This document shows positions 1-64,000 of a stretch of DNA of 64,000 nt, piece after piece. The position numbers and the translations under genes were made by a program. The first letter of the stretch is position 1, and every line of letters starts with the position of its first letter. The stretch lies in assembly GCF_013410405.1 (NCBI RefSeq), contig NZ_JACCFK010000001.1, forward strand, positions 3,968,001 to 4,032,000. Reading direction: 5' to 3'. The stretch is from Amycolatopsis endophytica (lineage in GTDB: Bacteria; Actinomycetota; Actinomycetes; Mycobacteriales; Pseudonocardiaceae). The notes below the pieces were generated by a model. It searched no databases, was not told the origin of the DNA, and saw only the letters and a program-made list of their open reading frames with translations.

Positions 1-1108
1 TGTTGACCTCGAGCTCGCCCGCGGTCGTGCTCGCCACCTGCACCAGCGGCACCCCGCCCGCCAGCTCGGTCAGGACCCCCTCGGACTTGCGGTGGGTGAG
101 GATCTGCACGTGGTCCCCGCCCTCCTCGCCCCGGACGAACTCGGAGTCGGAGATCCCGGACCGTTCGGTGAGTTCGAAGTTGCGCAGCAGCAGCACGAAC
201 GGCTGCCCGGAACACACCCAGGCGCGCACCGCCCCGGCCGAGTTCACGTGCGCCTGGCGGGCCGCCTCGACGAGGATCTCCATCCGGTCGCCGGGGTGGA
301 AGTGGCGCTGGCGCTCCAGGTAGGCGAGCTGGAACTCCGGATCGCCGATGTGCAAGCCGTCGAGCAGGCCGGGTGCGTTCCCGGCCACCGCCAGCCAGCG
401 CTCCAGCTCGGACCCCGCTGCCGGACGGTCGTCACCGAAACGGCGCACGATCTCGGCGTACGCCTCGCGGGCGGCGGCCTCGTCGCCGCTCTGCAGGGCC
501 GCGGCGGCAGTGTTCGTCCAGCCCTGCGCGGCCCGCTCACGCAGCTCCGGATCCGCACTCGCCGACCAGCGCTCCGCGATCTCCCGCCACAGCCGCCGCA
601 CGTCGACGATCTTGTTTTCGCGCGGCCCGGCGGTCTCCCCGCGCAGGTGGGCGACGTGGACGAGCGCCTGGCACACCGCGCGCTCGACCTCGGCGGGCGC
701 GTCCGGCGCGGCCTGGTCGACCACCGCGCGCAGGACCTCGCGTGCGAGCTCGTTGTCGGCGGTGTTGCGCACGCCCAGCGCGAAGCAGTCCTCCGTGAGC
801 GTCGAGACCATCCGGCGGACCACCCCCGGGTCCGGATGCCGGATGTAGGTCTCGCCCAGCCAGCGCAGGAGGACGAACGCCTCCGTGGTCATCTCACGCT
901 CGGCCATGCCCAGCGCCATCTCGAACACGAACAGGGCGTGCCCGTCGGCGTCCGAGGCCCCGGTGAGTTCCGGGCCGAACAGCCAGCCGTGGAATCGCCG
1001 GTCACCCTCCGCCGGTGACACGCCCTCGCGGAACCCCAGCCACCGCTGGAGCACCGACTCCGTCAACCCGGCCCGGTCGAATCCGGTGCCCGCCCAGTGA
1101 TCCCCCAT
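1..1108 (-). CDS. Helical-repeat protein of unknown function, C-terminus cut off by window edge
   Basis: The frame opens at an ATG at 1108 and is still open at base 1, giving 369 visible residues. The first two thirds are alanine/leucine/arginine-rich helices, including a TPR-like stretch around 'AREAYAEIVRRFGDD', so a helical repeat solenoid is likely. After it comes a different, beta-rich segment beginning 'PFVLLLRNFEL'. This recalls the 'LLR-F' start of small effector-like domains found in multidomain actinobacterial proteins, but I cannot assign a family. The gene is transcribed divergently from the lipoprotein at 1168, with about 60 bases between them. Function is unknown, and the missing C-terminus may hold the informative domain. 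Confidence 0.72.
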   Translation of the reverse strand, partial: MGDHWAGTGFDRAGLTESVLQRWLGFREGVSPAEGDRRFHGWLFGPELTGASDADGHALFVFEMALGMAEREMTTEAFVLLRWLGETYIRHPDPGVVRRMVSTLTEDCFALGVRNTADNELAREVLRAVVDQAAPDAPAEVERAVCQALVHVAHLRGETAGPRENKIVDVRRLWREIAERWSASADPELRERAAQGWTNTAAAALQSGDEAAAREAYAEIVRRFGDDRPAAGSELERWLAVAGNAPGLLDGLHIGDPEFQLAYLERQRHFHPGDRMEILVEAARQAHVNSAGAVRAWVCSGQPFVLLLRNFELTERSGISDSEFVRGEEGGDHVQILTHRKSEGVLTELAGGVPLVQVASTTAGELEVN

Positions 1109-1167
1109 GGCCGATCACTATCCCACGCCGATGCAACCCCGTGGCGGCTTCGTTCCGTCTCGTGACC

Positions 1168-1683
1168 ATGAGGTGGAAAGCAACGATGTGCGGGCTGGGC
1201 CTCGTCCTCGTGGCGGCCACGGCCTGCGGCGAGCAGACCGACAGCGTCCAGCCGGGGGCCGGGGGAGGACAGCCCACCAGCAGCGAGGCCGCCCCCACCG
1301 CGCCGGGCGTCCCGGCGACCGAGCTGCCCCCGGTGATGCCCGGCGGGCCACGGCAGATGCAGCCGCCGGACGGCGCCGAGCAGGTGCCCGCCGCCCGCGT
1401 CGACGCGACGGTCCTGCCCGCCGACTTCCCGCGCGAGGTGTTCGTCAGCGCCGACGGCAGGCAGGTCTTCATCCGGGCCGAAGAGGGCGGATGCGGGCGC
1501 GCCGCCGCCGAGGTCACCGAGCAGACGGACACGCGGGTCGTGATCAACCTGGTGGAGAACAAGACCCAGCAGGCGGGCCAGATGTGCACCATGGACATCC
1601 GCTACCCGGTGGTGTCGGCGACCCTGTCCGAGCCCCTGACCGAGCGGACCGTCGTGCTCGAGTCGGCGAAACGTGGTTACTGA
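1168..1683 (+). CDS. Small secreted lipoprotein, unknown function
   Basis: The product is 171 residues. It begins with a lipoprotein signal: basic residues at 2-4, a hydrophobic run at 9-19, and a lipobox ending in Cys20 ('AATAC'). A Pro/Gly/Ala-rich linker (about 25-75) follows, typical of actinobacterial surface lipoproteins. The folded part contains two further cysteines, in 'EGGCGRA' and 'GQMCTMD', which could form a disulfide outside the membrane. The start was chosen because it puts the signal peptide at the N-terminus. Seventeen bases separate the stop from the next start, so it may be co-transcribed with the SRPBCC gene. I do not recognise a named family. Confidence 0.75.
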   Translation: MRWKATMCGLGLVLVAATACGEQTDSVQPGAGGGQPTSSEAAPTAPGVPATELPPVMPGGPRQMQPPDGAEQVPAARVDATVLPADFPREVFVSADGRQVFIRAEEGGCGRAAAEVTEQTDTRVVINLVENKTQQAGQMCTMDIRYPVVSATLSEPLTERTVVLESAKRGY

Positions 1684-1700
1684 CCGGTAGTATCCGGCGC

Positions 1701-2138
1701 ATGAAGAAACGCCAGGTCTGCGCCACACGTACGGTCGCCGCGCCGCCGGAGAAGATCTTCGAGCTGCTCGCGGACCCGTCGAAGCACCCGCTGATCGACG
1801 GGTCCGGTTCGGTCCTCGCCGCGCAGAGCGGCGGGCCGGAGCGGCTGACGCTCGGAGCGCGCTTCGGCATGGACATGAAGATGGGCGCGTCCTACAAGAT
1901 CCTCAACACGGTGGTCGAGTTCGAGGAGAACCGGCTGATCGCGTGGCGCCACTTCAACGGCCACCGCTGGCGCTGGCAGCTGCGGCCGATCGAGGACGGG
2001 GCCACCGAGGTCACCGAGACCTTCGACTGGTCGACCGCGCGCATCCCGGTCCTGATCGACCTGAGCTTCTTCCCGCGCAAGAACAAGCAGGCCATCGACA
2101 AGACGCTCGACCGGCTCACCAAGTTGTTCCAGGCGTGA
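1701..2138 (+). CDS. SRPBCC (START-like) family protein
   Basis: The 145-residue product has the usual length and order of a polyketide-cyclase/dehydrase-like SRPBCC fold. The N-terminal strand 'CATRTVAAPPEKIFELLADPSKHPLIDGSG' region leads into the first helices. A central beta sheet then carries 'RLIAWRHFNGHRWRWQL' and 'TEVTETFDWS', and a long C-terminal helix ends the protein. Such proteins bind hydrophobic ligands in a closed cavity; the ligand cannot be read from sequence. It is a cytosolic protein with no signal peptide. It lies directly behind the lipoprotein and ends at a strong bidirectional hairpin shared with fumarase. Confidence 0.85.
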   Translation: MKKRQVCATRTVAAPPEKIFELLADPSKHPLIDGSGSVLAAQSGGPERLTLGARFGMDMKMGASYKILNTVVEFEENRLIAWRHFNGHRWRWQLRPIEDGATEVTETFDWSTARIPVLIDLSFFPRKNKQAIDKTLDRLTKLFQA

Positions 2139-2142
2139 GAAA

Positions 2143-2170
2143 GGGGCGCCACCCGCGTGGGTGGCGCCCC
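2143..2170. terminator. Bidirectional hairpin terminator between SRPBCC gene and fumarase
   Basis: A perfect 12-bp stem (2143-2154 paired with 2159-2170, 4-base loop) lies between two convergent stop codons. It is GC-rich with little flanking T, as is usual for actinobacterial terminators. Confidence 0.85.
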
Positions 2171-2176
2171 TTCGCG

Positions 2177-3838
<1,662 letters not shown>

Positions 3839-4297
3839 TCGGGCTCCCTTGCAGGCAATTCGGGGCCCTTGACGTTACCGCCTGCGCGTGCTTGCCCACG
3901 GTGCGGTGTGGCGGTTACCTCTTCTGTTGGGGCTTCTGTCGCCGCTACACGTGTTCTTGCGCTGCGCGCGGCTGGGCAACCGATGAGGCTGGGGATCGGG
4001 TTGCGGGAGAGGTGTGGTTCGGGGGGTGGGTTGCGTTGCGTTGCCGGGTGGCGGCCGCGCAGCGCGAGTTCCACGTTTCCGTGCGTGAGTTCTTCGGTCG
4101 CGATCGAAGCCAGAAAGTCGGAAGGCCGGGCCCACCCCGACGGACCCGACCTTCCGGGGAAAGCGGAAGGGAGCACAGGGCACCCACCGCGAAGTCACCG
4201 TCCGAAGGACGTAAGAAACTCACGAAACGTTGCTTCCACGGTGACGTGACCTACGTCTCACGTCAACAGGGCCGATCGAGTTGTTCGGCAAACGCAA
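3839..4297. other. Gene-free interval upstream of fumarase, with repeat remnants
   Basis: I see no convincing coding frame here. Around 3985-4050 is a degenerate copy of the 'GATGAGG...GCGTTGCCGGG' block that recurs in other intergenic regions of the window. At 4066 and 4087 two GAGTTC-type units lie 21 bases apart, matching the periodicity of the arrays elsewhere. The fumarase promoter should lie in 3839-3920 on the minus strand, but no hexamer pair is clear enough to call. Confidence 0.6.
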
Positions 4298-4333
4298 GCA
4301 GGGCCACCCCGCGTAGTCGCGGAATGGCCCTGC
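4298..4333 (-). terminator. Hairpin terminator downstream of sigB
   Basis: A 9-bp outer stem (GCAGGGCCA at 4298-4306 with TGGCCCTGC at 4325-4333) encloses a second short CCGCG/CGCGG pairing. It lies 24 bases beyond the sigB stop codon. Confidence 0.75.
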
Positions 4334-4356
4334 GTCCCCTGCTTCGATCCGGCCCG

Positions 4357-5385
4357 TCAGCTGGCGTAGGCGCGCAGGCGCTCGGCCCGCTCGCCCTGGC
4401 GCAGCTTCGACATGACCTCGCGCTCGATCTGGCGGACCCGCTCGCGGGACAGCCCGAAGTGCTTGCCGATCTGGTCGAGGGTGCGCGGCTGGCCGTCGTC
4501 GAGGCCGTAGCGCATCCGGATCACGTGCTGCTCCCGCTCGTCGAGCGTGGCCAGGACCCGGCGCAGGTCGTCCTGCAGCAGGCCCGAGATGACGGCGCTC
4601 TCGGCGTCGGTGGCCTCGGAGTCCTCGATGAAGTCGCCCAGCGGGGCGTCCTCGTCGGTGCCCACCGGCATGTCCAGGCTCACCGGGTCGCGGGCGTGGT
4701 CGAGCAGGTCGGCGACCTTCTCGGCCGCGATACCCGACTCGGCGGCCAGCTCCTCGTTGGTGGCCTCACGGCCGAGCTGCTGGTGCAGGTCACGCTTGAT
4801 GCGGGCCAGCTTGTTGACCTGCTCCACCAGGTGCACGGGCAGCCGGATGGTGCGGCCCTGGTCGGCCATGCCGCGGGTGATGGCCTGGCGGATCCACCAC
4901 GTGGCGTACGTCGAGAACTTGAACCCCTTGGAGTAGTCGAACTTCTCCACGGCGCGGATCAGGCCCAGGTTCCCCTCCTGGATCAGGTCGAGCAGCGGCA
5001 TCCCCCGCCCCGTGTAGCGCTTGGCCAGCGACACGACCAGCCGGAGGTTGGCCTCCAGCAGGTGGTTCTTGGCGCGGTGGCCGTCGCGCACGAGCGCCTG
5101 CAGCTCCTTGCGGCGCTGCGGGCTCAGCTTCGCCGCGGTGTCGAGCATGTGCTGCGCGAACACCCCGGCCTCGATGCGCTTGGCGAGCTCGACCTCGTCG
5201 GCGGCCGACAGCAGCGCGGTCTTGCCGATCCCGTTGAGGTAGACCCGCACGAGGTCCGCGGCCGGGCCCTGTGCGTCGAGATCCGCGTCGAGGTTCGGCG
5301 AAGGGCGTACGCTGGTCTCGACGGCGGGCTCGGTGTCGGGCTCGGGGACCTCACGAGTCGGGCGCTCGAGAGTCTGTACTGACAT
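4357..5385 (-). CDS. sigB: RNA polymerase sigma factor SigB (group 2, principal-like)
   Basis: The product is 342 residues with complete sigma-70 regions 1.2 to 4.2. Region 1.2 starts at '[18 protein letters not shown]'. Region 2 carries '[16 protein letters not shown]', '[19 protein letters not shown]' and '[13 protein letters not shown]'. Region 4.2 is '[20 protein letters not shown]'. It lacks the long acidic/basic N-terminal extension of the principal sigma factor at 22088-23497, which makes it the group 2 paralogue known in mycobacteria as the general-stress and stationary-phase factor SigB. It is a single-gene unit with a terminator behind it and an ECF-type promoter about 120 bases ahead of its start. 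Confidence 0.93.
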
Positions 5386-5507
5386 GTTCTGCCTCCCCGG
5401 TCACGGGCGGACACGTTCGGTGCGTCACACCGGCTCCTCGCCGCGTGGGTGGATCCTGTGGAGTGCTCCACTCACGCGAGTCCAGCTCGTCGGCTGGACA
5501 ATGGTTC

Positions 5508-5535
5508 CAACGCCGGTCGTTGCCAAAACGTTCCC
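5508..5535 (-). promoter_or_regulatory. Putative ECF (SigH/SigE-type) promoter of sigB
   Basis: On the minus strand GGGAAC (5535-5530) is followed after 17 bases by CGTTG (5512-5508). This fits the GGAAC...GTT pattern of sigma-H/sigma-E class promoters, which are known to drive sigB in mycobacteria. It leaves a leader of roughly 115 bases before the sigB start at 5385. Reading it as a promoter is inference from the motif and the gene it precedes. Confidence 0.55.
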
Positions 5536-5627
5536 GCCTTCTCCACATGAGGACGGCGGATTACCGGACCGGGTTGCTCCACCAAAGCTGAGGTTTTGCT
5601 GAGAACCCCGGGTCCGGTACGGGTGGT

Positions 5628-6053
5628 CTAGACCTCGACGAGGACGGTGAACGGTCCGTCGTTCACGCTGTGCACCGCCATCGTGGCGCCGAATTTCCCG
5701 GTCGCCACACGGGCTCCGCGCCCGCGCAGCTCCGCGACGACGCGGTCGAACAGCGCCAGCGCGGCCTCCGGGCGGGCGGCCTGGGTCCACGATGGACGGC
5801 GACCCTTGCGGGTGTCTCCGTAGAGCGTGAATTGGCTCACCACCAGCAGTGGGGCGTCCGCTGTGGCGCACGACTCCTCGTCGCGCAGGACGCGCAGTTG
5901 GTGCAGCTTGCGCGCCATGGTGACCGCTTTGTCTTCGGTGTCCGAAACGTGGATGCCCAGCAGGACCAGCAGTCCCGGCTCCCGGATCGCGCCGACGACC
6001 TCGCCGTCGACCGTGACGCCCGCCTCGGTCACGCGCGCCGCGACGGCCCTCAC
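5628..6053 (-). CDS. dtd: D-aminoacyl-tRNA deacylase
   Basis: The 141-residue product releases D-amino acids from mischarged tRNAs. It contains the two hallmark motifs of DTD: 'LLVVSQFTLYGDTRKGRRPSW' (the SQFTL motif) and the C-terminal 'GKFGATMAVHSVNDGPFT' region carrying the family's N-x-GP-x-T signature. The start is a GTG at 6053 whose bases overlap the stop of the upstream methyltransferase (GTGA), indicating translational coupling. Its length equals that of the E. coli enzyme. It is the last gene of a two-gene minus-strand unit running toward sigB. Confidence 0.93.
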   Translation of the reverse strand: MRAVAARVTEAGVTVDGEVVGAIREPGLLVLLGIHVSDTEDKAVTMARKLHQLRVLRDEESCATADAPLLVVSQFTLYGDTRKGRRPSWTQAARPEAALALFDRVVAELRGRGARVATGKFGATMAVHSVNDGPFTVLVEV

Positions 6054-7531
6054 ACGGCCTCCAGGAAGCCGTGCCGGACCAGCTCGCGCACCAGCGGCAG
6101 CACCCCCGCGGTCAGCGCCTCCTCGTCCAGCCCGTGCCCGGCCGCCAGCAGCGACACCAGGTCCGACAGCGGCAGCGCGCCGCGGCACCCGGCCAGCAAC
6201 GCGGCCACCGGCTCGTCGATCTCGTGCTGCCAGCCGGGCCCGTCCGAGCGGTGCAGGCGCAGCACTGTGGTGTCCCAGCCCTCGTCGGACGGCGCGGACA
6301 CGCGCTCCAGCAGCACCGACGACGGCACCCGGAACCGCGTGTCCAGCAGCTCGGAACCGTGGTCCCGCAGCCAGTCCACGCGGTCCAGCCACGCACCCGC
6401 CTCCGGGCCCAGCGGATCGTCGTAGGCCTGGCGCAGGTCCTCGCACACCACCGTCGGGTGGGCGGCGTCCGTGCGGCGCAGCGTCACGAACCCGAAGCCG
6501 ATGCCCTGCACCTTGTTCTCCGCGAACCAGTCGAGCCAGTCCGCGGCCTTGGCGCGCCCACGATCGGAGCGGGGATCGATGCCCGCGTCGCGCAGCCAGG
6601 TGCCGACGTAGAGGCCGGGATCGGCTACGTCGCGTTGCACGAACCACGCGTCCGTGGCGGGCGGAAGCCACCGGCTCACCCGGTCGGCCCAGTCCTCGCC
6701 GTCGACGTGCAACCAGGAGGCGAGCAGCTGACCGGTGCCGCCCTCGGTCAGGAACCCGGGCAGCTGCCGCACGACCAGGGCACTCGCGTCGTCGCCACCG
6801 AGCCCGGAGTCACGGTAGGTGTAGTCCACGCGCGGCGGGCCCACCACGAACGGGGGATTGCACACGATCTGGTCGAAGCGGCGCCGCGCCACGGGCGCGA
6901 ACCACTCGCCCCGCGCCAGCTCCACGTCCAGCTCGTTGAGCCGGAAGGTCGCCCCCGCCAGCGCCAGCGCCCGCTCCGACACGTCGGTCGCCGTCACCCG
7001 CCGCGCGTGCCGGGTCGCGTGCAGGGCCTGCACCCCGTTGCCGGTGCCCAGGTCCAGCAGGCTGCCCACGGGCCGCCGCGTCGTCGCGCGGATCAGGCTC
7101 AGCGACGCATGCCCGACGCCGAGCACGTGCTCGGGCGGTACCTCCGCGCCGAGCGCGTCGGAGTCCAGGTCCGACACGACCCACCACGACCCCTGCTCGT
7201 CGCCGTGCGGCCGCACGTCCAGGCCCGCGCGCACCTGGTCACCGCCGTGCACGAGACCGGCCTCCCGCGCGTCGCCCGGCGAGAGCGGGGCCAGCGCCGC
7301 GCGCACGGCCGCCTCCGGTTCCGCGGCGCCGAGCAGGAACAGGCGGATGAGCGTGCCGAGTTCGCCGGCGTCCGCGCTGGCGCGGAAGGCCAGTTCGGGT
7401 TCGCCGCGGCCCAGCGCCGCGTGTGCCGCGCCGCCGAGTGCGCCGACCACTCCGTCGGCGTCGTAACCCGTGCGGCGGAAGGCCTCGCGCAGGCGGGCCA
7501 GGAAGTCGTCCGAGAAGCGGGGGATGCTCAC
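6050..7531 (-). CDS. DUF7059-type class I SAM-dependent methyltransferase
   Basis: The 493-residue product has an N-terminal helical domain of about 140 residues. A Rossmann methyltransferase domain follows, with motif I 'LLDLGTGNGVQAL' and the catalytic 'NPPF' motif in 'IVCNPPFVVGPPRVDY'. NPPF/NPPY motifs mark enzymes that methylate exocyclic or amide nitrogens, such as RsmC- and PrmC-like proteins. The C-terminal 200 residues form a further domain with a winged-helix flavour. The substrate is unknown; a ribosomal RNA or protein target is a reasonable guess. The GTG start at 7531 gives 49 bases to the divergent peptidase gene. It overlaps dtd by four bases. Confidence 0.85.
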   Translation of the reverse strand: MSIPRFSDDFLARLREAFRRTGYDADGVVGALGGAAHAALGRGEPELAFRASADAGELGTLIRLFLLGAAEPEAAVRAALAPLSPGDAREAGLVHGGDQVRAGLDVRPHGDEQGSWWVVSDLDSDALGAEVPPEHVLGVGHASLSLIRATTRRPVGSLLDLGTGNGVQALHATRHARRVTATDVSERALALAGATFRLNELDVELARGEWFAPVARRRFDQIVCNPPFVVGPPRVDYTYRDSGLGGDDASALVVRQLPGFLTEGGTGQLLASWLHVDGEDWADRVSRWLPPATDAWFVQRDVADPGLYVGTWLRDAGIDPRSDRGRAKAADWLDWFAENKVQGIGFGFVTLRRTDAAHPTVVCEDLRQAYDDPLGPEAGAWLDRVDWLRDHGSELLDTRFRVPSSVLLERVSAPSDEGWDTTVLRLHRSDGPGWQHEIDEPVAALLAGCRGALPLSDLVSLLAAGHGLDEEALTAGVLPLVRELVRHGFLEAV

Positions 7532-7580
7532 GGTGGGTAATCCTCCCACGCGGGTGCCGGAGCTGTGTTGTGATGGCTGC

Positions 7581-8864
7581 ATGACGACCACCGACCGGGC
7601 GTCGGCGCTCGCGGGACTCGACGCGATGCTGCCGGAGCTGGAGGAGCTGTACGTCGACCTGCACCGGCACCCCGAGCTGTCGTTCGCCGAGCACCGGACG
7701 GCCGAGGCGCTCGCGGCGCGGCTGCGCGCGTCCGGGTACGAGGTGCACACCGGAATCGGCGGAACGGGCGTGGCCGGGGTGCTGCGCAACGGTCCCGGTC
7801 CGGTCGTGATGCTGCGCGCCGACATCGACGCGCTGCCGGTCGCGGAGAAGACCGGCCTGCCGTACGCGAGCGAGGCCCGCGCGGCGAACGCGCAGGGCGA
7901 CGAGGTGCCGGTGATGCACGCGTGCGGGCACGACATGCACGCCACCTGGCTCGACGGCGCCGCCCGCGTGCTCGCCGGGCACCGGACGGCGTGGCAGGGC
8001 ACGCTCGCCGTGGTGTTCCAGCCCGGCGAGGAGAAGGGCTCGGGCGCCGAGGCGATGGTGCGGGACGGGTTGTTCGACCGCACCGGCACGCCCGAGGTGG
8101 TGCTCGGCCAGCACGTCGCGCCCGGCCCGGCGGGCTGGGTCCTGACCCGGCCGGGTGTGCTGATGGCGGCGACCGACGCGCTGCGGATCGTGTTGCACGG
8201 CCGCGGCGGGCACGGCTCGCGCCCGGAGACGACCGTCGATCCGGCGGTGCTGGCCGCGTCGGTGGTGATGCGGTTGCAGACGATCGTGTCGCGGGAGGTC
8301 GCGGCGACCGAGCAGGCCGTGGTCACGGTGGGATCGATGCACGTCGGATCCGCGCACAACGTCATCGCCGACGAAGCGGTGCTGGAGGTCAACATCCGGA
8401 CCTTCGACGAGCAGGTCCGCCGTCGCGTGCTCGCCGCGGTCGAGCGCATCGTCAGGGGTGAGGCGGAGGTGGCGGCCGCGCCCCGGCCGCCGGAGATCAC
8501 GCCGGTCGCGTCCTTCCCGGTGACCACCAACGACGAGCCCGCGAACGGGACTCTCACCGACGCGTTCAAGGGATACTTCGGCGCCGAGCGAGTAATGGAC
8601 GCGCCGCTGGTCACCGGCAGCGAGGACTTCGGCGAGTTCGGCCGCGCGGCAGGTGCCCGCTCGGTGTTCTGGCTGGTCGGCGGGCTGGACCAGGAGAAAG
8701 TGCTGCGGGCGATCACGGCCGGGCGGTTCGAACAGGACGTTCCGTCCAACCACTCGCCGTACTTCGCGCCGGTCCTCCATCCGACTCTGCGGACCGGGGT
8801 GGAGACCCTCGTCGTGGGCGCGCTCACGTTTTTGTCGGTGGGTGGTGGCACGCTCGGCGCATGA
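7581..8864 (+). CDS. M20D-family amidohydrolase
   Basis: The product (427 residues) is a zinc-dependent M20D peptidase of the aminoacylase/IAA-amino-acid hydrolase type, which cleaves N-acyl or amide bonds of amino-acid conjugates. The metal-binding motif 'HACGHDMH' lies at 113-120, with Cys115 and His117 as expected ligands; 'QPGEE' with the catalytic acid is at 147-151. The dimerisation/lid domain includes 'GRGGHGSRPETTVDP'. The C-terminal metal ligand lies in 'PSNHSPYFAP'. It is cytosolic. Its stop overlaps the start of the following DUF664 gene (ATGA), so the two are probably one transcript. Confidence 0.9.
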   Translation: MTTTDRASALAGLDAMLPELEELYVDLHRHPELSFAEHRTAEALAARLRASGYEVHTGIGGTGVAGVLRNGPGPVVMLRADIDALPVAEKTGLPYASEARAANAQGDEVPVMHACGHDMHATWLDGAARVLAGHRTAWQGTLAVVFQPGEEKGSGAEAMVRDGLFDRTGTPEVVLGQHVAPGPAGWVLTRPGVLMAATDALRIVLHGRGGHGSRPETTVDPAVLAASVVMRLQTIVSREVAATEQAVVTVGSMHVGSAHNVIADEAVLEVNIRTFDEQVRRRVLAAVERIVRGEAEVAAAPRPPEITPVASFPVTTNDEPANGTLTDAFKGYFGAERVMDAPLVTGSEDFGEFGRAAGARSVFWLVGGLDQEKVLRAITAGRFEQDVPSNHSPYFAPVLHPTLRTGVETLVVGALTFLSVGGGTLGA

Positions 8865-9406
8865 CCGAGATACCCGTCGCGAACTTCGCCCAGCTGTGGG
8901 CCGAGGACATCCGCGAACCCCTGCCCAAGACCGGTGACGAGCGCAAGATCCTCAGTGCCTACCTCGACTGGCACCGGCAGACGTTCGAACTGAAATGCGG
9001 CGGTGTGCCGCCGCATCGCCTGTCCGAGAAGCCGATCCCGCCGTCGGGGCTGTCCCTGCACGGGCTGTTGCGGCACCTCGCCGGGGTCGAGCGGTGGTGG
9101 TTCCGCATCCAGTTCCGCGGGGAGGACGTGCCGCTCCTGTACTACTCGGACGACGATCCGGAGCAGGACTTCGAGCGGCTGGACGGCGATCCGGCGGAAG
9201 CGCTGGCCGTGTGGCGCGCCGAATGCGAGGAGTCGCGGCGGATCGTGGCCGACGCGCCGTCGCTGGAGGTGACGGGCGTGCACGCCGCCTCTGGTGAACC
9301 GGTGTCACTACGGCGGATCATGGTGAACCTGCTCGCCGAGTACGCCCGCCACAGCGGGCACGCCGACCTGCTGCGGGAACGGATCGACGGCAGGACGGGG
9401 TACTGA
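8861..9406 (+). CDS. DinB/DUF664 family protein (mycothiol-dependent enzyme superfamily)
   Basis: The 181-residue protein is a four-helix-bundle DinB-like protein of the DUF664 group. The conserved core is visible as 'SLHGLLRHLAGVERWWFRIQF', where an active-site histidine of the family's metal triad would be, and as 'NLLAEYARHSGHADLLRERIDG', which carries the C-terminal histidines. In actinobacteria this fold includes mycothiol- and bacillithiol-type S-transferases, but the actual reaction of this member is unknown. It overlaps the upstream amidohydrolase by four bases and is followed 14 bases later by the dapE-like gene, so the three genes look like one operon. Confidence 0.88.
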   Translation: MTEIPVANFAQLWAEDIREPLPKTGDERKILSAYLDWHRQTFELKCGGVPPHRLSEKPIPPSGLSLHGLLRHLAGVERWWFRIQFRGEDVPLLYYSDDDPEQDFERLDGDPAEALAVWRAECEESRRIVADAPSLEVTGVHAASGEPVSLRRIMVNLLAEYARHSGHADLLRERIDGRTGY

Positions 9407-9420
9407 GTCTGGAGGGACCG

Positions 9421-10527
9421 ATGACCGACGCACTCGCTCTCACCCGCGCGCTGACAGCGGTGGACACGGTGGGGCACGCGGAGACGGCCGCGCTGGAGGT
9501 CGTCGCGCCGCTGCTGGCGGACGCGGGGTTCCGCACCGAGGTGTTCGAGCACGAACCCGGCCGCGGCACGCTCGTCGCCGAGTGGGAGACCGGGCACGAC
9601 ACGCCACCGCTGTGCCTGTCGGGGCACGTGGACACGGTGCCGCTGGGCGGGGCGCGGTGGCAGCGTGACCCGTTCGCCGGTGAGACCGACGGCGACCGGC
9701 TGTACGGGCGCGGCGTGAGCGATATGAAGGCCGGAGTCGCGGCCATCGTGACGGCGGCGGTGACGGTCGCGCGGTCCCGTTCGCGGCGGTCGGGGCTGCG
9801 GCTCGTGCTGACCGCGGCGGAGGAGACCGGTTCGCAGGGCGCACGGTTCGTCGCCGGGCGGCTGGGGCGCAGCGGCCCACTGGTCATCGCCGAGCCGACG
9901 GCCAATGTCGCGTTCCACGGGCACAAGGGCGCGCTGTGGCTGGAGGCGCTCGCGACCGGCGTGACGGCGCACGGGTCGATGCCGCACCTGGGGGACAACG
10001 CGGTCGTCAAGCTGGCCGGGGCGGTGTCCCGGCTTGCCGGTCACCGGTTCGACGTCGAACCGCATCCGGTGATGGGGCCGCCGACGCTCAACGTCGGCAC
10101 GTTCACCGGCGGCCTGAACACGAACTCGGTGCCCGACCGGGCGGTGGCGACGGCCGACGTGCGCACGGTCGCCGGGCAGGACCACGGCGAGTTGCTGCGG
10201 GCGCTGGCGGCGGTCGCGGGCGAGGGGGTCGCGGTCACGCCGCTGATCGACCTGCCGCCGGTCTGGACCGACCCCGGCGACGAGTGGGCGGCCTCGGCGT
10301 CGGCGATCGCCCGGCAGGTCACCGGCGCGGGCGAGGAGGTGGCGACGGCGACGTACTTCACCGACGCCTCCGTGCTGACCCCCGCGCTGGGCGGCGTGCC
10401 GACGCTGATCTGCGGGCCGGGGCAGCCGGAGCAGGCCCACGTCACCGACGAGTGGTGCTCGATCACCCGGCTGGCGGAGTCGGTGGAGATCCTGACCCGG
10501 ATCGGCGCGGAGTGGTGCGGGATTTAA
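9421..10527 (+). CDS. dapE: Succinyl-diaminopimelate desuccinylase-like M20 metallopeptidase
   Basis: This 368-residue di-zinc M20A hydrolase resembles actinobacterial DapE, which removes succinate from N-succinyl-LL-diaminopimelate in the lysine and peptidoglycan precursor pathway. First metal ligands lie in 'LSGHVDTVP' (His69, Asp71). The bridging aspartate is Asp101 in 'GRGVSDMKAG', the catalytic glutamates are 134-135 in 'TAAEETGSQG', and the lid domain carries 'AHGSMPHLGDN'. A clear Shine-Dalgarno (GGAGGGACCG) precedes the ATG. ArgE and carboxypeptidase relatives share these motifs, so the substrate is the least certain part of the call. Confidence 0.75.
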   Translation: MTDALALTRALTAVDTVGHAETAALEVVAPLLADAGFRTEVFEHEPGRGTLVAEWETGHDTPPLCLSGHVDTVPLGGARWQRDPFAGETDGDRLYGRGVSDMKAGVAAIVTAAVTVARSRSRRSGLRLVLTAAEETGSQGARFVAGRLGRSGPLVIAEPTANVAFHGHKGALWLEALATGVTAHGSMPHLGDNAVVKLAGAVSRLAGHRFDVEPHPVMGPPTLNVGTFTGGLNTNSVPDRAVATADVRTVAGQDHGELLRALAAVAGEGVAVTPLIDLPPVWTDPGDEWAASASAIARQVTGAGEEVATATYFTDASVLTPALGGVPTLICGPGQPEQAHVTDEWCSITRLAESVEILTRIGAEWCGI

Positions 10528-10589
10528 CGCCCACCCGAGTATCGCCGGTGCGGGGGAAGTGGCAGCATGGAGGGACAGGAGGTGGTCGC

Positions 10590-10916
10590 GTGAACAGGTC
10601 CCCACGGGGTACCGGAGACGAGGACGCCCCCGTTCTCATCACCGAAGCCGCCCCGTCGTACGAGGACGAGCACGCCGCCCGCAAGCGCAAGTACATGCTG
10701 ATGATGGGCATGCGGTTCCCGTGCCTGGTGCTGGCCGGGATCTTCTACCACACGTGGTGGCTCGCGCTGCTGTTCATCGTCATCTCGATCCCGCTGCCGT
10801 GGATCGCGGTCCTGATCGCCAACGACGGTCCTCCGCGCAAGCGGGAGAACGTCAGCCGGTACCAGGCCGAGGCGAAGGCCCTTGAGCAGCGGGAACACCG
10901 GATCATCGACGGCTGA
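10590..10916 (+). CDS. DUF3099 family membrane protein
   Basis: The product (108 residues) has an acidic N-terminal tail beginning 'PVLITEAAPSYEDEHAARKRKY'. Two transmembrane segments (about 43-58 and 62-80) are separated by a short loop, and a basic C-terminal tail ends 'QREHRIIDG'. This is the layout of the actinobacterial DUF3099 family, whose function is unknown. The GTG start at 10590 is set by the strong AGGAGG Shine-Dalgarno at 10576-10581. It follows dapE after 62 bases. A palindromic GTAGCCGCTAC lies just past its stop codon. Confidence 0.85.
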   Translation: MNRSPRGTGDEDAPVLITEAAPSYEDEHAARKRKYMLMMGMRFPCLVLAGIFYHTWWLALLFIVISIPLPWIAVLIANDGPPRKRENVSRYQAEAKALEQREHRIIDG

Positions 10917-11153
10917 CTCGTAGCCGCTACGCGCGTGTCTCCAGCGCCGGCTTCGCTTCGCTACGCCCCGATTGTGGCCGCCCCGATTTTTCATTGTTTC
11001 TCCGGCCGAGCAGGCGGCGTCAAGGCGGGAAAGAGTACCTTGACCCCGCCTGATCGTCCGCAGAACTGGGCTGTGGATCGGGGTGCGGGGGAGCGCTGGG
11101 CGGCTGGTGGCTGGGTTTCGTCGCCGGGCGCCGGTTGTGTAGGTGGTGGGCGT
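10917..11153. repeat. Intergenic repeat region, left part, with short palindromes and a stem-loop relative
   Basis: No gene is visible. GTAGCCGCTACGCG at 10920-10933 recurs inverted as CGCGTAGCGGCTAC at 11513-11526, so the whole 0.6-kb interval is bounded by matching ends, each of which is itself a near-palindrome. At 11016-11050 lies a shortened copy of the stem-loop core (TCAAGG, 12-base loop, CCTTGA) found complete at 30669, 52212 and 59621. Confidence 0.65.
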
Positions 11154-11310
11154 CCCGGAACGGCAAACACGCCGCCCGGAACGGCAAACACGCCAACCGG
11201 AGCGGCAAACACGCCAGCGCGAGCGGCCAACACGCCGCGCGCCGCGCCGTGTTTGCCGCTCCGGGCACCGTGTTTGCTGCTCCGGGCGCCGTGTTGGCTG
11301 CTCCGGGGCG
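11154..11310. repeat. 21-bp head-to-head repeat array, 4 forward + 3 inverted units
   Basis: Four units of the form CGGCAAACACGCC start their AAACAC/CAACAC core at 11165, 11186, 11207 and 11228, exactly 21 bases apart. Three inverted units follow (GTGTTTGCCGCTCCGGGC type), with cores starting at 11249, 11270 and 11291, again exactly 21 apart. The array is non-coding and lies between a DUF3099 gene and psuK. Confidence 0.85.
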
Positions 11311-11535
11311 CGAACTCGACGTTCGCGGCTGGCGCCCGGCAATGGGAGGCGACCCGGCGCCTTGCCTACCGGGCTTTCCTCTCCCACAACCGATCCCCGG
11401 CCTGCTTGAGTGGTCGATCAGGACGTCCCTGCTCGATCGCTCAAACACTGAAGGATCGGGTCCGGGAGGGGCGAATCCATTGCGAGCTTGCGAGCACGGC
11501 GCTTGAGAAACCCGCGTAGCGGCTACGCAACCCAA
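11311..11535. other. Gene-free right part of the 10.9-11.5 kb interval
   Basis: No coding frame is convincing. A GAACTCG-type unit follows the array directly. An imperfect inverted repeat around 11405-11445 (TTGAG...GATC...GATCGCTCAA) could act as a distal terminator for psuK on the minus strand. The palindrome at 11513-11526 closes the interval. Confidence 0.5.
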
Positions 11536-12396
11536 TCAGGGCTGAGCCCCGACCTTGGTCACCGCCCGAGCCCCCAGCCGCACCCCCGCCCGCAGCGCCT
11601 CCACAATGGACTCACCCCGTACCCACGCCGCCAGAACCCCCGCATCGAACGCGTCACCGGCCCCGGTGGAGTCCACGCACTCCGCCTCTTCCGCGGGCAC
11701 GCTCACCACGCCATCCGGTGAAACCCACGTCGCACCATCGAGACCGGATGTCACGGCCACCGCGCCGACCGTGTCCAGCAAGGTTTTCGCCACGAGAGGA
11801 TCGTCGGATCCGGTCAGTGCCAGCAGTTCCGCCGTGTTGGGCAGCAACAGATCCGTGCCGTGCACGTCATCGAGGAACGTGTCGGTGATCAACGCGGCCG
11901 CCTGCGGGTCGACCGACGTGGTCAGCCCCGCCTCCTTCGCGGCCGCCAGCGCGGCCAGGCCCGCGGGCCGGGACGACGGGTCCAGCAGCACGTACCCGGA
12001 CAGGTGCAGGTGATCGGCTCCCGCCAGCACCGCCGGCTCGATGTCCGAAGGCGAGAACCGGGCGATCGCGCCCCGGTCGGGCAGCATGCTGCGTTGTCCG
12101 GAACCGTCCACCAGCACCACGACGCAGCACGTCGGGGCTTCCGGGTCCACGGCGAACGCGCACGACACACCCGCCGACTCCAGTTCGGCCCGCACCAGCC
12201 GTCCGCCCGCGTCGTCCCCGACCCGGGCGATCAACGTCGTCTGGGCGCCGGCGTGCGCCAGCCACACCGCGGTGTTCGCACCCGCGCCGCCGCCGGTCAA
12301 GCGCACCTGTGAGCGCGAGTCGCCGCCGTACACGACCGGACCCTCGTGCCGGGCCACCACGTCCAGCCCGGCGTCCCCGACCACGACGATCTTCAC
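11536..12396 (-). CDS. psuK: PfkB-family carbohydrate kinase, probable pseudouridine kinase
   Basis: The product (286 residues) is a ribokinase/PfkB-family kinase. It shows the N-terminal glycine-rich 'GGAGANTAVWLAHAG' motif and the C-terminal signature 'DSTGAGDAFDAG', whose aspartate is the catalytic base and whose glycines form the anion hole. The start is a GTG at 12396 that overlaps the psuG stop codon by four bases. In this context, directly behind psuG, the likely substrate is pseudouridine, phosphorylated to pseudouridine 5'-phosphate for PsuG. That assignment rests on the gene pairing; on sequence alone the sugar specificity of a PfkB kinase is uncertain. Confidence 0.82.
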   Translation of the reverse strand: MKIVVVGDAGLDVVARHEGPVVYGGDSRSQVRLTGGGAGANTAVWLAHAGAQTTLIARVGDDAGGRLVRAELESAGVSCAFAVDPEAPTCCVVVLVDGSGQRSMLPDRGAIARFSPSDIEPAVLAGADHLHLSGYVLLDPSSRPAGLAALAAAKEAGLTTSVDPQAAALITDTFLDDVHGTDLLLPNTAELLALTGSDDPLVAKTLLDTVGAVAVTSGLDGATWVSPDGVVSVPAEEAECVDSTGAGDAFDAGVLAAWVRGESIVEALRAGVRLGARAVTKVGAQP

Positions 12397-13298
12397 GCCA
12401 GCTCCACCGCGACCTCGGCGGCCACCCGCGCGTTGGACACCACCAGCTCCTCGTTGGCGTCCAGGCTCACCCCGCCACTGGCGGTGTGGAAGTGCTCCAG
12501 CAGCACCGGCGTCACCTCCTTGCCGTGCACCCCGCGCGAGTCCAGCAGCGCCAGCCCCTCGGCCAGCAGCCGGTCGTGCAGCTCCGCGGACATCTCCGCC
12601 GTCGCCGGGATCGGATTCGCCAGCAGCACGCCCGACGACGCGACCCGCCGGTGGGCCGCGACGACGGCGGCGGCCGAAGCGGCATCGTCCACTCGCCACG
12701 GCACCTCGAACCCGGACGAGCGCCGGTAGAACGCGGGGAATTCGCCGGTCGCGTACCCGAGCACCGGCACCGAATTCGTCTCCAGCACCTCGAGCGTCGC
12801 GGCGATGTCGAGCACGGACTTCACACCCGAGCACACCACCAGCACCGGCACGCGCGCCAGTACACCGAGGTCGGCCGAGACGTCCCACGACTCGCCCGCC
12901 CCGAGGTGCACACCGCCCAGCCCGCCGGTCGCGAACACCCCGATCCCGGCCGCGTGCGCCAGCGCGGACGTGCTCGCCACCGTCGTCGCGCCGGAGCGGC
13001 CGAGCCCGATCGCGGGACCGAGGTCGCGCAGGGACAGCTTGTCCAGACCGGCGTCGGCCGCGCACACGCGCTCCAGCTGCGCCCGGGAGAGCCCGGCGTG
13101 CGCGACGCCGTCGAGCACGGCGATGGTGGCGGGCACCGCTCCGGCCGCCCGCACGGTTTCCTCCAGCCGGTTCGCGACCGCGAGGTTGCGGCCGGGCGGC
13201 AGACCGTGGGACAGGATCGTGCTTTCGAGTGCGACGATCGCGCGTCCGCTGTGCACGGCGTCGGCTACCTCGTCGGAGAGGGTGATCGGAGTTGTCAC
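12393..13298 (-). CDS. psuG: Pseudouridine-5'-phosphate glycosidase
   Basis: The product (301 residues) splits pseudouridine 5'-phosphate into uracil and ribose 5-phosphate by breaking the C-C glycosidic bond. Family motifs are clear: 'ALESTILSHGLPPGRN' near the N-terminus, 'TIAVLDGVAHAGLS', 'GIGVFATGGLGGVHLGA', 'VCSGVKSVLD' (with the active-site lysine) and 'NPIPATAEM'. It is the upstream gene of a two-gene psuG-psuK operon, coupled by a GTGA overlap. The pair lets the cell salvage pseudouridine released from RNA turnover. GTG at 13298 is the only sensible start, since it leaves the N-terminal 'LSDEVADAVHSGRAIVALEST' region intact. Confidence 0.94.
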   Translation of the reverse strand: MTTPITLSDEVADAVHSGRAIVALESTILSHGLPPGRNLAVANRLEETVRAAGAVPATIAVLDGVAHAGLSRAQLERVCAADAGLDKLSLRDLGPAIGLGRSGATTVASTSALAHAAGIGVFATGGLGGVHLGAGESWDVSADLGVLARVPVLVVCSGVKSVLDIAATLEVLETNSVPVLGYATGEFPAFYRRSSGFEVPWRVDDAASAAAVVAAHRRVASSGVLLANPIPATAEMSAELHDRLLAEGLALLDSRGVHGKEVTPVLLEHFHTASGGVSLDANEELVVSNARVAAEVAVELA

Positions 13299-13322
13299 GA
13301 GGAACCATCTTCACCGACGCGA

Positions 13323-13820
13323 TCAGGTGAAGTCCCAGCGGGTGGGCGAGCCGCCGAAGTCGCTTTCGTCGAGCCCGAACACCCACCGCGGCCGCACCCG
13401 CACGGTCGCGGTGTCGTCGGTGTTCAGGAAGTCCAGGTCGTAGCTCGTGCGGTACTTCGCGTTGACCACGTCCAGGAACGCCTGGCGGGACACCGAATCC
13501 CGCACCACCCCGGCGACGCCCTCGGCCACCACGGGGTTGAGGGCGTCGCCGGTGGAGACGGTCACCGCGGGGTTCGCCTCCAGGTTGCGCACCTTCCGGG
13601 CGCCGCGCGACGAGGAGAACCACAGCGCCTCGTCGTGCCACACGGCCCAGACCGGCATCAGGTGCGGGCGGCTGTCCGGCCACACGGTCGCCACCCAGTA
13701 GTCGTGGGAGTCCGTCAGGCGTTTCAGCGCCCAGGACCAGGGCAGCAGGCCGGTGCCCTGGTCGGCGGGCAGGGTGCCGTAGCCGGGCATGTGCGGGCGG
13801 GTTACGCGGGGAACGGTCAT
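13323..13820 (-). CDS. Pyridoxamine-5'-phosphate-oxidase-fold protein (flavin/F420-binding split barrel)
   Basis: The 165-residue protein has the split-barrel PPOX fold: 'YWVATVWPDSRPHLMPVWAVWHDEALWFSSS' gives the first strands, followed by 'KVRNLEANPAVTVSTGD' and a C-terminal 'VRPRWVFGLDESDF'. Such proteins bind FMN or coenzyme F420, or scavenge haem or biliverdin. Actinobacterial members most often use F420. The exact reaction cannot be told. It ends 24 bases from psuG and starts 15 bases after the tautomerase gene on the same strand, so tautomerase, PPOX and psuG-psuK may be read through together. Confidence 0.82.
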   Translation of the reverse strand: MTVPRVTRPHMPGYGTLPADQGTGLLPWSWALKRLTDSHDYWVATVWPDSRPHLMPVWAVWHDEALWFSSSRGARKVRNLEANPAVTVSTGDALNPVVAEGVAGVVRDSVSRQAFLDVVNAKYRTSYDLDFLNTDDTATVRVRPRWVFGLDESDFGGSPTRWDFT

Positions 13821-13835
13821 CGGCGATCACTCCCT

Positions 13836-14210
13836 TCACTCCAGATACTGCGCCACCCCCTCCCCGAAGGACCAGTCCACTGGCTGGTTCTCGGTGACGC
13901 ACACCAGCGTTGCGCGGCTCGATCCCGGCCCGTTCCGCCGCCAGCTCCGCGATGCGCGCGTACAGCGCCTTCTTCTGCGCATAACTGCGCCCGGCCCGCA
14001 TGGTGATGCCGACGAACACGACGCCGTGGTCCCGGCGCGGATCCCCGGGTAGGTGCCATGGCGCAACAGCCCGGTCGAGGTGATGACCTGGAACAGGTCG
14101 TCCTCGGGGAACCCGATCGTCCCGGTCATCGCCTGGTGGACCGCGTCGCCGAGGGCCTCCAGCGTGCTGTCGTCGTGGGTGGGCAGTGCGTCGATGCGGA
14201 CGAGAGGCAT
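13836..14210 (-). pseudogene. Tautomerase-family gene with two compensating frameshifts
   Basis: The frame starting at 14210 encodes 'MPLVRIDALP', with the Pro1 catalytic base of the 4-oxalocrotonate tautomerase superfamily, and runs well to 'HGTYPG'. It then becomes Arg/Ser/Cys-rich nonsense and recovers at 'VCVTENQPVDWSFGEGVAQYLE', typical of the family's C-terminus. The missing middle lies in another frame between about 14043 and 13907, reading 'DPRRDHGVVFVGITMRAGRS' and onward. A lost G in a G-run near 14043-14046 and a gained base near 13903-13907 explain this. Either the gene is damaged or the sequence has two small errors; corrected, it would make about 124 residues. Confidence 0.75.
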
Positions 14211-14218
14211 GCAGACAC

Positions 14219-14238
14219 TGTACATACCAGTAGGTACA
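14219..14238. promoter_or_regulatory. Candidate repressor operator (TetR-like palindrome)
   Basis: The 20-base sequence fits the palindrome TGTAC-N-TAC-NN-GTA-N-GTACA. It lies nine bases upstream of the tautomerase start, in the short divergent gap shared with the DUF3039 gene, where it would overlap a minus-strand promoter. No regulator gene sits next to it. Confidence 0.45.
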
Positions 14239-14284
14239 GAAGCCGGAGTGTCGGCCGCCCGGGGACCTGCGGCAAAATGGGGGC

Positions 14285-14539
14285 ATGAGCACATCGACGC
14301 TGCCCGAGGTCGACACCCGCCCGGAGTCCACCGAGGAGACCGACAGCGATCAGCCGAAGGTCTTCCACTACGTGCGCAAGGACAAGATCGCCGAGAGCGC
14401 GGTCATGGGCACGTACGTGGTGGCGCTGTGCGGCGAGGTCTTCCCCGTCACCCGTTCACCCAAGCCCGGCTCACCCGTGTGCCCGGCCTGCAAGGAGATC
14501 TACGAGGGGTTGCGTCCCGGCCCCAAGGGCGACGACTGA
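14285..14539 (+). CDS. DUF3039 family small zinc-ribbon-like protein
   Basis: The 84-residue protein matches DUF3039, conserved across actinobacteria. It has a polar acidic N-terminus (about 1-24), then 'FHYVRKDKIAESAVMGTYVVALCGEVFP' and 'SPVCPACKEIYEGLRPG'. The cysteines in 'ALCGE' and 'VCPAC', with a nearby histidine, are plausible metal ligands. Its function is unknown; RNA-polymerase- or nucleic-acid-associated roles have been considered for such small proteins, but nothing here tests that. Its 3' end overlaps the convergent YihY-family gene by 40 bases. Confidence 0.88.
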   Translation: MSTSTLPEVDTRPESTEETDSDQPKVFHYVRKDKIAESAVMGTYVVALCGEVFPVTRSPKPGSPVCPACKEIYEGLRPGPKGDD

Positions 14540-15603
14540 TCCGCGAGGTCGTCGGAGTCCCCGCTCTCCGCCTCGGCGGGCGGGTCCTCCTGCTTGCGCG
14601 GCTTCCGCAGCGGCTGCGTCGTGCGCTCCCACAGTGACGGCTGCTCGTCGCGCATGCGTTCCTGCGCGCGCTCCATCTCCAGCCGGCGCCACCGGCGGCG
14701 CTGGCGCCGGGTCATCTTCGCGGGCCACAGCTCCTGGATCGCGGAGTTGAAGTAGGCGCCGCCGACGATGGCCATCCCGATGAAGTACGTGAACAGCAGG
14801 AACGCGATCGGCGTGGCCAGCGCGCCGTAGGTGTAGCCGGTGCTGGTGATCCACGACAGGTAGATCCGCAGCCCGATGCTGGCCAGCAGGAAGATCACCA
14901 TCGCCAGCACCGCGCCGGGCAGCCCGCGATGCCATGGCAGCCGCCGCGGCAGCGCCAGCTTGTACAGCGTCGCCACCGCGAGCACCAGCAGCAGGCCGAT
15001 CACCGGGTAGTACAGCCAGCTGATCCACGTCGAGATCGTCGGCGCCCAGCTGTCCGGCAGGAAGTCGATCAGGACGTCCGGCCCGATCGCGATGACCGGC
15101 AGGCCGACCACCAGCAGCACCAGGCTGGCCAGGTACAGCAGCAGCGCGAAGATCCGCTGCCAGACCTCGTTGCGCACGCCGTACTGGTCGTGCGCGACCG
15201 TGATCGCGTCGACGAACGACGACATCGCCGACGAACCCGCCCACAGCGAGATCAGGAACCCGACCGACACGATCTCGCCCTTGCCGATGGTCAGGATGTC
15301 GTCGACCGTGGGCTCGATGATCTGGTCGACAACGCTGGAACTGAAGATCTTCTCGGTGAACGTGATGATCCGGTCGTGGACCGTGGTCACGAACCCCTGG
15401 CCGAACCAGTCGCCCATGAAGCCGAGGCTGCCCAGCAGGCCCAGGAGCAGCGGCGGCAGCGACAGCGTCTGCCAGAACGCCGCCTCCGCCGACTCGGAGA
15501 AGATGTTTCCATCCCACGCCTTGTTGAGGGTGCGCCCGAGCAGGCGCGCGGGGCCCTTGCGGCGGGCAGCCCCCTCGGAACTTTCACTGGACGGTGAACT
15601 CAT
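14500..15603 (-). CDS. YihY/BrkB-family integral membrane protein
   Basis: The product (367 residues) has about six hydrophobic segments in the YihY/virulence-factor-BrkB arrangement. It begins 'FWQTLSLPPLLLGLLGSLGF', continues through 'LISLWAGSSAMSSFVDAITVAHD', and ends with a long charged cytoplasmic tail (about 290-367). The family was once called ribonuclease BN in error; its real role is unknown, though lipid or substrate export is often suggested. ATG 15603 is preferred over ATG 15618 because a GAGG lies at the right distance. The last 40 bases overlap the DUF3039 gene antisense, so the two mRNAs can pair. Confidence 0.87.
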   Translation of the reverse strand: MSSPSSESSEGAARRKGPARLLGRTLNKAWDGNIFSESAEAAFWQTLSLPPLLLGLLGSLGFMGDWFGQGFVTTVHDRIITFTEKIFSSSVVDQIIEPTVDDILTIGKGEIVSVGFLISLWAGSSAMSSFVDAITVAHDQYGVRNEVWQRIFALLLYLASLVLLVVGLPVIAIGPDVLIDFLPDSWAPTISTWISWLYYPVIGLLLVLAVATLYKLALPRRLPWHRGLPGAVLAMVIFLLASIGLRIYLSWITSTGYTYGALATPIAFLLFTYFIGMAIVGGAYFNSAIQELWPAKMTRRQRRRWRRLEMERAQERMRDEQPSLWERTTQPLRKPRKQEDPPAEAESGDSDDLADQSSPLGPGRNPS

Positions 15604-15815
15604 GGCAGCCTCAAGCATGGCGGAACGGGCCGGATTTGGCTTGTCAAGACGTGTGGCGTGTTCAACTCCGCCGTGCCGTTCGCGGCTTCTGTCGGTGGGT
15701 GCGGGTAACCTCCGATGAGCCGCCCTCACCTCCGTCCGGCATCGCGGCCGGGCACTTCCGTGGGGGCATTCGCATGTCGCGTTCCATCGTCGGCGAGAGG
15801 AGGGGGAGGAATCCC

Positions 15816-17579
15816 TTGTCGGACACGGCCCAGGGTAATCGGACCGGTCAGGGCTTCGTCGCACCCGAGCCCCAGCACGACTCCACCGCCCGCCCGCTGC
15901 GGGCGTGGCAGCGCCGCGCGCTGACGAAGTACCTGAGCACGAAGCCACAGGACTTCCTCGCGGTCGCGACCCCCGGCGCGGGGAAGACGGTGTTCGGCCT
16001 GCGCATCGCCGCCGAGCTGCTGTCCGACCGGACGATCGAGGCGGTCACCATCGTGACCCCGACCGAGCACCTCAAGCACCAGTGGGCCGCCTCCGCGGCG
16101 CTGGCGGGCATCCCGATCGACTCGAACTACCGCAACGGCCAGGGCGCCGTCGCGGCCGACTACCGCGGCGTGGCGCTGACCTACGCGCAGGTGGCTGCGC
16201 ACCCGACGCTGCACCGGGTGCGCACCGAGGGCCGTAAGACGCTGGTCATCCTGGACGAGGTCCACCACGGTGGTGACGCGAAGAGCTGGGGCGACGCGAT
16301 CCGCGAGGCGTTCACCCCCGCCGTGCGGCGGGTGGCGCTCACCGGGACCCCGTTCCGCAGCGACGACTCGCCGATCCCGTTCGTCACCTACGAGCCGGAC
16401 GGTGACGGGTCGCTGCGCAGCAAGGCAGACCACGCCTACAACTACTCCGACGCGCTCGCCGACGGCGTCGTGCGGCCCGTCGTGTTCCTCGCCTACAGCG
16501 GCGAGGCGTCCTGGCGCACCAGCGCGGGGGAGGAGTTCACCGCGCGCCTGGGCGAGCCGTTGACGGCCGAGCAGACCGCCCGCGCGTGGCGCACGGCGCT
16601 CGACCCCGGCGGCGAGTGGGTCCCGTCGGTCCTGCAGGCCGCGGACACGCGCCTGCAGCAGCTGCGCGGCGGCGGCATCCCGGACGCGGGAGGTCTGGTC
16701 ATCGCCACCGACCAGGAGTCCGCGCGGGCCTACGCGAAGATCCTCACCCGGATCACCGGCGACGAGCCCACGGTCGTGCTCTCCGACGATCCGAAGGCGA
16801 CCGCGCGGATCGGCGAGTTCTCCGAGTCCACCGACCGGTGGCTGGTCGCGGTGCGGATGGTGTCCGAAGGCGTCGACGTGCCGCGCCTGGCGGTCGGCGT
16901 GTACGCCACGAGCGCCTCGACGCCGCTGTTCTTCGCCCAGGCCATCGGCCGGTTCGTGCGGGCCAGGCAGAAGGGCGAGACGGCGAGCGTGTTCCTGCCG
17001 AGCGTCCCGGTGCTGCTGGAGCTGGCCAGCGAGCTGGAGGCGCAGCGCGACCACGTGCTCGGCAAACCGCACCGCGAGAAGGACGGCTGGGACGACGAGC
17101 TGCTGGCGCAGGCCAACCGCACCGAGGACGAGCCCGGTGAGGAGGAGAAGGCGTTCACCTCGCTGGGCGCCTCCGCCGAGCTGGACCAGGTGATCTACGA
17201 CGGCAACTCCTTCGGCACGGCGGTGTTCTCCGGCACCGAAGAGGAGCAGGAGTACCTCGGGCTGCCGGGCCTGCTGGAGCCGGACCAGGTGCGGGCGCTG
17301 CTGCGCAAGCGGCAGGAGGAGCAGCTGGCCGACGCCGGCCGCCGCAAGCCCGCCACCGAGCAGGTGCCGCCGCCCGCGCCGAAGCCGCAGAGCGTCAACG
17401 AGCGGATGGCCTCGCTGCGCAAGGAGCTGAACACCCTGGTGGGCATGTACCACCACCGCACGCGCAAACCACACGGCGCGATCCACAGCGAGCTGCGCAA
17501 GACCTGCGGCGGCCCGCCGACCGCGATGGCGTCGATGGAACAGCTGGAGGAGCGGATCGCTACGCTGCGGTCCTGGTGA
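15816..17579 (+). CDS. Superfamily 2 DEAD/DEAH-type helicase
   Basis: The product (587 residues) has a RecA-like ATPase core: Walker A 'ATPGAGKT', motif II 'DEVHH', motif III 'LTGTPFRSD', and a second domain with 'VRMVSEGVDVPRLAVGVYATS' and the motif VI-like 'AIGRFVRARQKG'. The layout is that of actinobacterial SF2 helicases related to XPB/RAD25- and restriction-type enzymes; there is no nuclease domain. A TTG start at 15816 is chosen because a very strong purine-rich Shine-Dalgarno (AGGAGGGGGAGG) ends just ahead of it. An in-frame ATG at 15774 has none. The C-terminal 20 bases overlap the convergent PepSY gene. The substrate is unknown. Confidence 0.88.
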   Translation: MSDTAQGNRTGQGFVAPEPQHDSTARPLRAWQRRALTKYLSTKPQDFLAVATPGAGKTVFGLRIAAELLSDRTIEAVTIVTPTEHLKHQWAASAALAGIPIDSNYRNGQGAVAADYRGVALTYAQVAAHPTLHRVRTEGRKTLVILDEVHHGGDAKSWGDAIREAFTPAVRRVALTGTPFRSDDSPIPFVTYEPDGDGSLRSKADHAYNYSDALADGVVRPVVFLAYSGEASWRTSAGEEFTARLGEPLTAEQTARAWRTALDPGGEWVPSVLQAADTRLQQLRGGGIPDAGGLVIATDQESARAYAKILTRITGDEPTVVLSDDPKATARIGEFSESTDRWLVAVRMVSEGVDVPRLAVGVYATSASTPLFFAQAIGRFVRARQKGETASVFLPSVPVLLELASELEAQRDHVLGKPHREKDGWDDELLAQANRTEDEPGEEEKAFTSLGASAELDQVIYDGNSFGTAVFSGTEEEQEYLGLPGLLEPDQVRALLRKRQEEQLADAGRRKPATEQVPPPAPKPQSVNERMASLRKELNTLVGMYHHRTRKPHGAIHSELRKTCGGPPTAMASMEQLEERIATLRSW

Positions 17580-18885
17580 CCCGGTCGGCCCGCCAGGCCA
17601 GGAAGGCGTCCAGCAGCAGGAAAGCCAGCAGGGACAGGCCGAAGACCGGCAGGAACCAGCCGATCACGATCCCGGCCGCCACCAGTGGCACCAGCACCTT
17701 CATCGGCAGGCGGCGCAGCGAACCGCGTGCGAACGGGCGGCCGACCGCGCGTCCGGTGGGCCGTCGCTGCCACCACATGCGGTAGCCCCAGATGATCAGC
17801 GCGATCAGGCCGATCATGACCAGCGCCAGCACGATCTGGTTCGGCAGACCGAACAGCAGGCCCATGTGCGCGTCGATGCCCCAGCTGGCGAGTTTCGCGG
17901 CCAGCGGCCAGTCGCCGAAGCGCAGGACGTCGACGATCGCGCCGGTCCGGGGGTCGATCGAGACGGCGTCCTGGCGGTGCGGCCAGGGGCGCTCGACCTG
18001 CTTGACCACGAAGGCCGTCTCGGTCGTCGCGGGGGTGATCTCGACCGGGCCGCCCAGCCCGGCGGACCGTGCCGTGGCCAGCACCGCGTCGAGGCTCTGT
18101 GGCGGAGCCGCCGCGGCGGGCGCGGGCAGGGTCGAGGTCACCGAGGGTGTCTCCCAGCTCAGTGTGCTGCGCAGCTCGGAGATGTTCTGCCCGGCGAACT
18201 GTGACCAGGTCAGGCCGGTCGCGGACAGGAAGAGCAGGACCAGCGCCACCCAGGTGCCGGTGGTGGCGTGCCAGGTCAGCGTGCGGGCCCGCCCGGACGT
18301 GGCCCCGCGGCGGCGGCGACGGCCCCACCACAGCACCAGCCCGCCCGCCACCACGACCCACAGCCAGCTGGCCGCCAGCTCGCTGTAGACGCGGCCGAAG
18401 TCGCCGAGGTGGAGGTTGCGGTGCAGGTTGTCCAGCCAGCCGCGCACCGGCATGGCCTGGCCGGAGCCGTAGGTGTCGAGCACGCCCCGGATCTCGCCGT
18501 CGTAGGGGTTGACGAAGGCGGTGCGGTAGAAGCTCTCCGGCAGTCCGGGGGCGGTGAAGATGACCTGCGTCGTGTCGGTCGCCGTGGTGCCGGGGCGGAT
18601 GCTCCGGAGCGTGCCCTCCGGCACGGCGGTCTCCGCCCGGCTCACCTGGTCGGCCAGCGGCACCGTGCCGACCCCGGCGGGGACGTGCAGCTGGTGGTCG
18701 TTGACGACCTGTTCGAGCTGCGGCGCGAAGATGTAGAGCAGACCGGAGATCGCGGCCACCAGCAGGAACGGGCCGACGAGGATGCCGGCGTAGAAGTGCA
18801 GGCGGAGCAGGAGCGGGCGCAGTGACGTGCGGGGCTTGCCGGTGTCCGGCCGTTGAGCGGTCTCCAGCAGATCGTCCGTCGTCAT
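17560..18885 (-). CDS. PepSY-associated transmembrane protein (siderophore-reductase-like fold)
   Basis: The product (441 residues) carries four main membrane helices in the PepSY_TM pattern. 'LRLHFYAGILVGPFLLVAAISGLLYIFAP' gives the first, with its conserved histidine. A large external PepSY region follows, then 'LNRNLHLG'-like 'LHRNLHLGDFGRVYSELAASW', 'LTWHATTGTWVALVLLFLSATGLTW' and 'DAHMGLLFGLPNQIV'. The histidines in these helices resemble those of iron-siderophore reductases and other PepSY oxidoreductases, so haem or quinone-linked reduction is possible. A good AAGGAG precedes ATG 18885. It stands alone between the helicase and a small zinc-ribbon gene. Confidence 0.87.
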   Translation of the reverse strand: MTTDDLLETAQRPDTGKPRTSLRPLLLRLHFYAGILVGPFLLVAAISGLLYIFAPQLEQVVNDHQLHVPAGVGTVPLADQVSRAETAVPEGTLRSIRPGTTATDTTQVIFTAPGLPESFYRTAFVNPYDGEIRGVLDTYGSGQAMPVRGWLDNLHRNLHLGDFGRVYSELAASWLWVVVAGGLVLWWGRRRRRGATSGRARTLTWHATTGTWVALVLLFLSATGLTWSQFAGQNISELRSTLSWETPSVTSTLPAPAAAAPPQSLDAVLATARSAGLGGPVEITPATTETAFVVKQVERPWPHRQDAVSIDPRTGAIVDVLRFGDWPLAAKLASWGIDAHMGLLFGLPNQIVLALVMIGLIALIIWGYRMWWQRRPTGRAVGRPFARGSLRRLPMKVLVPLVAAGIVIGWFLPVFGLSLLAFLLLDAFLAWRADRVTRTAA

Positions 18886-19030
18886 GGTGCTCCTTGGCGG
18901 GAGGGACCGGTCTTCCCTCCAGGTCGCCGGGAGCGACGAGATGGTTCCCGCTGTGACGGCGGGCACACCCAGGATGCAGAACGAGCGCCGAGGAAGGTCT
19001 CCCTGGCGCCCGCTCCGTCAGTCCGGGTTC

Positions 19031-19213
19031 TCAGCCTCGCTGGATCTCCGCAGCGATCTCCTTGAGCTTCGACTCGTACTCGCGGGCGTGGTGGCCGCAG
19101 AAGAGCAGCTCGCCACCACTGGAGAGGATGGCTCGTACCTGTGCTGCGGCGCCGCACCGGTCACAACGGTCGGCTGCGGTCAACTCGGGGCGGGTGAGCG
19201 TCGGTGATGTCAT
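19031..19213 (-). CDS. DUF7455 small zinc-ribbon protein
   Basis: The 60-residue protein contains 'DRCDRCGAAAQVRAIL' and 'LLFCGHHAREYESKL'. The Cys-x2-Cys and Cys-Gly-His-His pairs form a compact zinc-ribbon typical of the actinobacterial DUF7455 family. Members are short, abundant and uncharacterised. The start at 19213 follows a GGGAGACTCC purine stretch; longer upstream extensions in the same frame are low-complexity and were not used. It is a single gene between the PepSY protein and a gene-free interval. Confidence 0.85.
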   Translation of the reverse strand: MTSPTLTRPELTAADRCDRCGAAAQVRAILSSGGELLFCGHHAREYESKLKEIAAEIQRG

Positions 19214-19781
19214 TGGAGTCTCCCTCCGTCCCGGCATCGGCTGCCCGATGCCATCGATCCAGCGGCGACCACTTCGGCCCTGCGGTTGCCCGTCGGCTCC
19301 GCGGTGTTCGCTGGCCTCCACTCTTGCAGACGCTGAGCGCCTGGCAAGTGTTCCCGGCTGTGTGGGATGTGTGTCACGCAGAATTACCCCGGATGTCGTA
19401 GATCAATCCCGCCATTCAGGACGCAGAACCCCATCGGAACCCCATTTTCCGTGGTCAGGGCCAGTGTGGAGAAGTGGAATTCGGCCCGGGGGAAGCCATG
19501 TCAAGCGGCCGCGCGGTCAGGCTTGTTCGTTCTCAGCGGAATTTCGGGCCTGGTTCCGAGGCGAGATCGTGATCAGGCCGTCCGCGAAACCATCCCCCGC
19601 GCGGGGCACGTGCGACACTCCGTGTCATGGCGAAGCAGGCGTCGGCGGTCCGCGTTCCCGTCACGTTCTGTCACCCCGGCCCAGCGGCGGGTTCCGGTGA
19701 CGTGTGGTTCCGGTGGCTCTCCGTGTCCGCACGGGCCGTCGTGGTGTGCGTCATGCCCGGCACCCACCTGTGGCGGTACTG
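19214..19781. other. Gene-free interval with an inverted repeat ahead of the DUF7455 gene
   Basis: No convincing gene is seen, and several open frames here have arginine/proline-rich products typical of chance frames. At 19323-19348 CTTGC...GCAAG ends flank an imperfect inverted repeat (AGACGC/GCGCCT core) about 110 bases upstream of the DUF7455 start, a possible operator or promoter element. Base composition is slightly lower in GC than the genes around it. Confidence 0.5.
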
Positions 19782-20417
19782 ATGGCCCTGCTCGACGAGG
19801 TGCGCTGGTTCCCCGGTGCCGAGCGTCTCGTCGCACTCGCGCGGGCCGAGATGCCGCAGCAGAAAAGCGAGTCGGCCGCCTTCGCCACGCTGGTTTCCCT
19901 GCGGGCGCACGCGATTGCGGTCGAAAGCCAGGACGACACCGCGTCGGCCGGTTCGTCCCCGGCGACCGCGTCGGCGGCGATCGGGGAGCTGTCCGGCGGG
20001 CGGCTGACGGCGGTGACCGCGGAGGGCACGTGGACCGCGAAGGCGCTCAACGCGGTCTTCGCCGGGGTGCCCGAACTGCCCGACCTGTCGCTGCTGGCCT
20101 TTGTGGACACCAGCGGATTCGGCGCGCCGGACACCCCGGACCGCGCCCTGCGCGACTACCTGGAGGGCGGGCTGCCACCGTTCTGGAGTTCCCGTTGGCG
20201 TGCCAGGCATTTCGTGATCCTCGGCGGCACGCTGACGGGCCCCGGCGGCACGCTCGTGGCCATTGTGGACGGCTACCGTCCGGTCGGCCGCGACGGCGTG
20301 CACCTGCAACTGCTCGACAGGGTCGTCGCGGCCCTGCGCGGACTGCTGCTGGTGGTGCCCTCCGCCGACGCGCCCACGGCCCGCGCGCTGGTCGCGCGGG
20401 CCGGCCTCACTCCTTAG
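19782..20417 (+). CDS. DUF6885-like protein with divergent N-terminal motif
   Basis: The 211-residue product resembles the DUF6885 group. It shows 'MALLDEVRWFPGAERLVALARAEMPQQ' at the N-terminus, 'GELSGGRLTAVTAEGTWTAKAL' in the middle, and a protease-like C-terminal half 'RARHFVILGGTLTGPGGTLVAIVDGYRPVGRDGVHLQ' containing a conserved histidine. As I recall the family, the residues after 'PQ' usually read K-D-N-L-C-G with an invariant cysteine, like a papain/C39-type active site. Here they read 'KSESAAFATL', without cysteine. This copy may therefore be catalytically inactive or repurposed. The start could lie further upstream, at 19704. It converges on the permease gene with an 11-base overlap. 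Confidence 0.6.
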   Translation: MALLDEVRWFPGAERLVALARAEMPQQKSESAAFATLVSLRAHAIAVESQDDTASAGSSPATASAAIGELSGGRLTAVTAEGTWTAKALNAVFAGVPELPDLSLLAFVDTSGFGAPDTPDRALRDYLEGGLPPFWSSRWRARHFVILGGTLTGPGGTLVAIVDGYRPVGRDGVHLQLLDRVVAALRGLLLVVPSADAPTARALVARAGLTP

Positions 20418-21846
20418 ACGCGAGCCGCGAATGGCGCCGGCCGTAAGCGAAGTAGAGGACCAGGCCCAGCGCGAGCCAGACGGCGAACCGGATCCACGTC
20501 AGCACGTCCAGGTTCAGCATCAGGTAGAAGCACGCCAGCGCGGCGACGACCGGCAGCACCGGCGACAGCGGGACCTTGAAGGGACGGTTGAGGTCCGGGC
20601 GCTTGCGGCGCAGCACGGGCACCGCGATCGCGACGATCGCCATCGCCGACAACGCGCCGATCGAGACCATGTCGGACAGTTCGGTGATCGGCACGAACGC
20701 CGCCAGCAGCGCGATCACCACGGCACCACCGATCGTCATGCGGTGCGGCGTGCCCCAGCGCGGGTGCGTGGTGCCGATCGGCTTCGGCAGCAGGCCGTCG
20801 CGCCCCATCGCGAAACCGATGCGGCCGATCGTGACCAGTTCGACCATCATCACCGAGGTCAGCCCGGTGACCGCGCCGAGCGAGATCAGGGCGCTCACCC
20901 AGTGCTGGCCGACCGAGTCGAACGCCGCCGCCAGCGGAGCACCTTCGTCGATGTCGGTGAAGGGCACCATCCCGGTCAGCACCAGGGAGACACCGACGTA
21001 GAGCAACGCGCAGATGCCGAGCGCGCCGAGGATGCCGATCCGCAGATCCTTGCGCGGGTTGCGGGTTTCCTCACCGAGGTTGGCCAGCGCCTCGAAACCG
21101 GTGTAGGCGAAGAACACGATCGCCGCGGCGGAGATGACCCCACCGATGCCGAACACGGACTGTTCGAGCCCGAGCCCCGCCTGCACGACCGGCTGGTGCA
21201 GCACCCCGGCCCCACCTTCGCTCGGCTGGGCCGGCGGGATGAACGGGGTCAGGTTGGCGCCCTTGATGAAGAACACGCCCACGGCGACGATCAGCACGCA
21301 CACCGCGACCTTCACGAGCACCAGGATGTTGGTCAGGCGGGCCGATTCGCGGATACCCAGCACGGCGATCACCGTGAGGATCGCGATGATCGCCACCGCA
21401 CCCACGTTCACCGTCGCGTCCTCGCCGAACCACTGCTGCGGCAGGCCCAGCAGGTTCGCCAGGTAACCGGACCAGCCCCGGGACACCACGGCCGCGCCGA
21501 GGGCGAATTCGAGGAGCAGGTCCCAGCCGATGATCCACGCGAACACCTCGCCCAGCGTCGCGAACGCGTAGGTGTAGGCACTCCCCGCGGTGGGCACGCT
21601 CGACGCCAGCTCGGCGTAACAGAGGGCCGCGAACCCGGCCACGACGGCGCCGATGACGAAGGACAACGTCACAGCCGGCCCGGCGTGCGTCTTCGCCTCC
21701 ACGCCCGCGAGCGTGAAGATGCCGGTACCGATGATGATCCCGACCCCGAAGCCCACCAGATCCCTGGCGCGCAGGCGGCGCTTCAGCTCACCGGACTCCT
21801 GCCGGGCGAGGACTTCGTTGACGTCAAGCGTTCGGGTGATGCCCAT
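20407..21846 (-). CDS. APC-family amino-acid permease (cationic amino acid transporter type)
   Basis: The product (479 residues) has 12 predicted membrane helices and the APC signature 'GVGIIIGTGIFTLAGVEA', whose unwound first helix binds the amino-acid backbone. The stretch 'IVFFAYTGFEALANLGEETRNPRKDL' is the conserved helix 6 to loop region typical of CAT-type transporters. This subtype usually carries arginine, lysine or ornithine, but the substrate cannot be read from the sequence. It is a lone minus-strand gene; its 3' end overlaps the DUF6885-like gene. Confidence 0.9.
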   Translation of the reverse strand: MGITRTLDVNEVLARQESGELKRRLRARDLVGFGVGIIIGTGIFTLAGVEAKTHAGPAVTLSFVIGAVVAGFAALCYAELASSVPTAGSAYTYAFATLGEVFAWIIGWDLLLEFALGAAVVSRGWSGYLANLLGLPQQWFGEDATVNVGAVAIIAILTVIAVLGIRESARLTNILVLVKVAVCVLIVAVGVFFIKGANLTPFIPPAQPSEGGAGVLHQPVVQAGLGLEQSVFGIGGVISAAAIVFFAYTGFEALANLGEETRNPRKDLRIGILGALGICALLYVGVSLVLTGMVPFTDIDEGAPLAAAFDSVGQHWVSALISLGAVTGLTSVMMVELVTIGRIGFAMGRDGLLPKPIGTTHPRWGTPHRMTIGGAVVIALLAAFVPITELSDMVSIGALSAMAIVAIAVPVLRRKRPDLNRPFKVPLSPVLPVVAALACFYLMLNLDVLTWIRFAVWLALGLVLYFAYGRRHSRLASKE

Positions 21847-22040
21847 GGAGGAACGTTAGAAGATCACGGGCGGGTTCGCAGGGTTGGGTGGGGAAAACCC
21901 CTTACAGCGTCGGAAAGGTCACCTTGGGGTCGCCCCCCGCCTCGCTGATGGCTTCGGTGGCTGGGGATGAGGGGCGGGGGAGGTCTGGGGCGGTCGTTTC
22001 GGGCTTGCGTTGCCGGGTGGCGTTGTGCTGTGGTGCCAAG
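21847..22040. repeat. Short intergenic interval with a single block-D repeat
   Basis: At about 21967-22018 lies one copy of the block 'GATGAGGGGCGGGGGAGG...GCTTGCGTTGCCGGG' that also forms part of the composite elements near 52.3 and 59.7 kb. No gene is seen. Confidence 0.65.
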
Positions 22041-22079
22041 AAAAAAGGCGCCCTCCGTGATCGGGAGGACGCCTTTTTC
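22041..22079 (-). terminator. Strong intrinsic terminator of sigA
   Basis: The stem AAAAAGGCG-C-CCTCC pairs with GGAGG-A-CGCCTTTTT (one mismatch, 7-base loop). On the minus strand it ends in a run of T, giving a classical rho-independent terminator just 9 bases after the sigA stop codon. T-tailed terminators are uncommon in this GC-rich genome. Confidence 0.9.
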
Positions 22080-22087
22080 GTTTGTGC

Positions 22088-23497
22088 CTAGTCCAGGTAG
22101 TCGCGGAGGACCTGGCTGCGGCTGGGGTGGCGCAGCTTGGACATGGTCTTCGATTCGATCTGCCGGATGCGCTCGCGCGTGACGCCGTAGACCTGGCCGA
22201 TTTCGTCTAAAGTCCTCGGCTGGCCGTCGGTCAGGCCGAAGCGCAGGCGGACCACGCCGGCTTCGCGCTCGGACAGGGTCTGCAGCACCGACTGGAGCTG
22301 GTCCTGCAGCAGCGTGAACGACACCGCGTCCACCGCGACGACCGCTTCGGAGTCCTCGATGAAGTCGCCCAGCTGCGAGTCGCCCTCGTCGCCGATCGTC
22401 TGGTCCAGCGAGATCGGCTCGCGGGCGTACTGCTGGATCTCCAGGACCTTCTCCGGCGAGATGTCCATCTCCTTGGCGAGCTCTTCCGGCGTCGGCTCAC
22501 GGCCGAGGTCCTGGAGTAGCTCGCGCTGGATGCGGCCCAGCTTGTTGATGACCTCGACCATGTGCACCGGAATACGGATCGTCCGGGCCTGGTCGGCCAT
22601 CGCGCGCGTGATCGCCTGCCGGATCCACCACGTCGCGTAGGTGGAGAACTTGTAGCCCTTGGTGTAGTCGAACTTCTCGACCGCACGGATCAGGCCCAGG
22701 TTGCCCTCCTGGATCAGGTCCAGGAACGCCATGCCGCGGCCGGTGTAGCGCTTCGCCAGCGAGACGACCAGACGGAGGTTCGCCTCCAGCAGGTGGTTCT
22801 TGGCGCGCTCCCCGTCCCGGATGATCCAGCGCAGATCGCGGCGCATCTGGGTGGCGAGCTTCTCGCCCTCCTCCTCCGCGACACGCAGGCGCTCCGCCGC
22901 GTAGAGGCCGGCCTCGATCCGCTTCGCGAGCTCGACCTCCTCCTCGGCGTTGAGCAGCGCGACCTTGCCGATCTGCTTCAGGTACGCACGTACCGAGTCC
23001 GCCGACGCGGTGAGCTCGGCGTCCTTGCGGGCCTGCCGCAGAGCCTCCGACTCCTCCTCGTCCCAGACGAAGTCACGGTCGGTGGCCTTGGCGTTGCCCT
23101 GCTGCTGCTTGGCGGCGGCGGGGGTGGCCTTCTCGTCCGGCTCGTCCTCGTCGAGGTCGTCGGCCGCGTCGGTGACGGTCGCGTCGACGACATCGACCTC
23201 CACCTCGCTTTCGAGGTCGGCGAGATCGGCGTCGAGATCGACGTCCTCCACGTCCTCGCCGGGGCCGTCCGGCTCCCCGTCCTCGGTCTTGCCGCCCTTG
23301 CGGGTGGCGCGGCCCTTCGCCGGGGCCTTCTTCGGGCCCTTGCCGGCGGCGGGCTTCCGGGGGGTCGCCGACTTCTTCGTGGCGCCCGAGGCCTCGGCCT
23401 CGGTCACGTCTTCACGGCCCGCGTCGGGTTCCGCGCTCACGTCGGCGGCGCTCGTTGTCTTCGTGCCGCTTCGGGTAGCGGTTTTTGCGGCTGCCAC
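22088..23497 (-). CDS. sigA: Principal RNA polymerase sigma factor SigA (HrdB/RpoV)
   Basis: The product (469 residues) is the housekeeping sigma-70 factor. Residues about 1-90 are Lys/Ala/Thr-rich and 90-175 strongly acidic, as in mycobacterial SigA. Then come region 1.2 '[20 protein letters not shown]', region 2 with '[20 protein letters not shown]' and '[17 protein letters not shown]', region 3 '[20 protein letters not shown]', and region 4.2 '[20 protein letters not shown]'. From '[20 protein letters not shown]' onward it is nearly identical to M. tuberculosis SigA. The GTG start at 23497 gives the same 'VAAAK' beginning. The neighbours ppgK and suhB match the mycobacterial order. Confidence 0.97.
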
Positions 23498-23685
23498 GTA
23501 CGCCCTTTCGCAGCGGTCGATCACGGCGAACCGAGATTGGTGGCTCCCGGCTGCCTCAGATTCGGGGAACGTCCCGCGGCCTGCGGTTTTGTCCTCCGCG
23601 ACCGTGGGCCGTGTTCCATTGTAACGACGATACGCCGGTGCGTTGCGGCCGATCATCGTTCAACCCCGGCCCGGCGTCGCGGGGC

Positions 23686-24447
23686 TCAGTGTTCGAGGCC
23701 CTCCGCGGCGGCCAGCGCCGCACCCACGATCCCGGCGTTGTTCTGCAGAGATGCGACCAGGACCGGTGTCCTGATGTCGAGCAGCGGCACCCACTTCTCG
23801 GCCTTCTTGCTGACCCCGCCGCCCACGATGAACAGATCCGGCCAGATCAGGTTCTCCAGCACGGTCAGGTAACGGTTCACGCGCACGGCCCATTCCGGGT
23901 AGGACAGGCCCTCGTTGTCCTTGACGGAGGCGGCCGCCTTCTTTTCGGCGTCGTGCCCGTCGACCTCGAGGTGACCGAACTCGGTGTTCGGCATCAGGGT
24001 GCCGTGCTGGAACAGCGCGCTGCCGATCCCGGTGCCGAACGTCAGCAGCGTGGTGACGCCCTCGTGCGCCCGCGGATCGCCGTAGCGGATCTCGGCCATG
24101 CCGGCGGCGTCGGCGTCGTTGAGCATCGCGATGTCGTCCTCGTGGCGGTCCAGCCGCTTGGCGAACAACGCGTCCGCGTCCGTGCCGATCCAGCTGGGGT
24201 CGATGTTCGCCGCGGTCTGCGCGACGCCCTTCTTGATGACCGCGGGCAGCGTGATGCCCACCGGGCCGTCCCAGCCGAAGTGCGCGACCACCTCGGCCAC
24301 CACGTCCGCGACGGCTTCGGGCGTCGCGGGGCGCGGGGTGTCGATCCGGAACCGGTCGCCGATCAGTGCGCCCTTTTCCAGGTCGACAAGGGCGCCCTTG
24401 ATACCGCTGCCGCCGATGTCGATTCCGAAACCTCGGGTCGCCGTCAT
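23686..24447 (-). CDS. ppgK: Polyphosphate glucokinase
   Basis: The product (253 residues) phosphorylates glucose with inorganic polyphosphate or ATP, feeding glycolysis. It is an ROK/ASKHA-fold kinase: 'GFGIDIGGSGIKGALVDLE' holds the phosphate-1 loop, 'NDADAAGMAEIRYG' contains the catalytic aspartate region, and 'TLLTFGTGIGSALF' is the phosphate-2 loop. 'FGHLEVDGHDAEKKAAASVKDNEGLSY' is typical of the actinobacterial PPGK group. It is upstream of sigA on the same strand (188-base gap) and divergent from suhB, reproducing the sigA-ppgK-suhB arrangement of mycobacteria. Confidence 0.95.
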   Translation of the reverse strand: MTATRGFGIDIGGSGIKGALVDLEKGALIGDRFRIDTPRPATPEAVADVVAEVVAHFGWDGPVGITLPAVIKKGVAQTAANIDPSWIGTDADALFAKRLDRHEDDIAMLNDADAAGMAEIRYGDPRAHEGVTTLLTFGTGIGSALFQHGTLMPNTEFGHLEVDGHDAEKKAAASVKDNEGLSYPEWAVRVNRYLTVLENLIWPDLFIVGGGVSKKAEKWVPLLDIRTPVLVASLQNNAGIVGAALAAAEGLEH

Positions 24448-24511
24448 TGGCGCCGTCCCTTCTCGTTCGATTCAGAAACCTGTGCCGGAGACTTTAACCG
24501 GGTGTGGTCCC

Positions 24512-25330
24512 ATGGTGGACGTGGGAGCTGCCGAAGCAGAGTTGAGGGATGTCGCCGTCCGGGTCGCGACCGAGGCCGCCGAGCTGGCCAGCCGGGCCCG
24601 TGACGCCATGGTCGCAGGTCAGCCCGTGCAGGTCGAGACCAAGTCGACCGACACCGACGTGGTCACCGCGGTCGACCGCGCCGCCGAGCAGCTGGTGCGC
24701 GACCGGCTCGCCGAACTGCGGCCGGGGGACCACGTCCTGGGGGAGGAGGCGGGCGGCACGGCCGGTGACGGCGTCACGTGGGTGGTCGACCCGATCGACG
24801 GCACCGTGAACTTCCTCTACGGCGCGCCCCTGTTCGCGGTGTCGCTGGCCGCGCAGGTCGACGGCGTGTCGGTGGCCGGGGCGGTCGTGGAACCCGTCAG
24901 CGGGCGGTGCTGGACGGCCGTGCGCGGCGAGGGCGCGTGGCTCGACGGGCGGCGGCTGGCCGTGTCGTCACCCTCGCGGCTGGAGCTGAGCCTCGTCGGC
25001 ACCGGTTTCGCGTACTCGGCGCAGCGGCGGGCGCGGCAGGCCCGGTTCGTCGCGGACCTGGTGACGCGGGTGCGCGATGTGCGCCGGGCCGGGGTGGCGT
25101 CGCTGGACCTGTGCGCGGTGGCCGCGGGGTGGCTGGACGGGTATGTGGAGCACGGCCTGAACCGGTGGGACTGGGCTGCCGGGGCGCTGGTCGCGTCCGA
25201 GGCGGGTGCCGTGGTGCATCTGCCGGGGGAGGATGCCGCGCTGGGGGCGGATGCGACTTTTGCCGCGGCGCCGTCGGTGGCGGGGGCGCTGTATGACGCG
25301 GTTGTGGAGTGTGGCGCCGAAGGTGTGTAG
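24512..25330 (+). CDS. suhB: Inositol-1-monophosphatase family protein
   Basis: The product (272 residues) is a Mg2+-dependent phosphatase of the IMPase family, which dephosphorylates inositol phosphates and so feeds inositol into mycothiol and phosphatidylinositol synthesis in actinobacteria. Metal-binding motifs are 'DVVTAVDRAAEQ', 'GEEAGG' (Glu of motif A) and 'WVVDPIDGTVNF' (DPIDGT, motif B). The C-terminal motif is 'NRWDWAAGALVASEAGA'. The position beside ppgK and sigA matches mycobacterial suhB (Rv2701c). It is divergent from ppgK, with a 64-base shared promoter region. Confidence 0.93.
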   Translation: MVDVGAAEAELRDVAVRVATEAAELASRARDAMVAGQPVQVETKSTDTDVVTAVDRAAEQLVRDRLAELRPGDHVLGEEAGGTAGDGVTWVVDPIDGTVNFLYGAPLFAVSLAAQVDGVSVAGAVVEPVSGRCWTAVRGEGAWLDGRRLAVSSPSRLELSLVGTGFAYSAQRRARQARFVADLVTRVRDVRRAGVASLDLCAVAAGWLDGYVEHGLNRWDWAAGALVASEAGAVVHLPGEDAALGADATFAAAPSVAGALYDAVVECGAEGV

Positions 25331-25472
25331 CCGGAGGCGGCTTGTCTGCTGGGGGCTGGCTTCGAGATGACTGCCCGGCCTGGTTCCGTGCAGGCTCGCT
25401 GGCGCTCGCCACCGCACGGCGCCGGCGCGCCGTTGGTGGCGGGGGCCGGCAGGTGGGACTGACGGGCTGGGG

Positions 25473-26183
25473 TCAGCAGGTGCCGGGGCGGGCGGCTTGC
25501 AGCAGTGCGTCGTCGATCGGCGGGGGAGTGGCCGTGGACTGCTCGCCGCCGTCGTCGCCCTGGGTTGCCGACCACGCCTGCAGCTGCGCGAGCACGTCGC
25601 GCGCCGCCTGGGTCGGGAACACGTCGCCGAAGGCGCTGCCGATCGCGAGGTCCACGCTCGCGTCCTGGCGGTCGTCCCGCACCATCTCCACGCACGGCAC
25701 CACGAGACCCACCGTGCGCGCCGCGGAACTCCCGGCCTCACCGAAGCGCAACTGACCGCGGCAGGCCGCCTCCTCCTCCGCGTACGCCGGGTCGTTCTCC
25801 GGCTCCGCGATCCGGGTGAAACCCAGCTGCCGCAGGGCTTCCGTGGTGATCGCCGCCTGCCCGCGCTTCTCGCTGGCGTTGAGGACCTTGAGCACGACCC
25901 GGTCGGCGGGAATCGGCCCCGTCTCGTCGAGCGCGTTGTAGCCGAGGTTGGTGTAGGTCATGCCCGGCGGGGGAGTGGGCGGCGGATCACACCGCAGCGC
26001 CTCGTCGATGTCGGCCTTGCTGGTGATGGCGCGCACCCAGATGAACATCGCGACGAGGCCGAGCACCCCGATCACGATGAGCGCGGGCAGGGGACGGTGT
26101 CTCCGGTAGGGACGTGATCTCCGGTTGCCGTACCCGCTCCCCGACGACACCTGCCCCACCCCTTCGGCCGAAGTCCCGAACAC
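25473..26183 (-). CDS. cei: Cell envelope integrity protein Cei (LytR C-terminal domain)
   Basis: The product (236 residues) has a short basic cytoplasmic N-terminus, a single transmembrane helix ('ALIVIGVLGLVAMFIWVRAI', about 34-53), and an external part with the LytR_C-type domain ('RVVLKVLNASEKRGQAAITTEALRQLGF'). Four cysteines lie outside the membrane ('LRCDPP', 'AACRGQ', 'VVPCVE', and the last residue), probably paired. It corresponds in place and layout to M. tuberculosis Rv2700/Cei, which is required for a normal cell wall and virulence. It is convergent with suhB. An internal GTG near residue 12 is an alternative start. Confidence 0.88.
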   Translation of the reverse strand: MFGTSAEGVGQVSSGSGYGNRRSRPYRRHRPLPALIVIGVLGLVAMFIWVRAITSKADIDEALRCDPPPTPPPGMTYTNLGYNALDETGPIPADRVVLKVLNASEKRGQAAITTEALRQLGFTRIAEPENDPAYAEEEAACRGQLRFGEAGSSAARTVGLVVPCVEMVRDDRQDASVDLAIGSAFGDVFPTQAARDVLAQLQAWSATQGDDGGEQSTATPPPIDDALLQAARPGTC

Positions 26184-26542
26184 CCGCTTGCCCGAACCGT
26201 CGTTCCTGATCAGCGTAGGCGTTACAGTGCACCAGAGTCGTCACCCGTCCGAAGCCGGGGTCCGTGTCGCACGGTCCCACGGACCGCATCAGGTTGTGTT
26301 CCCCCTGTTGGGTGACGTATGTCCTGCTTCGAATGACACTCTGCGCGTTCGGGTAAAGCGTGAGCTACCCTCTGCGGGCTCCGCCGGTGGATCAGGACTC
26401 CGGACACGTTGCCGAAGAGAGACCTGGCTCACGACGGGGGCGGGCACAAACAGGGGCGCTGGAACGTTGTCCAGCGGCACGAAGGCATGCGAACAGTGTG
26501 CTTGAACAGTGATGACGATGCTGATCGCAGGGGTGAGGGACA
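26184..26542. other. Divergent intergenic region between cei and the DUF4193 gene
   Basis: This 359-base gap has lower GC than the genes and contains no plausible coding frame. It must carry the promoters for both flanking genes. A TACCCT hexamer at 26366-26371 is the best plus-strand -10 candidate, but no matching -35 is evident, so I do not call it. Confidence 0.5.
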
Positions 26543-26851
26543 ATGGCGACCGACTACGACGCTCCGCGCCGCAGCGAAGCCGACGAGCTCGCCGAGGACT
26601 CGTTGGAGGAGCTGAAGGCTCGCCGGAACGAGAACCAGTCCGGCGTGGTGGACGTGGACGAGGACGCGAGCGCGGAGAACTTCGAACTCCCGGGCGCGGA
26701 CCTGTCCGGGCTGTCGGGTGAGGACCTGACGGTGAAGGTGGTGCCGAAGCAGGCGGACGAGTTCACCTGCTCCGTGTGCTTCCTGGTGCACCACCGCAGC
26801 AGGCTGGCCGAGGAGAGCGGCGGGCAGATGATCTGCCGCGACTGCGCCTGA
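26543..26851 (+). CDS. DUF4193 small zinc-ribbon protein
   Basis: The product (102 residues) has an acidic N-terminal two thirds and a C-terminal zinc ribbon: 'FTCSVCFLVHHRSRLA' followed by 'QMICRDC', i.e. two Cys-x2-Cys pairs. It is the orthologue by place and sequence of M. tuberculosis Rv2699c (DUF4193), a highly conserved actinobacterial protein of unknown role. The mixture of acidic tail and zinc ribbon suggests a partner of the transcription apparatus, which is inference only. It is convergent with the DUF3093 gene, with a 16-base gap. Confidence 0.9.
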   Translation: MATDYDAPRRSEADELAEDSLEELKARRNENQSGVVDVDEDASAENFELPGADLSGLSGEDLTVKVVPKQADEFTCSVCFLVHHRSRLAEESGGQMICRDCA

Positions 26852-26867
26852 GGCGCGCGGGGCCGGG

Positions 26868-27368
26868 CTACTTCCCTGAGCGGAGCAGCTCGGCCAGCGC
26901 CTCCGGCCTGCGGGTGCTGAACACCCAGTAGGGAGTCGGGTCCGCGGGATCGGTCAGGTGCACACGCAGCAGCGAACCGACCCAGCCGCGATGCGTCACG
27001 TGTGCGGCGGGGTCGAGTTCCGGCCCCATCGCCTTCCGCTTCCCGTCCTTGCCGACGACCTCGACCTCCCCGACGAACCGCAACGGCAGATGAGCGTCCC
27101 CGACCCAGAGTTCGTCGCCGGTGACCCGGATCCGGACCCGGCCCATCGTCACCAGCCACGCCACCATCAACGGCACCAGCACCACGAACGGCAGCCACAC
27201 CGGCACCGCCGGATAGCCGAGGTGGATCTCGTAGGCCAGCAGTCCCGCCGCGACCAGCGGCAGCGGCCAGCCCCACCACGACAGGTAGAGCCGTTCGGAA
27301 TACCGCGTACGGCTTTCGGCCGTGGTCGTCTCGCTCACCGCGGCGGCCGCACTCGCTTCCTCACCCAT
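26868..27368 (-). CDS. DUF3093 membrane protein
   Basis: The product (166 residues) has two transmembrane helices close together (about 29-46 and 52-71), then a cytoplasmic beta-rich domain with '[19 protein letters not shown]' and '[16 protein letters not shown]'. This is the DUF3093 pattern (Rv2698 position). PH-like domains of this type often sit at the membrane face; the function is unknown. It is transcribed divergently from dut with only 24 bases between the starts, so the promoters overlap. Confidence 0.9.
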
Positions 27369-27392
27369 GCCCTCAGGGTAGTCTCGCCGCCC

Positions 27393-27875
27393 GTGTCCCC
27401 CGTGCAGGTCCTGCTGACCCGGCTCGATCCGGGTGTCCCGCTCCCGTCCTACGCCCGGCCCGGCGACGCCGGCGCCGACCTCGTGACGACCACGGACGTC
27501 GTCATCGACCCCGGTGAGCGGGTACTGGTCGGGACCGGGGTGGCGATCGCGCTGCCGCCCGGCTACGCCGGATTCGTGCACCCGCGGTCGGGGCTGGCCG
27601 CGCGCACCGGACTGTCGATCGTGAACACGCCGGGCACCATCGACTCCGGCTACCGCGGGGAGATCCGGATATGCCTGGTCAACCACGACCCGCGCGAGCC
27701 GATCGTGCTGGCGCGGGGCGACCGGATCGCGCAGCTGGTGATCCAGCGCGTGGAGACCGCCGAGTTCGTCGAGGTCGCGGAACTGGCGTCCAGCGAGCGC
27801 GGGGCGGGCGGCTACGGCTCGACCGGCGGGCATGCGACGCTGAGCGGAAACACTGGGGAAGGAACGAGGAAGTAG
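27393..27875 (+). CDS. dut: dUTP diphosphatase (dUTPase)
   Basis: The product (160 residues) hydrolyses dUTP to dUMP, keeping uracil out of DNA and supplying thymidylate synthesis. All five trimeric-dUTPase motifs are present: 'PGDAGADL', '[12 protein letters not shown]', '[17 protein letters not shown]', '[10 protein letters not shown]' and the C-terminal P-loop-like '[11 protein letters not shown]'. GTG 27393 is chosen since it begins just before the first strand ('[11 protein letters not shown]'). The stop codon shares a base with the GTG start of the next gene, so DUF3710 is translationally coupled, as in mycobacteria. Confidence 0.97.
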
Positions 27876-28522
27876 TGGGCATCTTCGGACGCAAGAAGCG
27901 GGGCCGCCACGCGATGGCCGACCCCGGTGACGTCTGGGAAGACGACATCACCGAGGAGCCGGAAGACGAGCCGGGGCCCGACGGCGCGGGCGGGCCGTTC
28001 GACATCACCGAGGCGCCCGAGGACGGCCGCCCGCGGATCGACCTCGGCTCGGTGCGCGTCCCGGTGCCCGACGGCACCCAGGTGCAGGTCGAGATGGACC
28101 AGCAGGCCGGTGGCGTGCGGGCGGTGCACGTCGTGACGGCGCACGGGCAGGTCACCGTGAGCGCCTACGCCGCGCCGCGGTCGGGCGGGCTGTGGCACGA
28201 GGTGGTCGCCGAGCTGACCGAGCAGCTGCGGGGCGACGGCGCCAAGGTGGCGCCGGGCAACGGCGAGTGGGGCCCGGAGCTGTCGGCGCTGATCGGTGAC
28301 GTCGCGCTGCGGTTCGTCGGTGTCGACGGCCCGCGGTGGATGCTGCGCGGCGTGATCGCCGGCCCGCAGTCGATGGCCGCCGAAGCGCCCGCGGTCCTGC
28401 GCGACATCGTCCGCGGCACGATCGTCGACCGCGGCGACGCGCCGATGCCGGTGCGCACGCCGTTGCCGATCACCCTGCCCGAGGCGGTTCAGCAGCACAT
28501 CGCACAGCAGCAGGGCCAGTAG
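27875..28522 (+). CDS. DUF3710 family protein
   Basis: The product (215 residues) starts 'MGIFGRKKRGRHAM' (basic). It then has an acidic disordered stretch (about 18-50) and a compact alpha/beta domain including 'VQVEMDQQAGGVRAVHVVTAHGQVTVSAYAAPRSGGLW' and 'RWMLRGVIAGPQ'. It matches DUF3710, found directly behind dut throughout actinobacteria (Rv2696c position). Function unknown. Its start overlaps the dut stop by one base. Downstream, short hairpins at 28547-28577 may end transcription. Confidence 0.9.
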   Translation: MGIFGRKKRGRHAMADPGDVWEDDITEEPEDEPGPDGAGGPFDITEAPEDGRPRIDLGSVRVPVPDGTQVQVEMDQQAGGVRAVHVVTAHGQVTVSAYAAPRSGGLWHEVVAELTEQLRGDGAKVAPGNGEWGPELSALIGDVALRFVGVDGPRWMLRGVIAGPQSMAAEAPAVLRDIVRGTIVDRGDAPMPVRTPLPITLPEAVQQHIAQQQGQ

Positions 28523-28573
28523 CGGCGCGGCCGGACCCGGCGCCCCCCGATGTGGCATCGGTGGCGTCTGACG

Positions 28574-29305
28574 CTACGAATGTGGCCCGGGGGGAGCGGT
28601 CGCGTTCGCTTGGAGCCAGCTCTGCAGTGTCGCCCGGCCGAGCGATTCGCGGTCGGCGCCCAGCGCCTCCAGCGTCGTCTCACGGACCACCGCGCGGGGC
28701 AACGCGCGTGCCCACGCGTGGGCGACCGCGACCGGGTGCACGGGATCGTCGGTGCAGGCGGCGATCCCGACCGGGATGTCCAGCGAAGCCAGCTCGTCGA
28801 GCGTCGGCGCGGGATGGCCGGACGCGGCCCGCAGGCTCGCCGCCAGTCCGGTCCCGTGCCGCCGCCACGCGCGGGTCAGCTCGGCGGCCAGCCACGGTGG
28901 CACACCGTCGGTCGCGATCCGCAAGGCGTTCTCCAGGCCGTGTTCGTCCACCAGGTCCGCGGAGGCACGCGCCGCGAGCGAGGCCGGGGCGTCCGACGGC
29001 GGCCCGGACCACGCAGGCAGCGCGAGCAGCAGACCGGCGCAGCGGCCGGGGTTGCGCACCGCCCATTCGGCGGCCAGATGGGCGCCCAGCGAGATGCCCC
29101 CGGCGAGCACCGGGCCGTCCTCGGCGGCCTCGTCCAGTGACGTGAGCGACCCGGCCGTCACGGCGCTTCCGGACGGCGGTGCGGGGGTGTGCGTCCTGAT
29201 CCCGGACGCATGCAGCGGACCTGCGAAAACAGACCGCACGAAGACCTCGTCGGAGCCCGTTCCCGGGAGCAGGACAGCGGGTGGTTTCGGCATTGCGGAC
29301 GTCAC
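28574..29305 (-). CDS. Alpha/beta-hydrolase-fold protein
   Basis: The product (243 residues) starts 'PPAVLLPGTGSDEVFVRSVF', the oxyanion-strand region of alpha/beta hydrolases. The nucleophile elbow is 'AGGISLGAHLA', with serine as nucleophile; a late 'DDPVHPV' supplies Asp and His positions. It corresponds to Rv2695 by place. No substrate is known. The start is either GTG 29305, giving 'VTSAMPKPP', or ATG 29293; neither has a strong ribosome-binding site, and GTG matches the usual homologue length. It is convergent with the dut-DUF3710 pair and divergent from the OB-fold gene. Confidence 0.83.
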   Translation of the reverse strand: MTSAMPKPPAVLLPGTGSDEVFVRSVFAGPLHASGIRTHTPAPPSGSAVTAGSLTSLDEAAEDGPVLAGGISLGAHLAAEWAVRNPGRCAGLLLALPAWSGPPSDAPASLAARASADLVDEHGLENALRIATDGVPPWLAAELTRAWRRHGTGLAASLRAASGHPAPTLDELASLDIPVGIAACTDDPVHPVAVAHAWARALPRAVVRETTLEALGADRESLGRATLQSWLQANATAPPGPHS

Positions 29306-29408
29306 GTTGCGATCTTGGCGCAAACCGGCTGTGCTGGCCCCCGCAAGGTTAGGCTGGACGACATACGGGCCGTTCAAGTCGGGGGCCCCGGAACAGGAGC
29401 AGTGGCCT

Positions 29409-29786
29409 ATGTCCGCCAAAGACGGCGGCTATTTCAGCCGGCTGGTGCGCAAGCTCACCAGCGACGTCGAGGATCTCGACGCCGACGATCTGTCCGAAAA
29501 ATCCGAGGCCGGCGGTGCGCGGCGTGCCTGCGACTGCCGGTCGGGCGAAGAGGTGACCGTTCTGGGCCGGTTACGCAGCGTCGAGCTGTGTCCCACGAAA
29601 GAGGCGGCGACACTGCGGGCCGAGTTGTTCGACGGGACCGAGGGCGTGACGCTAGTCTGGCTGGGACGGCGCCGTATCCCGGGTATCGAACCGGGCCGGA
29701 CCATCAAGGTCCGCGGACGCATGGCCGAACGGGACGGCCAGAAGGTGCTGTACAACCCGTTCTACGAGCTGCAGACGACCTCCTGA
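29409..29786 (+). CDS. OB-fold nucleic-acid-binding domain protein
   Basis: The 125-residue protein has a polar N-terminal helix (1-40) and then a single OB-fold: 'GEEVTVLGRLRSVELCP', 'TLRAELFDGTEGVTLVWLG', 'IEPGRTIKVRGRMAERDGQKVLYNPFYEL'. The order of strands resembles the tRNA-anticodon-type OB fold seen in DNA polymerase III alpha and RecG-like proteins. It is orthologous in place to Rv2694c. It probably binds single-stranded nucleic acid, by inference from the fold only. It is followed 12 bases later by the DUF3159 gene in the same direction. Confidence 0.88.
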   Translation: MSAKDGGYFSRLVRKLTSDVEDLDADDLSEKSEAGGARRACDCRSGEEVTVLGRLRSVELCPTKEAATLRAELFDGTEGVTLVWLGRRRIPGIEPGRTIKVRGRMAERDGQKVLYNPFYELQTTS

Positions 29787-29798
29787 ATTGGTAGCCGC

Positions 29799-30560
29799 GT
29801 GACTGAACCCGCCCGTCCAGGCGAGAAGACCGACGAAAGCCCCGCCGGCGAGACCGGGGCCGAACCTGGGCGGGCGGGTGACAAACCGCAGCCCACGATG
29901 CTCGAGCAGATGGGCGGCGTGTCCGGGCTCGTCTACTCGTCCCTGCCGATCGTCGTGTTCGTGCTGGCGAACTCGTTCTTCGGGTTGACCGTCGGCATCT
30001 GGAGCGCGATCGGCAGCGCCGTGGCGATCACGATTCTGCGGCTCGTGCGCCGTGAACCGCTGCAGCCCGCGATCTCCGGTTTCTTCGGGGTCGCGATCGC
30101 GGCGTTCATCGCCTACCGCACCGGGTCCGCGAAGGGTTTCTTCCTGTTCGGGATCTGGGCGAGCCTCGTCTACGGCGGGGTGTTCGTGCTGTCCGTGCTG
30201 GTCCGCTGGCCGCTGGCGGGCGTGGTGTGGAACTTCCTCAACGGCACGGGACACGCCTGGCGCCGCGACAAGCCCTCGCGCCTGGGCTACGACATCGCGA
30301 CCCTCGCGCTGGCCGCCGTCTTCTTCGCGCGCTTCGTCGTGCAGCGGTGGCTCTACGAGGCCGACTACACGGGCTGGCTGGCCTTCGCCAAGATCGCGAT
30401 GGGCTACCCGCTGTACGGCTTGGCCCTGCTGGTGGTCGTCTGGGCCGTGCGTCGTTCCGACAAACGCCTCAAGGCCCTCGAAGAGGCCAAGGCGGCGGAG
30501 GAAGAGGACGTCGAGGCCCGCTTGCGGCTCAAGTACGGCCAGCCGCCCCAGGAAGCCTGA
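29799..30560 (+). CDS. DUF3159 integral membrane protein
   Basis: The product (253 residues) begins with a disordered charged tail (1-30) and then about six transmembrane helices, starting 'GLVYSSLPIVVFVLANSFFGL' and ending 'GYPLYGLALLVVVWAVRR'. A highly charged C-terminal helix (about 220-253) would lie in the cytoplasm. It is the DUF3159 family, found in this position in mycobacteria (Rv2693c). No function is known; the pore-like arrangement of short helices suggests a transporter or channel, but this is a guess. It is co-directional with the OB-fold gene and ends before a composite repeat. Confidence 0.88.
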   Translation: MTEPARPGEKTDESPAGETGAEPGRAGDKPQPTMLEQMGGVSGLVYSSLPIVVFVLANSFFGLTVGIWSAIGSAVAITILRLVRREPLQPAISGFFGVAIAAFIAYRTGSAKGFFLFGIWASLVYGGVFVLSVLVRWPLAGVVWNFLNGTGHAWRRDKPSRLGYDIATLALAAVFFARFVVQRWLYEADYTGWLAFAKIAMGYPLYGLALLVVVWAVRRSDKRLKALEEAKAAEEEDVEARLRLKYGQPPQEA

Positions 30561-30668
30561 CGGCCGGGGCCGACTCAGACCTCCCCGCTCACCACAGCAA
30601 ACCACCGCCCGGCAACGCAAGCCAGCACACGACCGGCCCGGACCTCCCCCGCCCCTCATCCCAAGCCT

Positions 30669-30737
30669 GTTTGGTCGCTGATCAGCGGGGTCAAGGTAGT
30701 CTTTCCCGCCTTGACGCCGCTGCTCAGCGACTGAAAC
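30669..30737. repeat. Long stem-loop of the composite element, copy 1
   Basis: Arms of about 28 bases (30669-30696 and 30709-30737) pair with a few mismatches around the 12-base loop TAGTCTTTCCCG. The same arms and loop, in the opposite orientation, occur at 52212-52277 and 59621-59690. Placed between convergent stop codons, it may also serve as a terminator. Confidence 0.8.
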
Positions 30738-30926
30738 CCTCCGCAAGGAGGGGCGGGGGAGGTCGAACCCAAGCCGACCGACTACCGGCCGCCCACGCGC
30801 CCAGCGGTCACCGAGCCAGCCGAAGCGCGGGTTCAAAGATCAAGAGCGTCCTCGCCGGACAGGCAGGCTCCGGGATGACCAGGGGTTTTCGAGTCCGGCT
30901 CACCTCAACGAGGTGGTCCGCTGTGC

Positions 30927-31061
30927 GGTCATCCCGTCGCCTTCCTGTTTGTGCATATCACTGTGAGCCAGGCCCGCAAGGTTGGCATGTCAACTCACGC
31001 GAGCACGAAGGTTGCGGGCCTGGCTCACAGTGATCGTCCGGTTTCAGGCGACGGGATGACC
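30927..31061. repeat. Nested inverted repeat within copy 1
   Basis: Outer arms GGTCATCCCGTCGCC (30927-30941) and its complement (31047-31061) enclose a perfect 23-bp inverted repeat (30957-30979 with 31012-31034). The inner loop is 32 bases. The same 15-base outer arms occur at 59328-59342 and 59419-59433. Confidence 0.85.
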
Positions 31062-31098
31062 ACCCAGCTCCGGGTTTCAAGCAGCTCGCTGGCGCGCG

Positions 31099-31755
31099 CT
31101 AGTAGCCGAGTGCTTTGCGGATGTCGGCTTCGACCTCTGACGAGGCGACGAACAGCAGCTCGTCGCCCGGTTCGAGTGGGTCTTCCGGCTGGGGCACGAT
31201 CACCCGGTCGCCGCGCAGGATCGTCACCAGTGCGGCGTCCCGGGGCAGCGCCAGGTCGCTCACCGGGCGGCCCGCCAGCGGGGTGTGCTCGGGCAGGGTC
31301 AGCTCGACCAGGTTGGCCTGTCCCTGCCGGAACGTCATCAGCCGCACCAGGTCGCCGACGCTGACGGCCTCCTCGACCATCGCGGCCAGGATCCGCGGCG
31401 TCGACACGGCGACGTCCACGCCCCACGCGTCGGTGTAGAGCCACTCGTTGGACGGGTTGTTGACCCGCGCCACGACGCGCCGTACCGCGAACTCGGTCTT
31501 CGCCAAGAGTGACACGACCAGGTTGACCTTGTCATCGCCCGTCGCGGCGATCACCACGTCGCAGCGCTCGATACCGGACTCCTCCAGCGTGGACACCTCA
31601 CACGCGTCCCCGAGCACCCAGTCCGCCTGCTCGACCGTCTCCGGCTCGAACTGCCCGGACTGCCGCTCGATCAGCATGACCTGGTGGCCGCCGTCGATCA
31701 GCTCCTTGGCGATCGACCGGCCCACCGCGCCCGCCCCCGCGATCGCGACCCGCAT
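31099..31755 (-). CDS. ceoC: TrkA-family potassium-uptake regulatory protein (CeoC/TrkB-like)
   Basis: The product (218 residues) is one RCK unit. A Rossmann RCK_N domain binds NAD(H)/nucleotide ('MRVAIAGAGAVGRSIAKELI', 'GDACEVSTLEESGIERCDVVIAATGDDKVNLV'), followed by an RCK_C domain from about 135 ('LVELTLPEHTPLAGRPVSDL'). It is the second gene of a pair whose start codon overlaps the stop of the first (TGATG). The pair matches mycobacterial CeoB/CeoC (Rv2691/Rv2692), which gate potassium uptake. No TrkH/TrkG channel gene lies nearby; the only ion-permease candidate is the divergent gene at 32525. Confidence 0.92.
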   Translation of the reverse strand: MRVAIAGAGAVGRSIAKELIDGGHQVMLIERQSGQFEPETVEQADWVLGDACEVSTLEESGIERCDVVIAATGDDKVNLVVSLLAKTEFAVRRVVARVNNPSNEWLYTDAWGVDVAVSTPRILAAMVEEAVSVGDLVRLMTFRQGQANLVELTLPEHTPLAGRPVSDLALPRDAALVTILRGDRVIVPQPEDPLEPGDELLFVASSEVEADIRKALGY

Positions 31756-32420
31756 CAGGCCTCCTCTTCCGGAGCACGGGCCGCCGTGCTCGTCACGTCG
31801 CCCACGGTCCCGGACCGCGCCGCGACGTAGACCAGGTCATCCGCCTGCAGGACCGTCTTGGAATCGGGCAGGACGGGGGTTCCGAACCGCATGATGAACG
31901 CCACGCGCGAGCCGGTCGACTCCTGCAGCTCGTTGACGCTGCGCCCGACCCAGCCCTCGTGCAGCGGCAGCTGCAGCACCGCGACGTTGCCGCTCGGATC
32001 GCGCCACGCCGAGGCCACCCCGTCGGGCAGCAGGGTGCGCAGGAACCGGTCGGTCGTCCACGGCACGGTCGCCACGGTCGGGATGCCCAGCCGCTCGTAG
32101 ACGGCCGCGCGCTTGGGGTCGTAGATCCGCGCGACGACGTGCTCCACGCCGAAGTTCTCCCGCGCCACCCGCGCGGAGATGATGTTGGAGTTGTCCCCGT
32201 TGGACACCGCGGCGAACGCGCCCGCCTTCTCGATGCCCGCATCGATCAGCACCTGCCGGTCGAATCCCATGCCCAGCACCTGCTGGCCGTGGAAGTCGCT
32301 GCCCAGCCTGCGGAACGCCTCCCGCGTCTTGTCGATCACCGCGACCTCGTGCCCGAGGCGTTCGAGGGCCGCGGCCAGGGATGCGCCGACCCGGCCGCAC
32401 CCCATGATCACCACGTGCAC
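31755..32420 (-). CDS. ceoB: TrkA-family potassium-uptake regulatory protein (CeoB-like)
   Basis: The product (221 residues) is another RCK_N plus RCK_C protein: 'MHVVIMGCGRVGASLAAALE' with the GxGxxG nucleotide loop, the acidic strand end in 'HEVAVIDKT', 'FAAVSNGDNSNIISARVARENFG', and a C-terminal domain including 'SKTVLQADDLVYVAA'. The GTG at 32420 is chosen over the ATG fifteen bases upstream because a perfect AGGAGG sits six bases in front of the GTG and lies inside the longer reading. It is coupled to ceoC by a one-base overlap and divergent from the APC-fold permease at 32525. Confidence 0.92.
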   Translation of the reverse strand: MHVVIMGCGRVGASLAAALERLGHEVAVIDKTREAFRRLGSDFHGQQVLGMGFDRQVLIDAGIEKAGAFAAVSNGDNSNIISARVARENFGVEHVVARIYDPKRAAVYERLGIPTVATVPWTTDRFLRTLLPDGVASAWRDPSGNVAVLQLPLHEGWVGRSVNELQESTGSRVAFIMRFGTPVLPDSKTVLQADDLVYVAARSGTVGDVTSTAARAPEEEA

Positions 32421-32524
32421 GTCCTGCCTCCTCATGCGTCACCCGATCGGCGGCTACCCGGTAGATGCCGTCGCAGAACCTACCTTGTCCGGCCCCTTCG
32501 CGGACCCGCCCGTACCCTTCTGAC

Positions 32525-34555
32525 GTGTCGAAGATTGCGACCGCCACGAAACGGCTGCTCGTGGGCCGTCCGTTCCGCTCGGACCGGTTGTCCCACACTC
32601 TGCTCCCCAAGCGGATCGCGCTGCCGATTTTCGCCTCCGACGCGCTGTCGAGCGTGGCCTACGCACCCGAGGAAATCTTCCTCACGCTGAGCGTCGCCGG
32701 ACTGTCCGCGTACGCGTACGCGCCGTGGATCGGCATCGCCGTCGCGGTGGTCATGCTGGTCGTGGTGGCCTCCTACCGCCAGAACGTGCACGCCTACCCC
32801 AGCGGCGGCGGCGACTACGAGGTCGCCAGCACCAACCTGGGTGGCAAGTTCGGCCTGACGGTGGCGAGCGCGCTGCTCGTCGACTACGTCCTCACGGTGG
32901 CGGTGTCGACGTCCTCCGGGGTGGCCAACATCGGGTCGGCGATCCCGTTCGTCGCCGAGCACAAGGTGCTGACCGCGGTGGTGATCGTGGTCGTGCTCAC
33001 CTCGATGAACCTGCGGGGTGTGCGCGAATCGGGCAAGACCTTCGCGATCCCGACCTACGGTTTCATCGTCGGCATCCTCGGCATGGTCGCGTGGGGCCTG
33101 TTCGAGGCGGTGCGGGGTACGCCGATGAAGGCCGAGAGCGCCGGGTTCGAGCTGCACGAGGAAGCCTCGCTCACCGGGTTCGCGTTCTTCTTCCTGATCC
33201 TGCGGTCGTTCTCCTCCGGCGCCGCCGCGCTGACCGGCGTCGAGGCGATCAGCAACGGCGTGCCCGCGTTCCGCAAGCCGAAGTCGAAGAACGCGGCGAC
33301 GACGCTGCTGATGATGGGCGTGCTCGCGGTGACGATGCTGGTCGGCATCATCACGCTGGCGATCCTCACCGACGTGAAGTTCGCCGAGAACCCGGCGACG
33401 CAGCTGGTCGGCGCCCCGGAGGGCTACCAGCAGAAGACGATCGTGACCCAGATCGCGCACGCGGTCTTCTCCGGTTTCTCGCCCGCGTTCTACTACATCT
33501 CGTTCGTCACCGGCATCATCCTGCTGCTGGCCGCGAACACCGCGTTCAACGGTTTCCCGGTGCTCGCGTCGATCCTCGCGCAGGACCGCTACCTGCCGCG
33601 GCAGCTGCACACGCGTGGTGACCGGCTCACCTTCTCCAACGGCATCCTGTTCCTGGCCGCGTTCGCGCTGATCCTGATCATCGCGTTCGACGCCGAGGTC
33701 ACGAAGCTGATCCAGCTCTACATCGTGGGCGTGTTCGTGTCGTTCACGGTCAGCCAGGCCGGCATGCTGCGGCACTGGCACCGGCTCCTGGCCACCGAAA
33801 CCGATCCGGGTGTCCGGCGGCGGATGCGGCGCTCGCAGACGGTCAACGCGATCGGTCTGACGATGACCGGGGCGGTGCTGGTGATCGTGCTGATCACCAA
33901 GTTCCTGCTCGGCGCGTGGATCGCGATCGCCGCGATGGTGGCGATCTACCTGCTGATGACGGCGATCCGGCGGCACTACGACCGGGTGTCGGAGGAGCTG
34001 TCCGCGCTGGACGGCGCCAACCCGACCGTGCTGCCCTCCCGCAACCACGCCATCGTGCTGGTGTCCAAACTCCACCTGCCGACCATGCGCGCGCTGGCCT
34101 ATGCCAAGGCGATGCGGCCGGACGTGCTGGAGGCGGTGACGGTCAACGTCGACGACGCCGAGACGCGTCAGCTCACCGCCGAGTGGGAGGGCAAGGGCTT
34201 CAAGGTGCCGTTGAAGGTGATCGAGTCGCCCTACCGCGAAATCACGCGCCCGGTGCTCGACTACGTCAAGCGCGTGCGTGGCGACAACCCGCGGGACGTG
34301 GTGACGGTGCTGATCCCGGAGTACGTGGTCGGGCGCTGGTGGGAACAGTTGCTGCACAACCAGAGCGCGCTGCGGCTCAAGGGCCGGCTGCTGTTCCAGC
34401 CGGGTGTGATGGTCACCAGCGTGCCGTGGCAGCTGGAGTCCTCGGCCAAGGCGCTGCGGCGCGCGGCCCGTGCCCGCATCCGGCCCGCGGCCGGTGACGT
34501 GCGGCGCGGGTACGTCCCCGAGCGTCCCGGAACGGGTAAGGACGGCGGGAAGTGA
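32525..34555 (+). CDS. APC-fold permease resembling KimA-type potassium importers
   Basis: The product (676 residues) has 12 membrane helices and a soluble C-terminal domain of about 170 residues. The N-terminal 'LPIFASDALSSVAYAPEEIFLTL' and 'YPSGGGDYEVASTNLGGKFG' closely follow the pattern of the bacterial KimA/YdaO potassium importers, where the segment after the first helix helps coordinate K+. The C-terminal domain (from about 500) resembles the cyclic-di-AMP-binding part of KimA. It is commonly annotated only as an amino-acid permease (Rv2690c position). Divergence from two RCK genes supports potassium transport, which I infer. The GTG start overlaps no neighbour; the stop overlaps the next start (GTGA). 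Confidence 0.82.
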   Translation: MSKIATATKRLLVGRPFRSDRLSHTLLPKRIALPIFASDALSSVAYAPEEIFLTLSVAGLSAYAYAPWIGIAVAVVMLVVVASYRQNVHAYPSGGGDYEVASTNLGGKFGLTVASALLVDYVLTVAVSTSSGVANIGSAIPFVAEHKVLTAVVIVVVLTSMNLRGVRESGKTFAIPTYGFIVGILGMVAWGLFEAVRGTPMKAESAGFELHEEASLTGFAFFFLILRSFSSGAAALTGVEAISNGVPAFRKPKSKNAATTLLMMGVLAVTMLVGIITLAILTDVKFAENPATQLVGAPEGYQQKTIVTQIAHAVFSGFSPAFYYISFVTGIILLLAANTAFNGFPVLASILAQDRYLPRQLHTRGDRLTFSNGILFLAAFALILIIAFDAEVTKLIQLYIVGVFVSFTVSQAGMLRHWHRLLATETDPGVRRRMRRSQTVNAIGLTMTGAVLVIVLITKFLLGAWIAIAAMVAIYLLMTAIRRHYDRVSEELSALDGANPTVLPSRNHAIVLVSKLHLPTMRALAYAKAMRPDVLEAVTVNVDDAETRQLTAEWEGKGFKVPLKVIESPYREITRPVLDYVKRVRGDNPRDVVTVLIPEYVVGRWWEQLLHNQSALRLKGRLLFQPGVMVTSVPWQLESSAKALRRAARARIRPAAGDVRRGYVPERPGTGKDGGK

Positions 34556-35742
34556 CGGACTGGACCGGGCGGACCCTGGAACTCGAAGTGGGTCCCGTGG
34601 CGCACGGCGGGCACTGCGTGTCCCGTGTGGACGGTCGTGTCGTGTTCGTGCGGCACGCGTTGCCCGGTGAGCTGGTGCGCGCGGAGGTGACCGAGGACAA
34701 GGGCGGTTCGTTCTGCCGTGCCGACGCCGTCGAGGTGCTCACACCGGTACCGGAGCGCGTCGATCCGCCGTGCCCGCTGGCGGTGCCCGGGCAGTGCGGT
34801 GGCTGCGACTGGCAGCACGCGGCGCCGGAGTTCCAGCGCGAGCTCAAGGCGCGGGTGGTGGCCGAGCAGCTGCGGCGGCTGGCCGGGATCGAGTGGCCGG
34901 TCGAGGTCGAGGCGCTGCCCGGGGATGTGCTGGGCTGGCGGTCACGCGTGCGGCTGGTGGCCGGGCGGGACGGGCGCGCCGGGCTGCGGGCGCACCGCAG
35001 CCACCGCGTGATCCCGCTGGAGAAGTGCCCGATCGCGGTGCCGGGTGCGCTCGACCAGGCGCTGGGCCGGCGCTGGCGGCCGGGCACCGAGATTGAGAAC
35101 ACCATCGACGGGGACGGCCGGGTCCACGCCCGCGAACTGGCGACCGTGCGCGGCAAGCGGCGGGCCCGTCAGCTGACCGGCGGGGAGGCGGTGCAGCACG
35201 CGGCCGGCCGCGACTGGCGCCTGCAGGCACACGGGTTCTGGCAGGTGCACCCGGCCGCGGCGGACACGTTCGCCGAGGTGGTGCGCGAGTGGGCGCGGGC
35301 TTCGCCGGGCGCGCTGGCCTGGGACCTCTACGCCGGGGTCGGGCTGTTCGCGTCGGTGCTCGCCGCGCAGGTCGGTCCCTCGGGCCAGGTCGTGGCGGTG
35401 GAGTCGGGGCGGCGGGCGGTCACCGACGGCGAGCGCAACCTCGCGGACCTGCCGCAGGTGGGCTGGCGGGCGGGCCGGACCGAGGACGTGCTGCGGAAGC
35501 TGTCCGGTCGGCCGGAGGTGGTCGTGCTGGACCCGCCGCGCTCCGGCGCGGGACGCGAGGTGGTCGAGACGCTGGCCGCGGCGTCGCCGTCGCGGGTGGT
35601 GTATGTCGCGTGCGATCCGGCGGCGCTGGCCCGTGACGTCGCGACTTTTGCCGAGGCGGGGTACCGGCTGGAGCGGTTGCGGGCGTTCGACGCGTTCCCG
35701 ATGACGCACCACGTGGAGTGCGTGGCGCTGCTGACGCGCTGA
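34552..35742 (+). CDS. TRAM-domain RNA (uracil-C5)-methyltransferase, RlmD/TrmA family
   Basis: The product (396 residues) has an N-terminal TRAM RNA-binding barrel ('LELEVGPVAHGGHCVSRVDGRVVFVRHALPGE'). An iron-sulfur site follows, with Cys in 'PPCPLAVPGQCGGCDWQH' and 'EKCPIA', and then a SAM-binding domain ('AWDLYAGVGLFASVLA'). Catalytic motifs are 'VVLDPPRSGAGREV' and 'VVYVACDPAALARDV', where the 'ACDP' cysteine is the methyl-transfer nucleophile. It therefore makes 5-methyluridine in rRNA or tRNA. GTG 34552 overlaps the preceding stop by four bases. Which RNA it modifies is unclear from sequence. Confidence 0.9.
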   Translation: MTDWTGRTLELEVGPVAHGGHCVSRVDGRVVFVRHALPGELVRAEVTEDKGGSFCRADAVEVLTPVPERVDPPCPLAVPGQCGGCDWQHAAPEFQRELKARVVAEQLRRLAGIEWPVEVEALPGDVLGWRSRVRLVAGRDGRAGLRAHRSHRVIPLEKCPIAVPGALDQALGRRWRPGTEIENTIDGDGRVHARELATVRGKRRARQLTGGEAVQHAAGRDWRLQAHGFWQVHPAAADTFAEVVREWARASPGALAWDLYAGVGLFASVLAAQVGPSGQVVAVESGRRAVTDGERNLADLPQVGWRAGRTEDVLRKLSGRPEVVVLDPPRSGAGREVVETLAAASPSRVVYVACDPAALARDVATFAEAGYRLERLRAFDAFPMTHHVECVALLTR

Positions 35743-35782
35743 GGCGCCGAAAACTGTCGGTGGTGTCCGGCAGGATGTCCCC

Positions 35783-36943
35783 ATGGCCGAGTCCACTGTG
35801 GAAAGCTACGCCGTGCTGCTGTGCGATGCCGCGCAGCGGCGGCTGGGTGACGTCGCGGCGCGGGAGCTGGCCGGCCCGCGCTACGGGGAACGGGTGATCG
35901 ACCGGGCGGCGGAGCTGGCGCTGCGTGAGGTGCTGGCCCGGCTGTGGCGCAGTGGCTGGGAGCCGCGGGACGTGCACCAGATCGCGCTGCGCCGCCTGGA
36001 CCGGCGGGCGGTGGCGCTGACCGTGGACGTGCTCGCCGCGGAGGCCGCCGTGCGTTCGGCCGCCGCGGTGCCGCCACGCTGGCGGGAGCAGCTCGACGGC
36101 ATCGGCGCGACGGTCTGGTGGGCGGGGGACAGCCCGTTGCTGGGGCAGTGGGCGCGCAGGCACGCAACGCAGCGCGTGGCGGCGTTGCGGTCTGTGCTCG
36201 CGGTCCTGGAGGCGCTGCTGCCGTTGCCGCGGTTGCCGGAGATGCCTGATCCATCCGGCTCGGTGAGCGGGGTCGACGGGAAGGTGCTGGCGCGCATCAG
36301 GGCGCTGCTGGCGAAGGCGGAGTCGACGGCGTTCCCGGAGGAGGCCGAGGCACTGTCGGCGAAGGCACAGGAGCTGATGAGCCGGTACTCGTTCGAGCAG
36401 GCGCTGGTGGGCTCGCCCGGCGCGCGGACCGGGTCGGCGCGCCGGTTCTGGCTCGATCAGCCTTACCTGGGCCCCAAATCGTCGCTGGTGACGGCGGTGG
36501 CGTCGGCCAACCGGTGCCGGGCCGCGTTCTACGCCAAGCTCGGGTTCGTCGCGCTGGTCGGGCACGAGGTCGACCTGGACCTGGTGGAGCTGCTGTCGAC
36601 GTCGCTGCTGGTGCAGGCGGGCGAGGCGATGCTGGCCGCCGGGCGCCGGTCCCGCACCCGCTCCTTCCGCCATGCGTTCCTGCTGGCCTACGCCGGCCGT
36701 GTCGGCGAGCGGCTGGCCGACGCCGACCGTGCCGCGGGCGAGCGGTTCACCGACGAGCGCCTGCTGCCGGCACTGGCCGAGCGGAGCCGGGAGGTGGACA
36801 GGCTCTTCGCCGAGTTGTTCCCGCGCACGGTGCCCCGCACGACCACCGTGAGCAACGGCGAGGGCTGGGCCGAGGGCCGCGCGGCCGCCGACCGCGCGCG
36901 GCTCACGGTCGAGCGGTCCCGGATCGGCGGAGGTGGTGCATGA
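35783..36943 (+). CDS. DUF2786 domain-containing protein
   Basis: The product (386 residues) carries the DUF2786 core: 'KVLARIRALLAKAESTAFPEEAEALSAKAQELMSRYSFEQAL' around 170-213, with the conserved 'LLAKAEST-FPEEAEAL' signature. On both sides are helical segments with many arginines. The family is usually cytosolic and unannotated in function; a DNA- or nuclease-associated role has been suggested from metal-binding-like 'RHAFLLAYAGRVGERL' regions, but I see no proven catalytic motif. It starts at an ATG after a 40-base gap from the methyltransferase, in the same direction. No signal peptide or membrane helix is seen. Confidence 0.85.
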   Translation: MAESTVESYAVLLCDAAQRRLGDVAARELAGPRYGERVIDRAAELALREVLARLWRSGWEPRDVHQIALRRLDRRAVALTVDVLAAEAAVRSAAAVPPRWREQLDGIGATVWWAGDSPLLGQWARRHATQRVAALRSVLAVLEALLPLPRLPEMPDPSGSVSGVDGKVLARIRALLAKAESTAFPEEAEALSAKAQELMSRYSFEQALVGSPGARTGSARRFWLDQPYLGPKSSLVTAVASANRCRAAFYAKLGFVALVGHEVDLDLVELLSTSLLVQAGEAMLAAGRRSRTRSFRHAFLLAYAGRVGERLADADRAAGERFTDERLLPALAERSREVDRLFAELFPRTVPRTTTVSNGEGWAEGRAAADRARLTVERSRIGGGGA

Positions 36944-37226
36944 CAGGTTTTCCACCATCGTGGCCTTGACCGATACACCAGCCCGGTGGACCGAGGGGTG
37001 TCACGCACAGTCGTACGTGGTCTCACCGCCTGTCACCGCCCACGGGCGGCGCTGCGCCCTGCCGGTGAGCCCGTGTTCACACGGTTGCGGCACAGGTGGC
37101 GCGGCCCTCACCCGGCGATCACGTGACGCGGGGCGTGCGGGGCGGCCGGAGCGCCACGGTTCTCCGTAGACTGGCTGGACGCGCCCTGGAGGGCAGGGTG
37201 GGTAATCGACGCGGGTGAGGTGGAAA
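36944..37226. promoter_or_regulatory. Upstream region of dxs
   Basis: This 283-base gap has no coding frame I trust. A TAGACT hexamer at 37167-37172 is a reasonable -10 for dxs, about 55 bases ahead of its start; a matching -35 cannot be identified. A short GC hairpin (CCGCCC...GGGCGG) near 37040 may mark the end of the DUF2786 transcript. Confidence 0.35.
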
Positions 37227-39137
37227 GTGACGCTGCTGGAGTCCGTGCACGGACCGGCCGACCTGAAGCGCATGGGACACGGCCAGCTCGAGCACCTGGC
37301 GGGGGAGATCCGCGACTTCCTGGTCGACAAGGTCCGCCGCTCCGGCGGTCACCTCGGCCCCAATCTCGGTGTGGTCGAGCTGACGCTGGCGCTGCACCGG
37401 GTCTTCGACTCGCCCAGCGACGCGATCGTCTGGGACGTCGGTCACCAGTGCTACGTGCACAAGATGGTCACCGGCAGGCACGCGGAGTTCGACCTGCTGC
37501 GCCAGCAGGGCGGCCCGTCCGGCTACCCGAACCGGGCCGAGAGCGAGCACGACCTGGTGGAGAACAGCCACGCCTCCACCGCCCTGTCCTACGCGGACGG
37601 GCTGTCGAAGGCGTTCGAGCTGGCCGGTGGCGGTCGTCACGCGGTCGCGGTCGTCGGGGACGGCGCGCTCACCGGCGGCATGTGCTGGGAGGCGCTGAAC
37701 AACATCGCCGCCGAGCCGGGACGTCCGGTGGTGATCGTGGTCAACGACAACGGCCGGTCCTACTCGCCGACCATCGGCGGGTTCGCCGAGCACCTGGCGT
37801 CGCTGCGGCTGCAGCCGGGCTACGAGCGGATGCTCGACGGCGGCCGTGACCTGCTGCTGTCCACGCCGGTGGTGGGCAAGCCGATCTACGCGGCGCTGCA
37901 CGCGGCGAAGGCGGGCATCAAGGACGCGCTGAGCCCGCAGGAGATGTTCTCCGACCTCGGGCTCAAGTACTTCGGGCCGGTCGACGGCCACGACATCGCC
38001 GCGCTGGAGAAGGCGTTCCAGGCGGCGAAGGCGTTCGGCGGCCCGGTCGTCGTGCACGCGGTCACCGAGAAGGGCCACGGTTATCCGCCCGCGGTGAACC
38101 ACGAGGCCGACCAGATGCACCAGACCGACCCGATCGACCCGGAAACCGGCCTGCCCAAGCCGAAGGGCCTGAGCTGGACCGCGGTCATGGGCGACGAGCT
38201 GGCGAAGATCGGTGAGGAGCGCGAGGACGTCGTGGCGATCACCGCCGCGATGCTGCGCTCGACGGGCCTGCACAAGTTCGCCGAACGGCACCCGGACCGC
38301 TGGTTCGACGTCGGCATCGCCGAGCAGCACGCCATGACGTCGGCGGCGGGGCTCGCGATGGGCGGGATGCACCCGGTGGTCGCGGTGTACTCCACGTTCC
38401 TCAACCGCGCGTTCGACCAGCTGCTGATGGACGTGGCGCTGCACCGCCAGCCGGTCACGCTCGTCCTCGACCGCGCGGGCATCACCGGCCCGGACGGCCC
38501 GAGCCACCACGGCATGTGGGACCTGTCGCTGCTGGGCATGGTGCCCGGCATGCGGGTCGCCGCGCCGCGCGACGCGCGGACGCTGCGGGAGGAGCTGCGC
38601 GAGGCGGTGGCGGTGTCGGACGGGCCGACGGCGCTGCGGTTTTCCAAGGGCAGCGTCACCGAGTCGGTGCCCGCGGTCCGGCGTGTGGGTGCGGTCGACG
38701 TGTTGCGCGAGCCGCGCGAGGGTGCGGGCACGGACGTGCTGCTGGTCGCCGTCGGCGCGTTCGCGCCGCTCGGCCTCGCCGCCGCGGAACGGCTCGCCGA
38801 CCAGGGCATCGGGGTGACGGTCGTGGACCCCCGCTGGGTGCTGCCCGTGCCGCGCGAGCTGGCCGGCCTGGCGCGGGAGCACCGATTGGTCGTGACGGTC
38901 GAGGACAGTGGCCGCCACGGGGGGTTCGGCAGCGCGCTGTCGGCGGTGATGCGGGACGCGGAGTGCGACGTGCCGCTGCGGGATCTCGCGGTGCCGCAAC
39001 GTTTCCTGGAGCACGGCTCGCGCGAGGAGGTACTGGCCGAGGTGGGCCTGACGGCGCAGGACGTGGCGCGCCGGGTGACGGAGTGGGCCTCGAACCTGAT
39101 CCGCGAGGCGCAGCCCGCGGCGGCTCCCCAGGACTGA
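37227..39137 (+). CDS. dxs: 1-deoxy-D-xylulose-5-phosphate synthase
   Basis: The product (636 residues) condenses pyruvate and glyceraldehyde 3-phosphate, the first step of the MEP isoprenoid pathway. Domain I holds the thiamine-diphosphate site: '[18 protein letters not shown]', '[18 protein letters not shown]' with the GDG...N motif, and 'VDGHD'. Domain II contains '[20 protein letters not shown]' with the catalytic glutamate in 'EQH'. Domain III is the transketolase C-domain ending near '[10 protein letters not shown]'. GTG 37227 is preferred over GTG 37215, because GAGG lies six bases upstream of it and the usual N-terminus begins '[14 protein letters not shown]'. It marks the end of the conserved backbone block. 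Confidence 0.95.
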
Positions 39138-39139
39138 CG

Positions 39140-39167
39140 CGCGCACCCGGCCGGGTCCGCGTGCGCG
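39140..39167 (+). terminator. Possible hairpin terminator after dxs
   Basis: CGCGCAC (39140-39146) pairs with GTGCGCG (39161-39167), with a further CCGG/CCGG pairing inside, starting three bases after the dxs stop codon. Confidence 0.45.
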
Positions 39168-39456
39168 GGGCTTGCACCGCGCACGCGGGTGGGTCTGGAT
39201 GCGCGAGGCGCGTTGTGCACGGCGCGCCTGGGCGGGTCTGGGCGCACGGCGGTTTGCCCGACGGCGGGGGTTGCTCGCCCGGCCGGGGAGGTGGGGGCGG
39301 CTGAGTGGTCGGTTTGCGTTGCCGGGCAGCGTTTTTGTAGGTGGTCGGCGGCGCGGTGCGCGAATGCAGAACTCGAGTGCGAGAGCGTGGGACTCGCCCG
39401 GCGGAACGTGGGACTCGCCGACGTCCCCGCGAGTTCCACGTTCCGGTGCGCGACTG
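39168..39456. repeat. Intergenic repeats including a 21-bp-period GACTC array
   Basis: GAACTCG at 39369 and GACTCG-type units at 39391 and 39412 lie 22 and 21 bases apart and are followed by an inverted CGAGTTC at 39430-39436. A degenerate GCGTTGCCGGG block lies near 39318. No gene is seen; the SUMF1 gene ends at 39457. Confidence 0.7.
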
Positions 39457-40086
39457 TCAGGCGGAGCGCACCACGCGGAAGCCGACGTCGTCGGTGCGGA
39501 AGGTGGGGTGGCTGCGGCGCCGGACGGAGGCGCGGCAGCTCCAGTGCTCGTCGAACCAGCCGCCGCCGCGCAGGACGCGGTACTCGCCGTACACCTCGGC
39601 GTCGTAGACGTCCCAGCACCAGTCCCACGCGTTGCCGAGCATGTCGTGCAGGCCCCACGCGTTCGGCCGTTTCCCGCCGACCTCGTGGATCCGTTCCCCG
39701 GAATTGCCGCGGTACCAGGCGATCTCGTCGAGTTCGCCGTAGCGGGGGCCGGTGGTTCCGGCGCGGCAGGCGTGTTCCCATTCGGCTTCGGTGGGCAGCC
39801 GGTAACCGTCGGCGGCCGGGTTCCACTCCCCGGCCGCCGAGTACGCGGGCGTCAGTCCTTCGTGGACGGACAGTGCCACGCAGAACCGGACGGCGTCCTC
39901 GAACGACACGCTTTCCACCGGCAGCTGCGCGCCGTCGGACGCGCTCGGCCGCTCACCGGTCACCGCCGCGTACTGTTCCTGCGTCACCGGGACGGCGCCG
40001 ATCCGGAACGGCCCGACGTCGACCGGCCAGCTGCGCCGCGTCCGCCGGTCCGACAGCACCACGCGCCCCGGCGGCACGGCGATCAT
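39457..40086 (-). CDS. SUMF1/formylglycine-generating-enzyme-like protein lacking the first active-site Cys
   Basis: The product (209 residues) has the FGE/SUMF1 fold throughout: 'PVTQEQYAAVTGERP', 'PVESVSFEDAVRFCVALS', 'YRLPTEAEWEHACRAGTTG', 'NAWGLHDMLGNAWDWCWD' and 'RVLRGGGWFDEHWSCRASVRR'. In true FGE the last motif carries two copper-binding cysteines five residues apart. Here the first is replaced (W-F-D) and only the second remains ('WSC'). So classic sulfatase activation is unlikely, and the protein may be a degenerate or different SUMF1-domain enzyme (the fold also occurs in EgtB-like iron oxygenases). A GTG at 40092 is an alternative start. No sulfatase gene lies nearby. Confidence 0.85.
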   Translation of the reverse strand: MIAVPPGRVVLSDRRTRRSWPVDVGPFRIGAVPVTQEQYAAVTGERPSASDGAQLPVESVSFEDAVRFCVALSVHEGLTPAYSAAGEWNPAADGYRLPTEAEWEHACRAGTTGPRYGELDEIAWYRGNSGERIHEVGGKRPNAWGLHDMLGNAWDWCWDVYDAEVYGEYRVLRGGGWFDEHWSCRASVRRRSHPTFRTDDVGFRVVRSA

Positions 40087-40103
40087 CTCCACGAACGCGG
40101 AAT

Positions 40104-40988
40104 CTACCCCGCCGCGCGGACGGCCGGTGCGAGCACCTCCTGGCAGAACTGCCGGAACGTGGTGGGCGTGGTCGCCTCCGGGGTGCGTGGTTCGGCGTTG
40201 TCGAGGCCGTCGTTCTTGGCCGCCATCATCGCGGCCATACCCTGCGCCATCGCCTCCGACCAGCCCTGCTCCAGCAGACGGGCCCGGAACACCGGAACGG
40301 CAACCTCCTGGTAGCGCACCGGTTTGCTCAGCACCTCGGACAGGATGACGGCCATTTCCTCCTGGGACAGGTCTTCCGGCCCGAGCACCGGGACCTCGCC
40401 ACGCCCGCGCCACGAATCGTCGAGCAGCAGCCGGGCGGCCGCGGCGGCGATGTCCTTCGTCGCGCAGGTAGGCCGTTTGTGGTCACCGGGAGCGGTCCCG
40501 AAGAACACGCCGTCGTGAGCCAGCGACGGCGCCTGCTCGAGCACGTTGTCCATGAACGACGGCATCGTCAGCGCACGGTAGGCCACCCCGGACCCGGCGA
40601 TCAAATCGTCCATCGCCAGCGACATCGACACCAGGCCGTGGTCGCCGGGGATGCCCCGGCCCAGTGACGAAATCCCGACCACCCGCGCCACTCCGTGGCG
40701 CACGAACGCGTCACACGCCGTGCGGGTGAAGTCGAGGTAGGCGGATTCGAGGCTCGGTGCGCGGATATCCGGGGGACGCAACCAGAGGACGGCGTCGGCG
40801 CCCGCGAACGCCTCGTCGACGACCGCGCGGTCGCCGTGCGAACCGGTCACGATCTCGATCCGTTCCCGGACCTCCGGCGCGATCCGGGAGGGGTCGCGAG
40901 CGATCACGCGGACGGGTGCGCCCGCGTCGAGGAGTGCGGTGACGAGCTGGCGGCCGATGCGGCCGGTGGGTGTGGTGACGACGATCAT
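40104..40988 (-). CDS. NmrA-like NAD(P)-binding family protein
   Basis: The product (294 residues) has an N-terminal Rossmann motif 'MIVVTTPTGRIGRQLVTALL' (TPTGxxG variant of the GxxGxxG loop), then 'VLWLRPPDIR', 'VVGISSLGRGIPG', and 'AYRALTMPSFMDNVLEQAPSLAHDGVFFGTAPGDHKRPTCATKDIAAAAARLL'. This is typical of NmrA/HSCARG-type atypical short-chain dehydrogenases, which often act as NADP sensors rather than enzymes. It is divergent from the LysR-family regulator at 41058, with a 69-base shared promoter region, so it is a likely target of that regulator. Confidence 0.88.
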   Translation of the reverse strand: MIVVTTPTGRIGRQLVTALLDAGAPVRVIARDPSRIAPEVRERIEIVTGSHGDRAVVDEAFAGADAVLWLRPPDIRAPSLESAYLDFTRTACDAFVRHGVARVVGISSLGRGIPGDHGLVSMSLAMDDLIAGSGVAYRALTMPSFMDNVLEQAPSLAHDGVFFGTAPGDHKRPTCATKDIAAAAARLLLDDSWRGRGEVPVLGPEDLSQEEMAVILSEVLSKPVRYQEVAVPVFRARLLEQGWSEAMAQGMAAMMAAKNDGLDNAEPRTPEATTPTTFRQFCQEVLAPAVRAAG

Positions 40989-41057
40989 GTGTCCACCATC
41001 CGCCCTGGCACCGCGGATCGTCCAATACCTCTTCCCGTCGATTGATACCCTGGTGGC

Positions 41058-41867
41058 ATGGATCTGGACCTGCGGAAGCTGCGGTACTTCACCGCGGTCG
41101 CCGAGCACGGGCACTTCGGCCGGGCGGCCGAGAAACTGCACATCGCCCAGCCCGTCCTGAGCAGGCAGATCCGTGCGCTGGAACGGGAACTGGGCTGCGA
41201 GCTGCTGGAGCGCACGACCCGTTCAGTGCGGCTGACACCGGCGGGCGAGCAGCTGTACGAGGACGCGCCGGGCGTGCTCGCGACCGCCGTCGCCGCCACG
41301 CGGCGGGCCTCCGGGGCGGCCCGGGGCGCCGACCGTCTCACCGTCGGCTTCGCTCCTGGGCTCAGTATCTCCGCTGCGGTGCGGGAGTTCGCGAAGACTC
41401 GTCCCGGCGTCGAGGTCGAACTGGTGCGCCTCGACTGGTTCGAGGAGGCCGAGGCGCTGCGGGACGGCCGCGCGGACCTCGGATGCCTGCGGAGGCCGTT
41501 CGACGACACCGGTATCCGCACGATCGCCGTGGGCACCGAACCGAAGGTCGCGTGCCTGCCCGCCACGCATCCGCTGGCGTCCCGGCGACGGCTGACCCAG
41601 GCCGACATCGACGGCGAGCCGGTGCTGCACGCCCAGCGCCGCCGTATCACCACGATCGAGGAGAAGCTCGAACTGGTCGCGGCCGGACGGGGGATCGCGA
41701 TGGTGCCGCGCAGCGTCGCCCGCTACTACGCCCGGCCGGACCTGGTGCACCGGCCCATCGCCGGCGCCGATCCGTTCGAGATCTGCCTCGCCGTGGCGGA
41801 CGGGCATCACCGCCCGCACACGGCGGAGTTCCTGCGCGTCGCCGAGCGGGTGCTCAAGCGCCGCTGA
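41058..41867 (+). CDS. LysR-family transcriptional regulator
   Basis: The product (269 residues) has an N-terminal winged helix-turn-helix ('LRYFTAVAEHGHFGRAAEKLHIAQPVLSRQIRALERELG') and a periplasmic-binding-protein-like effector domain from about 90 ('RLTVGFAPGLSISAAVREF'). It is a little shorter than usual (about 300), with the second subdomain compact. It probably controls the divergent NmrA-like gene and itself. The 69-base gap holds related AATACC and GATACC motifs at about 41022-41050, which could be parts of its binding site, but no perfect T-N11-A repeat is obvious. It is convergent with the NCS1 permease, with a 14-base overlap. Confidence 0.92.
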   Translation: MDLDLRKLRYFTAVAEHGHFGRAAEKLHIAQPVLSRQIRALERELGCELLERTTRSVRLTPAGEQLYEDAPGVLATAVAATRRASGAARGADRLTVGFAPGLSISAAVREFAKTRPGVEVELVRLDWFEEAEALRDGRADLGCLRRPFDDTGIRTIAVGTEPKVACLPATHPLASRRRLTQADIDGEPVLHAQRRRITTIEEKLELVAAGRGIAMVPRSVARYYARPDLVHRPIAGADPFEICLAVADGHHRPHTAEFLRVAERVLKRR

Positions 41868-43476
41868 CCGGCAGCACGTGCGATCCGGTGCGGTCGGTGC
41901 TCAGGCACAGCGAGCAGATCGTCCCGCCTGCCGCGCTCGCGGTCATGTCCGGGCGCTCGTACGGCTCGCCGCACACCACGCAGTCGTACCGGGTGCCGCT
42001 GGGGTTGCCGTCCGCGTCGAGCAACGGCTCCCTGATCCCGTCTCCGGTGCGGCGCAGGTAGAACCGGCCGCGGGTGAGGATCGCCATCAGCGGCGTCAGC
42101 ACCACCGCGATCGCCACGGCCACCAGCGGCGAGTACGGCTGGATCCGGTCGCCGAACAGTCCGAAGTAGACGGCGATCGACAGCACTGACGAAGCCGCGA
42201 ACGACACGACCCCGACGGGGTTCACCGCGTACAGCATGCCGCGCCGGAACTCCGGCTGCCTCGGTGACAGCTTCAGCAGGTACTTGTTCACCCCGATGTC
42301 CGTGGCGACCGTGACCACCCACGCCATCGCGCAGTTGGAGTAGAAGCTCAGCACGGTGTTGAGGAAGCTGAACATGTTCGCCTCCATCAGCACCAGCGCG
42401 ATGGCGAGGTTCACCAGCACGAACACCAGCCGCCCCGGGTAGTGCTTCGTGACGCGCGTGAACGAGTTCGTCCACGCCAGCGAACCGGAGTAGGCGTTGG
42501 TCACGTTGATCTTCACCTGGCTCAGCACGACCAGCACCAGTGCCAGCGGGACCACCAGCCACGGCGGCATCATCCGCTCGAACACCCCGGTGAACTGCTC
42601 GATCGGCTCGACCGCGGCGGCCGCGCCGACGGCGCCAAGGACGTAGACGGCCATGAACACCCCGATCGCCTGCTTGACCGCGCCGAACAGCACCCATCCC
42701 GGACCGGCCAGCACCACCGCCGTCCACCACGCCCGCCGGTTGCCCGCCGTCCGCGGCGGCATGAACCGCAGGTAGTCGATCTGCTCGCCGATCTGGCCCA
42801 TCAACGACAGGCATACGCCCGCCCCGAGCATCACCGCGGCCGTGCTCAGCCCGGTGCCTTCGCTTCCTTCGTAGGACAGCCAGTCCGCCACCGACTCCGG
42901 CTCGGTGGCGACGAGGAACACCAGCGGCGCCACCATCAGCAGCAGCCACAACGGATTCGTCCAGCTCTGCAGTTTCGCGAGCGCCTTCATCCCGTAGACC
43001 ACGAGCGGGATGATGACCACGGTGGACAGCAGGTATCCCAGCCACAGCGGCAGTCCCAGCGCGAATCGCAGTCCCTGCGCCATGATCGAGCCCTCGGTGG
43101 CGAAGAAGATGAACGTGAAGCTGGCGAAGATGACGCTGGTGATCACCGAACCGTAGTAGCCGAACCCGGAGCCGCGCGTGATCAGGTCGAGGTCGATGTT
43201 GTACCGGGCGCCGTAGTAGGCCAGCGGGAAGCCGGTGACGAAGATGACCACCGCCGCGACCCCGATCGCCAGCAGGGCGTTGCCGGTGCCGTGGGTCAGG
43301 CCGATTCCGGCGCCGATCGAGAAGTCCGCCATGTAGGCGATGCCGCCCAGCGCGGACGCCCCGACGACCGCCGGCGTCCACCGGCGGTACGTGCGGGGTG
43401 CGAAGCGGAGGGTGTAGTCCTCCAGCGTTTCCGTGGTCGCCCGCGCCGGGGCGGGTGCAGCCGTGGTCGCGTCCAT
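41854..43476 (-). CDS. NCS1 purine/cytosine-type permease with a C-terminal zinc-ribbon tail
   Basis: The product (540 residues) has 12 membrane helices of the nucleobase-cation symporter-1 family: 'GASALGGIAYMADFSIGAGIGL', 'GFPLAYYGARYNIDLDLITRGSGFGYYGS' and 'SQVKINVTNAYSGSLAWTN' are family motifs. Substrates include cytosine, purines, allantoin or thiamine precursors. Unusually, after the last helix a soluble tail (about 475-540) contains 'YDCVVCGEPYERPDM' and 'TICSLCLSTDRTGSHV', two Cys-x2-Cys pairs forming a probable zinc ribbon in the cytoplasm. It is 58 bases downstream of the ferredoxin reductase gene in the same direction. Confidence 0.88.
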   Translation of the reverse strand: MDATTAAPAPARATTETLEDYTLRFAPRTYRRWTPAVVGASALGGIAYMADFSIGAGIGLTHGTGNALLAIGVAAVVIFVTGFPLAYYGARYNIDLDLITRGSGFGYYGSVITSVIFASFTFIFFATEGSIMAQGLRFALGLPLWLGYLLSTVVIIPLVVYGMKALAKLQSWTNPLWLLLMVAPLVFLVATEPESVADWLSYEGSEGTGLSTAAVMLGAGVCLSLMGQIGEQIDYLRFMPPRTAGNRRAWWTAVVLAGPGWVLFGAVKQAIGVFMAVYVLGAVGAAAAVEPIEQFTGVFERMMPPWLVVPLALVLVVLSQVKINVTNAYSGSLAWTNSFTRVTKHYPGRLVFVLVNLAIALVLMEANMFSFLNTVLSFYSNCAMAWVVTVATDIGVNKYLLKLSPRQPEFRRGMLYAVNPVGVVSFAASSVLSIAVYFGLFGDRIQPYSPLVAVAIAVVLTPLMAILTRGRFYLRRTGDGIREPLLDADGNPSGTRYDCVVCGEPYERPDMTASAAGGTICSLCLSTDRTGSHVLPVSGA

Positions 43477-43534
43477 GGGCTGCGACGGTAGGAACCACCT
43501 GTTGTGATCGCGTGTCCGCGGGATTGTCCTCGTG

Positions 43535-44758
43535 TTAAGCCAGCAGGTCGGCGAAGTCCGGTTCCGCGGCCGGCACCGGGACGGGGACGGGTTCCGGGGC
43601 GGGCAGCCGCCGGTGCAGTTCCTCGGTCCAATGCAGCATCGCGCGCGGCCGGTCCCAGCCCGCCGCGCCGACGAGCTGCCCGCCGCGCACGAACCCGGTG
43701 ATCCCGGGCGCGAGCTGCACCGTGTCCTCGGCGAGCGAGGGCATGCCGACCATCTGCAGCCGCGCGTCGTAGAGGCTGGACCAGGCTCGCGGCATCGGCG
43801 TGAACGGTTGCGCGCCGAGGCGGCCGTTCATGAGGTTTTCCGCTGCGGCGCGGCCGGATTCGACCGCGTTGAGCCAGTGTTCGACCCGCCGTGGCACCTC
43901 GTCGAAGCGCAGGTTGGGCCAGCACGCGACGTCACCGGCGACCACGACATCGTCCGCGCCCTCGGCGAACAGCGTCGCCTCGCACAGCACGCCGTCCTCG
44001 ATCACCAAACCGGATCCGCGCAGCCAGTCCACCGCGGGCACGCTGCCGATCGCCAGCACGACGCAGCTGGCCACGACGAGCTTGTTGTTCGTCAGGTGCA
44101 GGCCGAACGCGTCCTTCGTGCTGATCCAGTGCCGCACCTCCGACCGCATCGCCAGGTGCGCACGGTGCCGCAGCTGGATGTCGCTGACGGATTCGGCGAT
44201 GCGGGTGCCGAACCGGTGCAGCGGCGCGCGGGCGTGCCCGACGAGCGTCACGTCGCGGCCCATCTGCCGCATGCTCGCGGCGAACTCGCAGCCGATCAGC
44301 CCGCTGCCGATCACCACCGCCGGTTTGCTGCTGGCCGCCAGCGCCTTGCGGATCGCGGCCGCGTCCTCCACGGTGCGCAGCACGCGCACGCGCGGGTCGT
44401 GCCGCGGGGAGCCGGGCAGGTGGCGGGGCACCACGCCGGTCGCGACGACCAGCCCGTCGTACCACAGCTCCTCGCCGCCGGGCAGGTGCACGACCCGCTG
44501 CAGCGTGTCCAGGTGCGTGGCGCGCGTGCCCAGCCGCCAGTGCGCGTCGAGGTCGGTGTAGGCCTGCAACGTCGCGTCGGGTGGCCGGATCGTGCCCATC
44601 GTCAGCTGCTTGGACACCATCGGCCGGTGGTAGGGCCTGCGCGCCTCGTCGCCGACGATCACCAGTTCACCGTCGAAACCCAGTTCCCGCAGGCGTTCCG
44701 CGGCACGCAGCCCGGCCACGCCCGCCCCGACGATCACGATCCGGTCGCCGTCACTCAT
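43535..44758 (-). CDS. FAD-dependent ferredoxin reductase
   Basis: The product (407 residues) is a two-dinucleotide-binding oxidoreductase of the ferredoxin/rubredoxin/putidaredoxin reductase type. The FAD site is 'IVIVGAGVAGLRAAERLRELG'; 'RPYHRPMVSKQL' is the family's Tyr/Arg motif. The NAD(P)H site is 'AVVIGSGLIGCEFAASM', and a second FAD contact is 'ADDVVVAGDVACW'. It passes electrons from NAD(P)H to the ferredoxin encoded just upstream. An overlap of eight bases with that gene, and the downstream position in a five-gene unit, make it the cytosolic input side of the redox operon. Confidence 0.9.
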   Translation of the reverse strand: MSDGDRIVIVGAGVAGLRAAERLRELGFDGELVIVGDEARRPYHRPMVSKQLTMGTIRPPDATLQAYTDLDAHWRLGTRATHLDTLQRVVHLPGGEELWYDGLVVATGVVPRHLPGSPRHDPRVRVLRTVEDAAAIRKALAASSKPAVVIGSGLIGCEFAASMRQMGRDVTLVGHARAPLHRFGTRIAESVSDIQLRHRAHLAMRSEVRHWISTKDAFGLHLTNNKLVVASCVVLAIGSVPAVDWLRGSGLVIEDGVLCEATLFAEGADDVVVAGDVACWPNLRFDEVPRRVEHWLNAVESGRAAAENLMNGRLGAQPFTPMPRAWSSLYDARLQMVGMPSLAEDTVQLAPGITGFVRGGQLVGAAGWDRPRAMLHWTEELHRRLPAPEPVPVPVPAAEPDFADLLA

Positions 44759-44969
44759 CGAAGACCCCCTTGATCTGGATGGCCTGCATGGGGCAGCTCC
44801 GGGCCGCCGCGACGGCGGGTTCCCAGTCCTCCTCGGTGATCCGCGGCCGGTAGCGCAGGCGCCCGTTGCGTTCCAGCTCGAAGACCTCCGGCGCCTCCCA
44901 CTGGCAGGTGCCGAACAGTTCGCACCGCTCGTTGTCCACGCTCACGCGTGGTCCCTTGCGCAGTTTCAC
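44751..44969 (-). CDS. [3Fe-4S]-type ferredoxin
   Basis: The 72-residue product has cysteines 16, 22 and 59 in 'RCELFGTC' and 'ARSCPMQAI', i.e. C-x5-C...C-P. The position that would hold the second cysteine of a [4Fe-4S] motif is not cysteine, so a [3Fe-4S] cluster is likely, as in the ferredoxins that serve cytochromes P450. No P450 gene is present in the window. The GTG start at 44969 is preceded by GAGGAG and overlaps the stop of the haem membrane protein by four bases (GTGA), so the redox pair is coupled to it. Confidence 0.9.
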   Translation of the reverse strand: MKLRKGPRVSVDNERCELFGTCQWEAPEVFELERNGRLRYRPRITEEDWEPAVAAARSCPMQAIQIKGVFDE

Positions 44970-45568
44970 ACGAGCTCCTCGACCAGGCCGATGCGTTCGA
45001 GCACCCGCGCGGGCAGGAAGCGCAGCACGGCCAGCGTCACGGTCGGCACGAGCAGCGTGATCCCGCCCAGCCACAGCAACGCGAGATGACCGTTGGCGAT
45101 CGCCCCGAAGAACGAGTGCAGCGCGGTCAGCGCGACCGCGGGATAGGCGAGCCGGTGCACCCACAGCCAGCGGCGGTAGGCGGTGTAGCGCTGCAGGCCG
45201 GCGGTGAGCGCGACGGCGAACATCAGCTCCAGGCCGATGATCCCGAAACTGTGCCGCGCCAGCCCGTTGAACGGCACGGTCAGCTGCACCACGGTGAACG
45301 CGTCGCTGGTCAGGAACAGGAACGAGAACGCGTGCACCACGCCGAAGGCCAGCGCCAGCGTGGCGAGGGCGACGTGCCCGCTGCGCAGCGCCTTGCGGCC
45401 GGTGACGTTGCGGACCCATCCGGTGGCGGTGAGGACGCCCCAGCACAGGGTCAGGCACAGGAACGCGTACGCCAGCCGCGCGGAGAACGCCGCGACACCA
45501 CGCAAACCGGTGTCCGCCGTCTGCTGCGCGAGCGGCATCAGGGAGTCGAGGGCCGGGGTCACGGGCAC
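44966..45568 (-). CDS. Ferric-reductase-like haem b membrane protein
   Basis: The product (200 residues) has about six membrane helices. Two helices carry histidine pairs with the spacing of bis-haem ferric reductase-like domains: His65/His79 (14 apart, 'GHVALATLALAFGVVHAF') and His138/His151 (13 apart, 'WVHRLAYPAVALTALHSF'). There is no attached FAD/NADPH domain, so electrons must come from a partner, most simply the ferredoxin and reductase encoded directly downstream. It could move electrons across the membrane to an external acceptor. The likely start is GTG 45568; GTG 45562 is an alternative. Confidence 0.85.
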   Translation of the reverse strand: MPVTPALDSLMPLAQQTADTGLRGVAAFSARLAYAFLCLTLCWGVLTATGWVRNVTGRKALRSGHVALATLALAFGVVHAFSFLFLTSDAFTVVQLTVPFNGLARHSFGIIGLELMFAVALTAGLQRYTAYRRWLWVHRLAYPAVALTALHSFFGAIANGHLALLWLGGITLLVPTVTLAVLRFLPARVLERIGLVEELV

Positions 45569-45574
45569 CGCCGG

Positions 45575-46303
45575 TCAGGTTTCACTCGCGGGGACATGCT
45601 TTTCTCCTGGTCTTCTTCGCTTGGCGGGATGGCGGATCAGCCACAGCACGAGCACCGTCGCTCCGCACAGCAGCGCGGCCAGTACGACGGTGGCGAGGAT
45701 GTCGGTGGCCGCCAGGTCGAGTGCCGCTCCGGCGGAGGCGGACGCGGTGCCGCTCACCGGCTCGGGGAGCTGGGTGTAGTCGACCAGCCCGGTGCTCTCC
45801 AGCAACGTGATGTGCCGGAGCACCACCTGGTTCGCCGAGGCGGCGAACGCGCGGATCTCGTCGTCGCGGGTGTTCGCCCGCACCTGCGCGATGATGCCGA
45901 AGATGACGCCGTGCGCGGCGCGCAGGCGGTTGACGAAGACACGTTCGAACTCGGCGGGCGAGGGCGCGTCCCGCATCTCGGCGAGCCAGCGCTGCTGGTC
46001 GGCCGTCGGCTGATCGGGCAGGGTCACGCCGCGACGCTGCGCCAGCGCGCGCGTGGCCACGTCGAGACGCCCGTGGTCGACCATCAGCGTCATGCCGACG
46101 TCCTTCACGTGCTGGTCCCGCGCGCGCGTGCGCGCCCAGTCGCCCGCGGGCATCTCCCACAGCCCGGCCTGCCGCACCCGGATGATCAGATCGCGTTCGG
46201 CCGTACCCGGTTCGGTCTGCGCCATCACATTCCGTGGTACGGCCAATTGGACGAACGACACGATGAAAAGGAGCGCGAGGAGGCGTTTACGGACCGAAGG
46301 CAT
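45575..46303 (-). CDS. Exported DUF4142 protein with C-terminal membrane anchor
   Basis: The product (242 residues) has an N-terminal signal peptide (3-28, 'LLALLFIVSFVQLAV'). A helical DUF4142 domain follows: 'DLIIRVRQAGLWEMPAGDWARTRARDQHVKDVGMTLMVDHGRLD', a ferritin-like four-helix arrangement with many His/Glu/Asp. A C-terminal transmembrane helix (about 203-225) then leads to a basic cytoplasmic tail. DUF4142 proteins are exported or periplasmic and sometimes metal-linked; the function is unknown. It overlaps the COG4315 lipoprotein gene by 17 bases and lies six bases before the haem protein, so it is part of the same transcript. Confidence 0.85.
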   Translation of the reverse strand: MPSVRKRLLALLFIVSFVQLAVPRNVMAQTEPGTAERDLIIRVRQAGLWEMPAGDWARTRARDQHVKDVGMTLMVDHGRLDVATRALAQRRGVTLPDQPTADQQRWLAEMRDAPSPAEFERVFVNRLRAAHGVIFGIIAQVRANTRDDEIRAFAASANQVVLRHITLLESTGLVDYTQLPEPVSGTASASAGAALDLAATDILATVVLAALLCGATVLVLWLIRHPAKRRRPGEKHVPASET

Positions 46304-46799
46304 CGGATTGTCCCGGATCCGCGGTCACCCGCACTGTGTTCCCGTCGGGGGTGACGGGAAACCACGCGCCGCCCGCGCCGAGGCCGCCCGTTTCGCCGGG
46401 CATTTCGTCGGCCCGGTAACGGTAGAGCGGGAAACCGGCGAGCGTCACCTGGTCCGTTCCGTCGGAGCGCGTCATCGAACCGGCGAGCGCCGGGTCGATG
46501 CCGTGCAACTGCCGCGCCGCGGCGGCGGGCACGGGCTGCCACGCCCGGGTGCACGCGCTGTCACACGCGGACCGGGGCGGATCGGCATCGTCCTTGTCGT
46601 AGCGGTACAAAGTCAGTCCCGCACCGTCGACCACGATCTGGCCGAGGTCGAAGGCGCGCACGGCGTTCAGCGCCGGTGCCGCCTCCGGTGCGGACATCGA
46701 CCGGGGCGGCAACGGCGCGGGGGAGCCGGTGTCGCACGCGGTGAGCACCACGAGCGCCGCGACGGCGGCGAGCGGTGTCAGCGCAGGGGGTCGGGGCAC
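46287..46799 (-). CDS. COG4315 lipoprotein, single domain (Yx[FWY]xxD motif)
   Basis: The product (170 residues) is a lipoprotein with signal peptide and lipobox ending at Cys22 ('VLTAC'). The mature part carries one secreted-repeat domain: 'GLTLYRYDKD' (Tyr65-x-Tyr67-x2-Asp70), 'PPRSACDSACTRAW' (Cys79 and Cys83, a C-x3-C pair) and 'TLAGFPLYRYRADEMPGE'. The family function is unknown. It is the first gene of the redox operon and is preceded by a sigma-L-like promoter. Being extracellular and carrying a conserved cysteine pair, it is a candidate external redox or metal partner of the haem membrane protein, which is inference. Confidence 0.88.
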   Translation of the reverse strand: MPRPPALTPLAAVAALVVLTACDTGSPAPLPPRSMSAPEAAPALNAVRAFDLGQIVVDGAGLTLYRYDKDDADPPRSACDSACTRAWQPVPAAAARQLHGIDPALAGSMTRSDGTDQVTLAGFPLYRYRADEMPGETGGLGAGGAWFPVTPDGNTVRVTADPGQSDAFGP

Positions 46800-46868
46800 G
46801 TCGGTAAGCCTTTCTGTGGATCCACAGTGGACAAAAAGGTCGCGGTACGGGGGAAACCGTCAGCGAGG

Positions 46869-46896
46869 GATACGACCGGGGCGTGGACCCGGTTCA
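46869..46896 (-). promoter_or_regulatory. SigL-like ECF promoter of the redox operon
   Basis: On the minus strand TGAACC (46896-46891) is followed by exactly 16 bases and CGTATC (46874-46869). This lies 70 bases ahead of the COG4315 lipoprotein start at 46799. The same pattern recurs at 48246 and 49760 and resembles published mycobacterial sigma-L promoters. Confidence 0.7.
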
Positions 46897-46949
46897 AAGA
46901 ATCTCGCGAAAAATTTCGTACTGGACTCACCAGCCGGAATGACGCAAAG

Positions 46950-47510
46950 ATGTGCGCCGTGGGCCGCCACAGCCGAATTCTCCGTTCCGTGGTCGTCCCT
47001 GTGCCCGATCCGGTACAGGACGACGATCTCGCCACGGCGTTGTACCGGGAGTTCGGCCGCCCGCTGCTCGCGTTCGTGATCACCCTGACCGGGGGTGACC
47101 GGCTGTGGGCCGAGGACGTCGTGCAGGAAACCCTGATCAGGGCCTGGCGCAACGCCGACAAGCTCGACCGGGAGCCGGAGATGCTGCGTGCCTGGTTGCA
47201 CACCGTGGCCCGCCGCATCGTCATCGACGGCTGGCGCAGCCGCCGCGCGCGGCCGCAGGAGGTCGAGGAACCCGACGCGAACTTGGTCGGGGTGCCGGAC
47301 GAATCGGACAGGACTCTGGCCGCGATGATGCTCTACGAAGCACTGCAGACTCTGTCCGCGGAGCACCGTGAGGCGGTTCTGCAGACCTACCTGCAGGACC
47401 GCACGGTCAACGAGGCGGCCGCGAAGCTCGGTGTGCCGCCGGGCACGGTGAAGTCCCGGATCTACCACGCGGTCCGGGCGTTGCGCCGCGCGCTGAAGGA
47501 GCGGGGATGA
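46950..47510 (+). CDS. ECF RNA polymerase sigma factor, SigL-like (first of two)
   Basis: The product (186 residues) has sigma region 2 'LYREFGRPLLAFVITLTGGDRLWAEDVVQETLIRAWRNADKL' and region 4 'LSAEHREAVLQTYLQDRTVNEAAAKLGVPPGTVKSRIYHAVRALRRAL'. It belongs to the ECF class and resembles mycobacterial SigL. ATG 46950 is used; GTG 46989 and GTG 47001 are possible shorter starts, and the ribosome-binding site does not settle it. Its stop overlaps the start of the anti-sigma gene (ATGA). It is divergent from the redox operon, whose promoter lies within this shared gap. I see no copy of the TGAAC motif on the plus strand ahead of this gene. Confidence 0.88.
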   Translation: MCAVGRHSRILRSVVVPVPDPVQDDDLATALYREFGRPLLAFVITLTGGDRLWAEDVVQETLIRAWRNADKLDREPEMLRAWLHTVARRIVIDGWRSRRARPQEVEEPDANLVGVPDESDRTLAAMMLYEALQTLSAEHREAVLQTYLQDRTVNEAAAKLGVPPGTVKSRIYHAVRALRRALKERG

Positions 47511-48205
47511 GCGGCGTGGGCAAGGTGACGCACACCGACATCGCCGCCTACGTCCTCGGCGTGCTCGACGACGCCGACAACGCGGCGTTCGAAGCGCACC
47601 TGCTGGACTGCCCCAACTGCCAGCTCGACCTCCTGGAACTACACGGCCTGCCGGACATCCTGAACGACGTCCGCCGGTACTGGCCGGAGCCGCCGGTGCC
47701 CGCGCCGCGGGTGCTCGCGCCGATGCTCGACGAGGTCGCCGACATCCGGCGGCGCCGCACGCTGGTGCGCCGCCTGGTGGCCGTCGCGGCCCTGCTGCTG
47801 ATCATCGCGGGCCCACTGGTGACGCTGGCCGTCACGCCGTCGCAGGCCCCGGCGCCCGCCGTGGCGAGCGGGCCCCCGCCGCCCCCGCCCCCGCCGACGA
47901 CGGGCGGGAGCCGCTTCACCGGCAGCGAAACCGGTCAGGCACTGCGCTCCGAGGTGTTCGTGATGCCGACCGAGTGGGGCGCGGCGGTGCGGCTCGACCT
48001 GTCCGGCGTCAGCGGGCCGCTGCGCTGCCACCTCGTCGCGGTCGACTGGGCCGGGCGGCAGGAGACGGTGGCGAGCTGGACCGTGCCCGCCGTGAAGACC
48101 GAGCCGATGCTCATCTCCGGCGGCACCGCGTTCGAGCCACAGGACATCGAGAAGTTCCAGATCCGCACGGAGTCCGGTGCGGTCGTCGCCAGCATCGAGC
48201 GCTGA
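47507..48205 (+). CDS. Zinc-binding anti-sigma factor (RslA-like), first of two
   Basis: The product (232 residues) has a cytoplasmic anti-sigma domain with the ZAS motif 'HLLDCPNCQLDL' (His-x3-Cys-x2-Cys) after 'DIAAYVLGVLDDADNAAFEA'. A single transmembrane helix ('LVAVAALLLIIAGPLVTLAV', about 88-107), a Pro-rich linker, and an external C-terminal domain of about 100 residues follow ('RLDLSGVSGPLRCHLVAVDWAGRQETVASW'). The design implies that a change outside the membrane, or redox loss of zinc, frees the sigma factor. It overlaps the sigma gene by four bases. Confidence 0.9.
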   Translation: MSGVGKVTHTDIAAYVLGVLDDADNAAFEAHLLDCPNCQLDLLELHGLPDILNDVRRYWPEPPVPAPRVLAPMLDEVADIRRRRTLVRRLVAVAALLLIIAGPLVTLAVTPSQAPAPAVASGPPPPPPPPTTGGSRFTGSETGQALRSEVFVMPTEWGAAVRLDLSGVSGPLRCHLVAVDWAGRQETVASWTVPAVKTEPMLISGGTAFEPQDIEKFQIRTESGAVVASIER

Positions 48206-48245
48206 ACAGGAAGTATAACGACAAGATAACGGCAAGGTCGCGTTC

Positions 48246-48273
48246 TGAACTCGGCCGGACGTTGGTCCGTATC
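48246..48273 (+). promoter_or_regulatory. SigL-like ECF promoter of the DUF1996 gene
   Basis: TGAACT (48246-48251), a 16-base spacer and CGTATC (48268-48273) precede the DUF1996 start at 48342 by 68 bases. The spacer length is the same as at the two other sites. Confidence 0.68.
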
Positions 48274-48341
48274 CCTCTGTGGCGGGCTCGGGGGAGCCGT
48301 TCCGTCCCACATCCCCACCCACATCCGAGGTGAGCACACCC

Positions 48342-49751
48342 ATGGCCCGAAACGAAGGCAGGCACCGCGTCCCGCGCCGGACCAAGATCGCGACACTGGC
48401 GCTCGGCATGGCGCTCGCGGCCGCCGGCGTCACGTTCGCCACCACCGCCGGTGACCCCGGCCAGGCCGGTGCCGACGAGGTCGACCCCGCGTTCTTCGTC
48501 GACATCACCACCGTCGCCCCGAACGTGACCGAGGTGCGGCCGAACCGCCGTGCCTCCACCGGCACGTTCACGGTCGACTGCGGCCGCAACGAGAACGGCC
48601 ACTTCAACCCGGACAACTTCATCGCCCAGCCCGGCGTGCGCAACGGCGCCCAGCACCTGCACGACTACGTCGGCAACCTCTCCACCAACGCCGACTCGAC
48701 CAACGAAAGCCTGCTGCGCGCCGGGACCACGTGCCGCAACGGGGACAAGTCGACCTACTTCTGGCCGGTGCTGCGCATCGACCGCGAGGACGAGGAGGAG
48801 GCCAACGAGCCGGAAGACGCCGCCGGACTGGCGGCCCAGCGCGCCGCGGCCGAGGAAACCGAGGACGTCACGCAGGTCGAATGCCCGGACGTGGCCAGCC
48901 AGCTCGAAGAGGTCCCGGACGCGGCGATGGAGGCCGTGGACGCCGAACTGGAGGCGCTGGACCAGCAGGAGGCCACCGCCGACGAGCAGATCGCCGCGGA
49001 CCCCACCCAGGAGGCCGCGGTGCTGGAACCGTTGCGGCAGCAGCGGTCGGCCAGCATGGAGCGCATCAGCCAGGCCACCGGGCAGCAGCTCGACCAGGCG
49101 CAGGCCGGGTGCGCGATCGAGGACGCCCAGCGCCGTGGCATTCCCGACGGCGACGAGAACGGTGAAGGCGACGACGCCGAAGAGCCGCCCGCGGACGACA
49201 ACAGCGAGATCGGCGGCAACGACGGTGAGATCCAGCGGCCGGAGTCGGTGAACCTGACCTTCCGCGGCAGCCCGGTCGGGCCGGTGCGGGCGATGCCGAA
49301 GTTCCTCCGCGTGCTCTACGGCGACGCCAAGCAGGGCACCAACGGGCCGAAGAACGCCCGCGCCAGCTGGACGTGCACCGGCTTCGAGGACCGGCTGATC
49401 GATCAGTACCCGATCTGCCCGGAAGGCAGCAAGGTCGAGCGCATCCACGACTTCCCGAGCTGCTGGGACGGCCGCAACATCGACAGCGCCAACCACCGCG
49501 ACCACATCGTCTTCCCCGAGGCCGACGGCCGGTGCCAGCGCGGGTTCCGGGCGGTGCCGCAGCTGCGCGTCACCCTGGTCTACGACGTGCCGCGCGACGT
49601 CCAGGTCGCCGGTCAGTACAAAGTGGACTCATTCCCGGAGGAGAGCCACAACCCGAAGTCCGACCACGACGACTTCGCCAACGTGATGTCGCAGCGGATC
49701 ATGAACCGGCTCGTCTGGTGCGTCAACCGGGATCGCACGTGCAGCGAGTGA
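48342..49751 (+). CDS. Secreted DUF1996 protein with an acidic coiled-coil insert
   Basis: The product (469 residues) has a signal peptide (about 1-45, 'IATLALGMALAAAGVTFA') and the two halves of a DUF1996 domain: 'QHLHDYVGN' at 104-112, and 'FPSCWDGRN' with 'HRDHIVFP' at 371-392. The latter is the family's diagnostic region with conserved Cys, Trp, Asp and His. Between them, residues about 148-300 form an insert rich in Glu/Ala/Gln, predicted helical or coiled-coil, ending in an acidic tail; two cysteines (181 and 257) bracket it. DUF1996 is best known from fungal secreted proteins and has no assigned function. It stands alone between the two sigma loci behind its own SigL-like promoter. Confidence 0.87.
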   Translation: MARNEGRHRVPRRTKIATLALGMALAAAGVTFATTAGDPGQAGADEVDPAFFVDITTVAPNVTEVRPNRRASTGTFTVDCGRNENGHFNPDNFIAQPGVRNGAQHLHDYVGNLSTNADSTNESLLRAGTTCRNGDKSTYFWPVLRIDREDEEEANEPEDAAGLAAQRAAAEETEDVTQVECPDVASQLEEVPDAAMEAVDAELEALDQQEATADEQIAADPTQEAAVLEPLRQQRSASMERISQATGQQLDQAQAGCAIEDAQRRGIPDGDENGEGDDAEEPPADDNSEIGGNDGEIQRPESVNLTFRGSPVGPVRAMPKFLRVLYGDAKQGTNGPKNARASWTCTGFEDRLIDQYPICPEGSKVERIHDFPSCWDGRNIDSANHRDHIVFPEADGRCQRGFRAVPQLRVTLVYDVPRDVQVAGQYKVDSFPEESHNPKSDHDDFANVMSQRIMNRLVWCVNRDRTCSE

Positions 49752-49759
49752 AAGAAGCC

Positions 49760-49787
49760 TGAACCGGCGGGCGGCGGCGGACGTGTT
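49760..49787 (+). promoter_or_regulatory. SigL-like ECF promoter of the COG4315-sigma-anti-sigma operon
   Basis: TGAACC (49760-49765), a 16-base spacer and CGTGTT (49782-49787) precede the lipoprotein start at 49826 by 38 bases. Since the second sigma gene is downstream in the same unit, the site would make it autoregulated. Confidence 0.7.
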
Positions 49788-49825
49788 CAGGGCGCCGGAG
49801 ATGCCCAGACACGCAAGGAGACGAC

Positions 49826-50731
49826 ATGAGTCCGCGTTTCGTCCTTCCCGCCGCCGCCCTCGCCGGACTCGCGCTCCTCGGTGCCTGCGGGTACGGCGAG
49901 CCCGAGCTCGCGGCGCCGGTCGTGATCCAGCAGGCGGCGGCCGAGTCCGCGGTCGGCGTGGTCGCGTCCGACGTCAGCGGGCTCGGGCCAGTGCTGACCG
50001 ACGCCAACGGGATGACGCTGTACCGGTTCGATTCCGACACCGCGAAGCCACCCAAGTCCGCCTGCGAGGGCGAGTGCGCCACCACGTGGCCGCCGCTCGT
50101 CGCGGACGGTGCGGTCGACGTGCGCGGCGTGGACTCGCGGCTCGTCGGCACGGTCACCCGCGCCGATGGCACCCAGCAGGTGACGGTCGGCGGCTGGCCG
50201 GTCTACCGCTACGCCAAGGACACCGTGCGCGGTGAGGCCAAGGGCCAGGGCGTCGGCGGCACCTGGGCGGCGATCACGCCGACCGGCGCCAAGGCCGCCA
50301 CGCCGGAGACCGCGATCCGCACCACGAACATCCCCGGCCTGGACACCGTCCTCACCGACGGCGAGGGCCGCACGATCTACCTGTTCACCAAGGATGCGAA
50401 GAACCCGCCGAAGACCACCTGCGAAGCCGAATGCGCCACCGCCTGGCCGCCCGTCGTCGCCCGCGGCGAGACGCGGATCGAGGGCCTGGACCCGAAGCTG
50501 GTCGGCACGGTCACCCGGCCCGACGGGACCGAGCAGGTCACCGTCGGCGGCTGGCCCGTCTACACCTACGCCAAGGACACCGCGCCCGGTCAGGCCACCG
50601 GCCACACCGTGGGCGGCGTCTGGTTCGCGCTCGAAGCAGGCGGCTGCAAGATCTCCGCGGACAAGAAGCCTCTCGCCACCACCGCCACGCCGGGCACGGC
50701 GCCGAGCAGCTCCGGTGGCTACGACTACTGA
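49826..50731 (+). CDS. COG4315 lipoprotein with two tandem domains
   Basis: The product (301 residues) has a lipoprotein signal with lipobox 'LLGAC' (Cys21) and two repeats of the secreted COG4315 domain (about 57-154 and 172-272). Each shows Yx[FWY]xxD (Tyr67-Asp72 and Tyr186-Asp191), then a C-x3-C pair exactly 14 residues after the tyrosine (Cys81/85 and Cys200/204), then 'GGWPVY-YAKDT'. The same 14-residue spacing is found in the single-domain paralogue at 46287-46799. The last 30 residues are Thr/Ser/Pro-rich. It is the first gene of a unit with the second sigma/anti-sigma pair. Confidence 0.9.
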   Translation: MSPRFVLPAAALAGLALLGACGYGEPELAAPVVIQQAAAESAVGVVASDVSGLGPVLTDANGMTLYRFDSDTAKPPKSACEGECATTWPPLVADGAVDVRGVDSRLVGTVTRADGTQQVTVGGWPVYRYAKDTVRGEAKGQGVGGTWAAITPTGAKAATPETAIRTTNIPGLDTVLTDGEGRTIYLFTKDAKNPPKTTCEAECATAWPPVVARGETRIEGLDPKLVGTVTRPDGTEQVTVGGWPVYTYAKDTAPGQATGHTVGGVWFALEAGGCKISADKKPLATTATPGTAPSSSGGYDY

Positions 50732-50756
50732 CCCCACCAGCGAGGAGTGAGTGCGG

Positions 50757-51308
50757 ATGCCGGTGCTACGGGCCGCGAAACGCGCGGCGGTCGCCGACGA
50801 AGCCCTGATCCGGGCGCTGTACGAGGAGCACGGGCGCGCCTTGCTCGCCTACGCCACCCGCCTGACTGGTGACCACGCCGCCGCCGAGGACGCCGTGCAG
50901 GAGACGCTGGTGCGGGCGTGGCGGCATCCGGACACCCTCGTCAACGGCAAGGGGTCGGTGCGTGGATGGTTGCTGACCGTGACGCGCAACATCATCGCCG
51001 ACCGCTACCGCGCGAAGGCGGCCCGGCCCGCGGAGGTGGCGGAAGTGCCCGCGGCGCCACCGGTCGCGGCCGATCATTCCGACGCCGTGGTCGACTCGAT
51101 GGTCGTGCTCGACGCGATGGAAGCGCTTTCGGCCGAGCACCGCGACGTGCTGAGGGAGATCTACTTCCGCGGCCGGAGCGTCGCCGAGGCCGCGGAAACT
51201 CTCGGGGTTCCGCCGGGCACGGTGAAGTCCCGGTCGTACTACGCGCTCAGAGCGATGCGCCAGACGTTCGGCGGCCGTCGCGCCGTGGTCGGAGAGGTGG
51301 CCGGATGA
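50757..51308 (+). CDS. sigL: ECF RNA polymerase sigma factor, SigL-like (second)
   Basis: The product (183 residues) has region 2 'LIRALYEEHGRALLAYATRLTGDHAAAEDAVQETLVRAWRHPDTL' and region 4 'LSAEHRDVLREIYFRGRSVAEAAETLGVPPGTVKSRSYYALRAM'. The N-terminal stretch is closer to M. tuberculosis SigL than the first paralogue is. ATG 50757 is preferred to GTG 50751 because the GAGGAG ribosome-binding site is nine bases away from the ATG but only three from the GTG. It starts 26 bases after the lipoprotein stop codon and overlaps the anti-sigma start. It probably recognises the TGAAC-N16-CGT sites. Confidence 0.85.
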   Translation: MPVLRAAKRAAVADEALIRALYEEHGRALLAYATRLTGDHAAAEDAVQETLVRAWRHPDTLVNGKGSVRGWLLTVTRNIIADRYRAKAARPAEVAEVPAAPPVAADHSDAVVDSMVVLDAMEALSAEHRDVLREIYFRGRSVAEAAETLGVPPGTVKSRSYYALRAMRQTFGGRRAVVGEVAG

Positions 51309-51982
51309 CGACGAGTCACGATCCCGGAGCGCTCGCCGCGTGGCTGCTCGGAGCCCTCGAGCCGGAGGAGATGCGCGCGATGGAGCAGCACCTGTCCTCG
51401 TGCCGGCGGTGCCAGGCCGAGGTGGCGTCACTGCGGATGGCGCGCGATGCACTGCAGGTCGTCCCCCCGGAAGCGATGCTCGACGGTCCTCCGGAGGGCA
51501 GCGATCTCTTGTTGCGGCGCACCCTGAACCAGGTGCGGTCCGAACGCGCGTCCCGGGTGCGCCGCAACCGTCTGGTGACAGCCGCGGCGGCGGTGGCGGT
51601 CGCGATCGCGGTGGCGGCCGGGGGAGCGGTGATCGGCCGCACCACGGCGCCGTCGTCCGTGACGGCGCAGGAGCCCGGCACGCGGAACGTGTCGGCCACC
51701 GATGCCGCAACGGGCGCCTCGATGTCGGTGGCGGTGCGCCCAGCGGCGGGCTGGGTCCGGTTGTCGGCCTCGGTCGAGGGCATCCCGCAGGGCCAGAAGT
51801 GCCGCCTGGTGGTGTTCTCCCGCGACGGCTCGCGTGTGGAAGCAGGCAGCTGGCTGGTGTCGGCCGCCGGGGCACGGGAAGGCACCGCGCTGGACGGTTT
51901 CGCCCTGGTGTCGCCCGCGGACGTGGCCTCGGTGGCGGTGGAGAACCTCGACGGACGGCGATTCGTGGAGGTGCGGGTGTAG
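51305..51982 (+). CDS. rslA: Zinc-binding anti-sigma factor (RslA-like), second
   Basis: The product (225 residues) repeats the layout of the first anti-sigma protein. A cytoplasmic ZAS motif 'HLSSCRRCQAEVASL' follows 'PGALAAWLLGALEPEEMRAMEQ'. A transmembrane helix comes next ('LVTAAAAVAVAIAVAAGGAVIG', about 89-110), and then an external domain with 'GWVRLSASVEGIPQGQKCRLVVFSRDGSRVEAGSW' that has the same shape as the first protein's (a single external Cys, small beta-rich domain). It overlaps the sigma gene by four bases (ATGA) and is the last gene of the unit before a composite repeat. Confidence 0.88.
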   Translation: MTTSHDPGALAAWLLGALEPEEMRAMEQHLSSCRRCQAEVASLRMARDALQVVPPEAMLDGPPEGSDLLLRRTLNQVRSERASRVRRNRLVTAAAAVAVAIAVAAGGAVIGRTTAPSSVTAQEPGTRNVSATDAATGASMSVAVRPAAGWVRLSASVEGIPQGQKCRLVVFSRDGSRVEAGSWLVSAAGAREGTALDGFALVSPADVASVAVENLDGRRFVEVRV

Positions 51983-51989
51983 CGAGGGT

Positions 51990-52349
51990 GAGCGCCAGCG
52001 AGCTGCTTGAACCCCGGAGCTGGGTGATCATCCCGTCGCCTGATACCGGACGATCACCTTGAGCCAGGGCCGCAACCTCCGTGCTCGCGTGAGTTGACAC
52101 TTTTGATCTTTGAAGCCGTGCCTTCGGCTGGCTCGGTGACGGCTGGGCGCGCTGGCGGCCGGTAGTCGGTCGGCTTGGGTTCGACCTCCCCCGCCCCTCC
52201 GTGTGGATGGTTTTGGTCGCTGATCAGCGGCGTCAAGGCGGGAAAGATTACCTTGACCCCGCTGATCAGCGACCAAAGCAGGCTCAGGATGAGGGGCGGG
52301 GGAGGTCTGGGTACGTCGTGGTCCGGCTTGCGTTGCCGGGCTCCGGTAC
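51990..52349 (+). repeat. Composite non-coding repeat element, copy 2
   Basis: Blocks in the same order as copy 1 and copy 3 occur here: 'GAGCTGCTTGAACCCCGGAG' type start, 'TCATCCCGTCGCCTGATACC', 'CGGCCGGTAGTCGGTCGGCT', 'CCTCCCCCGCCCCTCC', the stem-loop and 'GATGAGGGGCGGGGGAGG'. About 150 bases present in copy 1 are missing between 'GTGAGTTGAC' (near 52095) and 'TTTTGATC'. It lies between the second anti-sigma gene and the response regulator. Confidence 0.8.
52212..52277. repeat. Long stem-loop of the composite element, copy 2
   Basis: Two 27-base arms (52212-52238 and 52251-52277) are complementary with a single mismatch around the 12-base loop CGGGAAAGATTA. This is the best-paired of the three copies. 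Confidence 0.88.
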
Positions 52350-52470
52350 CGCTTCGGCCAACACGCCGCCCGGAAGGGCCAACACGCCGCCCGGAGCGGC
52401 CAACACGCGCGTGTTGGCCGCTCCGGGCAGCGTGTTGGCTGCTCCGGGCGTCGAGTTGGCTGCTCCGGGC
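52350..52470. repeat. 21-bp head-to-head repeat array, 3 forward + 3 inverted units
   Basis: AACAC units begin at 52360, 52381 and 52402; inverted GTGTT-type units begin at 52411, 52432 and 52453. Steps are exactly 21 bases on each side, and the centre AACACGCGCGTGTT (52402-52415) is a perfect palindrome. The array is non-coding. Confidence 0.85.
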
Positions 52471-52778
52471 GATGGAGGTCCGGGCAGGTCGGAGTCCGGC
52501 TTGCTTGCGGGGCGACGTTGCTGGCTTGCCGCCGGGCGGCGCCGGTGCTGCCGTGAGCAGGTGGCTCGCGTTCCGCGCACCGCTTCCCACTGCGTCAGGC
52601 GCTACCAATGCCACAGTGGGGAACGTCCGGCTCAGGCGCCCGCGCCGCCGTCCACCGGGACGATTCAACATTCTGGCCCCGGTCACCCGACCCTGGTGCA
52701 GACCAGGTCGAATCCACCCAGAACGGCCCGCGAAGTCCATTGAGGTAACTCTCAGGAATGTGTGGCACCGTGGTCGCC
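52471..52778. other. Gene-free interval ahead of the response regulator
   Basis: I see no gene here. The promoter of the two-component operon must lie toward 52778. The segment also contains an 'AGGTCCGGGCAGGTCGGAGT...GGCTTGC' stretch that looks like a further decayed copy of the block preceding the array. Confidence 0.45.
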
Positions 52779-53456
52779 GTGCGAATTCTGGTAGTCGAGG
52801 ACGAGGCGCCGCTGGCCGACGCGATCGCGCGGGGCCTGCGCCGGGAGGGGATGGCGGTCGACGTCGCGCTCACCGGTGACGAGGGCCATGAGAAGGCGAG
52901 CATCACCCGGTACGACGTGGTGCTGCTGGACCGGGACCTGCCCGGCATGTCGGGTGACGAGCTGTGCCGTCAGATCGTGTCCTCCGAGGAGCTGACCCGC
53001 GTCCTGATGCTGACCGCGAGCGGCACGGTCAGCGACCGCGTCGAGGGTCTGTCCCTCGGCGCCGACGACTACCTGGCCAAGCCCTTCGCCTTCCCCGAGC
53101 TGGTCGCCCGCGTGCGCGCGCTGGGCCGCCGCGCCACCCCGGCCGCGCCGCCGCTGCTCACGGTCGGCGACGTCGAGCTGGACCCGGCCAAGCGCAGCGT
53201 CCGCCGCGCGAACGGGCCGGTCGAGCTGACCCGCAAGGAGTTCGGCGTGCTCGAGGTGCTGATGTCCGCCAAGGGTGGCGTGGTCAGCAGCGAGGAGCTG
53301 CTGGAGCGGGTGTGGGACGAGAACGCCGACCCGTTCACCACGACGGTGCGGGTGACGGTGATGACCTTGCGCAAGAAGCTGGGCGAACCTGGGATCATCG
53401 AGACCGTGGTGGGATCCGGGTACCGGGCACGCGACACCGGCCCCGCGAAGGGGTGA
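52779..53456 (+). CDS. OmpR/PhoB-family response regulator
   Basis: The product (225 residues) has a receiver domain with acidic pocket 'VVEDEA', phospho-acceptor Asp51 in 'VVLLDRDLPGMSG', conserved Thr/Ala in 'MLTASG' and Lys in 'YLAKPFA'. A C-terminal winged helix of OmpR type follows ('VELTRKEFGVLEVLMSAKGGVVSSEELLERVW', 'VTVMTLRKKLGE'). GTG 52779 makes it begin 'VRILVVEDEA', the usual start; ATG 52758 would add seven residues. The gene overlaps the kinase gene by four bases (GTGA), so the two form an operon. The signal it responds to is unknown. Confidence 0.92.
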   Translation: MRILVVEDEAPLADAIARGLRREGMAVDVALTGDEGHEKASITRYDVVLLDRDLPGMSGDELCRQIVSSEELTRVLMLTASGTVSDRVEGLSLGADDYLAKPFAFPELVARVRALGRRATPAAPPLLTVGDVELDPAKRSVRRANGPVELTRKEFGVLEVLMSAKGGVVSSEELLERVWDENADPFTTTVRVTVMTLRKKLGEPGIIETVVGSGYRARDTGPAKG

Positions 53457-54595
53457 GTTCGCGGCCGGCACGCACGCCGGTACGCAGCCTGCGGGCGCGC
53501 ATCACGCTGCTCGCGACCGGGCTCGCGGCCGGCGTGAGCCTCGTGCTGCTCTGGCTCGCCTGGACGCTCGTCGGCGACGCGGTGGCCGCCGTGCCGCAGA
53601 TGCCGCCGGGCACGGTCGTGCGCGTCGACGGCGTGGACGTCGACGCTGCCGCGCTCGCCCAGCACCTGCGTGACCACGCGCGCGACAAGATGCTGCTGGC
53701 GGGCACGATCGCGTTCTGCTGCGTGGTGCTGGCCACCGCGATCCTGGCGTGGACGTTCACCTCCCGCGTGCTGCGGCCGCTGCGGGAGATCACCGGTACG
53801 GCGCGGCGGCTGTCGGTCGAGTCGTTCGGTGAGCGCATCGGCGAGGTCGACGCCCGCGGCGAGCTGGCCGAACTGGCCCACACCTTCGACGCGATGCTCG
53901 ACCGCCTCCAGTCGGCGTTCGACGCGCAACGCCACTTCGTCGCCAACGCCAGCCACGAGCTGCGCACCCCGCTGTCGGTGATCCGTACCGAACTGGACGT
54001 CACGCTCGCCGACGACCGGGCCGACACGGCCGAGCTGCGCCGCATGGCCGGGGTGGTGCGGGACGCGACCGAGCGCGCCAACCAGCTCGTCGGCTCGCTG
54101 TTGCTGCTCGCCCGCACCGACGGCGCGGGACTGGTGGTGACCGAACCGGTCGATCTCGCCGCCGTCGCCGCCAGCGCGTGGCGCGCGGTGTCCGGGGAGG
54201 CCGACCAGCGTGGCATCACAGCGACCTTCCACACCGAACCCGCGTGGTGCACGGGCGATCCGGCGCTGCTGGAACGGATCGCGGGCAACCTCGTGGAGAA
54301 CGCGGTGCGGCACAACGTCGACGGCGGCTGGATCGAGGTCACCACGCACGGCGGCGCGCAGTGGTCGACGGTGCGGGTGCGGTCCTCGGGTGGCCTGATC
54401 GACCCCGAGACGGTGGGGGAGCTGTTCGAACCGTTCCGCCGCGCGGGCGTGGCGCGCACAGCCCGTCACGGCGCGGGACTCGGCCTGTCGATCGTCCGGG
54501 CGGCGGTCGAGGCGCACGACGGGCAGGTCGCGGCGGAACCGGTGGTCGGCGGGGGACTGGCCGTCACCGTCCGCCTGCCCGCCACACCCGTCTGA
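53453..54595 (+). CDS. Sensor histidine kinase
   Basis: The product (380 residues) has two transmembrane helices (about 18-40 and 82-102) flanking a short external loop of about 40 residues, a HAMP domain ('VLRPLREITGTARRLSVESFGERIG'), and a dimerisation domain with phospho-accepting His168 in 'ANASHELRTPLSVI'. The ATPase domain carries the N box 'NLVENAVRHN' and G boxes ('GAGLGLSIVRAAVE'). The short external part suggests sensing within or near the membrane. It is translationally coupled to the response regulator. The aldo/keto reductase gene begins 14 bases after its stop. Confidence 0.92.
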   Translation: MSSRPARTPVRSLRARITLLATGLAAGVSLVLLWLAWTLVGDAVAAVPQMPPGTVVRVDGVDVDAAALAQHLRDHARDKMLLAGTIAFCCVVLATAILAWTFTSRVLRPLREITGTARRLSVESFGERIGEVDARGELAELAHTFDAMLDRLQSAFDAQRHFVANASHELRTPLSVIRTELDVTLADDRADTAELRRMAGVVRDATERANQLVGSLLLLARTDGAGLVVTEPVDLAAVAASAWRAVSGEADQRGITATFHTEPAWCTGDPALLERIAGNLVENAVRHNVDGGWIEVTTHGGAQWSTVRVRSSGGLIDPETVGELFEPFRRAGVARTARHGAGLGLSIVRAAVEAHDGQVAAEPVVGGGLAVTVRLPATPV

Positions 54596-54609
54596 GTTAC
54601 GGTTCTGGC

Positions 54610-55422
54610 ATGGTGCCTTCGATCCGGTTGAACAACGACGTCGAGCTGCCCGCACTCGGGTTCGGGGTCTACAAGCTGCCCGACGACGAGGTCGGATCCG
54701 CGATGCACGTCGCCATGGAAGCCGGGTACCGCAGTTTCGACACCGCCACCCTGTACGGCAACGAGCGCGGGGTCGGCGAGGCGATCCGCTCGTCCGGGCT
54801 GCCGCGCGAGGAGCTGTTCGTCACCACCAAACTGTGGAACACCGAGCACGGCTACGACTCGGCATTGAAGGCGTTCGACGGCAGCCGGAAGCTCCTCGGA
54901 CTCGACTACGTGGACCTGTACCTGATCCACTGGCCGGTCCCGGGCCAGGACCGCTACGTCGACACGTGGCGCGCGCTGGAAAAGATCCTCGCCGACGGCG
55001 GCGCCCGCGCGATCGGCGTGTCGAACTTCCAGGTCCCGCACCTGGAGCGGCTGATGAACGAGACCGAGATCGTGCCGGCCGTCAACCAGATCGAGCTGCA
55101 CCCCGGCCTGCAGCAGCCGGAGCTGCGCGGGTTCCACGAGGAGCACGACATCGTCACCGAGGCGTGGAGTCCGCTGGCGCGCGGGCGGCAGCTGGACAGC
55201 GAGGTCGTGCGGACGGTCGCGCACAAGCACGGCAAGACCCCGGCGCAGGTGGTGCTGCGGTGGCACATCGAGATGGGCCACATGGTCATCCCGAAATCGG
55301 CGACACCCAGCCGCATCCGGGAGAACATCGACCTCTTCGACTTCGAACTGGACTCCCAGGACATCGCCGGTTTCGCGACGCTGGAGAGCGGTGACCGCCA
55401 GGGCCCGCACCCGGAGGGCTGA
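54610..55422 (+). CDS. Aldo/keto reductase
   Basis: The product (270 residues) is an AKR-superfamily TIM-barrel NADPH-dependent carbonyl reductase. The catalytic tetrad is visible: Asp and Tyr in 'FDTATLYGNERGVG', Lys in 'VTTKLWN', His in 'YLIHWPVP'. Cofactor-binding 'IPKSATPSRIRENIDLFDFEL' is at the C-terminus. It belongs to the group that includes 2,5-diketo-D-gluconate reductases, but the substrate is unknown. It follows the histidine kinase after 14 bases and could be read on the same transcript. Confidence 0.92.
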   Translation: MVPSIRLNNDVELPALGFGVYKLPDDEVGSAMHVAMEAGYRSFDTATLYGNERGVGEAIRSSGLPREELFVTTKLWNTEHGYDSALKAFDGSRKLLGLDYVDLYLIHWPVPGQDRYVDTWRALEKILADGGARAIGVSNFQVPHLERLMNETEIVPAVNQIELHPGLQQPELRGFHEEHDIVTEAWSPLARGRQLDSEVVRTVAHKHGKTPAQVVLRWHIEMGHMVIPKSATPSRIRENIDLFDFELDSQDIAGFATLESGDRQGPHPEG

Positions 55423-55428
55423 CGGCGG

Positions 55429-55737
55429 CTACGCGGACCGCACGAGGAAGGGGACCACCAGCAGCACGACCGCCATCGGCCAGTGGATCCGTCCGTCCAC
55501 CCGCGACTTCCGGATCACCAGCACGTTGAGGCCGAGGAACAGCGGCAGCAGGATGATCCACGACCCGGCGGCGAGCATCACGATCGGGGTGAGCCCGTCG
55601 TCCACGAGCGCCGGGTCGATCGACGCCCAACCCAGCCGGTCCAGGACAGCCCAGCCCAGGGTGACCAGGAACCCCACGGGCCAGACCGCGAGCACACCGA
55701 GGCCCGCGTTCAGCACCACACCCACGATCCAGCCCAA
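55429..55737 (-). CDS. Small integral membrane protein, unknown function
   Basis: The product (about 102 residues) has three hydrophobic segments: 'WIVGVVLNAGLGVLAVWPVGFLVTLGW', 'LTPIVMLAAGSWIILLPLFLGLNVLV' and 'WPMAVVLLVVPFLV'. The TTG start at 55737 is chosen because GAGG lies at the right distance and because a strong terminator (55758-55793) sits directly upstream; longer starts would begin inside or before that hairpin. I do not recognise the family. It lies downstream of fadB on the same strand but beyond fadB's terminator, so it needs its own promoter or read-through. Confidence 0.6.
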   Translation of the reverse strand: MGWIVGVVLNAGLGVLAVWPVGFLVTLGWAVLDRLGWASIDPALVDDGLTPIVMLAAGSWIILLPLFLGLNVLVIRKSRVDGRIHWPMAVVLLVVPFLVRSA

Positions 55738-55757
55738 GTCGTACCTCGCAGACGTGA

Positions 55758-55793
55758 AAGCCCCCTCGCGTGACAGGACGCGCGAGGGGGCTT
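55758..55793 (-). terminator. Hairpin terminator of the fadA-fadB operon
   Basis: A perfect 13-bp stem (55758-55770 with 55781-55793, 10-base loop; AAGCCCCCTCGCG arm) lies 15 bases beyond the fadB stop codon. Confidence 0.85.
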
Positions 55794-55807
55794 CCAGGTT
55801 CAGTGGG

Positions 55808-57916
55808 CTATGCGGGAACGGATGCCACACCCGGCGCCAGGAACGGCTTCCCGGTCACCTTCCGCGACACCCCGGTCCGGTCCAGGTACGGCGTGATGCC
55901 GCCCAGCCAGAACGGCCAGCCCGCGCCGAGGATCAGGCACAGGTCGATGTCCTGCGCTTCGGCGACCACACCCTCGTCGAGCATGATCCGGATCTCCTCG
56001 GCGATCGCGGACAGCGCCCGCTCACGCAGCTCCTCGGCCGTCGAGGGCTTGTCGCCCTGCTGCCACAGCGCGGCGACCTCCGGGTCGACCGACGGGGTGC
56101 CCTTGTCGTCCCACTGCCACACCGCGGTCTTGCCCGAGGACACGAACTTCTTGAGGTTCTCGCTCACCACGAAGCGGTCCGGGAACGCGCCGTGCAGCGT
56201 CTCGCCCACGTGCAGCGCGATCGCCGGGCCGACCAGCTGCATCAACGTCAGCGGCGACATCGGCAGGCCCAGTGGCTCCAGCGCGCGGTCGGCCACGTCG
56301 AACGGCGTGCCCTCGTCGACGGCGGTCAGCACCTCGCCGAGGAAACGCAGCAGCAGCCGGTTCACCACGAACGCCGGCGCGTCCTTGACCAGCACGCTGG
56401 ACTTCTTCAACTGCTTGCCCACGGCGAACGCGGTCGCCAGCGCCGCGTCGTCGGTCTGCTCGCCGCGCACGATCTCCAGCAGCGGCAGCACGGCCACCGG
56501 GTTGAAGAAGTGGAACCCGACGACCCGCTCCGGGTGCCGCAGCTTCGAGGCCATCTCCGACACCGACAGCGACGAGGTGTTGGTGGCCAGAATCGCCTCG
56601 GGCTTGACGTGGTTCTCCAGGTCGCCGAACACCTGCTGCTTGACGCCCATCTCCTCGAACACGGCCTCGATCACGAAGTCCGCGTCCGCGAAGGCGGCCT
56701 TGTCCAGCGAACCGGACACCAGCGCCTTCAGGCGGTTCGCCTCGTCCGGCGAAATCCGCTTCTTGCCCAGCAACTTGTCGATCTCGGCGTGCACGTAGGA
56801 CACACCCTTGTCGATGCGCCCCTGGTCCACGTCGGTCAGCACGACCGGGACTTTCAGGCGCCGCACGAACAGCAGCGCCAGCTGGCTGGCCATCAGGCCC
56901 GCGCCGACCACGCCGACCTTGGTCACCTTGCGCGCCAGCGATTTGTCCGGCGCGCCGGCCGGACGCTTGGCCCGCTTGTTGACCAGGTTGAACGAGTACA
57001 GCCCGGCGCGCAGGGTGTCGTCCACCAGCAGCTGCGCCAGCGCCTGCGTCTCGGCGGCGTAACCCGCGTCGAGATCGGCCGTGCGGGCCAGTTCCAGCAG
57101 TTCGACGGCCTTGGTCGCGCCCGGCGACGCGCCCTTGGTCTTACCGTCCACAATGGCCTTAGCGCGGCCGATCGCGGCGTCCCAGCCCGCGCCGCGGTCG
57201 ATCTCGCGGCGGCTCGGAGCGACCTCGCCGTTGACCACTGTGGACAGCCACAGCAGCGACTGTTCGAGGAAGTCCGCGCTGCCCAGCAGTTCGTCGACGA
57301 TGCCCAGGTCGGCGGCCTGCTGCGGCTTGAGCATCTTGTTCTGGTTCAGCGCGTTCTCGATGATCACCGTGACCGCGGCGTCCGGCCCGATCAGGTTCGG
57401 CAGCAACTGCGTGCCGCCCCAGCCAGGGAACAGGCCGAGGAACACCTCGGGGAACGAGATCGCCGCGGCCGACTCCGACAGCGTGCGGTAGTGGCAGGAC
57501 AGGGCCAGCTCGAGGCCACCGCCCATGACCGCGCCGTTGACGAAGGCGAAGGTGGGGATCTTCGAGTCGGTCAGGCGGCGGAACACCGCATGGCCGGTCT
57601 CGGCGATCTCGTGCGCGAGGTTCGGGTCCGAGATCGCCTCGACACCGGACAGGTCGGCGCCGACCGCGAAGATGAACGGCTTGCCGGTCACCGCGATCGC
57701 GGCGGGCCCGGCGGCGAACGCCTCGTCGAGGGCGGCGTTCAGGCTCACCAGGCCCTGCGGGCCGAACGTGGACGGACGGGTGTGGTCGTGCCCGTTGTCC
57801 AGCGTGATCAGGGCGACCTGCCCGTCCAGGCCGGGGACCGTGATCAGGCGCGTGGTCGCCGTCGTGACGACCTCGTCCGGGAACGCGGCCTTGGCCTGCT
57901 CAACCGTGAAAGTCAC
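55808..57916 (-). CDS. fadB: Fatty-acid oxidation multifunctional protein (enoyl-CoA hydratase / 3-hydroxyacyl-CoA dehydrogenase)
   Basis: The product (702 residues) carries two beta-oxidation activities. The N-terminal crotonase domain (about 1-230) has 'FAVGADLSGVEAI' and 'GAVMGGGLELALSCHYRTLSESAAAISFPEVFLGLFPGWGGTQLLP', with the two glutamates of enoyl-CoA hydratase. The NAD-binding dehydrogenase domain starts near 325 with 'KVGVVGAGLMASQLALLF' and continues through 'ILATNTSSLSVSEMASKL' and 'VVGFHFFNPVAVLPLLEIV' (catalytic His-Glu). The C-terminal helical domain completes it. The GTG start overlaps the fadA stop (GTGA). With FadA it forms a trifunctional-enzyme-like complex. Confidence 0.94.
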   Translation of the reverse strand: MTFTVEQAKAAFPDEVVTTATTRLITVPGLDGQVALITLDNGHDHTRPSTFGPQGLVSLNAALDEAFAAGPAAIAVTGKPFIFAVGADLSGVEAISDPNLAHEIAETGHAVFRRLTDSKIPTFAFVNGAVMGGGLELALSCHYRTLSESAAAISFPEVFLGLFPGWGGTQLLPNLIGPDAAVTVIIENALNQNKMLKPQQAADLGIVDELLGSADFLEQSLLWLSTVVNGEVAPSRREIDRGAGWDAAIGRAKAIVDGKTKGASPGATKAVELLELARTADLDAGYAAETQALAQLLVDDTLRAGLYSFNLVNKRAKRPAGAPDKSLARKVTKVGVVGAGLMASQLALLFVRRLKVPVVLTDVDQGRIDKGVSYVHAEIDKLLGKKRISPDEANRLKALVSGSLDKAAFADADFVIEAVFEEMGVKQQVFGDLENHVKPEAILATNTSSLSVSEMASKLRHPERVVGFHFFNPVAVLPLLEIVRGEQTDDAALATAFAVGKQLKKSSVLVKDAPAFVVNRLLLRFLGEVLTAVDEGTPFDVADRALEPLGLPMSPLTLMQLVGPAIALHVGETLHGAFPDRFVVSENLKKFVSSGKTAVWQWDDKGTPSVDPEVAALWQQGDKPSTAEELRERALSAIAEEIRIMLDEGVVAEAQDIDLCLILGAGWPFWLGGITPYLDRTGVSRKVTGKPFLAPGVASVPA

Positions 57917-59139
57917 TTGTCGCCTCCGTCGTAAGCGGGGTTCTCCCAGAGCACGGTGCCGCCCATGCCGAGGCCGATGCACATCGTGGTGAGGCCGTAG
58001 CGCACCTCGGGATGCTCGGCGAACTGGCGGGACAGCTGGGTCATCAGCCGGACGCCGGAGGAGGCCAGCGGGTGCCCGCAGGCGATCGCGCCGCCCCAGG
58101 CGTTGACGCGCGGGTCGGTCTGCTCGATGCCGAAGTGGTCGAGGAAGGCCAGCACCTGCACGGCGAATGCCTCGTTGATCTCGAACAGCCCGATGTCTTC
58201 GATGGACAGACCGGATCGCTTGAGCAGTTTCTCGGTGGCCGGGACCGGTCCGACGCCCATCACCTCGGGGTCGACGCCGGCGAAGGAGTAGCCGACCATC
58301 CGCATGCCGACGGGCAGGCCCAGCTCGCGGGCCGTCTCCTCATCGGCAAGAAGGGCACCGGTCGCGCCGTCGTTCAAGCCCGCGGCGTTTCCCGCGGTGA
58401 CACGGCCGTGCGGGCGGAACGGGGTCTTGAGGGCCGCGAGGGTCTCGACGGTCGTGCCGGGGCGGGGCGGCTCGTCCTCGGTGGCCAGGCCCCAGCCCAG
58501 CTCGGAGCGGGTCGCGACCGGCACCAGCTCGGGGCCGATCCTGCCGGTCTTGACCGCCTCGGCGAACCGTTCCTGGCTCTGGGCGGCATACTCGTCGGCG
58601 CGGAGCTTGGTGATCGCCGGGAAGCGGTCGTGCAGGTTCTCCGCGGTCTGGCCCATGACCAGCGCGGACGGGTCGACGAGCTTGTCGGCGACAATGCGCG
58701 GGTTGGGATCGACGCCCTCGCCCATCGGGTGGCGGCCCATGTGCTCGACCCCGCCCGCGATGGCGACGTCGTAGGCACCGAAGCCGATCCCGCCCGCCAC
58801 GGTGGTGACGGCGGTCATCGCGCCGGCGCACATGCGGTCGATCGCGTAGCCAGGGACGGAACGCGGCAGCCCGGCGAGCAGCGCGGCCGTGCGGCCGATC
58901 GTGAGACCTTGATCGCCGGTCTGGGTCGTCGCGGCGATCGCCACGTCGTCCACCCGCTCCGGCGGCAGCTCCGGATGGCGGCGCAGCAGCTCGCGGATGA
59001 CCTTGACGACGAGGTCGTCGGCCCTGGTGTTGGCGTAGATGCCCTTGTCACCCGCCTTGCCGAACGGGGTGCGGACCCCCTCGACGAAGGCCACGGTGCG
59101 CACCGCCCGCGCGGTCGGCGCCAGGGGTGTTGCGGCCAC
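57913..59139 (-). CDS. fadA: Acetyl-CoA C-acyltransferase (thiolase)
   Basis: The product (408 residues) performs the thiolytic last step of beta-oxidation. The nucleophile Cys lies in 'IDRMCAGAMTAVTTVAGGIGFGAYDVAIAGGVEHMGRH'. The 'NEAFAVQVLAFL' motif has the activating His/Asn region, and the base Cys is in 'TTMCIGLGMGGTVL'. 'GGAIACGHPLASSGVRLM' is the C-terminal signature. A clear AGGGAG ribosome-binding site ahead of GTG 59139 fixes the start. It is the first gene of a fadA-fadB operon, ended by the hairpin at 55758-55793; the order matches mycobacterial fadA/fadB (Rv0859/Rv0860). Confidence 0.94.
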   Translation of the reverse strand: MAATPLAPTARAVRTVAFVEGVRTPFGKAGDKGIYANTRADDLVVKVIRELLRRHPELPPERVDDVAIAATTQTGDQGLTIGRTAALLAGLPRSVPGYAIDRMCAGAMTAVTTVAGGIGFGAYDVAIAGGVEHMGRHPMGEGVDPNPRIVADKLVDPSALVMGQTAENLHDRFPAITKLRADEYAAQSQERFAEAVKTGRIGPELVPVATRSELGWGLATEDEPPRPGTTVETLAALKTPFRPHGRVTAGNAAGLNDGATGALLADEETARELGLPVGMRMVGYSFAGVDPEVMGVGPVPATEKLLKRSGLSIEDIGLFEINEAFAVQVLAFLDHFGIEQTDPRVNAWGGAIACGHPLASSGVRLMTQLSRQFAEHPEVRYGLTTMCIGLGMGGTVLWENPAYDGGDK

Positions 59140-59284
59140 GGTGTACTCCCTCTGGTCGGACTGGGACGGCCGGTTACCCGGCAGTACTGACCGCACTCTA
59201 GCCCCGGTTACCCGTCGGTAACCACCGTGGTGGCCTGCATGAGTGGGTGACGCCACCTTTTCGGGTAGGAGAGGGCTGAGCCGC
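59140..59284. other. Promoter region of fadA, left of composite repeat copy 3
   Basis: Just ahead of the fadA start the sequence has imperfect repeats of 'GGTTACC' at about 59173-59178, 59207-59212 and 59217-59224 (GTTACC/GGTAACC). These could be an operator for a fatty-acid-responsive repressor, but no regulator is nearby and the reading is speculative. Confidence 0.4.
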
Positions 59285-59327
59285 CTTGGGCGAGCGGCAG
59301 CGAGCTGGAGTAAATCCGGAGCTGGGT

Positions 59328-59433
59328 GGTCATCCCGTCGCCTGACACCGGACGATCACCTTGAGCCAGGCATGCCAACCTTGCGGCCCCACGCCAAAGT
59401 GATATGCCCAAACAGGAAGGCGACGGGATGACC
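59328..59433. repeat. 15-bp inverted repeat pair in copy 3
   Basis: GGTCATCCCGTCGCC (59328-59342) and its complement (59419-59433) flank 76 bases. The same arms occur at 30927 and 31047, and in copy 2 the left arm survives at about 52028. They resemble terminal inverted repeats. Confidence 0.78.
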
Positions 59434-59620
59434 GCACAGCGACCCCCTGCCCGAGGTGAGCCGGACTCGAAACCCCTGGTCATCCCGGAGCCTGCCTGTC
59501 CGGCGAGGACGCTTTTGATCTTGAGAGCCTCGCTTCGGCTGGCGAGGTGACCGCTGGTTGCGTGGGCGGCCGGTAGTCGGTCGGCTCAGGTTCGGCCTCC
59601 CCCGCCCCTCCTTGCGGAGG

Positions 59621-59690
59621 GTTTCAGTCGCTGAGCAGCGGCGTCAAGGCGGGAAAGAGTACCTTGACCCCGCTGATCAGCGACCAAAGC
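59621..59690. repeat. Long stem-loop of the composite element, copy 3
   Basis: Arms 59621-59649 and 59662-59690 pair with a few mismatches around the 12-base loop CGGGAAAGAGTA, the same loop as in copy 2 save one base. Confidence 0.82.
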
Positions 59691-59761
59691 AGGCTGGGGA
59701 TGAGGGGCGGGGGCGGTCTGGGCCGGTCTTGGTTCGGCTTGCGTTGCCGGGCTCCGGTACC

Positions 59762-59885
59762 GCTTCGGCCAACACGCTGCCCGGGGCGGCCAACACGCTG
59801 CCCGGAGCGAAACACGCGCGTGTTTGCCGCTCGCGCTGCTGTGTTTGCCGTTCCGGGCGCTGTGTTGGCCGCTCCGGGCGCGACT
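59762..59885. repeat. 21-bp head-to-head repeat array, 3 forward + 3 inverted units
   Basis: AACAC cores start at 59771, 59792 and, after a two-base deletion, 59811. Inverted GTGTT cores start at 59820, 59841 and 59862, 21 apart. The array ends 17 bases before the RNase D stop codon (59902). Confidence 0.85.
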
Positions 59886-59901
59886 GGCGCTCGTGCGGGG
59901 G

Positions 59902-61152
59902 CTAGGCGGTGGCTTGCAGCGCTTCCGTCAGGACGGGGGAGGCCAGCTCGACCTGCCACGGCCGTGCGCCACCGGCGGCGAGGGCCGCGGACACGCCCGG
60001 CAGGCTCCTGTCCTCGGGTGGGCGCCAGCAGGTGCGGCGCAACAGGTCGGGCAGCAGGAGGTTCTCCACCGGCAACTGGTGGTGCTCGGCGATTTTCGCC
60101 AGGCCAGCGCGTGCCGCCGCCAGGCGGGCTGCCGCGTCGGGGTCCTTGTCGGCCCAGCGGTTCGCCGGTGGGGGGCCGTCATGGGGCTGCGCGGGGTTCG
60201 GCAGCCGGTCCCGCGGCAGCTGCCGCGCGGACTGGAGATGCCGGAACCAGTTCCCGGTGTACCGGCGCTGCACCCGCCCACCGAACACCGGCAGCGCCTG
60301 CAGCTCCGCCACCGTCTTCGGCTCGGCCAGCACGGCGTTGACGATCGCGCTGTCGGGCAGCACCCGGCTCGGGGCGCGGTCGCGCTTGCGGGCCAGCTCG
60401 TCCCTCGCCTCCCACAGTGCACGGACCGCGGCCAGGCCACGGGCGGTGCGCACCTTGTGGATGCCCGACGTGCGGCGCCACGGCTCGCTCCGCGGGGCGG
60501 GCTGCGGGGCCGTGCGAACAGCTTCGAATTCCTGCCGCGCCCAGTCCAGCTTGCCCTGGGCGTCCAGCTCCGCTTCGAGCTTCTCCCGCAGCGGGATCAG
60601 CAGCTCGACGTCCAGAGCCGCGTAGTTGAGCCAGTCCACCGGCAACGGCCGCTTCGACCAGTCGGCGGCGCTGTGGCCCTTCTCCAAGTGGTAACCGAGC
60701 AACCGCTCGACGAGCGTGCCCAGCGCGACCCGGTCGTAGCCGGCCAGCCTGCCCGCCAGTTCGGTGTCGAACAGACTGCCCGGAACCAGATCCAGCTCGG
60801 CGAGGCACGGAAGATCCTGCGACGCCGCGTGCAGCACCCATTCCTGGCCGTTCAGCACGTCCTGGAGCGGCCCCAGCCTGCCCTCGACAGCGATCGGGTC
60901 CACCAGGACCGTCCCGGAACCCTCCCGGCGCAGCTGCACCAGATATGCCTTCGGCCAATAGCGGTAGCCGGAAGCGCGCTCGGTGTCCACCGCGATCGCA
61001 CCGGTGCCCGCCGCCAGCCGTTCGCAGGCGCGCGCCAGCTCCGGCTCGTCCGCCACCACGTCCGGCGTCCCGTCGGACGGCTCCTTGAGCGTGACCGGGA
61101 CAGCCGTCTCACTGGCATCAGGCACTTGATCTGCGGTTTCCACGTCGGTCAA
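59902..61152 (-). CDS. rnd: Ribonuclease D-like 3'-5' exonuclease with HRDC domain
   Basis: The product (416 residues) has a DEDD-type exonuclease domain: 'GAIAVDTERASGYRYWPKAYLVQLRREG' (motif I Asp-Thr-Glu), 'WVLHAASQDLPCLAELDLVPGSLFDTELAGRLAGY' (motif II) and 'DWLNYAALDVELLIPL' (motif III with Tyr/Asp). An HRDC nucleic-acid-binding domain follows (about 225-305), with further helices at the C-terminus. It trims structured RNA 3' ends. The first codon is a TTG at 61152; GTG 61143 is possible. It is the Rv2681 homologue and marks the return of the conserved backbone. Confidence 0.92.
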   Translation of the reverse strand: MTDVETADQVPDASETAVPVTLKEPSDGTPDVVADEPELARACERLAAGTGAIAVDTERASGYRYWPKAYLVQLRREGSGTVLVDPIAVEGRLGPLQDVLNGQEWVLHAASQDLPCLAELDLVPGSLFDTELAGRLAGYDRVALGTLVERLLGYHLEKGHSAADWSKRPLPVDWLNYAALDVELLIPLREKLEAELDAQGKLDWARQEFEAVRTAPQPAPRSEPWRRTSGIHKVRTARGLAAVRALWEARDELARKRDRAPSRVLPDSAIVNAVLAEPKTVAELQALPVFGGRVQRRYTGNWFRHLQSARQLPRDRLPNPAQPHDGPPPANRWADKDPDAAARLAAARAGLAKIAEHHQLPVENLLLPDLLRRTCWRPPEDRSLPGVSAALAAGGARPWQVELASPVLTEALQATA

Positions 61153-61214
61153 CCCTACGGGACGGGCGCACCGTCACCGGTACGCCCGTCCGTTGGGGTC
61201 CATTTCGTCTTCGA

Positions 61215-61931
61215 TCAGCGGATGACGCCCGCGCGCATCGCCAGCGCCACCATCTGCGCCCGGTCGCCGGTGCCGAGCTTGCGCCCGATCCGGGACAGGT
61301 GCGATTTGACGGTGAGCGCGGAGAGGCTGAGCTCCTCGCCGATCTCCTTGTTGGACTGGCCGTCGGCGACCAGCTGCAGCACCTCCACCTCGCGCGCGGA
61401 CAGCTCCCGCGGCGTGTTGTCGGTGCCCGGAACCCGGGTGCCGGTCGCGAGGACCGGAGCCACGCTCGGATCCGCGTACACTCCACCGTCCAGCACCCGG
61501 CGCACCCCGTCGGTCACCACCATGGGCGAAGCCGACTTGAGCAGATACGCCTGGGCGCCGGCCTGGAAGGCCGAGCGTACGGCATACGGGTCGTCGGACG
61601 AGGCGAGCACCACGATGCGGGGCCAGCCCTGGCTACGGAGCTCCGTGACCAGGTCGATCCCGCTCCCGTCCGGCAGGCCCAGGTCGAGGATGGCCAGGTC
61701 GCACGGACCCGTCGCGGTCGCCCGCGCCCTCGCCTCGGCTACCGAGGCAGCCTCGTGTACGGTGCCCGCACCCATCTGTGCGAGTCGTGCGGCAATAGCC
61801 TCCCTTAACAGCGGATGGTCGTCGACCACCAGCACGCTAAACAGCTCTTCCCGCGGATGCGGAACCATGCTCGCCGGCAAAGCACCGGCTGGCGTGGATC
61901 TGACGGCCTGCGATAAGCCGACGGCAGCCAC
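61215..61931 (-). CDS. NarL/LuxR-family orphan response regulator
   Basis: The product (238 residues) has a receiver domain with 'LVVDDHP' and phospho-acceptor Asp83 in 'LAILDLGLPDGSG', and a C-terminal LuxR helix-turn-helix ('LSAREVEVLQLVADGQSNKEIGEELSLSALTVKSHLSRIGRKL'). A longer N-terminal tail (about 1-30) precedes the receiver. The GTG start at 61931 is fixed by a GGGAGG ribosome-binding site. No histidine kinase lies next to it, so it is an orphan. It sits between RNase D and DUF3000, an insertion compared with mycobacteria. Its own promoter region has TAACAC repeats. Confidence 0.92.
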   Translation of the reverse strand: MAAVGLSQAVRSTPAGALPASMVPHPREELFSVLVVDDHPLLREAIAARLAQMGAGTVHEAASVAEARARATATGPCDLAILDLGLPDGSGIDLVTELRSQGWPRIVVLASSDDPYAVRSAFQAGAQAYLLKSASPMVVTDGVRRVLDGGVYADPSVAPVLATGTRVPGTDNTPRELSAREVEVLQLVADGQSNKEIGEELSLSALTVKSHLSRIGRKLGTGDRAQMVALAMRAGVIR

Positions 61932-62421
61932 GTCACTACCTCCCTGGAGTCGGTCGTGCCCCCCGACCGGCACCGGGTACTTTCGGCCGATCAGCCGCGC
62001 CAGCTCTAGACCGAAAGTGGTGTCGTCGAAGGCACTCTAGCCGCCCATCGCCCTCAGCGGGGGGATCGAACGGGTATCTATCTCGATCGGGTAGTTACTA
62101 GCTGGCATCGATGTAACACGATCGGACTAATACACGCCGAGTGGCTAACACCTCGCGGAGCGCCAGCGATAACACCTGACTGGGGACACGTTGGTGCGCG
62201 TGCATACACACCGTGCATCTGCTCACGCGCGGTTCCGGCCCGCGCCCACCGGTTGGGGTAGCGACGTCATCAGGTCGACGTAAGCGGACTGTTCGCGCAG
62301 CGTGTGGAGCCGGAACCAGGCTTCGAGGGTGGCCGGGCCGAGGACCCCGAGGCGGTCGGGGGCCGCGCAAGCGAACTCTATCGGCGCGATTCCCGGCGCG
62401 GTGCTGAGGTCTGCGTCACAC
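61932..62421. promoter_or_regulatory. Upstream region of the orphan regulator with TAACAC direct repeats
   Basis: TAACAC occurs at 62114-62119, 62146-62151 and 62170-62175, with the variant TAATACAC at 62128-62135. On the minus strand these read GTGTTA, all facing the regulator gene. The sequence is AT-richer than its surroundings. Spacing is 32 and 24 bases. The repeats may be an operator for this regulator or another factor. No convincing gene is seen in the interval. Confidence 0.5.
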
Positions 62422-62976
62422 TCAGCCGCTCTGCCGGTGCCCGAACAGCGACACGCCGACCGGGGGAAGCCCCGCCACACTCGACATCAGCTGGCAGAAC
62501 GCCTCGCCGTGCGGGAGCAGCTGCTCGTCCGCCGGTGTCCAGGACGCCCGCAGCTCCAGGTCGTCGGAGCGGGCGGGCCCGCTGATGTCGCCGAAGCGCG
62601 CCGACGACGTCTCCGTGACCGTGCCGCCCAGCGCGGTGTAGGGCGCGCCGGAGTTCTCCAGCGCGTCGGTCAGCCAGGACCACCCGACCGCGGGCAGGAA
62701 CGGGTCGCTGGCCAGTTCGCGGTCGATTTCCGCGCGCACGTAGACCACCATCCGCAGAACCCCGTCCCACGCCTCCGGGGCGTCCGGATCGTGCAGCAGC
62801 ACCAGACGCCCGGTGGCCGTCACGTCCGCGGGACCGGCCGCGTCGCAGCTGAGCGCGTAGGACCAGGGAGCGAGGCGCTGCGGTGCGCGGACGGGTTCGA
62901 GGGTCATCTCCGGCCGGGGCCGGAGGGCCTGCAGCGCCGCGACAGCTTCACGGAACATCTCGGGCGCATGCGTCAT
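62422..62976 (-). CDS. DUF3000 family protein
   Basis: The product (184 residues) matches DUF3000: '[40 protein letters not shown]', '[49 protein letters not shown]' and '[35 protein letters not shown]'. It is widely conserved in actinobacteria at this position (Rv2680, beside hemE and the RNase D gene). Function is unknown. ATG 62976 is used; GTG 62985 is possible. It is divergent from hemE with 96 bases between the starts. Confidence 0.9.
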
Positions 62977-63072
62977 CGCGGTCACCAGCCGACTGTAGGA
63001 CGGCGAGCGGGCGCGGGGCGGCAGACGCGCCGAGGTAAGGGCATGGCGGGCCGCGTGGCACCATGGTTGACG

Positions 63073-64000
63073 ATGTCTACTACCGCGCAGTCGCGCCCGC
63101 GACCGGCCCACCGGGACCTCGCCGGCTCTCCCTTCCTCGCCGCCGCCCGTGGCCGCCGTCCGTCGCGGCTGCCCGTCTGGTTCATGCGCCAGGCGGGCCG
63201 TTCGCTGCCCGAGTACCGGGCGCTGCGCGAGGGCGTGCCGATGCTCACGGCCTGCTTCGACGCCGAGATGATCGCCGAGATCACGCTCCAGCCGGTGCGG
63301 CGGCACGGCGTGGACGCCGCCATCTTCTTCTCCGACATCGTGGTGCCGCTGGTCGCGGCCGGGATCGACGTCGACATCGTGCCCGGCACCGGTCCCGTGG
63401 TGGCCGAGCCGGTGCGGGACGCGGCCGCGGTCCGCCGCCTGCCCGAACTGGACCCGGCGCGGATCGAACCGGTACTGGAGGGCACCCGGCTGCTGGTCGA
63501 GCGCCTCGGCGGGACGCCGCTGATCGGGTTCGCGGGCGCGCCGTTCACGCTCGCCTCCTACCTCATCGAGGGCGGTCCGAGCCGCAGCTTCGAGCGCACC
63601 AAGGCGCTCATGCACTCCGAGCCCGCCGTGTGGCACGAGCTCGCGGGCAGGCTCGCCGAGATCGCGGTGACCTTCCTGCGCGGTCAGGTCGAGGCCGGTG
63701 CCGACGCGGTGCAGCTGTTCGACTCCTGGGCCGGCGCGCTGACGCTGCGCGAGTACCGCGAGTTCGTGCAGCCGCACTCGACGCGGGTGCTGGGCGCGGT
63801 CGCCGACCTCGACGTGCCGCGCATCCACTTCGGGGTGGGCACCGGCGAGATCCTGCCCGCCATGCGCGAGGCCGGTGCCGACGTGGTCGGCGTCGACTGG
63901 CGCGTCCCGCTGGACGAGGCCGTCCGGCGGCTGACCGCGCAGGGCGAGCCGGTGCCGGTCGTGCAGGGCAACCTGGACCCGGCGCTGCTGCAGGCGTCCT
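63073..64000 (+). CDS. hemE: Uroporphyrinogen decarboxylase (3' end beyond window)
   Basis: The first 309 codons are visible. The enzyme decarboxylates the four acetate side chains of uroporphyrinogen III to give coproporphyrinogen III in haem synthesis. Signature stretches are '[20 protein letters not shown]' (near the N-terminus, with the active-site arginines), '[25 protein letters not shown]', '[22 protein letters not shown]' and '[16 protein letters not shown]'. ATG 63073 gives the usual short N-terminal lead. The remaining C-terminus (about 40 residues) lies past the window end. It is divergent from DUF3000, as in mycobacteria. Confidence 0.95.

Follow-up and report, generated by a model that had tools for sequence, protein, structure and literature searches.

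Two SigL-like sigma factors and an A/G split of shared promoter elements in a putative envelope redox regulon of Amycolatopsis endophytica

The window analysed here, a stretch of 64,000 nucleotides from Amycolatopsis endophytica (contig NZ_JACCFK010000001.1, positions 3,968,001 to 4,032,000), carries at positions 43535..51982 a block of genes for redox, envelope and regulatory proteins. On the minus strand lies the gene for an FAD/NAD(P)H ferredoxin reductase (43535..44758; Pfam PF07992, Pyr_redox_2, E 8.6e-44), whose closest NCBIfam models are dioxygenase ferredoxin-NAD reductases, scoring under cut-off. It is accompanied by genes for a single-cluster ferredoxin (44751..44969, minus; PF13459 and PF13370), with cysteines 16, 22 and 59 invariant in 32/32, 32/32 and 31/31 alignment rows, and for FRD, a ferric-reductase-like transmembrane protein (44966..45568, minus; PF01794). 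The conservation of FRD histidines 65, 79, 138 and 151 (32/32 rows) and of His106 (31/32) can be set beside its probable binding of haem. The same strand encodes a DUF4142 protein (45575..46303; PF13628, E 3.3e-16) with hydrophobic segments at both its N-terminal and C-terminal ends in hydropathy analysis, and LipA (46287..46799; COG4315/PF03640), a two-repeat lipoprotein with its lipobox cysteine at residue 22. LipA scores 144.7 bits against the SCO0930-family model NF040526, under the cut-off of 275, and thus falls outside that family. DUF4142, which did not figure in a preliminary description of this DNA, counts among the core of the block.

The plus strand begins with sig1 (46989..47510; start uncertain between 46950, 46989 and 47001), an ECF sigma factor of a SigL-like clade by Pfam, PDB, NCBIfam and tree evidence. 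It is followed by as1 (47507..48205; PF13490), a membrane anti-sigma with an H-x3-C-x2-C zinc motif, which matches PDB chain 3hug_B (presumably RslA) with E 1.3e-7 and whose Cys174, past the membrane segment, is conserved by residue counts. Next come a secreted DUF1996 protein (48342..49751, plus; PF09362, E 9.4e-23), with 8 His and 10 Cys invariant across a 50-row alignment, and LipB (49826..50731, plus), a COG4315 lipoprotein with four repeats and two C-x3-C pairs, the cysteines being kept in 60/60 alignment rows. LipB belongs to the SCO0930 family, with 351.8 bits against NF040526 (cut-off 275). After a gap of 25 bases follow sig2 (50757..51308, plus), a second SigL-like sigma by the same kinds of evidence, and as2 (51305..51982, plus; PF13490), a second membrane zinc anti-sigma, with conserved Cys166 past its membrane segment. 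The domain matches thus bear out the preliminary description as regards the zinc anti-sigmas, the COG4315 and DUF1996 proteins and a chain of ferredoxin reductase, ferredoxin and ferric-reductase-like protein. Both sigmas have regions 2 and 4 only and each adjoins an H-x3-C-x2-C anti-sigma, as in ECF/ZAS pairs; an ECF sigma paired with a zinc anti-sigma is an already known type of system.

Three sites of the form TGAAC(C/T)-N16-CGT had been reported in the block, 38-70 bases ahead of genes for exported proteins, and their positions, strands and spacer were reproduced. They are TGAACC-N16-CGTATC ahead of LipA (46869-46896, minus), TGAACT-N16-CGTATC ahead of DUF1996 (48246-48273, plus) and TGAACC-N16-CGTGTT ahead of LipB (49760-49787, plus), at 69, 68 and 38 bases from the likely starts at 46799, 48342 and 49826, respectively. 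Three exact matches in 64 kb compare with 0.04 expected, and none of 100 shuffled sequences gave three. No sense-strand site was found upstream of sig1 in 12 aligned loci. Across the genome, the loose pattern TGAAC-N17-CGTNT gave 48 matches against 10 for its reversed form. Of the 14 TGAAC(C/T) matches outside the window 11 were inspected, and in ten of these stretches the site lay inside a likely gene in seven and was intergenic in three, while the eleventh adjoins a third sigma gene. Since most of these matches fall within likely genes, half-sites alone are insufficient to define the regulon, which is defined instead by conservation and gene position.

In related genomes an N16-form site occurs upstream of COG4315 genes in 37/61 regions and upstream of DUF1996 genes in 15/21, whilst other spacer lengths are found in 0-6 regions each, except for N10 (16 at COG4315). 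The resulting 52/82 regions compare with a mean of 0.11 and a maximum of 5 for 1074 permuted patterns, a significance overstated by the common descent of the sequences compared. The regulon idea is well supported because the sites recur ahead of the same genes, and the motif is well supported as a predicted conserved promoter. Such a site is lacking from 20/49 loci with sig1 and COG4315, namely in Streptomycetaceae, Micromonosporaceae, Actinomadura and some paralogues.

The -10 elements divide the sites into two classes: class I, CGTA(T), ahead of LipA and DUF1996, and class II, CGTG(T), ahead of LipB-sig2. Among 55 sites from 29 loci, G is found in 10/10 LipB-sig2 sites and A in 44/45 of the remainder, a split that was tested on the very sites that had suggested it, loci L169-L177 alone being partly independent. 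There, eight of the sig2-type genes outside the block have a site no more than about 0.8 kb upstream, and in seven of the eight it carries G. L173 has CGTAG ahead of sig2; sites in these stretches not directly ahead of sig2 read CGTT, CGTC, CGTA or CGTG. For two sigmas further removed, L182 and L183, the site reads CGTA.

The presence of class I sites follows sig1. Within the genus, class I sites are present in 12/13 genomes with sig1 (identity of 81% or more) and in 0/6 without it, the pattern giving 23 matches versus 2 when reversed. In the wider family, over the 50 of 220 genomes with known sig1 state, a class I site is found in 16/21 genomes with sig1 and 5/29 without. Class I-type sites are retained in G024 (L056) and G028 (L058), two genomes in which no gene at least 64% identical to sig2 was found. 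A minimal block in G011, consisting of sig1, sig2 and FRD-ferredoxin-reductase, has class I sites about 300 bases ahead of FRD and about 200 ahead of sig2, and G367 has a class I site 75 bases ahead of a sigma of the sig1 clade. Together, the A/G classes and the tracking of sig1 by class I suggest that the LipA/DUF4142/haem/ferredoxin/reductase operon and DUF1996 are most likely under sig1 control, while LipB and the sig2 gene itself are most likely under that of sig2. As side observations, G013, the sole genus genome with sig1 and without a class I site, has an eroded block, and several of the family-wide class I matches are coding or unrelated.

The -35 part of the M. tuberculosis SigL promoter is TGAACC. 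Both sigmas have SigL as their best PDB match (141 bits for sig2, 103 for sig1), and they score 214.3 and 201.8, respectively, against NCBIfam PRK09645 (cut-off 202). The earlier label of SigL-like holds to this extent, but neither is a SigL orthologue: in the tree, SigL sits on a long branch and groups (98/95) with a third paralogue, G000:C1:4460284 in the window genome, which adjoins a Rieske protein, and sig1 and sig2 occupy separate, supported clades. The likeness to SigL-RslA includes the ECF subfamily, a zinc-binding membrane anti-sigma, a TGAACC...CGT promoter and envelope and secreted targets. According to PMC6372665, SigL wants G at -11 and its His54/Asp60 set -12/-11 specificity; the LipB-sig2 sites thus agree with SigL, whereas the sig1-linked sites differ from it in having A. 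At the equivalents of His54/Asp60, the window's sig1 carries N/R, as do most class I loci, L058 having H/R instead; the in-block sig2 proteins carry H/N in 11/12 cases and R/D in L069. The N/R residues alone fail to predict a site, as many Streptomyces sig1 relatives have them without one nearby.

Class I sites also precede genes for DUF305 (CopM-type) lipoproteins, DUF4142 proteins and, in another genus, a one-chain ferric reductase, and COG4315-DUF4142 fusions lie 3' of such sites in two genomes. In the window genome, an intergenic class I site lies 32 bases upstream of a DUF305 lipoprotein gene (L186) situated, unlike the other targets, outside the block; its product matches PF03713 (E 8.5e-37) and contains PHHE, an HH motif. 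According to PMC4335983, the DUF305 of CopM binds copper. The copper link is based on this lipoprotein and one tentative CopA-like ATPase.

Two paralogous SigL-like sigmas with unlike -10 preferences, governing an envelope redox regulon, form the best explanation as a whole, and a reasonably probable one judged from sequence. According to this proposal, sig1, restrained by as1, would recognise TGAAC(C/T)-N16-CGTAT and activate LipA-DUF4142-FRD-ferredoxin-reductase, DUF1996 and the distant DUF305 lipoprotein. Restrained by as2, sig2 would recognise TGAACC-N16-CGTGT and activate LipB-sig2-as2 as an autoregulatory unit, which might also be supplied from sig1 by read-through out of DUF1996. When thiols are oxidised or metal stress arises, the anti-sigmas probably let go of their sigmas, with sensing outside the membrane and/or at the zinc finger, and the cluster can be read as a metal/thiol-stress envelope redox regulon, the metal perhaps being copper or iron. 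Electrons would pass from NAD(P)H through FAD and the small ferredoxin to the haem-b membrane protein, and thence to putative extracytoplasmic metal-binding recipients: COG4315 with C-x3-C, DUF4142/DUF305 and DUF1996. A bolder form is advanced tentatively, as a close call that tips slightly against it: that duplicated sigmas of one locus have divided a shared promoter between them through a single -11 base, sig1 taking A and sig2 taking G, alongside altered residues at the SigL 54/60 equivalents, and jointly run a previously undescribed NAD(P)H-ferredoxin-haem b system reducing these metal-binding surface proteins.

The preliminary description had attributed all three sites to a single sigma, probably sig2; on that reading sig1 would serve otherwise. 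The higher scores of sig2 against SigL and PRK09645 favour this, and SigL-type motifs would be expected of either sigma, but it is very unlikely: sig2 is absent from the stretch in 17/29 site-bearing loci, sig1 is the constant partner of the sites, class I following it, and the -10 base sets the sig2 unit apart in the other class. Alternatively, each of the three sites might respond to both sigmas, whose strengths would overlap, the A/G base then setting level rather than identity in a feed-forward loop. Cross-talk is frequent among paralogous ECFs, both classes share the -35 element and spacer length, and G011 has a class I site ahead of sig2; the near-perfect split over several genera, however, suggests selection for distinction and makes shared reading unlikely. 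The reading of the sites as coincidental matches, or as repeats without promoter function, has in its favour the loose pattern with its genome-wide matches and the coding position of most of those inspected outside, yet is extremely improbable against the fixed spacer, conserved position, window enrichment, permuted-pattern counts and sig1 co-occurrence.

Somewhat less unlikely than shared reading is the view that the system serves the reductive acquisition or the handling of iron in place of copper or oxidant defence. FRD is ferric-reductase-like, another genus has a class I site ahead of a one-chain ferric reductase, and SigL of M. tuberculosis is required in low iron according to PMC10449499. 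Against this, Pfam scanning of block genes recognised no transporter or siderophore gene, and the copper binding of CopM points to another metal.

Of the two-sigma redox regulon that we prefer, parts resemble other known systems. SCO0930 is placed in the Streptomyces coelicolor SigU regulon by PMC6295645 and is thus likewise a COG4315 lipoprotein controlled by an ECF sigma, though the portion of that source available describes it without a haem/ferredoxin chain, DUF4142 or DUF1996; the comparison is at the level of the lipoprotein. The block also recalls MsrPQ (PMC9302797), which consists of a periplasmic methionine sulphoxide reductase and a haem-b membrane subunit. The likeness lies in a ferric-reductase-like haem membrane protein passing electrons outward, which in MsrPQ is linked to copper/chlorine stress; here electrons would come instead from a dedicated ferredoxin, and no MsrP-like (molybdopterin) gene turned up in the Pfam scans of block genes. 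COG4315, DUF4142, DUF305 and DUF1996, of unknown or little-known function, would be brought under one regulator, with a specific redox/metal hypothesis to go with it, and sig1/sig2 may represent a natural ECF pair whose promoter discrimination can be probed with one base and two residues. In G025 and G252, CGTATCC matches occur away from the sig1 locus.

Two divergent gene groups lie between 43535 and 51982 of the window. The leftward group encodes the lipoprotein LipA (PF03640), a DUF4142 protein, a ferric-reductase-like membrane protein (FRD), a small ferredoxin and an FAD ferredoxin reductase (FADox); the rightward group encodes the sigma factor sig1, its anti-sigma as1, a DUF1996 protein, the lipoprotein LipB (PF03640 x4), sig2 and its anti-sigma as2. 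Among named proteins in the database the closest come from Amycolatopsis, which makes that genus the very probable source of the window. The system is a variant form of the SigL-like type, an ECF sigma with a zinc anti-sigma. ECF sigma control of a COG4315 protein has already been published for SCO0930 and SigU (PMC6295645). No description of the present composition was found in the open-access papers surveyed. Short repeats of the GGCCAACACGC/GTGTTGGC(CT)GCTCCGG type occupy 52355-52480, between the block and a response regulator gene.

Within the alignments, four His residues of FRD are kept in 32/32 rows and a fifth in 31/32, and three Cys of the ferredoxin are kept. An invariant C-x3-C is present in each half of LipB, a COG4315 protein (60/60 rows), and eight His and ten Cys are invariant in DUF1996 (50/50). 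Both anti-sigmas keep a zinc motif together with a single Cys that follows the membrane segment, in 92/97 rows for as1 and 43/43 for as2, counts which include paralogues. Electrons would pass from NAD(P)H through FAD, ferredoxin and haem b to metal or thiol centres outside the cytoplasm. A genome search found no PF03640 outside the block in the window's genome, G000. The predicted model of LipB (49826-50731) is confident (pLDDT 86.6), neither Foldseek nor VIA-align found a PDB counterpart for it, and the protein is a candidate new fold.

The three TGAAC(C/T)-N16-CGT sites of the preliminary description are exact and exceed chance. Among 121 stretches (the window, two sets of 20 and 80 named loci), sig1 and a COG4315 gene occur together in 49, and at 29 of these loci 55 such sites lie in intergenic DNA ahead of block genes. 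The N16 form lies upstream of COG4315 in 37/61 regions and of DUF1996 in 15/21, the 52/82 regions observed comparing with a mean of 0.11 and a maximum of 5 for permuted half-sites. The spacer length is fixed: other spacers occur in 0-6 regions each, except N10, found with an extra CGT in 16 COG4315 regions. Sense N16 sites precede DUF4142 in 1/34 cases and sig1 in 1/50, and none was found before FRD (n=29), FADox (29), as1 (50), sig2 (12), as2 (11) or the response regulator (12). In LipA promoters, e.g. L088 and L090, the 16-base spacer sequence is itself conserved, GTTTCCGGACCGTGTC, and a second CGT six bases upstream of the -10 is perhaps an overlapping operator. In all ten fetched Micromonosporaceae-type sig1 loci (L083-L086, L161, L162, L164, L166-L168) TGAACC-N16-CGT lies just past the as1 stop on the opposite strand, directed antisense into the anti-sigma gene; an antisense transcript there would be unusual.

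The sites fall into two -10 classes. The base following CGT is G in 10/10 sites ahead of LipB-sig2 (class II) and A in 44/45 elsewhere (class I), a split for which Fisher's test gives 4e-10, a figure inflated by relatedness of the sequences. In related genomes sig2-type genes are also located outside the block (L169-L177). Seven of the eight with a site within ~0.8 kb upstream have G (L169-L171, L174-L177), the exception being L173 with A; the sole site at L172 is ~2 kb away, and the remaining sites in these stretches vary between CGTT, CGTC, CGTA and CGTG. The more distant sigmas L182, L183 and L184 have A, A and G respectively. M. tuberculosis SigL is reported to prefer T-12 G-11 following CG, with His54 and Asp60 determining -12 and -11 (PMC6372665). 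At the equivalent positions the window's sig1 and most class I loci carry N and R, and 11/12 in-block sig2 proteins carry H and N. The N/R pair is likewise found in many sig1 relatives of Streptomyces, yet these have no site nearby.

A regulon had been proposed under one sigma factor, probably sig2, reading every site. The regulon itself is well supported; the single sigma is not, since 17 of the 29 site-bearing loci lack sig2 in the stretch. Some of these genomes have a sig2-type gene elsewhere, and none at >=64% identity was found in G024 and G028. Exact class I sites (CGTATNC) track sig1 across 19 genomes of the genus, occurring in 12/13 with sig1 (>=81% identity) and 0/6 without; the pattern matches 23 times and its reversed form 2 times. 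In G013, the one genome with sig1 that departs from this, the block (L266) is broken: LipA, DUF4142, as1, DUF1996 and LipB are fragmented and no class I site is present, the class II site of LipB being retained. Across the family, CGTATCC sites occur in 76/220 genomes (125 sites, with 11 matches when the pattern is reversed); for the 50 genomes of known sig1 state (E <= 1e-45; the other 170 excluded), they occur in 16/21 with sig1 and 5/29 without. Control is thus probably split between two sigmas, sig1 being the main one. The minimal block of G011 (sig1, sig2, FRD, ferredoxin, reductase) has class I sites ahead of FRD and sig2, the latter suggesting that sig1 can feed sig2.

Within the genus 18 of the 23 class I sites are inside the block. 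The other five precede a DUF305 lipoprotein gene (G000, G002, G017), an AAA-domain gene (G004) and, in G009, a heavy-metal P-ATPase frame of uncertain start with an HMA domain and CPC motif. In a wider set of 46 sites (45 of the 125 family sites plus that of G009), Pfam identified downstream two COG4315-DUF4142 fusions, three DUF4142, the G009 ATPase and one each of DUF305, ferric reductase with an NAD-binding domain, sigma factor, DUF3455, M23 peptidase (308 bases away) and solute-binding protein. Such fusions speak for COG4315 and DUF4142 acting together. Two more sites precede block LipA genes, recognised by sequence, and four, in several genomes, lead to one secreted family (L238, L240, L249, L252); Pfam scans of two members, L238 and L252, gave no match. 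Three lead to other unknown proteins, 17 have no called gene, and eight are unrelated or within coding sequence. A possible metal theme is suggested by reports that DUF305 of CopM binds copper (PMC4335983), that fungal DUF1996 mutants show sensitivity to oxidation and to a number of metal ions, copper not among them (PMC4738358), and that SigL mutants have a low-iron defect (PMC10449499).

In the sigma factor tree sig1 and sig2 form separate clades, and M. tuberculosis SigL groups with neither, joining instead a third sigma of G000 (L178, G000:C1:4459785-4460778). This gene adjoins a divergent Rieske protein gene and a small membrane protein gene and has CGTG-type sites in both directions, one of them about ten bases ahead of a likely start, from which the transcript is perhaps leaderless. 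Site pairs resembling those of L178 are present at L179-L181.
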